Positions 1-44,803 of a stretch of DNA of 44,803 nucleotides are shown here, one piece after another. The notes under the pieces were generated by a model. It did not search any database and was not told where the DNA came from. It worked only from the letters and a program-made list of their open reading frames with translations. Origin of the DNA: Streptococcus sp. DD13 (GTDB lineage Bacteria > Bacillota > Bacilli > Lactobacillales > Streptococcaceae); contig NZ_KQ969506.1 in NCBI RefSeq assembly GCF_001578875.1, forward strand, positions 1,058,777-1,103,579. The letters run 5' to 3'. The position numbers and the translations under genes were made by a program. How positions within the stretch are numbered: position 1 is the first letter of the stretch; the number at the start of each line of letters is the position of its first letter.

Positions 1-695
1 CTAAAACCTATACCTTTGAGAACTATATCAAGCTCTTTACGAGTGATGCCTATCCTTTTGGAAAATGGTTCCTCAACACCTTCATCGTGGCAGCCTGCAC
101 CTGTGTCTTGTCTACCCTGATCACGGTAGGAATGGCCTATTCTCTTAGCCGGATCAAATTCAAACACCGCAATGGCTTCTTGAAACTCGCCTTGGTGCTC
201 AACATGTTCCCTGGATTCATGTCCATGATTGCTGTCTATTACATCTTGAAGGCCTTGAACTTGACCCAGACCCTGACCTCTTTGATTTTGGTGTACTCTG
301 CTGGAGCAGCCCTAGGATTTTACATTGCGAAAGGCTTCTTTGACACGATTCCGTATTCGCTAGATGAGTCAGCGATGATTGATGGAGCTACTCGCTACCA
401 GATCTTTACGCGAATCACGCTTCCGCTATCAAAACCAATCATCGTCTATACTGCCCTCATGGCCTTTATGGGACCTTGGGTGGACTTCATCTTTGCCTCT
501 GTCATCCTGGGCGACGTCAAGGACAAATACACCGTGGCGCTAGGGCTTTATCAAATGCTCAACCAAGATGCTATTAATGAATGGTTCCTGCCCTTTACCG
601 CAGGGGCTATCCTCATCGCGATTCCAATCACTTTGCTCTTCATTTTCATGCAAAAATACTATGTTGAAGGTGTGACAGGTGGATCTGTTAAATAG
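1..695 (+). CDS. malD: Maltodextrin/maltose ABC transporter permease, 3' part (MalD/MalG type)
   Basis: Inner half of a MalFG-type sugar importer: one of two membrane permeases that pass maltodextrins into the cell. The gene enters from the left edge; its frame is open from base 3, so the protein began upstream and the first internal ATG at 87 is not the start. The visible ~230 residues show several hydrophobic helices and a clear EAA loop (DESAMIDGATRYQIFTRITL), the segment that docks on the ATPase. The end GGSVK is typical of streptococcal MalD. The ATPase gene follows 75 bp downstream. MalD versus another MalG-like CUT1 permease is chosen from overall sequence recall; family assignment is firm, exact substrate less so. 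Confidence 0.85.
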   Translation, partial: KTYTFENYIKLFTSDAYPFGKWFLNTFIVAACTCVLSTLITVGMAYSLSRIKFKHRNGFLKLALVLNMFPGFMSMIAVYYILKALNLTQTLTSLILVYSAGAALGFYIAKGFFDTIPYSLDESAMIDGATRYQIFTRITLPLSKPIIVYTALMAFMGPWVDFIFASVILGDVKDKYTVALGLYQMLNQDAINEWFLPFTAGAILIAIPITLLFIFMQKYYVEGVTGGSVK

Positions 696-703
696 AGTGG
701 CCT

Positions 704-732
704 GGATGAAAAGATTCTAGACTTCTTCATCC
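704..732 (+). other. Intercistronic hairpin between malD and msmK
   Basis: GGATGAA at 704-710 pairs with TTCATCC at 726-732. No T-tract follows, so this is more likely an mRNA processing or stability hairpin than a full terminator. Confidence 0.4.
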
Positions 733-770
733 TCGCTCCTCCCGCATTTGTATCATTGAAAGGGAAGATT

Positions 771-1907
771 ATGACAACCTTAAAATTAGAAAATATCTAT
801 AAAAAATATCCCAATAGTACCCATTACTCCGTCGAAAACTTCAGCATCGATATCAAGGACAAGGAATTTATCGTCTTTGTTGGTCCTTCTGGATGTGGGA
901 AATCGACTACCTTGCGGATGGTCGCTGGTTTGGAAGAAATTACAGAAGGAAACCTCTATATCGATGGCCAAATCGTCAACGATAAATCTCCAAAAGACAG
1001 GGATATCGCCATGGTTTTCCAAAACTATGCCCTCTATCCTCATATGACCGTGTACGACAATATGGCGTTTGGCCTGAAACTTCGGAAGTACAAAAAGGAC
1101 GATATCGATAAACGAGTTCGCGAGGCGGCTGAAAGCTTAGGCTTAACAGAATTCTTAGATCGCAAGCCAGCAGACCTCTCTGGTGGACAACGTCAACGGG
1201 TAGCAATGGGACGCGCCATCGTCCGGGATGCCAAAGTCTTCCTCATGGATGAACCATTGTCCAACCTGGATGCCAAACTTCGGGTTTCCATGCGTGCTGA
1301 GATTGCCAAAATCACGCGTCGCATCGGTGCGACTACTATCTACGTTACCCATGATCAAACCGAAGCTATGACCTTAGCTGACCGGATCGTTATCATGAGT
1401 TCGACGAAAAATCCTGATGGCTCTGGTACCATCGGTCGTATCGAGCAAATCGGTACACCGCAAGAACTCTATAATGAACCTGCAAATAAATTTGTTGCTG
1501 GCTTTATCGGTAGCCCTGCCATGAACTTCTTCACCGTTCAAGTAAATGGCAACCGTATCTCAAACCAAGATGGGATGGATATTGAAATCACAGATGGACA
1601 AGCAAAAGTTCTGAAAGAGGCTGGCTATGATGGCAAGGAAGTGATCTTTGGCATTCGACCAGAGGACGTCTCTAGTCGCCCAATTGTTCAAGATGTCTAT
1701 CCAAATGCTAGTGTCAACGCCGAAGTACTAGTCTCTGAACTTCTCGGATCAGAAACCATGCTCTATGTCAAAAATGGCCAAGCGGAATTTGCAGCTCGCG
1801 TCGATGCTCGCGACTTCCACGAACCAGGTGAAAGTGTCAACTTAACCTTCAACGTTGCGAAAGGCCACTTCTTTGATCCTTCATCTGAAACTCGCATCAC
1901 CTTGTAA
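771..1907 (+). CDS. msmK: Sugar ABC transporter ATP-binding protein (MsmK/MalK)
   Basis: Cytoplasmic ATPase that drives CUT1 sugar importers. In streptococci one MsmK often serves several transporters (family knowledge). The ATG at 771 is preferred over the in-frame TTG at 756 because AGGGAAG lies just before it and [15 protein letters not shown] is the usual N-terminus. Visible motifs in order: Walker [11 protein letters not shown]-loop FQNYALYPH, signature LSGGQRQR, Walker B VFLMDEP, switch TIYVTHDQ, then the C-terminal OB-fold regulatory domain ending near FFDP. 378 residues, normal for the family. It follows malD on the same strand and is probably co-transcribed. MalK would be an equally acceptable name. 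Confidence 0.92.
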
Positions 1908-1934
1908 AGACAGGTAAAATCCCATGACAAATCA

Positions 1935-2111
1935 GAGAGTGGGACAGAAATCGGTCATTCGTTAGAATTCGATTTCGTCGTCCCACCTCCGCACAGTTGA
2001 GTAGGGCTGTAAAAGCTGATGAAATCAGCCTAGTAGAGCGCACTCAACCACTGCGTCTTGCGCGACAAGCCAAAAACAAAGAAGAGGCTAGGACTTTTGT
2101 CCCAGCCTCTT
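1935..2111 (+). repeat. Interspersed 3'-flanking repeat, copy A (~177 bp)
   Basis: Starts 28 bp after the msmK stop with GAGAGTGGGACAGAAATCGG. It ends in a strong hairpin (AGAGGCTaGGAC / GTCCcAGCCTCT at about 2083-2110) followed by T-rich sequence. Nearly the same sequence recurs inverted at 27529-27706 and direct at 43356-43530. The outer ends (AGAGTGGGACA and TGTCCCAGCCTCT) are imperfect inverted repeats, as in a MITE. An internal dyad GCTGATgaaATCAGC is also present. The last hairpin could terminate transcription from msmK. Confidence 0.85.
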
Positions 2112-2335
2112 TCTATTTGGAGATAGGTTAGAAAATACCGGCATTTAGATTTGCAAAACCCGAAACCACCAAGCACATCATTCAAGTCATCAAGCAAAAC
2201 ACCTCTGATTTTTGCACCTGTGACAACTTTCAAAAAACGGATTTTGATCGCTCTACACATCAAAAAAGAGAAGGCGAAACGCGTCCTCTCCTGGTGCTAG
2301 CATGTCATCAACCTGCTACAAGCTGACAAAGAACT
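2112..2335. other. Intergenic stretch, possible decayed ORF
   Basis: No convincing gene. A minus-strand reading from 2260 gives about 45 plausible residues (MCRAIKIRFLKVV...) and then runs into repeat A. It lacks a well-placed ribosome-binding site. It shares short blocks (TTTTTGATGTGT, and TTTG.GAAAGT.GTCA) with the stretch at 10672-10965, suggesting both are remnants of one element. Confidence 0.3.
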
Positions 2336-2358
2336 AAAAAGACCCAATGGGTCTTTTT
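2336..2358 (-). terminator. Terminator after nusB
   Basis: AAAAAGACCC-AAT-GGGTCTTTTT forms a compact hairpin ending in T's on the minus strand, directly beyond the nusB stop. Confidence 0.85.
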
Positions 2359-2779
2359 AATCTACGATATATCCACTTAGGATTCCATTGATGAACTTGC
2401 TAGAGTGCTCATCTGAGTACTCTTTGGCGAGTTCGACAGCTTCATTTACGGCGACCCGTCCAGGTGTTTCATCGTCATAGAGAACTTCATAGAGACCTAG
2501 ACGCAAGATGCTTTTATCAATCAAGGTAAGACGGTCAATGGTCCATCCAGCCTTTAATTTGTTGGAAATCTTTTGATCCAACTCTGATAAATGCTCTGCC
2601 ACACCACTGACGGCATTCAGTAGGTAGAGGGGAAGTTCAATCTCCTGCTCCTCTTCCTTGTCATAGGTATAGGCAAACCGGGCTGCTGCAAGGGGCTCCT
2701 GACCATACTCAATCGACAAGATGGCTTGAAGGGCCCGCTGGCGGAGAACATGGCGGGTATCTGCTAGATTAGCTTTCAT
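2357..2779 (-). CDS. nusB: Transcription antitermination factor NusB
   Basis: RNA-binding factor that with NusE/S10 binds boxA in rRNA leaders and supports antitermination. The start is set at MKANLADTRHVLRQRALQAI (2779), because a longer upstream reading only overlaps the preceding gene out of its frame. This gives 140 residues, normal for Gram-positive NusB. The all-helical family signatures are visible: the N-terminal R..A.Q.L block and C-terminal LRLGLYE...VAVNEAVELAKEYSDEHSSKFINGIL. It overlaps the end of the upstream Asp23-family gene by 11 bp, implying translational coupling. Third gene of efp-asp23-nusB. Confidence 0.95.
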   Translation of the reverse strand: MKANLADTRHVLRQRALQAILSIEYGQEPLAAARFAYTYDKEEEQEIELPLYLLNAVSGVAEHLSELDQKISNKLKAGWTIDRLTLIDKSILRLGLYEVLYDDETPGRVAVNEAVELAKEYSDEHSSKFINGILSGYIVD

Positions 2780-3161
2780 CTGAGAAGTCCTCTCCAAACA
2801 AGTCCTCGATGGCTGGTTTAGGAGTTTCATCTGGAACAATCCCATCCACATGAATGTTAACAGTTGTCACAGAGATGTCCGCATAGTTGGCAACGGCTGT
2901 CTTAACTGCACGCTGGATCTCCATGGAAACTGCGGGTACATTGACGCCATATTGCAAGTAAACATAGATATCCGCTGTTAGATTTCCTTCTTCATCTGCC
3001 TGGAGGTAGACCCCACGACTACGGGCATTTTTTGAAAAGCTATCTGTTAAACTTTTATTGCGCAAGGAATGAACCCCATCTACTTTCGCAGAAGCAATCG
3101 CAGTAATCACTTCCAAGACTTGAGGGGCGATGACAATCTCGCCAAGATTTACATTTGACAT
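2769..3161 (-). CDS. Asp23/Gls24 family envelope stress protein (YqhY type)
   Basis: 130-residue Asp23/Gls24-family protein. Its role is not well defined; relatives in Bacillus and Staphylococcus affect envelope and lipid homeostasis, and a copy between efp and nusB is common in Firmicutes. Visible: the N-terminal LGEIVIAPQVLEVITAIASAKVDGVHSL motif region, then ADIYVYLQYGVNVPAVSMEIQ, and a C-terminal acidic tail (EDLFGEDFSDES). AAGGA stands six bases before the ATG. A second family member lies at 35214-35579 upstream of fakA, so the window holds two paralogues. Confidence 0.9.
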   Translation of the reverse strand: MSNVNLGEIVIAPQVLEVITAIASAKVDGVHSLRNKSLTDSFSKNARSRGVYLQADEEGNLTADIYVYLQYGVNVPAVSMEIQRAVKTAVANYADISVTTVNIHVDGIVPDETPKPAIEDLFGEDFSDES

Positions 3162-3190
3162 AAGAAATCCTTTCTAGAGAAGGGTCTTGA

Positions 3191-3751
3191 TTAAGCTCGG
3201 GAAACGTAGGTTCCTTCTGCTGTGTTGATGACCAATTTTTGACCTGCTTCAATGAAGTCTGGTACGTTGACCACCAAGCCAGTCTCCAAGGTAGCCGGTT
3301 TCCCAGAACCTGTCACAGTCGCTCCTTTGATCGATGGTTGTGTCTCGGTTACTGTCAACTCGACTGTCGTTGGAACGGTCACACCAATGACTTCTGTTCC
3401 ATAAAACTGAATCTTAACATCGCCATTTTCAAGGACGTAGAGCAATTCATGCTCTACATTAGCCACCGGAATTTCATACTGGTCATAGGTTTCGGTGTTC
3501 ATGAAATAAGCCGTATCATCCATCTTATACAGGTACTGGGCAGGAACTGTTTCGATGATGGCTTGTTCAAATTTTTCTTCTGGACGGTAGCTTGTATCAA
3601 AAGTTGAACCGGAACGGACATCACGGAGCTTCATCCGCATGATGGTATTTCCTTTCCCAGGTTTGTGGTGGCTTGCTTCCAAGACACGAAGGAGTTTTCC
3701 ATCAGATGTTTCAAAGGTCATTCCGGCCTTTAATTTACTTGCTTCAATCAT
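3191..3751 (-). CDS. efp: Translation elongation factor P
   Basis: EF-P enters stalled ribosomes and promotes peptide bond formation at proline stretches. 186 residues, full length. It starts [20 protein letters not shown], with the loop [17 protein letters not shown] whose lysine sits at the position modified in some bacteria. Domains II and III are intact, ending in [14 protein letters not shown]. It is first in efp-asp23-nusB and has its own promoter at 3790-3818, which overlaps the end of pepP. Confidence 0.97.
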
Positions 3752-3789
3752 GTTGTTTCATTTACCTCTTCTTCAAATTGATTCGTTTT

Positions 3790-3818
3790 ATTGTACCATA
3801 AAAAGCTCGATAGCTCAA
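3790..3818 (-). promoter_or_regulatory. Promoter of efp-asp23-nusB
   Basis: On the minus strand TTGAGC (3813-3818), a 17-bp spacer, and TACAAT (3790-3795) preceded by TGG (extended -10). It overlaps the pepP stop codon, so efp is transcribed separately from pepP. Confidence 0.65.
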
Positions 3819-4888
3819 ATCACAATCAGTTCTTTTGGCGCTAGGGTTAGGATTTCACATCCGGTCTCGGTCACGAGCAGATCGTCTTCGATGCGCAGTC
3901 CGTACTGGCCATCTAGATAGATCCCTGGCTCATCTGTAATGACCATTCCAGCCTGGAGGACTTGGTCACTCTTTCCAAAGTAGGGAATCTCGTGAATGTC
4001 TAGGCCAATCCCGTGTCCAATCCCGTGGGTAAAGTTTGGTCCATATCCGGCATCTACGATAATCTGACGGGGGATGCTGTCGACATCTCGGAAGGAAAGA
4101 CCCGCCTTTGTCCGCTCAATCAAGGCTTGATTGGCCCGTAGAACGATTTCATAAATCTCCCGTTCTTGGTCTGATACCTGTCCTACATGGATGGTCCGAG
4201 TCATGTCACTGACATAGTGGTTGTAGTAGCAACCAAAATCCATGGTCAGGCTCTCGCCACTCTGGATGATTTTATCGCTAGCCCGGCCATGTGGCATAGC
4301 AGAGCGGGAACCACTAGCGATGATGGTATCAAACGAAATACCAGATGCACCATATTCGCGCATGCGGAAGTCTAAGAAATTGGCGACCTCAAGCTCACTG
4401 GTCTTGCCTGGCTTGATAAAGTCCAAGACATCCAAAAACGCCTTGTCTGAGATGGAACAAGCCTTGCGAATTGTCTCAATCTCATGCTGATCCTTGATTA
4501 CCCGAAGCTCTTCGACGAAATTCGTCAGCGACCTTAATTCATATCCGGGAAAACTGCTGGTTAACTGCTGATAAAAACTGTAAGTGACTTCACTATCAAA
4601 GCCGATTTGGGATAGACCATCCGGTGCAATGATCTGAGCGATTTCTTTCAAGGCCTCCCTGGTTTCAACGATGTCAAACCCCTTCACGACCCCCTTAGCA
4701 ATCAAGGTATAGCGGGAGTCTGTGACAAAGAGACGACGCTTGCCACTGATAAAGATGGTCGCATTGGTCCCAGAAAACCCTGTCAAGTAGTAAATATTGG
4801 TTAAATTAGTGACCAAGATCCCATCCACACCAGACTTTTCCAGTGCTGCTTCAAAATTGGCCAATCGTTTTTCTAAGTATGCTTCCAT
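3815..4888 (-). CDS. pepP: Xaa-Pro aminopeptidase/dipeptidase, M24 family
   Basis: Metallopeptidase that removes an N-terminal residue preceding proline. 357 residues with an N-terminal creatinase-like domain (about 1-130) and a pita-bread catalytic domain. The five metal ligands are visible: D in MDFGCYY, D in VSDMTRT, H in THGIGHGIGLDIHE, E in ITDEPGIY and E in LRIEDD. AGGAGG precedes the ATG. It lies beside efp, a common streptococcal pairing. Assignment to PepP versus PepQ is uncertain because the two share all these motifs. Confidence 0.9.
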   Translation of the reverse strand: MEAYLEKRLANFEAALEKSGVDGILVTNLTNIYYLTGFSGTNATIFISGKRRLFVTDSRYTLIAKGVVKGFDIVETREALKEIAQIIAPDGLSQIGFDSEVTYSFYQQLTSSFPGYELRSLTNFVEELRVIKDQHEIETIRKACSISDKAFLDVLDFIKPGKTSELEVANFLDFRMREYGASGISFDTIIASGSRSAMPHGRASDKIIQSGESLTMDFGCYYNHYVSDMTRTIHVGQVSDQEREIYEIVLRANQALIERTKAGLSFRDVDSIPRQIIVDAGYGPNFTHGIGHGIGLDIHEIPYFGKSDQVLQAGMVITDEPGIYLDGQYGLRIEDDLLVTETGCEILTLAPKELIVI

Positions 4889-4915
4889 CGATTTCCTCCT
4901 GAGTTTACTAGCTCT

Positions 4916-4924
4916 ATTGTAGCA
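4916..4924 (-). promoter_or_regulatory. Extended -10 of pepP
   Basis: TGCTACAAT on the minus strand, 28 bp before the pepP start. No good -35 was found, consistent with an extended -10 promoter. Confidence 0.5.
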
Positions 4925-4956
4925 CTATTTAGGGGGAATTGCTATCGATTCAACAG

Positions 4957-4980
4957 AAAAAGGCCTCGAAAAGGCCTCAT
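4957..4980 (-). terminator. Terminator after the 5021-5833 gene
   Basis: On the minus strand AGGCCT-TTTCG-AGGCCT followed by T's, located 40 bp beyond the stop. Confidence 0.7.
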
Positions 4981-5020
4981 TTCTTTGCCAACCCTTGAGG
5001 GCTTAAACTGGAAGGTGCCC

Positions 5021-5833
5021 TTATTCCTCTGTATACCCTGGCAGGTTTTTAAATTTGCCATTTGGAACTTTTTGAAATTCTGCTTCAAGGAAATAATATG
5101 TCTTCTTTTTATCTTGTTCAAACTGAGCAAGCGTCTGGCTCTTCCATGCTGTATCGACCAGCTCTTTAAGCACTATATCCGTAAGTTTTTCATCTACTTC
5201 TTTCATATTGACTTTCGCCATATCCAGCGTGACTTCTACCCGTCTAAATCCCGAAGATGTGACCTCTTCCGCCTTCATCCCACTCAGATGGAGTTGGTCC
5301 AACTCCTCTTTAAACCGAATCCCAGAGGATCCCCTTGTCTGGCTAAGATCATCAATGACGACCAGTTGAACCGTCTCGATTTTCCCTGAACCATCTGCCA
5401 CGACAGTCAATCTGTAATCTCCATATTCAGGTCCAGAGAGAAACTGGTAATAGAGCTTTTGAGTCGGATGCAAGATTTTGTCCAGACCTCCCGATAGAGC
5501 AAAGAATCCAAGCCCTGCTATCAGAGCAATTCCCATCAACAGAAGAGTAAGGAAGAGCTTCTTTCTGCTCTTTTTCTTCTTCGGTTCCAAACCCTGCGGA
5601 ATACCTCCTGTAGGAGCATAACCCTGGTGTACGGGGCTTGTAGTAGACAGATCAATCTGATATGGTCCTTGCTGGGGCTGCCCATAGGGCGCTGTTGGGC
5701 CTTGTGGAGGAACTGGCTGTCTGGGTGGCTCCACCGTAAATTCGCCCGCTTGGAGCGCTGTGGTGTATTCCTCCGGGCGCGGGTCCCTCTGGTGAACAAA
5801 GCGAAAATAGTCGAGCCATTCGTTTTGTGTCAT
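5021..5833 (-). CDS. Membrane-anchored protein of unknown function with phase-variable-type promoter
   Basis: 270 residues from the ATG at 5833 (AAGGAG eight bases upstream), starting MTQNEWLDYFRFVHQRDPRP. Layout: a ~40-residue N-terminal domain resembling the short cytoplasmic domain at the start of several streptococcal membrane proteins (recalled similarity); a Pro/Gln/Gly linker (40-85); a basic KKKKSRKK stretch; one hydrophobic helix (LFLTLLLMGIALIAGLGFFAL); then a ~165-residue mostly polar domain likely outside the membrane. No enzyme motif was recognised. It is flanked by terminators on both sides, so it is a single-gene unit. Its promoter contains a G10 tract between -35 and -10, so expression may switch. 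Confidence 0.75.
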   Translation of the reverse strand: MTQNEWLDYFRFVHQRDPRPEEYTTALQAGEFTVEPPRQPVPPQGPTAPYGQPQQGPYQIDLSTTSPVHQGYAPTGGIPQGLEPKKKKSRKKLFLTLLLMGIALIAGLGFFALSGGLDKILHPTQKLYYQFLSGPEYGDYRLTVVADGSGKIETVQLVVIDDLSQTRGSSGIRFKEELDQLHLSGMKAEEVTSSGFRRVEVTLDMAKVNMKEVDEKLTDIVLKELVDTAWKSQTLAQFEQDKKKTYYFLEAEFQKVPNGKFKNLPGYTEE

Positions 5834-5890
5834 GTCATCTTCTCCTTGTAAGACGAGCCTCAAAAGGCTTGTAGTGTATTTTACACATTT

Positions 5891-5921
5891 ATTTTACCCC
5901 CCCCCCGATTTTCTTTGTCAA
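5891..5921 (-). promoter_or_regulatory. Promoter with G10 spacer tract
   Basis: Minus strand: TTGACA (5916-5921), nine bases, ten G's (plus-strand C's at 5897-5906), TAAAAT (5891-5896). The spacer is 19 bp; eight G's would give the optimal 17. An 11-bp direct duplication (TCGAATCAAAT twice) lies immediately upstream at about 5930-5951. Confidence 0.7.
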
Positions 5922-5954
5922 TCTTTTTTTCGAATCAAATTCGAATCAAATAGG

Positions 5955-5983
5955 ACAAAAAAGAAGCTCTTTCGAGCTTCCTT
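5955..5983 (-). terminator. Terminator after uvrA
   Basis: Minus-strand hairpin GAAGCTC-GAAA-GAGCTTC followed by TTTTTT, directly after the uvrA stop. Confidence 0.85.
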
Positions 5984-8816
5984 TTACGAGAGATGAAGTT
6001 TTTCTTTGAGGTATTGGCCGGTGAAGCTAGTCGGCTGCTGAGCGACTTCTTCTGGGGTGCCCGTTTCGATGATCTGGCCACCTCCGACGCCCCCTTCTGG
6101 CCCTAGGTCAATGATATGGTCTGCCGTTTTGATCACATCGAGATTATGCTCGATCACTAAGACGGTATTTCCGTCGTCGACAAAGCGCTCCAAGACCTTG
6201 ATCAGGCGCGCAATATCCTCGGTATGAAGACCCGTAGTGGGCTCGTCCAAGATATAGAAGGACTTGCCGGTCGAGCGCTTGTGGAGCTCTGAAGCTAGCT
6301 TCATCCGCTGCGCTTCTCCTCCAGAGAGGGTGGTCGCAGGTTGGCCAAGAGTAACATAGCCAAGGCCTACATCCTGGATCGTCCGAATCTTGCGCTCGAT
6401 CTTTGGGATATGCTGGAAGAACTCCAAGGCATCGGTCACGGTCATATCCAAGACTTCTGCGATATTTTTTCCCTTGTAATGCACTTCTAGGGTCTCACTA
6501 TTGTACCTACGTCCATGGCAGACTTCACAAGGGACAAAGACGTCTGGTAAAAAGTGCATTTCGATCTTGATGATCCCGTCTCCCGAACAGGCTTCGCAGC
6601 GTCCTCCTTTGACATTAAAGCTGAAGCGTCCCTTTTTGTACCCTCGGATCTTGGCTTCGTTAGTCTGGGCAAATAAATCACGGATATCATCAAAGACTCC
6701 CGTATAGGTCGCAGGGTTGGACCGTGGTGTCCGACCGATCGGACTTTGATCGATATCAATCAGTCGGTCCAGATGCTCGACTCCAGTGATCTTCTTAAAT
6801 TTTCCGGGCTTTTCAGAATTGCGATTGATCTTTTGAGCCAGAGCCCGTTTCAAGATGGTATTGACCAAGGTGGACTTTCCTGACCCAGAGACCCCGGTCA
6901 CAGCGATAAACTTTCCTAGTGGAAAGCGGACGGTCACATCTTGCAAATTATTTTCCGTCGCACCTGTGATCTCGACGAAACGGCCATTGCCCTTGCGCCG
7001 CTCCTCAGGAAGGGGAATCTCCTTCTTGCCCGAAAGGTACTGCCCTGTGATAGATTGCTTGTTTCGAGCGACTTGTGCCGGAGTCCCCGCAGCCACCACT
7101 TCACCTCCAAACTGACCTGCACCTGGTCCGATATCGATCAGGTAGTCAGCCTGTCGCATGGTGTCTTCATCATGCTCAACGACGATCAGGGTATTCCCTA
7201 AATCCCGCATCTTTTTGAGACTGTCAATCAGGCGATCATTGTCCCGCTGATGAAGACCGATGGAGGGCTCATCTAGGATATAGAGGACACCCGACAAGTT
7301 GGAGCCGATCTGGGTGGCCAGGCGAATCCGCTGACTCTCCCCACCCGACAAGGTCCCAGAAGAACGAGATAAAGTGAGATAATTGAGCCCGACGTTGTTC
7401 AGAAAGCTAAGGCGATCTCGAATTTCCTTTAAAATCGGTGTCGCAATCGTCGCTTCATTCTCAGACAAGGTCAGCTCCTCCAGCAAGGCCAGATGATCCG
7501 CGATGGATAAATCCGACACTTGACCGATATGAAGACCGGATTCCCCTCCCACACGGACAGACAAGGCCTGGTCATTAAGACGGTAGCCATGACAGGTGGC
7601 ACAGGTCAGCTCATTCATGTAGTTGCGCATTTGATTGCGGGTAAAGTCACTGCTGGTCTCATGGTAACGCCGGTTAATATTGGTCAAGACGCCCTCGAAA
7701 GGAATATCAATATCTCGGACACCCCCAAAGTCATTTTCATAATGGAAGTGGAATTCCTTCCCTTTGGAACCACTGAAAATCAACTCTTTTTCTTCCTCTG
7801 TCAGAGATTCAAAGGGCTGATCGAGGTCTACTCCAAACTGCTCCATAGCCTGCTCTAGCATTTGAGGGTAATAATTGGACGAAATCGGGTTCCATGGGGC
7901 CAAAGCTCCGTCCCGCAGGCTCTTGCTTGGATCCGGGACCACCAGGTCTAAATCAACTTCCAGCCGCACCCCCAGGCCGTCACAGTCCGGACACGAACCA
8001 AAAGGGGCATTGAAAGAAAAGAGGCGAGGCTCCAATTCCGGCACCGTAAAGCCACAGACCGGACAGGCATAATGCTCTGAAAAAAAGCAACTCCTCCCCG
8101 TCCATAGTATCGATAACGACATACCCTTCTGCTAGTAGCAGGGCTGCTTCTACTGAGTCAAATAAGCGCGAACGAATCCCTTCTTTGAGAACAATCCGGT
8201 CTACGACGACCTCGATGGTGTGTTGTCTGCTCTTAGACAGTTCGGGAACTTCCGTCACGTCGTAAATGTCCCCATCCACGCGCACCCGGACATAGCCATC
8301 CTTTTGGATTTTTTCGATGACGGTCTTGTGCTGCCCCTTCTTTTTGCGCACGACCGGTGCTAGAACTTGAAGGCGCTGTCCCAGAGGCAATCCCAAAATC
8401 TCATCTACGATTTGCTCTACTGACGAGGCTGCAATAGGACCGTGCCCATTGATACAATAAGGCGTCCCTACTCGGGCATAGAGGAGGCGTAAGTAATCAT
8501 TGATCTCCGTCACAGTCCCCACCGTCGAACGAGGATTTTTACTCGTCGTCTTTTGGTCGATGGAAATGGCCGGACTCAAACCTTCAATCGAATCCACATC
8601 AGGCTTATCCATATTGCCCAAAAATTGACGGGCATAAGCCGAGAGGCTCTCGACATATCGCCTTTGCCCTTCTGCATAAAGCGTATCAAAGGCTAGGCTG
8701 GACTTGCCGGATCCAGAAAGTCCCGTCACCACCACTAGCTTATCTCGCGGAATCGTCACATCGATATTTTTTAAATTATGGGCCCTAGCCCCATGAATCA
8801 CAATCTTATCTTGCAT
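5984..8816 (-). CDS. uvrA: Excinuclease ABC subunit A, interrupted by a frameshift
   Basis: Damage-recognition ATPase of nucleotide excision repair. The start at 8816 ([20 protein letters not shown]) follows AAGGAG. The N-terminal part carries Walker [15 protein letters not shown], and the C-terminal part carries [15 protein letters not shown], two LSGGE signatures and zinc-finger cysteine pairs. The two parts are in different frames. At an A7 run (plus 8080-8086) the expected [14 protein letters not shown] becomes ELLFFRALC; six A's would restore one ~943-residue protein, the normal length. The insertion is therefore one base in a homopolymer, either real loss of UvrA or a sequence error. 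Both halves are otherwise intact, which favours error or a recent event. UvrA is followed by a terminator. Confidence 0.93.
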
Positions 8817-8888
8817 GATTTCTCCTTGATGAATCTCCCCTTCATTATAGCACAATCCTAAATAAATCTTTTCCTTTAAGGATGATTT

Positions 8889-8897
8889 TGATATAAT
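8889..8897 (+). promoter_or_regulatory. Extended -10 of corA
   Basis: TGATATAAT with no strong -35. It leaves a leader of about 95 nt before corA, containing a GAGAAAG/CTTTCTC hairpin and a possible overlapping short ORF from 8922. Confidence 0.5.
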
Positions 8898-8997
8898 AGA
8901 GAGTACGTTTTTGAAGGAAAGATGAGAAAGGTTTTGGTCTTTTCTGCTTCTTTCTCAGGTTGCGCCGACCTTATCCAAACTCTTAGAAAGGAAGACC

Positions 8998-9942
8998 ATG
9001 AAACAAGCTTTTTTGTCCAGCATGACCAGTCTGGAAGAAGTACAGAACTACCCTGCAGGTGTCTGGATTAATCTGGTCAATCCATCTCAGAGTGAGTCGA
9101 TGGAGGTGGCCGAAGAGTACCAGATTGATATCACGGACTTGCGGGCCCCGCTCGATGCTGAGGAAACCTCCCGGATCGTCCACGAAGAAAACTACAAGTT
9201 GATCATCGTGGATATCCCCATCACGGAAGAGCGAAACAACAAGACCTACTATGTCACCATTCCGCTCGGGATCATCCTAGCCAATGACGCCATCATCACG
9301 ACCTGTCTGGAGAAGCTTCCACTCTTGGATCACTTCATCCATGGAAGGCAACGAAACTTCTATACCTTTATGAAGTCTCGTTTTGTCTTTCAAATCCTCT
9401 ACCGAAATGCTCAACTCTACCTGTCTGCCTTAAGAAGTATCGATCGAAAAAGTGAGGAAATCGAAAGTTTGCTCCATGAAGCGACTCGAAATGAGGAATT
9501 GATCGACCTGATGGAGCTGGAAAAGACCATCGTCTACTTTAAGGCCTCGCTGAAGATGAATGAGCGAATCGCTAAAAAACTAGCCAACTCCACCACGATC
9601 CTCCGGAAATACGAGGAAGACGAGGACCTGCTAGACGATACACTGGTCGAAACCCAGCAGGCCATTGAGATGGCAGACATCTACGGAAACATCCTGAATT
9701 CCATGACCCATGCCTTTGCGGCCGTGATTTCCAATAATCAAAACACCATCATGAAGACGCTGGCGCTGGTGACCATTGTCATGTCGATCCCGACCATGAT
9801 TTTCTCAGCCTATGGGATGAACTTTAAGGACAACCTGCTTCCCTTTAATGACCTCCCTCATGCTTTTTGGTTGGTGATCTTAGCAGCCTTTGCTGTCAGT
9901 TTATCCCTCACTTTTTACTTTATCAAGAAACGCTGGTTCTAA
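8998..9942 (+). CDS. corA: CorA-family magnesium transporter
   Basis: Pentameric divalent-cation channel for Mg2+ uptake (and possibly Co2+). 314 residues: a large cytoplasmic N-terminal domain rich in acidic and helical segments, then two C-terminal membrane helices. The selectivity motif YGMNF is visible at the end of the first helix (IPTMIFSAYGMNFKDN), and the chain ends in the usual basic cluster KKRWF. AAAGGA stands five bases before the ATG. It diverges from uvrA, as seen in pneumococcus, and is followed after 27 bp by the DUF1129 gene, likely in one operon. Confidence 0.95.
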   Translation: MKQAFLSSMTSLEEVQNYPAGVWINLVNPSQSESMEVAEEYQIDITDLRAPLDAEETSRIVHEENYKLIIVDIPITEERNNKTYYVTIPLGIILANDAIITTCLEKLPLLDHFIHGRQRNFYTFMKSRFVFQILYRNAQLYLSALRSIDRKSEEIESLLHEATRNEELIDLMELEKTIVYFKASLKMNERIAKKLANSTTILRKYEEDEDLLDDTLVETQQAIEMADIYGNILNSMTHAFAAVISNNQNTIMKTLALVTIVMSIPTMIFSAYGMNFKDNLLPFNDLPHAFWLVILAAFAVSLSLTFYFIKKRWF

Positions 9943-9969
9943 GAACGAACCCCAGATTAGGAGAAGAAT

Positions 9970-10632
9970 ATGTCCCACATCGAACTGTCGCAATTTACAA
10001 AAAAGAATCAAGAATTCATCCATATCGCTACCAACACCCTGATCAAGGCTGGCAAGTCTGACCAAGAGATTAAAGAAGCCTTGGACGAGATCCTTCCTGT
10101 CATTCTTGACAAGCAAAAGGATGGCTATACTGCACGCGCCCTATTTGGAGCACCGACAGAGTGGGCGACTCGTCTACTAGAAGACACCTCTCGAAAAAGT
10201 GAGGCAGAAAAAAATCAAAAAAATACCAACCCGTGGTTGATGTGGATGGATGCGAGCTTCTTTATGCTGGCCCTCCTAGCCCTGATGACCGGAGCGATGG
10301 GCTTCTTTGGTCAGCCTGGGACCTTTGGACTGCTCTCCCTTGTTGTCATGTCCATTGGCTTTGGGGGTGGTCTCTACCTCATGTACTATTATGTCTACCG
10401 CCATCAATCTGGTAAGACTGGGCAGAAGCCTCGTTTTTGGACAGCCATTGGACTGGTCCTTTTGGTCACCATTTTGTGGTCCATCATCTCCATGGCTTTA
10501 GTACTCCTTCCAACCACTATCAACCCTATCTTGGACCCGCTGGTTTCCCTCATCTTGGGAGCCGCTACCTTTGGACTTCGCTACTATATCCGCAAGCGAT
10601 ACAATATCCAAAGCGCCTTGCAAACTTACTAA
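9970..10632 (+). CDS. DUF1129 family membrane protein
   Basis: 220 residues. The N-terminal ~85 residues are soluble and helical (TKKNQEFIHIATNTLIKAGKSDQEIKEAL), followed by four hydrophobic segments (about 88-110, 115-137, 155-180, 183-205) and a basic end. This matches the DUF1129 layout found widely in streptococci and lactobacilli; function is unknown. AGGAG precedes the ATG. It follows corA closely and is closed by a terminator, so it may share the corA promoter. Confidence 0.8.
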   Translation: MSHIELSQFTKKNQEFIHIATNTLIKAGKSDQEIKEALDEILPVILDKQKDGYTARALFGAPTEWATRLLEDTSRKSEAEKNQKNTNPWLMWMDASFFMLALLALMTGAMGFFGQPGTFGLLSLVVMSIGFGGGLYLMYYYVYRHQSGKTGQKPRFWTAIGLVLLVTILWSIISMALVLLPTTINPILDPLVSLILGAATFGLRYYIRKRYNIQSALQTY

Positions 10633-10639
10633 GAGGAAT

Positions 10640-10671
10640 GCCCAGCTCGACTCTGAGCTGGGGATTTTTTA
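10640..10671 (+). terminator. Terminator of corA operon
   Basis: CCCAGCTC (10641-10648) pairs with GAGCTGGG (10655-10662), followed by TTTTTT. Confidence 0.92.
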
Positions 10672-10965
10672 TTTAAGAAATGGCCTGCTTTGGTCTTCAA
10701 TCGCTATCTCCGTCATTTCGTGCTCCCCCCAACATTAACAGCTGAGGACTGTTCACGCAAGATTTGACTACTTTCACAAAGCTTTCGACTGGCTTCGAAC
10801 CAAGCAGCCAGCATCGTTTCGCAGGGTTGGTCGCAAAAGGTCCACACATCAAAAAGCGGTAGGATATGCGCTGACGCAAATATACATAAGAAACCGACCA
10901 GCGGTTACAGGAATTATTGGAATATAGCCATACTCCGTACCCGGCCATGCCGCTCCCTTCTAATT
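10672..10965. other. Gene-free stretch, probable element remnant
   Basis: Nearly 300 bp without a supported gene. A minus-strand reading of 83 codons (10697-10948) has no ribosome-binding site and unusual composition (many C, W, R). Short blocks are shared with 2120-2263 on the same strand, so it may be a decayed repeat rather than a unique gene. No tRNA-like or riboswitch-like fold was recognised. Confidence 0.3.
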
Positions 10966-10998
10966 AAAAACAAGCACCCATAGGTGCTTGTTTTTTTG
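10966..10998 (-). terminator. Bidirectional terminator
   Basis: AAAAACAAGCACC-CATA-GGTGCTTGTTTTTTT, a perfect hairpin with tracts on both sides, just beyond the stop of the 11038-12435 gene. Confidence 0.9.
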
Positions 10999-11037
10999 AG
11001 CTCTTTTGAAAGGAATGGACTTTAAAATATCCTCTTC

Positions 11038-12435
11038 TTACAAAGCTGACCAAGGGAAACTTTCTGAGACAAAAGTGACGGACTGGGTCGTAGGAGTAGC
11101 AGCGTAGTTTCCTGGAGCTGTCGGATAACTCATAGACCAGGTGTTGGAGTTGCTTTCTGTATCTGAATAAAAAGGAATGTTTGTTAAATCTTCAAGAATG
11201 GTTCTTTGGCTGACGGCTGTATAAGCCTTGACAAACTCATCTGGATGGTAAGTCGTCCCTGCATAGGTGATGGTCAGGTTTTCCTTGATTTCATCGGTAG
11301 TCGGGTAGCCACTAATAGCTTCACCAACCACTCCTTGGGAGGTATAGATCGGTAGGTCATACTGGAGATAGGAAGCACCTTTTTCATCTACTCCTTTGGT
11401 TGGGGTGATTTCTTGTCCCTTCCAAGCGATGGACACAGGCTTATCTGCATTGACTATTTTACCAAACACATCAATAGTCTTTCCATCATAGTCTGTTTTC
11501 CCTGTATTGATCACTGTAAACCAACCATTCAGACGCAAGCTGAGGTTGAGGGTATAGGTCCCTAACTTGTCATAGACATAGGTTACAGTCTGGGTGCTGT
11601 CAGTGACGGTCCCAGAGGCAGCTGCAGAATCCGTTGCAAGCTCCTTGAACTGGTAGCCGTCGATCACTTTTTGCTCTGTGGCATAGGTCGTACCGACTTC
11701 TAGGCCATCTGCTACGGTGACACTGTCCGCAATCTCTTGACCATCGGTATCCACATAACGGGCGATGACACTACCAGAAGCGGTAGAGATGACACCGACA
11801 TAGTGATACCCATCAATGGTAGGCGGTGTGATGACTGTACCAGTTGCGAGCAAGGTTGTTCCCTTGAGCGCTGTACCGGAGTAGGCCTTAACTGCACTTG
11901 TCCCTAGGCTCAGGGTTCCAGTAGCTAATAAGAGGACTACCAACCCCTTTACACCCCGGCCTTTGCGACGAAAGACAAGGACAAAAGCTCCTCCCAGAAA
12001 GACCAGTCCGAGGGTAGAAATCATCACCATAGTGTCTTCACCAGTTTGTGGCAATTGGCCTTCTGGCGTCCTCTTGACCTGCTCATCCTTTGTAGATGGT
12101 GGGGTAGAGGTCGTAGATGGAGGATTGGAAGAACTGGAGGAAGAGCTGGAATCCTTGGTTTCATCCTTGGCATAGACCAGCTTATAGCGCCAGTTCGCTT
12201 GGATAACTTCACCAGTAGTCAGTTGGCGGAGCTGCGCAAGCTCTGTACTGTCCAAGCTTTCCTTGTCCACATAAGCGACATTCGGACCTCCTTGGTCAGC
12301 AGTTTTGAGTGCGGACCAATCCCCTGTCGCTGCGAAAGCGGAGAGGGACCAAAAGCCTACTGTAAATAGAATCGTAGCTAGTAATCCTAGGATCTTTTTA
12401 GGAGCTACTAAGCGACGAAAAGTTGATATTGGCAT
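11038..12435 (-). CDS. Surface protein with internal LPQTG sorting signal followed by a second export-like signal and MucBP domain
   Basis: 465 residues from the second of two adjacent ATGs (12435), seven bases after AAGGAGG; 12438 is the alternative. Order: basic N-terminus and signal peptide ending SLSAFA (1-35); a short ectodomain (36-95); a Ser/Thr/Pro linker with eight serines; LPQTG at 128-132, a hydrophobic helix to about 155, then RRKGRGVK, a complete sortase signal. Translation continues: a second hydrophobic stretch (164-180) ending AVKA, like a signal peptidase site; then YSGTAL and a MucBP-like domain (ITPPTIDGYHYVG... to YVYDKL); then an unassigned C-terminal domain of ~150 residues. 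An LPxTG in mid-protein is abnormal. A paralogue with the same layout lies at 43625-44803. Likely role: host mucin or wall binding (inferred). Confidence 0.8.
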   Translation of the reverse strand: MPISTFRRLVAPKKILGLLATILFTVGFWSLSAFAATGDWSALKTADQGGPNVAYVDKESLDSTELAQLRQLTTGEVIQANWRYKLVYAKDETKDSSSSSSSSNPPSTTSTPPSTKDEQVKRTPEGQLPQTGEDTMVMISTLGLVFLGGAFVLVFRRKGRGVKGLVVLLLATGTLSLGTSAVKAYSGTALKGTTLLATGTVITPPTIDGYHYVGVISTASGSVIARYVDTDGQEIADSVTVADGLEVGTTYATEQKVIDGYQFKELATDSAAASGTVTDSTQTVTYVYDKLGTYTLNLSLRLNGWFTVINTGKTDYDGKTIDVFGKIVNADKPVSIAWKGQEITPTKGVDEKGASYLQYDLPIYTSQGVVGEAISGYPTTDEIKENLTITYAGTTYHPDEFVKAYTAVSQRTILEDLTNIPFYSDTESNSNTWSMSYPTAPGNYAATPTTQSVTFVSESFPWSAL

Positions 12436-12479
12436 CATCTTGCCTCCTTGTAAATAGAGTCGTACATTTCTGCACCTAC

Positions 12480-12509
12480 AGTATAACACAACGGGCGAAA
12501 TCTTTCCAA
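12480..12509 (-). promoter_or_regulatory. Promoter of the internal-LPQTG protein gene
   Basis: Minus strand TTGGAA (12504-12509), 18-bp spacer, TATACT (12480-12485), about 45 bp before the start codon. Confidence 0.6.
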
Positions 12510-12536
12510 TCATTTGAGGTGAAAATAAAATGAAAA

Positions 12537-12572
12537 TCAACCCTTACTTTCACGCGCAGTAAGGGTTGATGG
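12537..12572 (-). terminator. Terminator after hutI
   Basis: CAACCCTTACT and AGTAAGGGTTG form an 11-bp stem with a GC-rich loop, followed on the minus strand by a T-rich run. It separates hutI from the surface-protein gene. Confidence 0.85.
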
Positions 12573-12640
12573 ATATGGGACTCCCGTCTCTGTCTGCCTT
12601 TCGCTCCCAGACAGAAGCGAAAAACCACTTTGCTCATCTC

Positions 12641-13897
12641 CTACTGTTGACCCAGGACAAGCCGACCATGCTTGTAGACATGGGTGACGAGGTTGGTGGC
12701 AAAGAAATAAAAGAGGTAATCAAGATTTGGTGCGTCAAATATGGTGATATCCGCCTGTTTGCCTCTGGTAAAGGAACCGATCGTGCTCGCCCGGTCCACG
12801 GAGTAAGCGGCATTAATGGTCACGGCATTGAGCACTTCAATCGGTGTCAGACGCATCATAAAGCAGCCTAACTGCATGGCGAATTGGAGATTGGCTGTCG
12901 GGCAAGAGCCTGGATTGCTGTCTGTCGTAAGCGTAATAGCCATGCCCGCATCTAGCATTTTGCGAGCTGGGGCATAGGTGTCTTCCATGAGACTAAAGGT
13001 GGTAGCAGGCAGGAGATTGCCAATCACCTTGGCTTTTGCCAACTTTTCGATGCCCTCGTCTGTGATCATCATGAGGTGCTCTGCACTAGTAGCTTCTAGC
13101 TCTGCTGCTACATCCACTCCGCCAATCGAAGCAATCTCATCGGCATGAATCCGCAGTTTGTAGCCGAGCTCCTTGGCCTTGGAGAGCAGGTAGCGGGATT
13201 CCTCAGCCGTAAAGACCCCTTTCTCACAAAAGATATCACAAAATTCCGCTAAGTTTTCTGCCTTCACTCGTGGCAGCATGTCCTTGATGATCTCATCCAG
13301 ATAGGCTTGGGAGCGTCCCTTGTACTCTTCTGGGATGGCATGGGCTGCCATAAAGGTCGAAACCAAATCTATCTCATGGTCTTGGTTTAGCTTTTTCACC
13401 ACTTCTAACTGTCGATGCTCCGTCTCCCAGTCGAGACCATAGCCACTCTTAGCTTCCACTGTCGTCACGCCATGTTGGAGCATATAATCTAGCAGCCGTT
13501 TTGACTTGTCATAAAGAGTCGCAAAGTCCGATGCCCGAGTCGCCCGGACCGTACTGAGGATCCCACCTCCTTGGGCTAGGATATCTAGATAAGAAACACC
13601 CGCCAGCTTCTTGGCAAACTCATGCTCGCGACTTCCTCCGTAGACCAGATGGGTATGGCAATCAATCAAACCTGGGGTCGCTACCTTCCCTTCATAGGAA
13701 CGAAGTTCCGTTTCTGGTCCGACGAGGGCTGCGTCTGGCTCTCCTTGTCCAACTGCTAAAATCTTCCCATCTTTTAGGGCGATATAGCCATCCTCTAGAA
13801 TCGTCGCCGTCGCCATCGCCTTTCCAAACAAAGGATGACCGACATCACGGGGGCAAAATACTTGGTTGAAATGGGTTAAAATCAGATCTGCTGTCAT
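12641..13897 (-). CDS. hutI: Imidazolonepropionase
   Basis: Third enzyme of histidine degradation: hydrolyses 4-imidazolone-5-propionate to N-formimino-L-glutamate. 418 residues, amidohydrolase fold. Visible: metal-binding [15 protein letters not shown], the [12 protein letters not shown] region, [14 protein letters not shown] with its catalytic His/Glu, HLMMITDEG, and [19 protein letters not shown] precedes the ATG. It is transcribed divergently from hutU and the rest of the hut operon, with its own promoter at 13930-13958 and a terminator after it. Confidence 0.97.
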
Positions 13898-13929
13898 TTT
13901 TTCTCCTTTGCGTTTGCTTTTTTTCTTCT

Positions 13930-13958
13930 ATTATAAGAAAGAAGTTCTTCTGTTTCAA
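13930..13958 (-). promoter_or_regulatory. Promoter of hutI
   Basis: Minus strand TTGAAA (13953-13958), 17-bp spacer, TATAAT (13930-13935). The spacer holds the dyad AGAAG-AA-CTTCT, a possible operator. Confidence 0.75.
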
Positions 13959-14016
13959 CAATTGTGGTGCTGGACAGCTCCATCAACTGTCTTTGTGATC
14001 TCTTTTATTCTAGTCT

Positions 14017-14120
14017 AAAAAAGTCAAAAAAAAGTCAAAAAGTATCAATTTATCTTTCTTGTTAACTTTTTTTCATTTTTCCAGATTTTTGACTTTTCTT
14101 AGATGTTTCTTTTTTAAAAT
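14017..14120 (+). promoter_or_regulatory. hutU promoter region with GTCAAAAA repeats
   Basis: Two direct AAAGTCAAAA copies have GTCAAA at 14023 and 14034, 11 bp apart (about one helix turn). An inverted copy, TTTTTGACTTTT, spans 14086-14097 and contains the likely -35 TTGACT (14089-14094). AT-rich -10 candidates lie at 14113-14120, 18-20 bp downstream. The arrangement suggests an operator for a hut regulator. Confidence 0.5.
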
Positions 14121-14161
14121 AAGGGTAAAAAAGATACAAAACCAATAAGGAGGTTGCTGCT

Positions 14162-16195
14162 ATGGCATTTTATGATGAAAACGAAATTGCTGCAGCTATG
14201 ACTGTGAAGCTGGATTTTGACCAACTTCCTGAGAAAACGGTCTTCCAAGAAGGTATCCGGCGGGCACCTGACCGTGGCTTCCGACTGACGCAAGCTCAGA
14301 CTGAAGTAGCTCTCAAGAACGCTCTGCGGTATATTCCACGGCGCTTTCATAAGGAATTGATCCCTGAATTTCTAGAAGAACTCAAAACGCGGGGACGGAT
14401 CTACGGCTACCGCTTCCGTCCAAAAGACCGGATCTATGGCAAACCAATCGATGAATACAAGGGAAACTGCACAGCTGCGAAAGCGATGCAAGTCATGATT
14501 GATAATAATCTCAGCTTTGAAATCGCCCTTTATCCTTATGAACTGGTCACCTATGGGGAAACAGGATCTGTCTGTGCCAACTGGATGCAATACCGCTTGA
14601 TCAAAAAGTACCTGGAAGTCATGTCAGATGATCAAACCCTCGTGGTCGAATCGGGTCACCCCCTTGGCCTCTTCCATTCGAAACCAGAAGCTCCACGGGT
14701 CATCATCACCAACGGCCTGTTGGTCGGTGAGTACGACAATATGGAAGACTGGGAAGTCGCTGAAGAGATGGGTGTGACCAACTATGGTCAGATGACAGCA
14801 GGTGGTTGGATGTATATCGGACCTCAAGGGATTGTTCACGGAACTTTCAACACCCTTCTCAATGCTGGTCGTCTCAAACTAGGAGTCGCTGATGATGGGG
14901 ACTTGACTGGTAAACTCTTCATCTCCTCCGGACTTGGAGGAATGAGTGGGGCTCAAGGCAAGGCAGCTGAAATCGCTCATGCGGTTGCCATCATTGCTGA
15001 AGTAGATGCTTCCCGGATTGAAACCCGCCACTCTCAAGGATGGGTCAAAGAATTAGCTGAAACGCCTAAGGAAGCCTTGGATTTGGCACAAAAAGCCTTG
15101 GCTGCTAAAGAATCTACCTCCATCGCTTATCACGGAAATATCGTCGATCTCTTAGAATATGTCAATGCAGAAAACATCCATGTAGACCTCTTAAGTGACC
15201 AAACATCTTGTCACAATGTCTACTCTGGAGGCTACTGCCCTGCTGGCATTTCCTTTGAAGAACGGACCCGCCTCTTGGCAGAAGACCAAGAACGCTTCCA
15301 TCGCCTCGTCGACGAAACCCTGGCTCGCCACTTTGCAGCCATCAAGACCCTCACCCAAAAGGGAACCTACTTCTTCGACTATGGTAACTCCTTCATGAAA
15401 GCCATCTACGACTCTGGTATCAAGGAAATCTCCAAGAACGGCTTGGATGACAAGGACGGCTTTATCTGGCCGTCCTATGTAGAAGACATCATGGGACCTC
15501 TTCTCTTTGACTATGGCTATGGTCCATTCCGTTGGGTCTGCCTCAGTGGCAAGCATGAAGACTTGGTCGCAACAGACCACGCAGCGATGGACGTGATCGA
15601 TCCAAACCGTCGCTACCAAGACCGTGACAACTACAACTGGATCCGCGATGCTGAAAAGAATCAACTCGTCGTTGGAACGCAGGCCCGTATCCTCTACCAA
15701 GACTGCATGGGTCGGGTCAATATCGCTTTGAAATTCAACGAACTCGTGCGCCAAGGCAAGATTGGTCCTGTCATGATTGGTCGTGACCACCATGATGTAT
15801 CTGGTACCGACTCACCATTCCGCGAAACTTCCAATATCAAGGATGGTTCCAATGTCACCGCAGATATGGCTGTACAATGTTATGCCGGAAATGCAGCACG
15901 TGGCATGAGTTTAGTTGCCCTTCACAATGGTGGAGGTACCGGTATCGGTAAAGCGATCAATGGTGGCTTCGGTCTAGTCCTAGATGGCAGCCATCGCATC
16001 GATGAAATTATCAAATCAGCCATCGCCTGGGATACCATGGGTGGGGTTGCACGGAGAAACTGGGCTCGTAATGAACACGCTATCGAAACAGCCATCGCCT
16101 ACAACCACAGCCACCAAGGTAGCGATCACATCACGATCCCTTATCTGGCAGATGAAGATCTGGTCAAGGAAGCTGTCGCAGGACTCTTTCACTAA
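14162..16195 (+). CDS. hutU: Urocanate hydratase
   Basis: Adds water to urocanate to give imidazolonepropionate, using tightly bound NAD+ as electrophile. 677 residues, the long form rather than the ~555-residue proteobacterial form. Visible: LRYIPRRFHKELIPEF near the N-terminus, the TGSVCANWMQYRLI and ITNGLLVGEYDN blocks, the NAD-binding GLGGMSGAQGKAAE, and the QTSCHNVYSGGYCPAG region around the active site. AAGGAGG precedes the ATG. First gene of a seven-gene plus-strand hut operon. Confidence 0.97.
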   Translation: MAFYDENEIAAAMTVKLDFDQLPEKTVFQEGIRRAPDRGFRLTQAQTEVALKNALRYIPRRFHKELIPEFLEELKTRGRIYGYRFRPKDRIYGKPIDEYKGNCTAAKAMQVMIDNNLSFEIALYPYELVTYGETGSVCANWMQYRLIKKYLEVMSDDQTLVVESGHPLGLFHSKPEAPRVIITNGLLVGEYDNMEDWEVAEEMGVTNYGQMTAGGWMYIGPQGIVHGTFNTLLNAGRLKLGVADDGDLTGKLFISSGLGGMSGAQGKAAEIAHAVAIIAEVDASRIETRHSQGWVKELAETPKEALDLAQKALAAKESTSIAYHGNIVDLLEYVNAENIHVDLLSDQTSCHNVYSGGYCPAGISFEERTRLLAEDQERFHRLVDETLARHFAAIKTLTQKGTYFFDYGNSFMKAIYDSGIKEISKNGLDDKDGFIWPSYVEDIMGPLLFDYGYGPFRWVCLSGKHEDLVATDHAAMDVIDPNRRYQDRDNYNWIRDAEKNQLVVGTQARILYQDCMGRVNIALKFNELVRQGKIGPVMIGRDHHDVSGTDSPFRETSNIKDGSNVTADMAVQCYAGNAARGMSLVALHNGGGTGIGKAINGGFGLVLDGSHRIDEIIKSAIAWDTMGGVARRNWARNEHAIETAIAYNHSHQGSDHITIPYLADEDLVKEAVAGLFH

Positions 16196-16225
16196 TCCTA
16201 CAGAAATAGAGCCAAAGGAGAAATT

Positions 16226-17125
16226 ATGGCAAAAATAGTTGAATGTATTCCAAACTTTTCAGAAGGACGCAATCAAGAAGTCATCCAAGGTCTAGCAGAT
16301 ACCGCCCGTAGCGTTGCAGGTGTAACCCTCCTAGACTACTCTTCTGATAGCAGTCACAACCGCAGTGTCTTTACCCTCGTTGGTGATGAACAGTCGATCC
16401 AAGAAGCTGCCTTTCAATTGATCCAATACGCTTCCTTGCACATCGATATGACCAAGCACCAAGGCGAACACCCTCGGATGGGGGCTACGGACGTTTGCCC
16501 ATTTGTCCCGGTAAAAGACATCACGACTGAAGAATGTGTCGAAATCGCAAAAGCTGTCGCCGCTCGGGTCAATCAAGAATTGAACATTCCAATCTTCCTC
16601 TACGAAGACGCAGCGACCCGTCCTGAACGCAAAAATCTCGCCAAAGTCCGCAAGGGGCAATTTGAAGGTATGCCTGAAAAACTCTTGGAAGAAGATTGGG
16701 CCCCTGACTTTGGAGAACGCAAGATTCACCCAACTGCTGGCGTCACTGCGATCGGAGTTCGGATGCCCCTCGTGGCCTACAATATCAACCTCGATACGGA
16801 TAATCTCGAAATCGCAAGTAAGATCGCGAAAATCATCCGTGGATCGAGCGGTGGCTACACTTACTGTAAGGCTATCGGGGTCATGCTAGAAGACCGCAAT
16901 ATCGCTCAAGTCTCCATCAACATGGTGAATCTCGAAAAATTCCCTCTCTATCGTGTCTTTGAGACCGTTCGTTTCGAAGCCAAACGCTATGGTGTCGGCA
17001 TCTTAGGATCTGAAGTCATCGGCTTGACCCCAGCAAAGGCCTTGATCGACACAGCAGAATACTACTTGCAAATCGAAGATTTCGACTATGGTAAGCAAGT
17101 TCTTGAAAACCATCTCTTGGGCTAG
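16226..17125 (+). CDS. ftcD: Glutamate formimidoyltransferase
   Basis: Moves the formimino group of N-formiminoglutamate to tetrahydrofolate, releasing glutamate. 299 residues, single-function form: the transferase half of mammalian FTCD without the cyclodeaminase half. It opens with the family-typical VECIPNFSEGRN; LVGDEQSIQEAAF, HQGEHPRMGATDVCPFVP and the HPTAGVTAIGVR block follow. AAAGGAG precedes the ATG; the gap to hutU is 30 bp. The cyclodeaminase is the next gene, nine bases on. Confidence 0.95.
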   Translation: MAKIVECIPNFSEGRNQEVIQGLADTARSVAGVTLLDYSSDSSHNRSVFTLVGDEQSIQEAAFQLIQYASLHIDMTKHQGEHPRMGATDVCPFVPVKDITTEECVEIAKAVAARVNQELNIPIFLYEDAATRPERKNLAKVRKGQFEGMPEKLLEEDWAPDFGERKIHPTAGVTAIGVRMPLVAYNINLDTDNLEIASKIAKIIRGSSGGYTYCKAIGVMLEDRNIAQVSINMVNLEKFPLYRVFETVRFEAKRYGVGILGSEVIGLTPAKALIDTAEYYLQIEDFDYGKQVLENHLLG

Positions 17126-17134
17126 GAGGTCACG

Positions 17135-17764
17135 ATGTTACTAACTGAACTCAGCGTTACCGAATTTGCTCAAGTCCTAGGCTCCAGCGCTCCCGCACCT
17201 GGCGGGGGCTCTGCAGCCGCTCTTTCTGCGGCAAATGGGATCTCCCTTACCAAGATGGTCTGTGAATTAACCATCGGAAAGAAAAAATACGCCGAATTTG
17301 AAGAAGAAATCACAGCCATCCGAGACCGAAGCCAGCAGCTTCAAGACGAACTCTTAGAGGCCATTGACAAAGATACAGAAGCCTTCAATCAGGTCTCAGC
17401 CGTCTTTAGCCTTCCCAAGGAAACAGAGGAAGACAAGGCAAAAAGAAGCCAGGCCCTACAGGAAGCTCTAAAAAATGCGACGCTTTCGCCTTATCACATG
17501 ATGGAATTGATCCACGAAAGCCTCCTCGTCACCCAAAAGGCAATCGGTAAGTCCAATACCAATGCAGCCAGTGACCTTGGAGTCGCAGCCCTCAACCTCA
17601 AAGCAGGACTACAAGGAGCTTGGCTCAATGTCCTCATCAACCTGTCCAGCATCAAAGATACAGACTTTGTCCAAGACCACCAAGAAAAAGGACAAGCCCT
17701 GCTGGATGAAGGAGGGCAACTCGCTGATCATATCTACCAAACCATCTTATCTAGTCTCACCTAA
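17135..17764 (+). CDS. fchA: Formimidoyltetrahydrofolate cyclodeaminase
   Basis: Converts 5-formimino-THF to 5,10-methenyl-THF and ammonia. 209 residues, the usual length for a stand-alone FTCD_C domain. Family marks: APAPGGGSAAALSAANG near the N-terminus, a helical core with DKDTEAFNQV, and KSNTNAASDLGVAALNLKAGLQGAWLNV near the C-terminus. AGGAGG precedes the ATG. It lies between ftcD and fhs, in pathway order. Confidence 0.95.
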   Translation: MLLTELSVTEFAQVLGSSAPAPGGGSAAALSAANGISLTKMVCELTIGKKKYAEFEEEITAIRDRSQQLQDELLEAIDKDTEAFNQVSAVFSLPKETEEDKAKRSQALQEALKNATLSPYHMMELIHESLLVTQKAIGKSNTNAASDLGVAALNLKAGLQGAWLNVLINLSSIKDTDFVQDHQEKGQALLDEGGQLADHIYQTILSSLT

Positions 17765-17794
17765 TACCATTCAAAAGAAAGAAGGGATGCTAAC

Positions 17795-19465
17795 GTGTTA
17801 ACAGATATTGAAATTGCCAACTCTGTCCCATTAAAACCCATCAAGGAAGTGGCGGCCCAGCTCGGTATCGAAGAAGAACACCTTTCTCTTTATGGCAATT
17901 ACAAAGCCAAAATTGACGCCAACCAGCTTGAAAGTCTGAAAGACCGACCAAATGGAAAGCTGATCCTGGTCACCGCTATTTCCCCAACCCCTGCTGGCGA
18001 AGGAAAAACCACGACATCTGTCGGACTGGTCGATGCCTTGAGTGCTCTGGGTAAGAAAGCCATCATCGCCCTGCGGGAACCTTCATTAGGGCCAGTCTTT
18101 GGGATCAAAGGCGGTGCAGCTGGTGGGGGACGTGCTCAGGTCGTACCGATGGAAGATATCAACCTCCATTTCACGGGGGACTTCCACGCGATCGGCATTG
18201 CCAACAACCTCTTAGCCGCACTCATCGACAACCATATCCACCACGGCAATGCGCTGGGGATTGACAGCAGACGGATTACCTGGAAACGGGTAGTGGATAT
18301 GAATGACCGTCAACTGCGTCACATCGTAGATGGCCTGCAAGGAAAGGTCAACGGAGTCCCTCGTGAAGACGGATTTGACATTACGGTGGCGTCAGAAATC
18401 ATGGCCATCCTTTGTCTCTCTGAAAATATCCTGGACCTCAAAGAGCGCTTAAACCGGATTATTATCGGATATAGCTTCTCTGGTGAGCCGATTACAGCGG
18501 GAGATCTCAAAGCGGGTGGTGCGATGGCTGCTGTCCTAAAAGATGCGATCCATCCAAACCTGGTACAAACCTTGGAACACAATCCAGCCATCATCCATGG
18601 CGGTCCATTTGCCAATATCGCCCACGGTTGCAACAGTGTTCTGGCGACAAAATTAGCCCTCAAATATGCGGACTATACAGTGACAGAAGCAGGATTTGGT
18701 GCGGACCTAGGAGCCGAAAAGTTCATTGACATCAAATGCCGGATGTCAGGGCTCAAACCAGACGCCGTTGTCCTGGTGGCTACCATTCGCGCCCTCAAGA
18801 TGCACGGTGGAGTCAGCAAACAAGATCTGGGCCAAGAAAATGTACCGGCTGTCGTTGAAGGATTGACCAATCTGGACAAGCATCTGGAAAATATCCAGGA
18901 AGTGTATGGCTTACCGGTGGTTGTGGCGATCAACAAGTTCCCATTGGATACAGAAGCTGAGCTGGCTGCCGTTTACGCTGCTTGTGAAAAACGTCAAGTC
19001 GATGTCGTCATCTCAGATGTCTGGGCAAACGGAGGCGCTGGTGGCAAGGACTTGGCAGAAAAGGTTATCGAACTCAGTTCCAAAGACAATCATTTCCAAT
19101 TTGTCTATGAAGATTCAGACAGTATCCTGACGAAGATCGAAAAGATCGTCACCAAGGTCTATGGAGGACGAGCTGTCAAGCTGACTCCAGCTGCACAACG
19201 GGAGTTGAAAGAACTAGAAAACTTAGGCTTTTCTAACTTGCCAATTTGTATGGCGAAGACTCAGTACTCCTTCTCCGACCAGGCAAAAGCTTTGGGAGCA
19301 CCAAAAGACTTTACTGTGACCATCTCCAAACTCAAAGTCTCTGCCGGAGCTGGATTCATCGTAGCCTTGACAGGCGATATCATGACCATGCCTGGTTTAC
19401 CAAAAACTCCAGCAAGTGAACGAATTGATATCGATGCCGAAGGAAATATCACCGGCCTATTCTAG
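17795..19465 (+). CDS. fhs: Formate-tetrahydrofolate ligase
   Basis: Interconverts formate + THF + ATP and 10-formyl-THF + ADP + Pi. In this operon it probably runs towards formate and ATP, harvesting energy from the histidine one-carbon unit (inference). 556 residues. The start is GTG at 17795 after GAAGGGA. The P-loop is [19 protein letters not shown], followed by [20 protein letters not shown] and [17 protein letters not shown], all standard. Streptococci often carry another fhs elsewhere; this one is embedded in hut. Confidence 0.96.
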
Positions 19466-19473
19466 GAAGCACC

Positions 19474-20064
19474 ATGGGAACGATTCAACACCTTATCCCT
19501 CGTGACTACCACGAGTCCAATTGGTCTGGTGGCAAGACGCGAGAACTCTACCTCTATCCTCCAGATGGCGATTATAAAGAACGTCAGTTTGACTTCCGCT
19601 TATCCACTGCTTCGATCGAAGTAGCTGAAAGTCACTTCACACCACTCCATGGATTTCAGCGGATTCTCATGACGCTTGACCAAGAAATCCTACTGGAAAA
19701 TAGAAAAACCAGTCAATACACCCGTCTCCCAGCCTATCAAACCTATCATTTTGATGGGGGTGATCCGATGAGTAGCAAGGGACAGTGTCACGACTTTAAT
19801 CTCATTTATCGGCCAAACTATCTTGGAGAGATGAAAAGCATTGCTCCCCAAGATAGGGTCGACAGCAAGGCTCGTTTTCAGTTGATTTATGCCTTGGAGG
19901 ACCTGCATCTCAAGGTAGAGGACGAGACCTATTTACTACATGCTCAAGAGCTTCTTGTCATTGAACAGGACTCTTGCCAGCAGATCATTCCGTTATTGTT
20001 TCTACCCCTGCAGTCTTCTAATCAGCCTTGTGCGATTTGGACTGCACTTCGTACACTCTCTTAA
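19474..20064 (+). CDS. hutD: HutD family protein
   Basis: 196 residues, cupin-like HutD/Ves family. In Pseudomonas HutD is needed for good growth on histidine and is proposed to bind an intermediate such as formylglutamate or urocanate; it is not an enzyme of the pathway (family knowledge). Visible family pattern: SNWSGGKTRELYLYPPDG, FDFRLSTASIEVAESHFTPLHGFQRILMTLD, and GQCHDFNLIYR. It starts nine bases after the fhs stop with a modest AGGA. Position in the operon supports the call. Confidence 0.85.
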   Translation: MGTIQHLIPRDYHESNWSGGKTRELYLYPPDGDYKERQFDFRLSTASIEVAESHFTPLHGFQRILMTLDQEILLENRKTSQYTRLPAYQTYHFDGGDPMSSKGQCHDFNLIYRPNYLGEMKSIAPQDRVDSKARFQLIYALEDLHLKVEDETYLLHAQELLVIEQDSCQQIIPLLFLPLQSSNQPCAIWTALRTLS

Positions 20065-20073
20065 AGGAGAACA

Positions 20074-21426
20074 ATGATGAAAGATGCACACAAACAATCG
20101 GTGCAGGAGCAAGAAAAAGCCAAATTTAGCTTTGCTGGTGCAACCCTCTACGGGATCAATGCTGTCATTGGCTCAGGAATTTTCCTCCTGCCACAAAAAA
20201 TCTATACTGGCCTAGGCCCTGCCTCTCTTGCGGTCATGCTCGGCGTTGCCATCTTAGTCATGCTGTTATCCGCCTGTCTGGCTGAAACAGCGGGTTATGT
20301 CGGTAAAAACGGTGGTGCCATGCAATATACCAAGGCCGCTTTTGGAGATTTCGCCGCTTTTAACGTCGGTCTTTTAGGCTGGGCAGTTACGATCATCGCT
20401 TGGGCTGCCATGCTAGCTGGTTTTGCAAAGATGGTGGTGATTACCTTCCCTGCACTCGCTGGAAATGAGCTCATCATCAGTATTAGCATGGTGATTTTGC
20501 TCAGTCTCATGAACATCGCAGGGATTAAGACCTCTAAGATCTTCACCCTCACCGCAACTGTCGCAAAACTCATTCCGATCGTTACCTTCTCCCTTTGCGC
20601 GATCTTCTTTATCTCAGGAGGGATCAGCCGGGGCAACTTCACACCATTTCTACAACTCGAAGCAGGTGGCAATCTCTTCAACTCTGTCGCTAGTACCGCC
20701 ATCTATATCTTCTATGGCTTTATCGGATTTGAAACCCTATCAATCGTAGCAGGGGAAATGCGCAATCCTGAAAAGAATGTCCCTCGTGCGATTCTAGGTT
20801 CGATTAGTATCGTCTCCATTCTCTACATGTTGATCATCGCAGGAACCATCGCCATGATTGGTGGCCGGATTATGCAGACAGGGGCTCCCGTTCAAGATGC
20901 TTTTGTCGAAATGATCGGCCCTGTTGGCGCTCCTCTTGTTACCTACGGTGCTCTCATCTCCATTACCGGCTTGAATATCGGTGAATCCATCATGGTCCCT
21001 CGTTTCGGTGCGGCCCTAGCGGACGAAAACATGCTACCAAAGAAACTAGGTGAAACCAACAGTAAAGGGGCCCCAGTGATTGCTATTCTGATTTCTGGAG
21101 CGATCGCCATCGTCTTACTCTTCTCCGGATCCTTCGAGATTCTCGCCGCCTTTAGTGTCGTCTTCCGTTTCTTCCAATACATCCCAACTGCACTCGCTGT
21201 AATCAAGCTGAGAAAGATGTATCCAGAAAAGAAAGTCACCTTCCGTGTGCCATTTGGCCCTGTCATCCCTGTCTTAGCAGTCTTGGTTAGTCTGCTTATG
21301 ATTGCAGGGGATAATCTCATGAACTTTGTCTATGGTGCTGCAGGTTTAGTGATCTCTAGCTCGGTTTACTACATCTTACATGGTAACAAAACCCACACCC
21401 ATCACCATACACACTCACACGTCTAA
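20074..21426 (+). CDS. APC-family amino acid permease, probable histidine/urocanate transporter
   Basis: 450 residues, about 12 membrane helices. The consensus entry motif GINAVIGSGIFLLPQKIY follows a short polar N-terminus, as in APC-superfamily amino acid transporters. Substrate is inferred only from its place between hutD and hutH: histidine, urocanate or a related imidazole. The C-terminus ends in a histidine-rich tail (THTHHHTHSHV), unusual for the family and possibly metal- or pH-responsive. AAAGGAG precedes two adjacent ATGs (20074 and 20077). Confidence 0.85.
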   Translation: MMKDAHKQSVQEQEKAKFSFAGATLYGINAVIGSGIFLLPQKIYTGLGPASLAVMLGVAILVMLLSACLAETAGYVGKNGGAMQYTKAAFGDFAAFNVGLLGWAVTIIAWAAMLAGFAKMVVITFPALAGNELIISISMVILLSLMNIAGIKTSKIFTLTATVAKLIPIVTFSLCAIFFISGGISRGNFTPFLQLEAGGNLFNSVASTAIYIFYGFIGFETLSIVAGEMRNPEKNVPRAILGSISIVSILYMLIIAGTIAMIGGRIMQTGAPVQDAFVEMIGPVGAPLVTYGALISITGLNIGESIMVPRFGAALADENMLPKKLGETNSKGAPVIAILISGAIAIVLLFSGSFEILAAFSVVFRFFQYIPTALAVIKLRKMYPEKKVTFRVPFGPVIPVLAVLVSLLMIAGDNLMNFVYGAAGLVISSSVYYILHGNKTHTHHHTHSHV

Positions 21427-21442
21427 GACTAGGAGGTCTTTT

Positions 21443-22984
21443 ATGACAACTCAAATCCATCTAGACGGCAATAGCTTAACATTAGAAGACGTCATTGCTG
21501 TTGCTCGCCACGGTGTTCAATGCGAATTGGACTCAGAAGCAAAAGAAGCCGTCATCGCATCCCGCAAGATTGTAGATGACATCGTTCGTGAAAAACGCGT
21601 AGTCTATGGGGTGACCACAGGATTTGGCTCTCTCTGTAATGTCAGCATCTCCCCAGAAGACACCATGCAACTCCAAGAAAACCTTATCCGTACACACGCT
21701 TCAGGTTTTGGTGATCCTCTTCCAGAAGATGCGGTTCGTGCCATCATGCTCATCCGGATCAACTCCCTACTCAAAGGCTACTCTGGTATCCGTCTCTCCA
21801 CAGTTGAAAAACTGCTTGAATTGCTCAACAAAGGAGTCGTTCCATTCATCCCTGAAAAAGGATCGCTCGGAGCATCGGGTGACCTAGCTCCCCTCGCTCA
21901 CATGGTTCTTCCAATGTTGGGATTGGGTCAAGCCTACTACAAGGGAGAATTGCTCCCAGGTCGTGAAGCTCTTGAAAAAGCTGGTATCGAGCCCATCAAA
22001 CTTGCTGCTAAAGAAGGCCTGGCCTTGATTAACGGGACTACCGTTTTGACAGCAATCGGAGCTCTTGCGACCTACGATGGTATCCAGTTGCTCAAGCTGT
22101 CAGACGTGGCTGGTGCCCTTTCTATGGAAGTCCACAATGGCATCACTAGTCCATTTGAAGAAGACCTCCATACCATTCGTCCTCAAAGTGGACAGTTAGC
22201 AACCGCACGAAACATCCGCAATCTCCTAGAAGGCAGTGGCAACACAACCGTAGCCACCCAACAACGGGTCCAAGACCCTTATACCCTACGCTGTATCCCA
22301 CAAATCCACGGCGCCAGCAAGGATTCGATTGCTTATGTGAAATCAAAAGTTGAAATCGAAATCAACTCTGTCACGGACAATCCAATCATCACTAAAGAAG
22401 GTCATGTCATCTCCGGAGGAAACTTCCACGGAGAACCTATGGCACAGCCATTTGACTTCCTCGGTATCGCTCTTTCCGAAATCGGCAATGTCTCCGAACG
22501 TCGGGTGGAACGCCTCGTGAATAGCCAATTGAGCAAACTCCCATCCTTCTTAGTCAAACACCCTGGTCTCAACTCTGGATTCATGATTACCCAGTATGCC
22601 TGCGCAGCCCTTGCATCTGAAAACAAGGTATTGGCACATCCAGCTAGTGTAGACTCCATCCCATCGTGTGAAAACCAGGAAGACTTTGTCAGCATGGGAA
22701 CGATTGCAGCGCGCAAAGCCGCAGAAATTCTCCAAAACTCTCGTCGGATCGTCGCAACTGAAATCATGGCTGCCTGCCAAGCTCTAGACCTCAAGCCTGA
22801 AAACCATGCCCTTGGTAAGGGAACCAAACCAGCCTATGAAAAGGTACGGGCTGCTGTATCCTTCATCGAGTTTGACAAGGACATCGAAATCTACGATGAA
22901 CTCAACAAGGTGTCTGCCGTGATTGAAGACCCTAGCTTCCTAGACAGCATCGAAAAAGAAGTCGATCTTAGTATCCAGTACTAG
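21443..22984 (+). CDS. hutH: Histidine ammonia-lyase
   Basis: First step of the pathway: non-oxidative loss of ammonia from histidine to give urocanate. 513 residues from the ATG at 21443, preceded by AGGAGG. The frame is open further back into the permease gene, but that extension is not expected to be used. The MIO-forming Ala-Ser-Gly lies in GSLGASGDLAPLAHM. YGVTTGFGSL, SVTDNPIITKEGHVISGGNFHGEP and QDYCAA-like blocks (here QYACAALASENKVLAHPAS) are also visible. Last gene before a strong terminator at 23021-23072. Confidence 0.97.
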   Translation: MTTQIHLDGNSLTLEDVIAVARHGVQCELDSEAKEAVIASRKIVDDIVREKRVVYGVTTGFGSLCNVSISPEDTMQLQENLIRTHASGFGDPLPEDAVRAIMLIRINSLLKGYSGIRLSTVEKLLELLNKGVVPFIPEKGSLGASGDLAPLAHMVLPMLGLGQAYYKGELLPGREALEKAGIEPIKLAAKEGLALINGTTVLTAIGALATYDGIQLLKLSDVAGALSMEVHNGITSPFEEDLHTIRPQSGQLATARNIRNLLEGSGNTTVATQQRVQDPYTLRCIPQIHGASKDSIAYVKSKVEIEINSVTDNPIITKEGHVISGGNFHGEPMAQPFDFLGIALSEIGNVSERRVERLVNSQLSKLPSFLVKHPGLNSGFMITQYACAALASENKVLAHPASVDSIPSCENQEDFVSMGTIAARKAAEILQNSRRIVATEIMAACQALDLKPENHALGKGTKPAYEKVRAAVSFIEFDKDIEIYDELNKVSAVIEDPSFLDSIEKEVDLSIQY

Positions 22985-23020
22985 GGAGACAAAGACGAAG
23001 TCCCAAACATGGTCAACTTC

Positions 23021-23072
23021 AAAAAGGGAGAGCCTGCGATCGTAAACAGACGATCCGGCGCTCCCTTTTTCT
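23021..23072 (+). terminator. Terminator of the hutU-hutH operon
   Basis: AAAAAGGGAG...GATCGT pairs with ACGATC...CTCCCTTTTT, a long GC-rich hairpin with small bulges and a T-tract. Confidence 0.85.
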
Positions 23073-23114
23073 TGCAGGATTTTTTGAAATTCCTTCCCTA
23101 TTCATCCTCTATTT

Positions 23115-23123
23115 TGCTACAAT
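23115..23123 (+). promoter_or_regulatory. Extended -10 for hutG
   Basis: TGCTACAAT, 81 bp before the hutG start and beyond the operon terminator. No clear -35. Confidence 0.45.
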
Positions 23124-23204
23124 GGAAGCAGGCCATAAAAGAGAATTCCACCTGTCTACACACGCTGAGACAGGCCAGGAAAGACCCACAGATAAGGAGG
23201 CCCT

Positions 23205-24191
23205 ATGAAATTAGCAGATTACTTCCCCCTGACTTACCCCTACTACCAAGGAAGCATCGAGGACAACCCCTATACCGCCAAATGGGGCATGCGCATGCAG
23301 TTTCTGGATTTGACAGATGACCGCTTGACCCCCTTTGAAGGGGTCGCCTTTGGGATCTTGGGCTTCAAAAGTGACAAAGGAGTCTACATCAACAACGGTC
23401 GTGTCGGGGCGGTCGAGGGGCCAACGTCTATCCGTAGCCAAATCGCCAAACTGCCCTGGCACTGGGCGGACAATGTAGCCGTCTATGACGTTGGAAATAT
23501 CGATGGCCCCAACCGCTCACTGGACGAGTTGCAAACTAGTCTTGCTCAAGCCGTCCAGCGTATGCGAAGCTTACACCTCTTTCCCGTTGTTTTAGGAGGT
23601 GGACATGGCACCGCCTATGGCCACTATCTTGGACTCAAGCAGTCCCTCCCAAAGGAGCAAGAGCTGGCTGTCATCAATTTTGATGCTCATTTCGACCTAA
23701 GACCCTATGAGGAAACCGGACCAAATTCTGGAACAGGCTTTCGCCAAATGTCCGATCATGCAAAGACGTCTGGTCAAGATTTCTCCTATCTCGCCCTGGG
23801 GATTCAGGAGCATTGCAACAATCTCTTTCTCTTTGATTACGTCGCCAAGCATCCATCTATCCAGTTCCTTACAGGACAGGATCTTTACCAGATGCGCTAT
23901 CCCGCGATCTGTGAGCAACTAGATGATTTCTTGGAAGACCAGACTGCCTTTTATCTGACCATCGATATGGACTGCTTTGCAGTCGGATCTTCCCCTGGTG
24001 TCAGTGCGATCCAGTCTCTCGGAGTGGACCCCAAGTTAGCCTTGGTCCTACTCCAACACCTCGCCGCGTCCGGAAAACTCATTGGCTTTGACCTAGTAGA
24101 AGTTTCTCCGCCCCATGACATCGACAACCATACAGCCAATCTAGCGGCCACCTTGATCTTTTATATCAGTCAAGTCTTAGCACAAAGATAA
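23205..24191 (+). CDS. hutG: Formimidoylglutamase
   Basis: Arginase/agmatinase-family hydrolase that splits N-formimino-L-glutamate into glutamate and formamide. 328 residues. Binuclear manganese ligands are visible: [25 protein letters not shown] and [17 protein letters not shown], then [10 protein letters not shown] near the C-terminus. AAGGAGG precedes the ATG. Unlike the other plus-strand hut genes it is transcribed after a terminator from its own putative promoter. It duplicates the outcome of FtcD-FchA by a folate-independent route. Confidence 0.95.
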
Positions 24192-24243
24192 AATCGACTG
24201 CTAATCCCAAAAGAGGCCGGAATCAAATTCCACCCTCCATGAT

Positions 24244-24300
24244 AAAAAGCGAACAGCTGACGTTCTCTGACAACAGAACCCTAGCTTGTTCGCTTTTTTT
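24244..24300. terminator. Bidirectional terminator between hutG and the BTAD regulator
   Basis: AAAAAGCGAACAGCT pairs with AGCTTGTTCGCTTTTTTT, with an inner TTCT/CAGAA stem. It serves hutG on plus and the convergent regulator gene on minus. Confidence 0.8.
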
Positions 24301-24415
24301 ATTCCTCACCTTAAAAAATGGAATCAATAAAATATCCCACATAAGACATCTTTTGCCCTTAGTCTCTTTGACGGATGACTTTGAGGCAACTGGGATGGTT
24401 TGAACTTCCTGTTAT

Positions 24416-27349
24416 TTATCTAGACTTCAGATCTATCTCCATCGCATCGAGCTCTTCTACAAAATACTTGTCCCTGTAAGGATTCAAATACTGCCGTGCG
24501 ACCTTGGCGTAAGCTGAGAAGTCTCCCGTCACTTCCTCTAAGAGAGAAGGAAAATCTCCTTCATTTCTTTGCTTTTTAAAGGCGAGCAAGGCCAGAAAAT
24601 AGTTTACCAGTCCCCGATCCCTAGGATTCCCATAGCGGTTCATAAGGTGCTCTTTTTTCGCCAGAAAGCTTCGAAGTTTCTCCTCATTTTTCTCCTCCAA
24701 GGCTAGAAGAGCCAGATAGAGTTCTAGCTGGGCCTCCTTCCAGGGAAAGCTCAGCCGCGATAAGACGTGATGGGCTTGGTCCAACACTTCTTTGGAGCGT
24801 TTGAAATCTCCCATCAAATAGTGACTAATCCCTCGTCCGATTTCAAATACAATAGCGATGGATTCCATATTTTCCCTCTGGACAAGCTGCAAGGCCTCTT
24901 CTTGGTGTGCCAAGGCCACCGTATAGTTTCCCCGAATTTGCTCGATTTCTGCCAAATAATCCAAGGCCGCCGCGATCTGGATCGGATAGTGCTGTTGCAA
25001 CGAACGAGTCAAACTGAAGCAATCCAGGGACTGATAGAAGTGTCGAGTCGCTTGCTCTTCGTCCCCTTTGATGAGGAAATAGACCCCTCTCAACCGCAAA
25101 TGCAGGGCAATCGCCTCATGGTTATTGGCGCGAACAGAATCTTCCAAAGCCAGATCCGAATAATAATCCAACTCCGACAGGTTCTCCGTCTGGATACAGT
25201 AATAAATCATCTGTCGATAGGCTTCTAACAAATAGTCCAGACGATCCAGCTCCTTAGCCATCTGAATGACTTGTTGAATAGCATGGATCCCCTTTTGGTA
25301 ATCTCCCAATCGGATATAATAACGCCCCTCTAGATACAAAAAGCGCATCCGCAAGAGTCGAAACTCCTTTTCCCGCTGATGGTGAGCCTGTAACTCCCCC
25401 AACTCATGGCGAATATAGGACAATTGATCCAGGATATCCACCGTCCGATAGCCTCCTGACCGTTCCATCCCATCTCTTCCCTTATAATAGATAGGAAAGA
25501 GTTCCTGATGAAACTGAAGAATTCCTTCCAGATAGTTGAGCTCATAAGTCAAGGATTGTAGATTTTCCTTTGACTGCTTGTACTGATAGGCGATCTCCTT
25601 GTGAAGAGAAAGTTGCCCGTGCTCTTTCAATTGCTCCTCTAATTTCAGCGCAATCTGTTGATGGAGGATCCGTTTTTTCGTGAGGGTCAAAGACTGATAA
25701 GCAAACTCCCCCAGGACCTTTTGATGAAATTGGATCAGCAAGTGATCGTGTTCTTCCCTGACCTCTAGTATTCTACTTTCAACGAGCCGATCAACCAGCT
25801 GAGATAAGGAAACCCGATCCAGCTCTAACAAATCGAGCAAGAGCCTAAAAGGGACTGCCTTTCGGAAACAGGACAAGACAAACAAAAGTTCACTTTCCTG
25901 ACCTTCTAAACCGACCCAGCATTCCGATAGATAAGAGCGAATGGCTGGTGGAAGGGGATCAAATCGTGCATTTTCTTGGTAAAACCGGATATACTCTGTC
26001 AGGAAAAACAAATTCCCCTGGCTCCACACCAGCATCGACTGCAAGGCTTCTGGGACGATATCCCCCAATTCTCTACGGATAAGTCCCAGACTATCCTGAT
26101 CCGTGAACCCATTCAGATCTAGCTCCACAACCCCTTCTTCAACTCTTAGTTTCGCTAGAAGCGATGCCAATTTTGCTGGTAATTTCTGGCGAAAACTCAA
26201 GATGACACTCACTCGCTCGGATAAGGCTTGATCTAGCAATCTCTCCAAAAATAAAATCGAGGCCTCTTCAAGCAGATCAATCTGTTCAAAGATTAAGAGC
26301 AGGGGAAGGCCAGCAGTCCCTTGTAAGAGGTGAAAGAGGGGATCCGTCGTTTCAAACGAAGACATTTCCTCTCGGCGCATCAAACTTTCCACGAGACTCA
26401 GCGAAAGATCTGACCGGTTTTTTTCTGCTTGACAATCGACTTTCACTGTCTGAAAAGCATAGCGCCGTCCCAAGAGGGCTTGGTGCAGCAAGCGATGCTT
26501 GCCAGCCCCAAAATCACCTTGCAAGAGCAAGAGTCGTCCCGGATCACGCCCTTCTTCAATGGAGCTCAAAAAATCTTCTAAGACAGCCATTTCTTCCTTG
26601 CGTCCCCAAAAGCCAAGTCGTCGGCTTTTAGAGGATGTATGGTAACGTTCGGCCCTTCTTTCTTTCAAGACAACTTGATAAAGCGACTCAATGGCATCAT
26701 TTGGACGCACACCCAACTCCCGATCCAACAAATCAACTAGAGAATAATAGGTCTCAAAAAATTTCCCGAATTGCTCCTCCTGTTGATAGTGGAGCAATAA
26801 GAGCTGGTAGTTCTTTTCTTCAAATTCATCTAGATCGATTAGCCGCATCAAGAGATGTTCGACATCTGAGCGATCTAGTTCTGGCTCTTCTAACTTTTGA
26901 TAGGAAGAATCGATATAGAGTTGGCGGAAGGCCAGACGCTTCTTCATAACCCAATTTTCATATTCCGAGTCATCCTTGACATAAAAACCTTCTAAAAAAT
27001 CCCCCTGATAGACGGCTAGTTTGTTGAGAGGATCGCTGACAAAGACGTCCACATCTACTTCGACCTGATACTGGGGATTTAAGGCTAGACTACTTCGGCT
27101 GGGAGAAATCAGATAATCCGCTCCCAGTATTTTATTTGCTTGGTAGACCGTATTGCGCAAGTTCTTCCGCGCTACCTGATTATTCTTATCCGCCCATAGG
27201 AGACCTGCAATTTCATCACGATTGACCTCCCCCATGACGGCCACATAGTACAAAAGCGCCTCAATTTTTAAATAGGAAAACCTAATTTCAACATCTTTTT
27301 TATAAACCTTGGGTTGCCCAAACAACTTGAATCGTAGTTTTCCCTTCAT
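24416..27349 (-). CDS. Large BTAD/AAA/TPR transcriptional regulator
   Basis: 977 residues from the ATG at 27349, chosen because GGAGG lies eight bases upstream; longer readings only cross the promoter and a repeat. Layout: OmpR-like winged helix (about 1-95, KIEALLYYVAVMGEVNRDEIAGLLW); bacterial transcriptional activator domain (100-240); an NTPase-like domain from ~250; helical repeat/TPR-like C-terminus (600-977). The P-loop reads GDFGAGKH (278-285), with His where Ser/Thr binds Mg-ATP. The Walker B strand LLLIFEQID lacks the usual Asp-Asp/Glu. ATP turnover may therefore be lost. This SARP/MalT-like architecture usually means an activator sensing a ligand. It is next to hut and met genes; target unknown, hut is the best guess. 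Confidence 0.8.
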   Translation of the reverse strand: MKGKLRFKLFGQPKVYKKDVEIRFSYLKIEALLYYVAVMGEVNRDEIAGLLWADKNNQVARKNLRNTVYQANKILGADYLISPSRSSLALNPQYQVEVDVDVFVSDPLNKLAVYQGDFLEGFYVKDDSEYENWVMKKRLAFRQLYIDSSYQKLEEPELDRSDVEHLLMRLIDLDEFEEKNYQLLLLHYQQEEQFGKFFETYYSLVDLLDRELGVRPNDAIESLYQVVLKERRAERYHTSSKSRRLGFWGRKEEMAVLEDFLSSIEEGRDPGRLLLLQGDFGAGKHRLLHQALLGRRYAFQTVKVDCQAEKNRSDLSLSLVESLMRREEMSSFETTDPLFHLLQGTAGLPLLLIFEQIDLLEEASILFLERLLDQALSERVSVILSFRQKLPAKLASLLAKLRVEEGVVELDLNGFTDQDSLGLIRRELGDIVPEALQSMLVWSQGNLFFLTEYIRFYQENARFDPLPPAIRSYLSECWVGLEGQESELLFVLSCFRKAVPFRLLLDLLELDRVSLSQLVDRLVESRILEVREEHDHLLIQFHQKVLGEFAYQSLTLTKKRILHQQIALKLEEQLKEHGQLSLHKEIAYQYKQSKENLQSLTYELNYLEGILQFHQELFPIYYKGRDGMERSGGYRTVDILDQLSYIRHELGELQAHHQREKEFRLLRMRFLYLEGRYYIRLGDYQKGIHAIQQVIQMAKELDRLDYLLEAYRQMIYYCIQTENLSELDYYSDLALEDSVRANNHEAIALHLRLRGVYFLIKGDEEQATRHFYQSLDCFSLTRSLQQHYPIQIAAALDYLAEIEQIRGNYTVALAHQEEALQLVQRENMESIAIVFEIGRGISHYLMGDFKRSKEVLDQAHHVLSRLSFPWKEAQLELYLALLALEEKNEEKLRSFLAKKEHLMNRYGNPRDRGLVNYFLALLAFKKQRNEGDFPSLLEEVTGDFSAYAKVARQYLNPYRDKYFVEELDAMEIDLKSR

Positions 27350-27377
27350 TGTAAACGCCTCCATTCTCTCTTTCTTT

Positions 27378-27406
27378 ACTATAAAACAAAAGTTTGTTTT
27401 TTTCAA
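27378..27406 (-). promoter_or_regulatory. Promoter of the BTAD regulator
   Basis: Minus strand TTGAAA (27401-27406), 17-bp spacer, TATAGT (27378-27383). The spacer contains a dyad AAACAAA/TTTGTTT. Further dyads upstream are TTTAC-tttcg-GTAAA and GAACG-GAA-CGTTC, which could be operator sites. Confidence 0.7.
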
Positions 27407-27528
27407 GCATTTTACCGAAAGTAAACAGTTTGACCGAACGTTCCGTTCTACAGCTAAAAAGACAGACCCATCCGATCCCTTTACAGGTCCCCAAGGCAGA
27501 CAACTCCATCGTTTATCATTGCATTCAA

Positions 27529-27706
27529 AAAGAGGCTGGGACAAAAGTCCTAGCCTCTCAATGGTTTTTGGATTGTCGAGCAAGACGCAGTGGTTGGGTG
27601 AGTTCTACTAGGCTGATTTCATCCGCTTTTATAGCCCTAGTCAACGGTGCGGAGGTGGGACAAAAATCGAATGCTAACGAATAACCGATTTCTGTCCCAC
27701 TCTCTT
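27529..27706 (-). repeat. Interspersed 3'-flanking repeat, copy B (~178 bp)
   Basis: Inverted copy of the repeat at 1935-2111. Its GAGAGTGGGACAG end is at 27706, seven bp beyond the metF stop, and its terminal hairpin (AGAGGCTGGGAC / GTCCtAGCCTCT) is distal. Orientation relative to metF is the same as copies A and C relative to their upstream genes. Confidence 0.85.
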
Positions 27707-27712
27707 CTGACA

Positions 27713-28585
27713 TTAGAGAACGAAATCTCTTCTATGGTAAAAGAGGGAGCGAGTGGCATCGCTGATATAGCGCGCTGTTTCCGCATTGTTCATGGTGTAG
27801 AGGTGAACCCCTGCCACATCCTGAGTGACCAAGTCCACAATTTGATCGATAGCATAAGCAAGTCCTGCAGCTCTGAGGGATTCTGGATCATGTTCATACT
27901 TATCCAGGATGGCCTTAAACTTCCGTGGGAGATGGATGTTTTCACAGGTCTTGAGCAGACGAAGGGCCTGATTGCGATTTAGGATGGGCATCACTCCAGC
28001 ATGAATGGGCGCATCAATCCCTGCCAAGATACACTTATCCCGGAAATCATAGAAACGCTCATTGTCAAAGAAGAGTTGCGTCACCAAACTGGAGCAGCCA
28101 GCATCCACCTTCTTTTTGAGGTTTTGAATATCTATAATCTGATTCGGTGAATCGGGATGCCCTTCCGGATAGCAGGCTCCGACAATCTCAAAGTGAGGTT
28201 GCTCCTCCTTGATAAAAGAAATCAAATCAGTTGCGTAGCGGAAGTCCTTTTGTGGCGCCACATCTGGGATGATATCCCCACGTAAGGCTAAAATCCGGTG
28301 AACGCCTACCTCATCTAACTCTTGTAAGGTCTCTGCAACGGATTCCTTGGTGAGATAGATTGCTGGCAAGTGAGCTATTGTTGGTACCTCTAGCTCGTTT
28401 TGGATATGATTGGCCAAAGCTACCGTCGTCTCTTTGATATTGTATTTATTATTGCTAGCCGTCACACTGATAAAGTGTGGTGCTAAGCCCTGCATGTCAT
28501 CCAGGGCACGCAGGATTTTTTCATTGCCTACTGCTGGATTGGGAGGAAAAACCTCAAAGGATAGACTTGGTGTATGTTGGCTCAT
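27713..28585 (-). CDS. metF: 5,10-Methylenetetrahydrofolate reductase
   Basis: FAD-dependent reduction of methylene-THF to 5-methyl-THF, the methyl donor for MetE. 290 residues, full length. Family marks: SFEVFPPNPAVGNEK at the N-terminus, FISVTASNN, HLPAIYLTKESV, RILALRGDI, GACYPEGHPDSPN, and a LVTQLFFDNERFYDFRDKC flavin-site block. It follows metE by 76 bp on the same strand, so the two form the usual met operon. The repeat copy B lies directly 3' of it. Confidence 0.96.
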   Translation of the reverse strand: MSQHTPSLSFEVFPPNPAVGNEKILRALDDMQGLAPHFISVTASNNKYNIKETTVALANHIQNELEVPTIAHLPAIYLTKESVAETLQELDEVGVHRILALRGDIIPDVAPQKDFRYATDLISFIKEEQPHFEIVGACYPEGHPDSPNQIIDIQNLKKKVDAGCSSLVTQLFFDNERFYDFRDKCILAGIDAPIHAGVMPILNRNQALRLLKTCENIHLPRKFKAILDKYEHDPESLRAAGLAYAIDQIVDLVTQDVAGVHLYTMNNAETARYISDATRSLFYHRRDFVL

Positions 28586-28661
28586 AGAGTGAATGGTCCT
28601 TTCTTTTTTAACTCTGAGGTGAGTCCCAACTGATCAAGCCCAGTAGTCAGGTCGCTCCCTC

Positions 28662-30911
28662 TTAAAGTGCTTCACGCGCTGCTTTCGCAGCTTCAACAAG
28701 CTTGATCAAGCTTTCTTTGGTTTCTTTGATGCCCCGTGTTTTCAAACCACAGTCAGGATTGATCCAAACTTTCTTGCTTGGTACTTTAGCAAGAATGGCT
28801 TCGATCGTGTGGTCGATTTCGCCTTCATTTGGCACACGAGGAGAGTGGATATCGTAAACTCCAGGTCCCACTTCTGTTTGGAAGTTTTGTGCTTTGAGTT
28901 CGTCCAAGATTTCAAGATTTGAACGGCTCGCTTCAAAGGAAATCACGTCCGCATCCATGTTGTCGATCGCTGGGATGATATCGGTAAATTCTGAGTAACA
29001 CATGTGGGTGTGGATTTGCGTGTCTGGGGCTACTGTTGAGTGTACCAAGCGGAAAGCAGGAATTGCCCAGTCAAGGTAGTCTTCGTACCAGTCGCTACGA
29101 CGGAGTGGCAATTTTTCACGAAGAGCAGCCTCGTCGATTTGGATAATCTTCACGCCTGCAGCTTCAAGGTCAAGAACTTCATCCTTGATGGCAAGAGCAA
29201 TTTGAAGTGTAGAATCCTTGATAGAGATATCTTCACGTGGGAATGACCAGTTAAGGATAGTCACTGGTCCAGTCAACATCCCTTTAACAGGTTTATTAGT
29301 ACGGCTTTGTGCGTAGCTAGACCATTTGACAGTGATAGGGTTGAGACGAGTCACATCACCCCAGATGATTGGTGGTTTCACCCCACGCATACCGTAGGAT
29401 TGTACCCAACCATTTTTAGAGAAGAGGTAACCGGACAAGTTTTGACCGAAGTACTCCACCATGTCATTCCGCTCAAATTCTCCGTGTACAAGAACGTCAA
29501 ATCCAACTTCTTCTTGCCATTTGATCCATTCGTCGATAGTCTCAGCAAGGAAGGCATCGTAGTCTTCTTGAGACAATTCACCCTTACGGAAGGCCAAACG
29601 TTTGGCACGCACTTCCTTGGTTTGAGGGAAGGAACCAATCGTTGTTGTTGGAAGAGCTGGAAGTTTGAAGGCTTCTTCTTGGATGGCTTCCCGTTCTGCG
29701 AAGGCTGGCAAACGAGTGTAGTCTGCTTCAGTCAATCCTGCAATACGGGCACGAAGTTCAGCATTTTCACCCACACGCTCAGTCGCAAAGAGTTCTTTGT
29801 TTGCTGCAAGAGCTTCTTCCCCTTGACCCTTGCGGATCGCATCCAAGTCACGAAGTTCTTCCAATTTTTCAACTGCAAAGGCAAAGTGGTTGAGGATAGC
29901 TGGTTCAAATTCTTCGTTAGCCGTTGTAAATGGCACATGAAGCAGTGAACAAGAAGTTGTCAAAACAAGGTTTTCAGCTGATACTTGTTTCAAAATTTCC
30001 AAGCTCTTTTCGTAGTTGTTGCGCCAGATGTTTTTCCCATTGACAATCCCTGCATAAAGCGTCTTGTCAGCTGGGAAGCCACCTTTAACGAGTTCAAGAG
30101 TTTTCTTCCCTTCTACAAAGTCAAGTCCAATCGCATCTACTGGCAAATTGACAAGGTCAGCGTAGATATCACGCACGTCACCAAAGTAGGTTTGGATCAA
30201 GACTTCCAGACCTTTCTTGTCCGCCAAGAGTTTGTTATAGAGGTTCAAGAAGAGAGCTTTTTCTTCTGCTGACAAATCTTTGACAAGAGCTGCTTCATCC
30301 AGTTGGATACGAGTCGCACCCAGTTCAGCCAATTTGGCAAACACTTCTTGATAAGCAGCCACAAAGCTGTCTACGAAGTCTTCTGCTTTCACACCATCTT
30401 CAAAGTCTGACAATTGAAGGAAGGTAAATGGTCCAACCACAACTGGGCGTGTGTTCAAGCCCAAGTCTTTGGCTTCTTGGAACTCATCAAAGATCTTGTG
30501 ACCAGAAAGTTTAACTTCTGTTGTTTTTTCAAATTTAGGAACGATGTAATGGTAGTTGGTATTGAACCATTTTTTCATCGGAAGGGCACGCACATCCCCT
30601 TTTTCTCCCTGGTAACCACGCGCCAAGGCAAAGTAGCGCTCAAGGTCTGTCAACTCCAAGTTTTGAACAGATGCAGGCACCACGTTGAAGAGGAAAGCTG
30701 CATCTAGGAAGTTGTCATAGTGAGAAAAGTCATTTGAAGGAATCTCCGTAATGCCTTTTTCTTTCACAATGTTCCAGTGTTTGGCACGCAAGTCTTTGGC
30801 AGCTGCCAAAAGCTCGTCTGCAGCAATTTCATTTCTAAAGTATTTTTCAGTTGTAAATTTTAATTCGCGGAATTCACCCAAACGTGGGAAACCAATAATC
30901 GTCGTTGACAT
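28662..30911 (-). CDS. metE: Cobalamin-independent methionine synthase
   Basis: Transfers the methyl of 5-methyl-THF (polyglutamate) to homocysteine. 749 residues, two-barrel enzyme of standard length. N-terminus [19 protein letters not shown]. The C-terminal catalytic barrel shows the zinc ligands in HTHMCYSEF and [10 protein letters not shown], plus [15 protein letters not shown] and [20 protein letters not shown] precedes the ATG. First gene of metE-metF, with a perfect MET-box 81 bp upstream. Confidence 0.97.
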
Positions 30912-30991
30912 AAGCGTCCTCCAAAGTTTTTCTTGAGATTATGGTATCAAAGAAACGACATTTTGTATAATTGTAAAAAACAAGGATTTGA

Positions 30992-31008
30992 TATAGTTTA
31001 AAACTATA
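30992..31008 (-). promoter_or_regulatory. MET-box upstream of metE
   Basis: TATAGTTTAAAACTATA, a perfect 17-bp palindrome matching the streptococcal MET-box TATAGTTTnAAACTATA (site of the LysR-type regulator MtaR/MetR). It lies 81-97 bp before the metE ATG, upstream of AT-rich promoter sequence, consistent with activation when methionine is low. Confidence 0.85.
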
Positions 31009-31147
31009 TATAGAATTTACCCAACAAAAAGGACTTGAGAAAATAGACTCAAATCCCTAATATTTTTGACGTTTTGTCCCATTGGCTTTCAAGAGACTTA
31101 TACGAATATTGTTATAACACAGGCGATCCACTCACTCTTACATTTTT

Positions 31148-31377
31148 CTCCCAGGAAAAGAGGACCAAACCTAGCTCAAATCGCCCCTGGATTTCATACT
31201 CGTGAAAAAAAAATCCGTCGGGGTCTGAAAAAGAGGTCCACTGAACCCCAACTCGCTCTCCTATTCCTAGGCTCGGGGTGAAAAGGTCCACCGGACCTGC
31301 CTCGCTCTCACGTTTCCTAGCTCGTGAAAAAAAGACCCGTCGGGGTCTTAATTCGCTCTCTGATTTCTATGCTCATG
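31148..31377 (-). repeat. Degenerate tandem array of terminator-like hairpin units
   Basis: Units of about 50 bp begin CTCGTG/CTCATG or similar at 31148, 31199, 31272, 31321 and 31372. Each carries a version of GACCCGTCGGGGTC or GGTCCACCGGACC in A-rich sequence, then CTCGCTCTC...TTTCCTAG. The last unit holds the functional rpsR terminator; the others look like decaying duplicates of it. Together with the MET-box region this fills the 490-bp gap between metE and rpsR. Confidence 0.7.
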
Positions 31378-31404
31378 AAAAAAAGACCCGTCGGGGTCTT
31401 TTTT
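31378..31404 (-). terminator. Terminator of rpsF-ssb-rpsR
   Basis: AAAAAAAGACCC-CG... pairs with ...CG-GGGTCTTTTTTT just after the rpsR stop. It is nearly symmetrical, so it may act in both directions. Confidence 0.88.
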
Positions 31405-31644
31405 TTAATCTTCGTTTACAAATGGTAGAAGAGCCATTACGCGAGCGCGTTTGATCGCAGTTGTTACTTTACGTTGGTTCTTCGCGGAAGTTCCAGTCAC
31501 ACGACGTGGCAAGATTTTACCACGTTCTGAGATGAAACGGCTTAGAAGCTCAGTATCTTTGTAATCAACATATTCGATTTTGTTAGCTGCGATGTAATCA
31601 ACTTTTTTACGGCGTTTAAATCCGCCACGACGTTGTTGAGCCAT
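31405..31644 (-). CDS. rpsR: 30S ribosomal protein S18
   Basis: Small-subunit protein that pairs with S6 on the platform. 79 residues, beginning [22 protein letters not shown], with [27 protein letters not shown], the family core. AAAGGAG precedes the ATG. Third gene of the conserved rpsF-ssb-rpsR operon. Confidence 0.97.
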
Positions 31645-31682
31645 GTGTATTTCTCCTTTATAGTTTTAATTCGTTCCTATCC

Positions 31683-32165
31683 TTAGAAAGGTAGATCGTC
31701 ATCTGAGATATCCATGGGGTTGGTTGCCCCAAACGGACTCTCATCGCGACCGAAATTAGGTTGTCTTGTTGGTTGAGCAGGAGCTTGATAAGAGGAATCA
31801 TTGCCAGTAGCAAATTGACTACCTCCACCTTGTCCTTCTCTCGCAGTGCGACTTTCCAATAATTGGAAATTGTCTGCCACAATTTCCGTCACATAGACGC
31901 GTTGCCCTTGCTGATTTTCGTAGTTCCGGGTTTGGATCCGACCGGTAATCCCAATCAAAGCCCCCTTTTTCGCCCAGTTTGCCAAATTTTCAGCTTGCTG
32001 GCGCCAAATAACAACGTTTATAAAATCAGTTTCCCGGTCACCGTTTTGATTTTTAAAGGTACGGTTAACCGCTAGGGTAAAGGTCGCAACTGCTTGGTTG
32101 GACGCTGTATACCGAAGTTCTGCATCTTTGGTCATCCGACCAACTAGTACGACATTATTAATCAT
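31683..32165 (-). CDS. ssb: Single-stranded DNA-binding protein
   Basis: Tetrameric ssDNA-binding protein for replication and repair. 160 residues: OB-fold (1-105) starting [20 protein letters not shown], a flexible Gly/Gln/Pro-rich linker, and the acidic tip ending DISDDDLPF used to recruit partner proteins. The ATG lies two bases after the rpsF stop with only a weak binding site, so translation is probably coupled to rpsF. Confidence 0.97.
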
Positions 32166-32166
32166 C

Positions 32167-32457
32167 TTACGCGTCTACTTTCACGATCATATGACGAAGA
32201 ATATCTCCGTTGATTTTTGACAAACGGTCAAACTCATTCAGAGCGACAGCGTCACTTGCTTCAACGTTCACGATATGGTAAAGTCCTTCACGGAAATCTT
32301 GGATTTCGTATGCAAGACGGCGTTTTTCCCAATCTTTTGATTCAACAACAGTTGCACCGTTGTCTGTCAAGATAGAGTCAAAACGTGCTACCAAAGCGTT
32401 TTTCGCTTCTTCTTCAATGTTTGGACGAATAATATAAAGAATTTCGTATTTAGCCAT
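32167..32457 (-). CDS. rpsF: 30S ribosomal protein S6
   Basis: 96 residues from [25 protein letters not shown] lies eight bases before this ATG. The longer reading back to 32523 would run through the leader and is rejected. S6 binds S18 on the 30S platform. First gene of rpsF-ssb-rpsR, with a promoter at 32532-32560 and a structured leader that may be the S6:S18 autoregulatory site. Confidence 0.97.
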
Positions 32458-32483
32458 TGATATTTCCTCCTTTTGGTCTAATG

Positions 32484-32522
32484 ACTCATGACAGTTCGCC
32501 ATGAGTAAGTGAGGGTTTCTCA
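32484..32522 (-). promoter_or_regulatory. Structured rpsF leader, candidate S6:S18 autoregulatory element
   Basis: Two hairpins before the rpsF ribosome-binding site: CTCATG-gcgaactgt-CATGAG (32485-32505) and GTGAG-aaac-CCTCAC (32508-32521). S6:S18 feedback on its own mRNA leader is known in several bacteria; the match here is by position and form only. Confidence 0.45.
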
Positions 32523-32531
32523 CAAGAATTT

Positions 32532-32560
32532 ATTATATCAAAACTCTGACAAGATAGCAA
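32532..32560 (-). promoter_or_regulatory. Promoter of rpsF-ssb-rpsR
   Basis: Minus strand TTGCTA (32555-32560), 17-bp spacer, TATAAT (32532-32537) preceded by TGA (extended -10). Confidence 0.8.
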
Positions 32561-32963
32561 GGAGAACCTACACTAGAAAAAGCTGTGATCTTTCATTATT
32601 TCCGTAATATCCTTTATCATGTAAATATTTTCAACTCCAAAGTAAATGAATGAATCGTCTTCGAACCCAAATTATGAAGCAATTTGATAGAAATTCGCTT
32701 AATTAAAAGGCAGTGAAACGTTACTAAAACACATTTAACAGTATCACTATAAAATCAATAATAAAAGCTGTTGTTGTCTACTTTTTCCGTCACGCTAGAC
32801 GAATAAAGAGAGTCTTAAAAAACTCTCTTTTACTCTTATGTAATGACTTTTTCAAACTGTTTTAAGACCTTTTTGAAAGTTAGGATAATGACTCTTTTTC
32901 ACATCATTTGGCAAGGGCTGATACAGGATTTTCGGCCTAATTCTAAAAAATATTTCTTTTTTT
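32561..32963. other. Gene-free stretch between rpsF promoter and small-RNA terminator
   Basis: About 400 bp. It holds a hairpin AAAGAGAGT/ACTCTCTTT near 32805-32829 and, on minus, a ~36-codon fragment ending ...KSHYPNFQKGLKTV that lacks a start and ribosome-binding site, possibly the tail of a lost gene. A 15-codon reading at about 32578-32622 has no ribosome-binding site. No supported gene. Confidence 0.4.
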
Positions 32964-32997
32964 CAAAAAACAGACCACCTACATCTTCGTAGGTGGC
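32964..32997 (-). terminator. Terminator of the small-peptide transcript
   Basis: CCACCTAC-gaaga-GTAGGTGG hairpin followed on minus by TCTGTTTTTT. Confidence 0.85.
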
Positions 32998-33218
32998 CGA
33001 ATCTACTATTCAATTGTACTTTTTTACTTTTACTTAGTGTGTTTCTATTTTTCTAACCGATAGATTCCTTAAGGAATGTAGCCTTCCACGTCTGGAAAGT
33101 TCTATGGATTGTTAATAGATGAAGTACTTCATGTTGGCTCATTCGTCTGTATCAATGAGCCGATTGCTTGTCCTTAGGGACCAACTTGTAAAGATAATAG
33201 GTTTACTGTCTATCTTTT

Positions 33219-33260
33219 CTAGTCACCATTTTTATAGCGACCAATATCAAATTGTAACAT
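33219..33260 (-). CDS. 13-residue peptide MLQFDIGRYKNGD
   Basis: ATG with AGGAGG eight bases upstream; sequence MLQFDIGRYKNGD, then TAG. It is the second of two tandem short ORFs on one predicted transcript. It shares M-x-x-F-x-x-GRYKNGD with the first. Within the shared GRYKNGD block four codons differ synonymously (GGT/GGA, CGC/AGA, AAT/AAC, GGT/GGA), a sign that the peptide, not just the DNA, is conserved. Hydrophilic, no signal peptide. Function unknown: leader peptide, signal precursor and small regulatory peptide are all possible. Confidence 0.65.
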   Translation of the reverse strand: MLQFDIGRYKNGD

Positions 33261-33302
33261 AGGCGCTACCTCCTGATATCAACACTCGCTTACGACAAGA
33301 CC

Positions 33303-33344
33303 TTAGTCTCCGTTTTTATATCTTCCTTTGTTAAAGTGAATCAT
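33303..33344 (-). CDS. 13-residue peptide MIHFNKGRYKNGD
   Basis: First of the tandem pair, starting about 35 nt into the predicted transcript. AAAGGAGG stands ten bases before the ATG; sequence MIHFNKGRYKNGD, then TAA. The gap to the second ORF is 42 bp and contains its own strong ribosome-binding site. Conservation between the two is concentrated at F4 and residues 7-13. Function unknown. Confidence 0.65.
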   Translation of the reverse strand: MIHFNKGRYKNGD

Positions 33345-33385
33345 CGAACTTTTACCTCCTTTGACTACTTTTTCTTTACACTTAT

Positions 33386-33414
33386 AGTATAATGTAATCG
33401 CTTTCTTTTGTCAA
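33386..33414 (-). promoter_or_regulatory. Strong promoter of the small-peptide transcript
   Basis: Minus strand TTGACA (33409-33414), exactly 17 bp, TATACT (33386-33391). Among the closest matches to the sigma-70 consensus in the window. Confidence 0.88.
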
Positions 33415-33462
33415 GTCTTTCATCTCCTTTTTCTAACATTTTCTCATGAGAAGCCAAAATAT

Positions 33463-33495
33463 GAAAAAGAGCCCGGCTGAAACCGAGCTCTTTCC
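33463..33495 (-). terminator. Terminator after fakA
   Basis: AAAGAGCTCGG...CCGGGCTCTTTTT hairpin on minus, 45 bp beyond the fakA stop. It isolates the small-peptide unit from fakA. Confidence 0.85.
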
Positions 33496-33537
33496 CCTTA
33501 GTTGAATTTATTTTTGCACTTACTAGATGACAGGAGA

Positions 33538-35211
33538 CTACTCTACACTAAAGAGGTAAGGGTAGACAGGTTGATCTCCTTGATAGATTTCAACTTCGAT
33601 CTCTTCATTTTCTTCTTCTAACGCTTCTGCGAAGGATTGAATAAAGTCTTGGTCTCCCTCTTCGCCAACGTAAATGGTAACGATTTCACTATCCTCATCC
33701 AGCATAGCCGCAAAGGCTTGTTGCAAGCTCTCTGTCATGTCTGGTGTGGAAGCAACGATCTTCCCATCTACCATCCCCAAGATATCTTGCTCGTGAATTT
33801 CGAGGCCATCAATCGTAGTATCCCGAACGGCATTCGTCACACTTCCAGATTTGACTTCACTGAGAGAAGCCTTCATCGCTTCAAAGTTGGTATCCAAATC
33901 TTGAGATGGCTCGAAGGATAGGAGGCTCGTAAAGCCTTGAGGAATGGTCCGGGTTTCTACCACTCGAACCGCTACTTCAGCCACTTCAGCAGCAGATTGT
34001 GCCGCCATAAAAATGTTTTTATTGTTAGGCAAGATAATGACATTGCGGGCATTGACAAAGTCAATCGCCTTGACAAAATCTTCGGTTGAAGGATTCATGG
34101 TCTGTCCACCCGAGATGACATAATCCACTCCCTGAGATTGAAAGATGTCTGTCAAGCCTTGACCTGCACAAACAGCAATGATCGCATACTCTTTTTGTTC
34201 AGTTGGTTTTTGGAAGCTTGCCGTAGCTGAAGCTTTTTCTACCTCAGCATCATGCTGTTCCCGCATGTTATCCACTTTAACCTTAACAAGTTTCCCGTAT
34301 TTCAAACCTTCTTGAAGAACCAATCCAGGATCTTCCGTATGGACATGGACCTTGGCGATTTCATCATCATTCACCACGATCAAGGAATCTCCGAGTGCAC
34401 CGAGATATGTTGAAAAATCTTCATAGTCAAATTCTTTGACAGCTGTCGGCCCTTGACCGAGTGCTACCATAATTTCCGTACAATACCCATAGCGGATGTC
34501 TTCGGTTGCGACATGTCCAGCAACTGACATATGATGCTCTGCTTTGATCATCTCACTCATCACAGCAGGTGTTGCTTGGAATTCTTCGGACTGGATGTAT
34601 TCTCCTGTCAGGGCAGCCAAGAAACCTTCATAAATGTATACGAGACCTTGACCACCAGAATCGACAACTCCAACTTCCTTTAAAACAGGCAGAAGATCTG
34701 GTGTTTTCTTCAAAGCACGATTCGCCCCGTCCAAAGCAGCTCGCATAACTTCTACAGCGTCGTCCGTTTCTTCCGCTTTTTTTAAGGCTGCAGTCGCTGC
34801 GCCACGAGATACCGTCAGGATCGTCCCTTCAACAGGCTTCATAACGGCTTTATAAGCCACTTCAACCCCACCTTGGAAGGCATGTGCCAGCATTTTCCCG
34901 TCTAGCTCCACTTCCTCCTTGATGGCTTGGGAAAATCCACGGAAGAGCTGGGATGTAATCACACCAGAGTTACCACGAGCCCCCATCAAGAGTCCCTTTG
35001 ATAAGATTTGGGCTACTTCACCAACCGTTGCAGCAGGCTTATCTGCCACTTCCTTGGCACCATTTGTGATTGTCATTCCCATATTGGTCCCAGTATCCCC
35101 ATCCGGAACCGGAAAAACGTTCAGAGAGTTCACGTACTCTGCTTGATTATTCAAGCGAGTAGAGGCTGCCTGAACCATTTCTTGAAATAAACTGGTTGTA
35201 ATCTTTCCCAC
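33538..35211 (-). CDS. fakA: Fatty acid kinase subunit A (DAK2 domain, YloV/FakA type)
   Basis: ATP-binding subunit that, with a FakB carrier, phosphorylates exogenous fatty acids for phospholipid synthesis. 557 residues. The start is GTG (MGKITTSLFQEM) seven bases after GGGAG. The N-terminal DAK2 domain shows FPVPDGDTGTNMGMTI and MGARGNSGVITSQLFRGF; the middle domain and C-terminal DegV-like region (YVISGGQTMNPSTEDFVKAI, ILPNNKNIF) are complete. It starts four bases before the upstream Asp23-family gene ends in spacing terms (stop at 35214, start 35211), so the two are coupled. Confidence 0.92.
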   Translation of the reverse strand: MGKITTSLFQEMVQAASTRLNNQAEYVNSLNVFPVPDGDTGTNMGMTITNGAKEVADKPAATVGEVAQILSKGLLMGARGNSGVITSQLFRGFSQAIKEEVELDGKMLAHAFQGGVEVAYKAVMKPVEGTILTVSRGAATAALKKAEETDDAVEVMRAALDGANRALKKTPDLLPVLKEVGVVDSGGQGLVYIYEGFLAALTGEYIQSEEFQATPAVMSEMIKAEHHMSVAGHVATEDIRYGYCTEIMVALGQGPTAVKEFDYEDFSTYLGALGDSLIVVNDDEIAKVHVHTEDPGLVLQEGLKYGKLVKVKVDNMREQHDAEVEKASATASFQKPTEQKEYAIIAVCAGQGLTDIFQSQGVDYVISGGQTMNPSTEDFVKAIDFVNARNVIILPNNKNIFMAAQSAAEVAEVAVRVVETRTIPQGFTSLLSFEPSQDLDTNFEAMKASLSEVKSGSVTNAVRDTTIDGLEIHEQDILGMVDGKIVASTPDMTESLQQAFAAMLDEDSEIVTIYVGEEGDQDFIQSFAEALEEENEEIEVEIYQGDQPVYPYLFSVE

Positions 35212-35213
35212 AA

Positions 35214-35579
35214 TTATTCTCCCACCACTTTGATATTTTGAATGTAGACATTGACCGTCTCAGCTTGTATGCCCAATTGGTTTTCTAAGTTGAATTTCAC
35301 GCGCTCTTGAATATTACGAGAAACCTCACTAATCTTGACCCCATAGCTCATGACAGTATAGACATCCACTGCTATGCTTCCTTCTGCAGTTGTTTTAACC
35401 ACAACTCCTTTTGAATAGTTTTCTTTCCCCAAAAGCGCTTGGAAATTGTCCTTTATGGCTGATTTACTCGCCATGCCAACAACACCAAAAATCTCAGTCG
35501 TTGCTCCGCCCACAACTGTGGCAATCACATCATCTGTTAGTTCAATTTGGCCATCCTTGGTATTGATTTTTACAGTCAT
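35214..35579 (-). CDS. Asp23/Gls24 family protein (YloU type)
   Basis: 121 residues, second Asp23-family member in the window. YloU-type proteins are paired with FakA/YloV across Firmicutes; their biochemical role is unclear. Visible: GQIELTDDVIATVVGGATTEIFGVVGMASK, DVYTVMSYGVKISEVSRNIQERVKF, and TVNVYIQNIKVVGE at the end. First gene of the asp23-fakA pair, with its own promoter at 35611-35639. Confidence 0.92.
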   Translation of the reverse strand: MTVKINTKDGQIELTDDVIATVVGGATTEIFGVVGMASKSAIKDNFQALLGKENYSKGVVVKTTAEGSIAVDVYTVMSYGVKISEVSRNIQERVKFNLENQLGIQAETVNVYIQNIKVVGE

Positions 35580-35610
35580 ATTTTGCTACCTCAAATTTTT
35601 TAATCACTAT

Positions 35611-35639
35611 ATTTTATCACATTTTTCTAAGCCTGTAAA
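35611..35639 (-). promoter_or_regulatory. Promoter of asp23-fakA
   Basis: Minus strand TTTACA (35634-35639), 17-bp spacer, TAAAAT (35611-35616) with upstream TGA (extended -10). Confidence 0.7.
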
Positions 35640-35663
35640 AAATTATAGTAGTCCTGCGGATTC

Positions 35664-35688
35664 AAAAAAAAAAGCCTTTCGGCTTTTC
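35664..35688 (-). terminator. Terminator after rpmB
   Basis: AAAAGCC-gaaa-GGCTTTTTTTTTT on minus, overlapping the last bases before the rpmB stop. Confidence 0.85.
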
Positions 35689-35689
35689 A

Positions 35690-35878
35690 TTAAACGCGTT
35701 CAACTTTACCTGATTTAAGTGCACGAGCTGAAGCCCAAACTTTTTTAGGTTTACCATCAATCAAAACAGTTACTTTTTGAAGATTTGGTTTAACGGCACG
35801 TTTTGTTTTGTTCATCGCATGAGAACGATTATTTCCAGATACTGTCTTACGACCTGTAAAATAACATACTTTAGCCAT
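35690..35878 (-). CDS. rpmB: 50S ribosomal protein L28
   Basis: 62 residues starting [60 protein letters not shown] is the family pattern. Non-zinc form as far as visible (only one Cys). AGGAGG precedes the ATG. Single-gene unit with promoter and terminator. Confidence 0.97.
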
Positions 35879-35937
35879 TTCTGTTTTCCTCCTATTAGAT
35901 CTAATATAACGGATGTGCTAGCACCACATACTGTACT

Positions 35938-35966
35938 ATATTATCAAATTTTTTGGTTCTTGACAA
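35938..35966 (-). promoter_or_regulatory. Promoter of rpmB
   Basis: Minus strand TTGTCA (35961-35966), 17-bp spacer, TAATAT (35938-35943). Confidence 0.75.
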
Positions 35967-36007
35967 GCACTTTTTATTTTGTGGCCAAGAGGTGTCCCAA
36001 TCAAGAA

Positions 36008-36034
36008 GAGACTGTTCCCAAAGGAACGAGTCTC
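36008..36034 (-). terminator. Hairpin downstream of pyrG, probable terminator
   Basis: GAGACTcGTTCC-tttg-GGAACAGTCTC with one bulge, followed by only a weak T-rich run on minus. Confidence 0.6.
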
Positions 36035-36086
36035 CTCACATCTTCCTAAGCTCGTAGAGGCAACGTTCTACCAGCCATTCCTTGAT

Positions 36087-37798
<1,712 letters not shown>

Positions 37799-37809
37799 TG
37801 ACAAATTGA

Positions 37810-38397
37810 TTAGACTTCCAGATTATCCTCATCGTCAGAGTAGTCATCGTCTTCTTCGTTCAGTTCAACTTCTTCATCTCCTAGATCTTCGTCTGGGATA
37901 ATTTCATTGATTTCAGAATCATAAGATTCCACTTCCTCTTTTTCGTCATCCGGGTTTTCTTCATCATAGGACTGGTCATCTGCTGATGAATCGTAGTTGT
38001 CCTCATCTTCAGGATCATCATTCCCATAGTCGATTGCATCCTCATCCCCATCCATAAAGGCATTGACACGTTTTTTCTTCCGTTTCGGTGCATCTTCATC
38101 CGACTCTTCGAGGGTAATCACTTCTTCATCAATTTCATCAATGGCATACCATGAACGTAGACCCCATTTGTTGTCCCCAAGCGGAATAAAGCTTCCATCC
38201 ACATTGAGATCGGAATAGAAATTTGGCAAGGCGGCGCGAATTTCTTCGTTTTCCTTTTCGAGATAGTTTTGAATCTCGTTTACCAAATCATTGAAATACA
38301 TCTCATGATCGCGTCCACGCGCTTCCAAAATGGCACGCGCCACCTCAATCATGGACAATTCACTTTTTTCTTGACCAGCAAATTCTTTAAATTCCAA
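37810..38397 (-). CDS. rpoE: DNA-directed RNA polymerase subunit delta
   Basis: Gram-positive RNA polymerase accessory subunit that raises promoter specificity and enzyme recycling. 195 residues from a TTG start at 38397 (AGGAG seven bases upstream; [24 protein letters not shown] matches the usual N-terminus). The longer reading from 38457 has no ribosome-binding site. N-terminal HARE-HTH domain (1-90, NKWGLRSWY at its end), then a very acidic disordered tail of Asp/Glu runs with a KRKKKR island. Typical of streptococcal RpoE. Confidence 0.94.
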
Positions 38398-38538
38398 AGT
38401 CGTTCTCCTCTTTTTCTCATTCCCTCTTATTGTATGACAATTTTGGGAATTAGTCAAAAAATAGTTTGTTTCTAGCTCTAGGTGAGGGTTTTGCCTCCGG
38501 CACCCCCCTTCCTGCCAGGTATCGAAAAGAAGAAAAGC

Positions 38539-38568
38539 GAAGGAGTTGGGGTTTCTCCCAGCTCCTTC
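38539..38568 (-). terminator. Terminator after tig
   Basis: GAAGGAGcTGGGA-gaaa-CCCCAaCTCCTTC on minus, 20 bp beyond the tig stop, followed by T-rich sequence. Confidence 0.75.
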
Positions 38569-38587
38569 AACTCTTTACTATCTCGAT

Positions 38588-39871
38588 TTATTTTACAGAT
38601 GCAGATTCTGTAATCAACTCAACTGCTTTTTTCACAGTGATATCATGTTGCAACATGTCCTCTGAAAGAAGAGCACGTACTTGTTGAACTTCCATGTTAT
38701 AAGTAGTTGCAAGTTCTTCGATTTCTGCAGTGATTTCATCTGGAGTTGCTTCAAACCCTTCTGCAGCAGCAATCGCTTCTACAACAAGGTTTGTCCGAGT
38801 GCGTTTTTCAGCATCTTCCGCATATTGCTTGTGAAGATCTTCTTCGGTAGTTCCGGTAATTTGGTAGTACATTTCAGGAGAAATCCCTTGTTGTTGCATG
38901 TTTCCGAGGAACTCATTGATCGCACGGTGAACTTCTTCGTGTACCATTTCTTCTGGCAATTCTACGATTTCTGCATTATCTACAGCCAAGTCAATCGCTG
39001 CAGCTTCCACTGCTTCATCATAAGCCAATTCTTTACGTTCTTCCAGCTCTTTACGATATTTGGCCTTCAACTCATCGAGAGTTTCTACTTCTTCATCCAG
39101 GTCTTTTGCCAATTCATCATCTAGTGCAGGAACTTCTTTTGCCTTTACTTCATGAACGGTTGTCGCAAATACAGCCGCTTTTCCTGCAAGGTCTGTTGCT
39201 TGGTAATCTTCTGGGAAGGTTACGTTTACTTCTACTTGATCACCGGCTTTAGATCCGACCAATTGATCTTCGAAACCAGGGATAAATTGTCCTGAACCCA
39301 GTTCAAGAGAGAAGTTATCACCTTTACCACCGTCGAATTCAACTCCATCTACTGAACCGACGAAGTCAATCACCACTGTATCCCCGTTTTCAGCAGCACC
39401 ATCTTTGATGGTCAATTCTGCTAAATTGTTGCGCTCGCGATTGAGGCGTTCTTCTACTTCTTCATCGCTCACTTCTTTTGTTAGATCTACAGAAACGGTG
39501 AGGTTTTTATAGTCTCCCAATTTTACTTCTGGTTTTGTGACAACTGACGCTGTAATCACCCAATCTTGACCTTTTTCCAATGACTGAGCATCAAAAGAAG
39601 GTTGCGCCACAACTGCAATACCCGCTTCTTTTACAGCTGCTTCATAAGCTTCTGGAAGCAAGGCATTCAAGGCATCTTGATAGAGCGCTTCTTCTCCGAA
39701 ACGTTGGTCAAAGACAGAACGGGAAACTTTTCCTTTACGGAAACCTGGAAGGTTGATATCTTTTTTGACACGGTTAAAAACGCGCGTTAATTCTGGTTGG
39801 ATAGCATCTTGAGCAATGGTAAAGGTCAATACGCCATGATTTGTTTCTTTTGTTTCAAATGATACAGACAT
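38588..39871 (-). CDS. tig: Trigger factor
   Basis: Ribosome-associated chaperone and prolyl isomerase. 427 residues, standard length. The N-terminal ribosome-binding signature GFRKGKVSR is visible ([29 protein letters not shown]). The FKBP-like domain shows [22 protein letters not shown] and [11 protein letters not shown]; the helical C-terminal arms follow. AAGGAG precedes the ATG. Confidence 0.97.
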
Positions 39872-39908
39872 GTATGTCTCTCCTTAAAATAAATTAATTA
39901 TCCTATCA

Positions 39909-39917
39909 ATTTTACCA
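39909..39917 (-). promoter_or_regulatory. Extended -10 of tig
   Basis: TGGTAAAAT on minus, about 38 bp before the tig start. No good -35. Confidence 0.45.
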
Positions 39918-40203
39918 TAACAACCCAAAAAAGGAAAGTTTTTCCGCCTTTCTTTCAAAGTCTCTTACCAGATGGATATTCCGTTCGGCTCCGATTCCCT
40001 CTTGATTTCTCGATTTTTCATCTTTCATCCGGATAGGACCGCTTTTTCTCCGCCTGTCCATCCTCTTCTTGTCTACTTGTTCCGCCCAAAATGACTGGTT
40101 GTCGCTTTCAGACTGCTTCATATCTGAGCCCTACGTCACTGTAGGAGCGTCCTTCGTTACCCGATTTTCCAAAAAAAGCCAGCTCTCACTGACTTCCTCT
40201 TTT
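39918..40203. other. Gene-free stretch upstream of tig
   Basis: About 290 bp between the DUF436 gene stop and the tig promoter. A 69-codon minus-strand reading (39912-40121) runs into the tig promoter and lacks a ribosome-binding site, so it is not called. A short CTTTC/GGAAAG-type dyad lies near 39929-39956. Nothing else recognised. Confidence 0.4.
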
Positions 40204-40779
40204 TTATTGCTTGCGGATAGGATCCGGTTGGTAACTCGCTCTTTCTCCCCCGATGAGTTTGGGACGACTGGCCAGAGCTGTCACACGGGCGCCTCCTAGC
40301 ACTCGTAGACAGGGTCTAAGTGGGACTTGGACATGTTTGATGTGCATCCCGATAGCTGTCTCTCCAATATCGATGCCAGCTTGTGCCGTGATATATTCTA
40401 CTTCCACTGGATCTTTCATATAGCGAAAGGCTGCTAACTGTCCAGAACCGCCCGCATGCAAGGTCGGCAGAACATTGACGATTTCTAATTCCTTTTTTTC
40501 TGCCAACTCCCTTTCTACTACCAGGGCGCGATTTAAATGCTCACAGCCCTGGACAGCAAGGTAAATCCCTCGTTGCTCGAGCTGATCTAAAATTGTTTTG
40601 ACAATGACTTGCCCAATTTCTAAGCTAGAGTTTTTCCCGATCTGACCTCCAGCAACCTCGCTAGAGGACAAACCCAAAACCAAGACCTGGCCCGACCGAA
40701 GTTGAGATTTCTCAAGGACATCCAGTAGAATCGTCTGGGTCTCTTGTTTGATCTGTTCCATTCTCATTTTGTTTACCAT
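40204..40779 (-). CDS. TIGR01440/DUF436 family protein (YwlG-like)
   Basis: 191 residues, conserved in Firmicutes with no established function. Visible family features: [59 protein letters not shown] and [22 protein letters not shown]. The N-terminus is uncertain: ATG codons at 40779, 40767 and 40761 are all possible and none has a clear ribosome-binding site. The first overlaps the end of the ECF gene, implying coupling. Fourth gene of truA-pdxK-ECF-DUF436. Confidence 0.85.
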
Positions 40780-41240
40780 TTCTCAGGAAGAGTCCGGTGA
40801 AGGATATAACCAACTACCAGACCAACTAGATTCTGGGAGAGATTGGGAAGAACTTCTGTCAGTGCCGCGCGCCAACCATCTCCTAAGAGGAGGGCGGATA
40901 CGAGGGCATAGCCAGCTACCATGACAAGACTAGCCAGCGTCAGGCCGACAAGACGTGATTTCCCTTTAAATCCTGCCAAATATCCCTGCGTCCCGTGAAT
41001 CAAAAGACTAAAGAACATCCACTGAGGATACCCAGACAACAAATCAATCAGAAATCCAGCCAAGCCTCCCACAATGGCCGCATCTCGTTTCCCATAACGA
41101 AAGGCGGTGAAGAAAATTCCCACATCCAACAAGGTCAAGAGACCTGTCGGTGTCGGCAACTTGAGAAGGAAGCCTAGCACTGCTGATAAAGCCCCAAGGA
41201 TCGCTAAGCGGGCTACATCCTGTGTATTGTATTTAGTCAT
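40773..41240 (-). CDS. ECF transporter S component, probable pyridoxine uptake (PdxU2 type)
   Basis: 155 residues from [22 protein letters not shown]; the start is at 41240, inside the last bases of pdxK. About five to six hydrophobic helices with the short Ala/Gly-rich contact motifs of S components ([15 protein letters not shown]) and the [21 protein letters not shown] block. S components bind a vitamin and share an energising module coded elsewhere. Pairing with a PfkB-type pyridoxal/HMP kinase suggests pyridoxine; a thiamine-precursor substrate is the alternative. Confidence 0.8.
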
Positions 41241-41991
41241 ATTGCACCACCCCATAAGAATCGGACTGCTGAATCGCATGATAGACGAAGTCCTTCGAGA
41301 GACGAACAGCATCTAAAGCTGTTTGACCAGCGACCAACTGACTAGAGATGCTAGAGGCAAAGGTACATCCTGCTCCTGTGTTATTCTTTTCCAAGACAGC
41401 TTCTTCAAAGACAGTGAAGTCTTTTCCATCATAAAAAACATCGATTGCCTTTTCTTTGTTCAGGCGATTGCCTCCCTTGACGACCACGTACGGCGCGCCT
41501 AAAGCATGAAGTTTTTGCGCAGCAGCCTTCATCTCCTCTACTGTCTGGATACTAGATTGGGTCAACAATTCCGCTTCCGGAAGGTTTGGCGTAACAATCG
41601 TGACATAAGGGAAGAACTTGATTAACTCATCCCGTAGGGCCGATACTTCCACATCATGACTTTCCTTGCAGACCAATACGGGATCTAATACCACTGGGAT
41701 CCCAGGATGCGCCTTCACAAAATCTAACGCATGCTCCGCCACCTCGACATTGGGTAAAAGTCCCAGTTTTATCCCTGCAAACGGCACATCCTTAAGGGAG
41801 TTGAGCTGCTGAGAAAAGACCGTGTCCTCAACAGGGATGACCTCAAATCCTTTTTCAGTCATCGCTGTCAAACAGGTCACTGCAACAAATCCATGTTGTT
41901 TATTTGTCGTATACGTCGCCAAATCAGCATGGAGTCCTCCACCACTGAAGATGTCATTTCCTGAAATCGCTAAGATCAACTCATTGCTCAT
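41233..41991 (-). CDS. pdxK: Pyridoxal kinase / hydroxymethylpyrimidine kinase family (PdxK/ThiD)
   Basis: Ribokinase-fold kinase that phosphorylates a pyridine or pyrimidine vitamin precursor. 252 residues. Visible: [21 protein letters not shown] at the N-terminus, [32 protein letters not shown], and the catalytic [16 protein letters not shown] precedes the ATG, which overlaps the truA stop by 11 bp. No thiE/thiM neighbours are seen, so pyridoxal kinase is preferred over ThiD; this is not settled by sequence alone. Confidence 0.88.
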
Positions 41992-42730
41992 ATCGTATCT
42001 CCTTTAAGTAAAGTCCATTTGGTGCCGCCGTAGGACCAGCCAGACTGCGATCCTTTTTCTCTAAGATCAGGTCTATTTGGCTCACTGGCATGCGACCATT
42101 TCCAATTTTCAATAGAGTCCCCACCATGTTGCGAATCTGCTTGTAGAGAAAGCCATTTCCTGTAAAGGTAAATGTCAGCAGATGCCTGTTTTCATCGACT
42201 GTCAAGACTGCTTCCCTGATGGTGCGTATCTTGTCCTCTACACTCGTTCCCGACGCAGTGAACCCTGTAAAGTCATGTTTTCCCACTAACTTTTTGATGG
42301 CTTCTTGCATACGGTCGATCTCCAAAGGATAGGGATAATGGGTGGCGTACCGCCGCATCATAGGATTTTTAGGACGTCCGTAATCTACCAAAAACTCATA
42401 GGTCTTATGGTGCTTGTGATAACGGGCGTGAAAATCTTCTGATACCTCTTCGACGCTGATAAAGTCAATATCTTCTGGAGTCTGTGTGTCGAGAGCAAAG
42501 CGAAGTTTTTCCTCATCTCTCGCCTGGGGCAAGTCAAAATGAATCACCTGTCCCAAAGCATGTACTCCACTATCTGTCCGACCCGCCCCATGGATGGAGA
42601 TAGGCCGTCCCTGATTGAGTCGAGTTAAGGTTTTTTCGATTTCTTCTTGCACGCTGCGGGCATGAGGTTGTCGTTGAAAACCAGAAAATCCAAACCCATC
42701 ATAAGAAATAATTGCTTTATATCGTGTCAT
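41981..42730 (-). CDS. truA: tRNA pseudouridine(38-40) synthase TruA
   Basis: Makes pseudouridine at positions 38-40 of the tRNA anticodon arm. 249 residues. N-terminal [28 protein letters not shown]; the catalytic Asp lies in [36 protein letters not shown] is the C-terminal core. There is no ribosome-binding site, and the predicted -10 ends only six bases before the ATG, so the mRNA may be leaderless. First gene of the four-gene operon. Confidence 0.96.
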
Positions 42731-42736
42731 AGGAAT

Positions 42737-42765
42737 ATTTTAGCAAGAAAAAAATGAAGTCACAA
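42737..42765 (-). promoter_or_regulatory. Promoter of truA operon, leaderless configuration
   Basis: Minus strand TTGTGA (42760-42765), 17 bp, TAAAAT (42737-42742) with upstream TGC (extended -10), then ATTCCT and the ATG at 42730. Transcription should begin at or next to the A of the start codon. Confidence 0.7.
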
Positions 42766-42827
42766 GGACAGAAAAGGCTATCTGTACGGGTACAGTTCTT
42801 AGAGATAAATCCGCTCAAGAGATCTAT

Positions 42828-42856
42828 AAGACAATCTCTTCAAAATAAGGTATAAT
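42828..42856 (+). promoter_or_regulatory. Promoter of the PerR-like gene
   Basis: AAGACA (42828-42833), 17-bp spacer, TATAAT (42851-42856). AGGAGG follows at 42881-42886 and ATG at 42893. Confidence 0.65.
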
Positions 42857-42892
42857 AAAGAAAAATACATCTCCATAGAAAGGAGGCCGGCA

Positions 42893-43341
42893 ATGGGCCG
42901 TCTCCATCCTCTCCATCCCCACCAGGAATCGGATTTCCAAGAAATCGTGGATCACCTGAAGAAAAAAATATTCGAATGACGGAAACTCGAAGAGCAGTCA
43001 TCGCCTACATCATCACAAGCGATGAACACCCTAGTGCTGAAATGATCTATAAAAGCTTACTAGTTGATTATCCCACATTAAGTCTCGCCACTGTCTATAA
43101 CAACTTGCGTCTTCTAGTAGAAGAAGGGTTTGTCACAGAATTGAAACGGGTCAATGATCCTATCACTTACTTTGATTATATGGGGCATCACCATATCAAC
43201 TTGATCTGTGAATCCTGTGGAAAAATCGTGGATGTAGATATCCCTTACCCCTCCATTGCCTCTGAAATCACGGAAGAAACTGGTTTTCTCGTGACCAAAG
43301 AACAGTATACCGTCCTTGGACGATGCCCACAATGTCAATAA
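42893..43341 (+). CDS. perR: Fur-family regulator, PerR type, interrupted by a frameshift
   Basis: Metal-dependent peroxide-responsive repressor family. The likely start is ATG 42893 (AGGAGG upstream), giving MGRLHPLHPHQESDFQEIVD-HLKKK. At an A7 run (42962-42968) the frame breaks to IFE-stop, while IRMTETRRAVIAYII continues in another frame; eight A's would join them into a ~149-residue protein of normal size. Past the break: winged helix (LATVYNNLRLLVEEGFVTEL), MGHHHINLICESCGK with metal ligands and the first zinc CxxC, and CPQC at the end. Translation from the internal ATG at 42976 would lack the first helix of the DNA-binding domain. Single Fur proteins in streptococci are usually PerR. 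Confidence 0.82.
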
Positions 43342-43355
43342 AACACATCACACAA

Positions 43356-43530
43356 GAGAGGGGGACAGAAATCGGTCATTCCTTAGAATTCGATTTCGTC
43401 GTCTCCGCACCGTTGAGTAGGGCTGTAAAAGCGGATGAAATCAGCCTAGTAGAGACCACTCAACCACTGCGTCTTGCTCGACCTTCCAAAAACAATGGAG
43501 AGGCTAGGACTTTGGTCCCAACCTCTCTTT
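43356..43530 (+). repeat. Interspersed 3'-flanking repeat, copy C (~175 bp)
   Basis: Third copy, starting 15 bp after the perR stop. It begins GAGAGGGGGACAGAAATCGG and ends with the hairpin arm GGTCCCAACCTCTC. It has small deletions compared with copy A around 43405, but the internal CACTGCGTCTTGC block is intact. Confidence 0.85.
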
Positions 43531-43579
43531 TTTTATCATTCAGGATAAGGCATTGCCATTGCAAAAGGGTTCCCTAAGC

Positions 43580-43608
43580 AAAAAAGAGGAACTTCTCGTC
43601 CTCTTTTT
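43580..43608 (-). terminator. Terminator after the second internal-LPxTG gene
   Basis: AAGAGGA-cgagaagt-TCCTCTT followed by T's on minus, 17 bp beyond the stop. Confidence 0.8.
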
Positions 43609-43624
43609 AATCTATTTCCAACGC

Positions 43625-44803
43625 TTACAGTTCATCTACAGGAGCCACTGCAATAGGAGTGGTAAATGTTGTCGCCACTGTGCCATCCCAATTGATGACT
43701 CCTCCGCCTCCCTTATCCTGGTTCTCTATATTACTCAAATAGACGTTGTTAAAGCCTGCCCCATTGTACTGCGCTCTTATCCGATCGCGAATTTTATCTT
43801 GAATCGGTAGTAAGTAGTCGTAGATTTTGTTGGCTGGAATCTCCTTGTCGCCATGGTGGAAGACCAGGTCCTTTTGAACATCATAAGTCGGAATTGGAGT
43901 TCCCTCCACTCCTTCTACTTTGAAGAGGGTAACATCCTTATACTCAATCCGGCCATCTTTAACTGAGGTGGGCTCGATGACCTTGCCTTGGAAGGTCACA
44001 TAGAACGGGGTCTGCTCATTGGAGATTTCAGAGAGATAATTAACCGTTGTACCCGCCGGTACATAATGACCCGACATTGCCCTGGCATTAAAGTCAAAGG
44101 CAATCGTCATGTGAAGCGCTAAGCCACCATACTTCAGCTTTCTGTAGACATAGGTCACAGTAGTCGTACCTTCGACTACTTGGCCACTGGTCGCTGCTGA
44201 GTCAGCCTGCATTTCTTTGAAAACATAGCCATCAAAGGTCTTTTCTTCTGTCCTATAGTCTGTGCCTACAGCCACATCTGTCAAGAGTTTGACGCTCTCT
44301 AGAGTCGTCCCGTCTGTCGTCACATAGTTGACCACGACAGAACCCTTTTTAGCTTCTGGGGTTGGACTTGGAGCTGGTGTCTCTTCTGTCACTTCGATGA
44401 CCCCAACATAGTGATAACCTGCGATCTCTGCTGGTGTAAGGACCGTATCCTTGGTCAAATGGCTAGTGGCTTGCAGGGCTGTCCCTGAGTAAGCAGAAAC
44501 GGCTGTTGAGCCATAACCCAAGAGGCTTGAGCCGACTAGGACTAGCAAGAGGGTCTTGCCTGCTTTTCTCCCTTTTTTGCTAAGGATCAACCAGCTAGCT
44601 CCGGCAAAGAAGAGGACCCCAAGCAAGCTAAGACTGGTATTGAGCCATTCCGCTCCTGTCTCAGGAAGAGAACGAGCTGGTGTGCCTGACTGAGGTTTCT
44701 TTGGTTGGTTTGGTTGGTTCGGACTTGGTGTCTCCCCTGGTGTAGGTGGAGTCGCTTGGTCCTTGTCATAGACCAGCTTGTAGAGAGAGTTAGCTTTGAC
44801 GGT
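43625..44803 (-). CDS. Surface protein with internal LPETG sorting signal and MucBP domain, partial
   Basis: The gene runs off the right edge; the frame is open from 44803, so the first internal ATG (44626) is not the start. Visible 392 residues: an ectodomain end (TVKANSLYKLVYDKD); a Pro-rich linker; LPETG at 44654-44668; a hydrophobic helix ending near LILSKKGRKAGK; a second hydrophobic stretch ending STAVSA; YSGTAL; a MucBP-like domain (LTPAEIAGYHYVG... VTYVYRKL) with a Pro-rich insert; and a ~155-residue C-terminal domain. The layout is the same as at 11038-12435, and the shared blocks (AN..YKLVY.KD, AV.AYSGTAL, GYHYVGVI, ADSAA.SG.V) show common descent; the C-terminal domains have diverged strongly. 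Confidence 0.8.
   Translation of the reverse strand, partial: TVKANSLYKLVYDKDQATPPTPGETPSPNQPNQPKKPQSGTPARSLPETGAEWLNTSLSLLGVLFFAGASWLILSKKGRKAGKTLLLVLVGSSLLGYGSTAVSAYSGTALQATSHLTKDTVLTPAEIAGYHYVGVIEVTEETPAPSPTPEAKKGSVVVNYVTTDGTTLESVKLLTDVAVGTDYRTEEKTFDGYVFKEMQADSAATSGQVVEGTTTVTYVYRKLKYGGLALHMTIAFDFNARAMSGHYVPAGTTVNYLSEISNEQTPFYVTFQGKVIEPTSVKDGRIEYKDVTLFKVEGVEGTPIPTYDVQKDLVFHHGDKEIPANKIYDYLLPIQDKIRDRIRAQYNGAGFNNVYLSNIENQDKGGGGVINWDGTVATTFTTPIAVAPVDEL

Follow-up and report, generated by a model that had tools for sequence, protein, structure and literature searches.

The gene at 11038-12438 on the minus strand of the window (the whole stretch of 44,803 nucleotides analysed here, from Streptococcus sp. 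DD13) probably encodes a surface protein that is exported by an N-terminal anchor module of the type found in IgA1 proteases (M26 Zmp), carries a MucBP payload behind it and is cut twice, a reading of its sequence to which we give a probability of about 0.6. The anchor of the 466-aa protein is real and conserved and belongs to a known type, but we found no report of it in this setting. Specifically, the layout itself is already known in kind from the 'atypical N-terminal LPXTG' module of M26 proteases, and what is new is the use of this module outside M26, with MucBP and other payloads, which was not found in print. Also new are a signal-peptidase-like AxA end after the second helix, which is enriched over composition and occurs also where LPXTG has decayed, and, as judged from comparison of the copies of the gene, the conservation of a scaffold between them while the C-terminus has diverged.

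Layout of the protein and its copies

The reading frame ends with the stop codon at 11038-11040 and opens with an adjacent pair of ATG codons at 12438 and 12435, from the first of which the 466 residues are counted; the preliminary description was numbered from the second, and its residue numbers are one lower (LPQTG at 128-132 there). Since AAGGAGG stands 7 bases before the second ATG, and 4 before the first, the second ATG may be the true start. The site further upstream is promoter-like only, the consensus scan having returned 8 sites in the region on both strands against 2.5 expected. The order of parts that the preliminary description had proposed, namely signal peptide, ectodomain, LPQTG, helix, RRKGRGVK, AVKA and MucBP, is borne out by sequence, hydropathy, Pfam and NCBIfam (Table 1). 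Pfam places MucBP (PF06458) at residues 224-289 (E 1.4e-16, 61.4 bits against a cut-off of 23) and Gram_pos_anchor at residues 125-159 (E 5.6e-5, above cut-off), and NCBIfam places LPXTG_anchor at residues 128-159, above cut-off as well. Pfam gave no YSIRK match in the 466-aa protein and no Peptidase_M26 domain anywhere along it, and on this measure the protein lies outside the M26 family.

Table 1. Features of the 466-aa gene and of a second family copy (positions in the window; residues counted from the ATG at 12438)
Feature	Residues	Positions	Strand	Basis
Promoter-like TTGGAA-18-TATACT, TG ahead of -10		12480-12509	-	consensus scan
Ribosome binding site AAGGAGG		12443-12449	-	direct reading
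N-terminal signal peptide (AFA/A)	1-36	12331-12438	-	hydropathy; cut site judged by eye
Ectodomain, 92 aa, with Ser/Pro linker	37-128	12055-12330	-	appears homologous to M26 N-terminal ectodomains (alignment, HMM)
LPQTG sortase motif	129-133	12040-12054	-	sequence, Pfam, NCBIfam
Hydrophobic helix 1	about 135-156	11971-12036	-	mean hydropathy 2.42 over 19 residues
Basic patch RRKGRGVK	157-164	11947-11970	-	sequence
Hydrophobic stretch 2 and signal-peptidase-like end AVKA/Y	165-185	11884-11946	-	hydropathy, motif statistics
Post-helix-2 stretch with GYHYVG (210-215), belongs to module	186-223	11770-11883	-	alignment, HMM
MucBP domain	224-289	11572-11769	-	Pfam PF06458, fold match
C-terminal region, least conserved, without Pfam domain	292-466	11041-11565	-	identity to relatives, Pfam
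Second family copy, cut by window end; LPETG at 44654-44668		43628-44803	-	homology search

Confidence is low in the structure models (mean pLDDT 58.3 and 45.9), and with this limit the AlphaFold prediction for the entire protein has helices at residues 13-36, 134-157 and 164-178. The modelled MucBP part matches the lmo0835 MucBP domain (2kt7; Z 9.1, rmsd 2.4 over 69 residues); the matches of the fold search fall on this part, and for residues 292-466 the models are weak.

The neighbours of the gene on one side are a CorA-type and a DUF1129 gene; on the opposite side, hutI lies together with a histidine-use cluster. Elsewhere in the window, a gene identified by eye as uvrA-like is divided between two overlapping frames (712 and 291 aa) at 7980-8122 on the minus strand, with a T run at the frame switch, which would reflect either a frame break or a sequencing error. 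An open frame of 1055 codons at 24416-27583 on the minus strand has no Pfam match at 1e-10; by eye it resembles a large regulator that opens with a DNA-binding part, has an NTPase-like middle and also contains helical repeats.

The family comprises five copies, three in the DD13 genome and two in that of Streptococcus sp. DD12; besides the copy at the window end, the third DD13 copy lies at 6483-8075 of L043, also on the minus strand. The preliminary description had raised a stop codon between the two halves, and none is there: the frame is uninterrupted across the junction in 5/5 copies, which excludes a sequencing error or stop at this point. In the other four copies, sequence upstream of or within the ectodomain is partly masked (N), and their signal peptides are unseen or partly seen. 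The LPxTG motif is intact in all five, as LPETG in four copies and as LPQTG in the 466-aa protein. In the DD13 genome, one gene of the sortase family was found, together with 14 LPXTG anchors that reach the Pfam cut-off, among them all three family copies; 28-37 residues follow the motif in 11 of the 14, and 333-367 in the three family copies (333 in the 466-aa protein). A fifteenth anchor match lies below cut-off and has no motif. Because the two DD13 paralogues and the two DD12 copies share the layout with no internal stop, the layout is not a product of chance, and a chance LPXTG is likewise excluded by the over-cut-off anchor in all three DD13 copies.

With the 466-aa protein as query, 89 of 284 genus genomes gave a match. 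Among the matches listed for these genomes, relatives of similar size and span are confined to DD13 and DD12, and the remainder are MucBP-only or N-half matches, mostly within much longer frames; a family gene split into separate genes for the two halves, for which the preliminary description had suggested a survey, does not appear among them. The 22 pattern stretches in genome contigs include three relatives, namely the two DD12 copies and one MucBP-only match, and the 98 pattern stretches in viral contigs include none. Within 600 bases on each side, nothing was common to the flanks of gene 11038-12438 and those of the other copies, or to the flanks of the two DD12 copies, and the two other DD13 copies have short 3' flank pieces alone in common.

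Between the DD12 copies, identity is 92% in the N-module, 93% in the post-helix stretch plus MucBP and, in an alignment that is unsure at this level, 32% in the C-terminus, with synonymous divergence of 0.28 and 0.22 followed by saturation at the C-terminus (pS 0.76). For the two other DD13 copies, the same three parts show 97%, 99% and 76% identity and dS of 0.19, 0.07 and 0.48, and the 466-aa protein is 24-29% identical to its relatives in the C-terminus and 56-72% in the part before it. That synonymous divergence rises so abruptly points to gene conversion or exchange whose break lies behind MucBP, and less to amino-acid selection acting by itself.

Relationship to the N-terminal module of M26 proteases

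Sequence comparison indicates that the module of the 466-aa protein is homologous to the N-terminal LPXTG module of the M26 Zmp proteases, including outside the LPXTG-helix part. N-half matches lead to long open frames (about 2000-2700 aa) whose start is of the same kind, and of the first three proteins scanned with Pfam, two (in L036 and L039) contain M26 IgA1-protease domains, while the third (L035, 850-5034, minus strand, 1394 aa) has an S8 subtilase and G5 behind the same N-terminal LPXTG module. An alignment of eight rows (A1) spans the entire N-module, with 12 invariant columns in the ectodomain, LPxT, helix 1, the patch and the final I and VG. For the parts on either side of the LPXTG-helix part, HMMs were built from 38 modules outside the MucBP group, with Z set to 1000; this group of 21 includes 7 rows without a Pfam scan of their own. 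In this comparison, which is not blind since its rows were chosen by a profile seeded with both groups, the ectodomain-only HMM matched 17 of 19 MucBP-group rows at E < 1e-3 (466-aa protein, 7.5e-6) and the post-helix-only HMM 17 of 21 (466-aa protein, 9.1e-5). Shuffled or reversed decoys reached E < 0.1 in 0/969 and 0/1071 cases, respectively. In the post-helix comparison, L124 stood at 0.49, L125 gave no match and L034, a family copy, was weak at 0.023.

The NCBIfam Zmp models, which were built independently, point in the same direction for part of the set. ZmpC matched a SHIRT protein (L133) at 3.2e-20, and ZmpD matched a 242-aa protein (L136) at 5.2e-12 and the family copy L034 at 6.1e-5; in all three the match falls in the module of a protein without the protease domain, and the M26 row L039 was matched too. 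These models gave no match up to 1e-3 in L091, L104, L112 and L121, four of the eight proteins checked, and none up to E 1 in the 466-aa protein. A search of the DD13 genome for an M26 gene found none, and the same search was positive in the genomes G058 and G079.

A module profile seeded with the 466-aa family and M26/S8 rows matched 104 frames, of which 101 were kept (L038, with a C-terminal anchor, and two frames failing length filters were dropped) and 59 remained after removal of near-duplicates; these 59 modules are top profile matches plus chosen regions rather than a random sample. At E 1e-3 the profile matches in 282/284 genus genomes and 308/395 order genomes, where weak matches include ordinary C-terminal anchors (4 of the 7 DD13 matches barely exceed the LPXTG part). 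Among 31 Pfam-scanned module proteins, the payload is MucBP in 14, M26 in 5, G5 without a catalytic domain in 4, and S8, SHIRT and CAP in one each, with no payload domain in 5; some of the G5-only frames may be broken M26 genes. These assignments indicate that the module is portable across payloads (M26, S8, MucBP, SHIRT, CAP, G5 or none).

The module also occurs nearly alone. The no-payload modules of L128 and L134 are long, and the two of L136 and that of L144 are short, at 242-258 aa, with Thr- or Pro-rich tails; those of L138 and L139, which lie outside the 31 scanned proteins, resemble the short L136 and L144 frames. Near-stand-alone modules of 242-268 aa lie at 1418-2143 and 2282-3055 of L136 (minus strand, adjacent), 794-1597 of L138, 44-772 of L139 and 724-1482 of L144. 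In other families of the order, proteins of about 500 aa have the same layout with MucBP repeats (L091-L113, for example L093, L104 and L109); their LPXTG has often decayed to LLKAG/LLKTG or LPKAG, and several terminate in IPEP or IPAP. Across the 59 modules, LPxTG/S is intact in 45 and absent in 14 (LLKTG, LLKAG, LPKAG and others), and all 14 retain both hydrophobic stretches. In a tree of 58 modules (L129 omitted), 27 of the 55 inner branches fall below 80; gene 11038-12438 stands beside L039-type M26 and payload-free modules, in a placement that is not firm. The minimum number of payload changes on this tree is 10 for 30 labelled rows, with L139 and L087 labelled 'none' from length and from their copy L144 rather than from a Pfam scan.

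Proposed export and cleavage, with alternative readings

Stretch 2 looks like an internal signal peptide, in agreement with the second export signal that the preliminary description had read there. It has a hydrophobic core at about residues 165-180 (hydropathy 1.79 over 19 residues) and AVKA at 182-185, followed by YSGTAL. The patch region of the 59 modules averages 4.5 basic residues and 0.3 acidic ones, and in 57 modules an AxA-like end by a looser rule lies 45-57 residues past T-G. In a fixed range of 42-58 residues past T-G, [AV]xA occurs in 48/59 modules against 22.4 (sd 3.2) in shuffles and [AVSTI]xA in 58/59 against 42.9, counts that concern a weak motif in related rows that are not independent; none of 2000 shuffles, which served as composition control, reached the observed count for either form. 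The control ranges +62 to +78 and +28 to +44 gave no excess, and the range +16 to +32 gave some ([AV]xA 17 against 8.9, looser form 22 against 17.2). Among the 14 modules with decayed LPxTG/S, [AV]xA is present in 12 and the looser form in all 14. In the 466-aa protein, direct reading puts AVKA/Y 53 residues past T-G (the automatic distance is 50, its search range ending before AVKA), which parallels the cut reported 56 residues downstream of the conserved N-terminal LPXTG of all M26 IgA1 proteases (PMC9637739, as excerpted).

The likeliest mechanism, and probably the one in operation, is a sortase cut followed by a signal peptidase cut. The first signal peptide would start export and then be removed; helix 1 would stop transfer, the basic patch would stay cytosolic, and LPQTG would thereby be presented to sortase. 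Stretch 2, reading from the shared basic patch, would in turn act as an internal signal peptide and carry the C-terminal part across. Sortase would cut T132-G133 and join the ectodomain of about 90 residues to the wall, and signal peptidase would cut close to A185-Y186, with a small hairpin staying behind in the membrane. This would place the MucBP part outside, where it is either released or kept on the cell, the anchored ectodomain perhaps holding it there. 'One chain, two products', as the preliminary description put it, is what we infer here as well. Plain release fits poorly with the proteases, for which the excerpted reports describe a mature enzyme covalently linked by sortase A (PMC7695701) and a tethered ZmpB (PMC7939560). 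The probable role of the protein is adhesion to mucin or another glycoprotein.

A membrane hairpin that forgoes the second cut, with sortase optional and the MucBP part held in the membrane by stretch 2, is a possible reading that we regard as rather unlikely. Stretch 2 is hydrophobic enough to remain in the membrane (1.79 over 19 residues), both hydrophobic stretches are kept in the 14/59 modules that lost LPxTG/S, and ZmpB is described in excerpt as tethered with an exposed carboxyl end (PMC7939560); against this stand the enrichment of the signal-peptidase-like end (48/59 against 22.4, including 12 of the 14 decayed rows) and the cut that IgA1 proteases undergo downstream of LPXTG, as given in the excerpted text of PMC9637739. 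That LPQTG is a non-functional remnant, with the internal signal peptide alone mattering, as could be the case in the 14 decayed modules, is improbable: the motif is intact in 5/5 family copies and three DD13 copies exceed the Pfam anchor cut-off, although in the wider set LPxTG/S is intact in 45/59 modules against 57/59 for the AxA-like end under the looser rule.

A recent fusion of adjacent genes, one for an LPXTG mini-protein and one for a secreted MucBP protein, would account for the complete look of both halves, and it would be easy in principle, as EF0750-type genes overlap or come within 2 bases of the next gene in 7/12 loci. The fused layout is old, however, since 5 family copies, the M26 proteases and other families of the order all have it. 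The ectodomain HMM of the module, moreover, picks up no EF0750-type protein (best E 4.5, decoys better), and the model NF053819 stays below its cut-off in the 466-aa protein (38.2 against 47 bits), which is no member of that family. We consider such a fusion highly improbable, and sortase cleavage followed by signal peptidase cleavage remains the preferred reading.

Wider reading and comparison with known systems

A broader interpretation, which we offer tentatively, is that of an order-wide two-product device. By placing an internal signal peptide directly behind a sortase signal, with one basic patch common to both, the device might yield a wall-bound ectodomain and a separate payload; the ectodomain might dock a freely swapped payload, some lineages might keep the export half only, and the present family might exchange its C-terminus. 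The excerpted literature treats the odd front end of the IgA1 protease as belonging to a single protease family. Should it instead be a portable module, LPXTG inventories that demand a C-terminal motif would miss a class of proteins or misassign the anchored part, and the two-cut model would be testable in proteins of 250-500 aa rather than in proteases of 2000 aa. The shared ectodomain, furthermore, would be a candidate dock and could explain why a cut-off payload stays on the cell.

The preliminary description knew of no such layout, but it is on record: the excerpted text of four reports (PMC2225412, PMC9637739, PMC7939560, PMC2705793) gives this order of parts for IgA1 protease and ZmpB/C, and the sequences appear homologous. 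Specifically, the N-terminus of the IgA1 protease is presented as an LPXTG anchor domain with transmembrane segments, three of them besides the signal peptide (PMC2225412, in excerpt), of which two are seen in the 466-aa protein. An N-terminal LPXTG is likewise given for IgA1P, ZmpB/C/D and S. suis SSU0879 (PMC7939560, PMC2705793, in excerpt), and the location of LPXTG in these proteases has been termed atypical (PMC6722419, in excerpt). For the layout outside M26, the literature searched with the terms used contained no published description.

The YSIRK/LPxTG proteins of PMC7644249 are alike in having, for about 8.6% of the set, a non-terminal motif, with the location indeterminate in one group; the excerpt of that report gives no module, homology or cut site for them. 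The small sortase proteins of the EF2685/EF0750 type (NF053819) resemble the N-terminal half in signal peptide, short ectodomain and LPXTG tail and often adjoin a same-strand gene; they differ in that there are two genes there and one in DD13, and the EF0750 ectodomain has no match to the module's ectodomain HMM. The seven loci with an overlap or a distance within 2 bases to the next same-strand gene are L152, L153, L157 and L160-L163, and the next gene in these has, by eye, a signal-like start, amounting to a two-gene version of the part order. An EF0750-type mini-protein as direct ancestor of the N-terminal half finds no support, as the best of 12 proteins reached E 4.5 and shuffled decoys did better, at 0.13. 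The proteins lmo0835 and YwfG, with solved MucBP structures, are alike in the MucBP domain and carry their anchor signal at the C-terminus, whereas the anchor signal precedes MucBP in the 466-aa protein.

The M26 Zmp proteases (IgA1 protease/ZmpA, ZmpB, ZmpC and ZmpD, of streptococci and Gemella) share with the 466-aa protein the signal peptide, short ectodomain, LPXTG, helix, basic patch, second hydrophobic stretch, AxA-like end and GYxxVG-like stretch. Compared with these proteases, the DD13 protein is without M26, G5 or a YSIRK match, is 466 rather than about 2000 aa long, and carries as its payload a MucBP domain followed by a C-terminal region without a Pfam domain.
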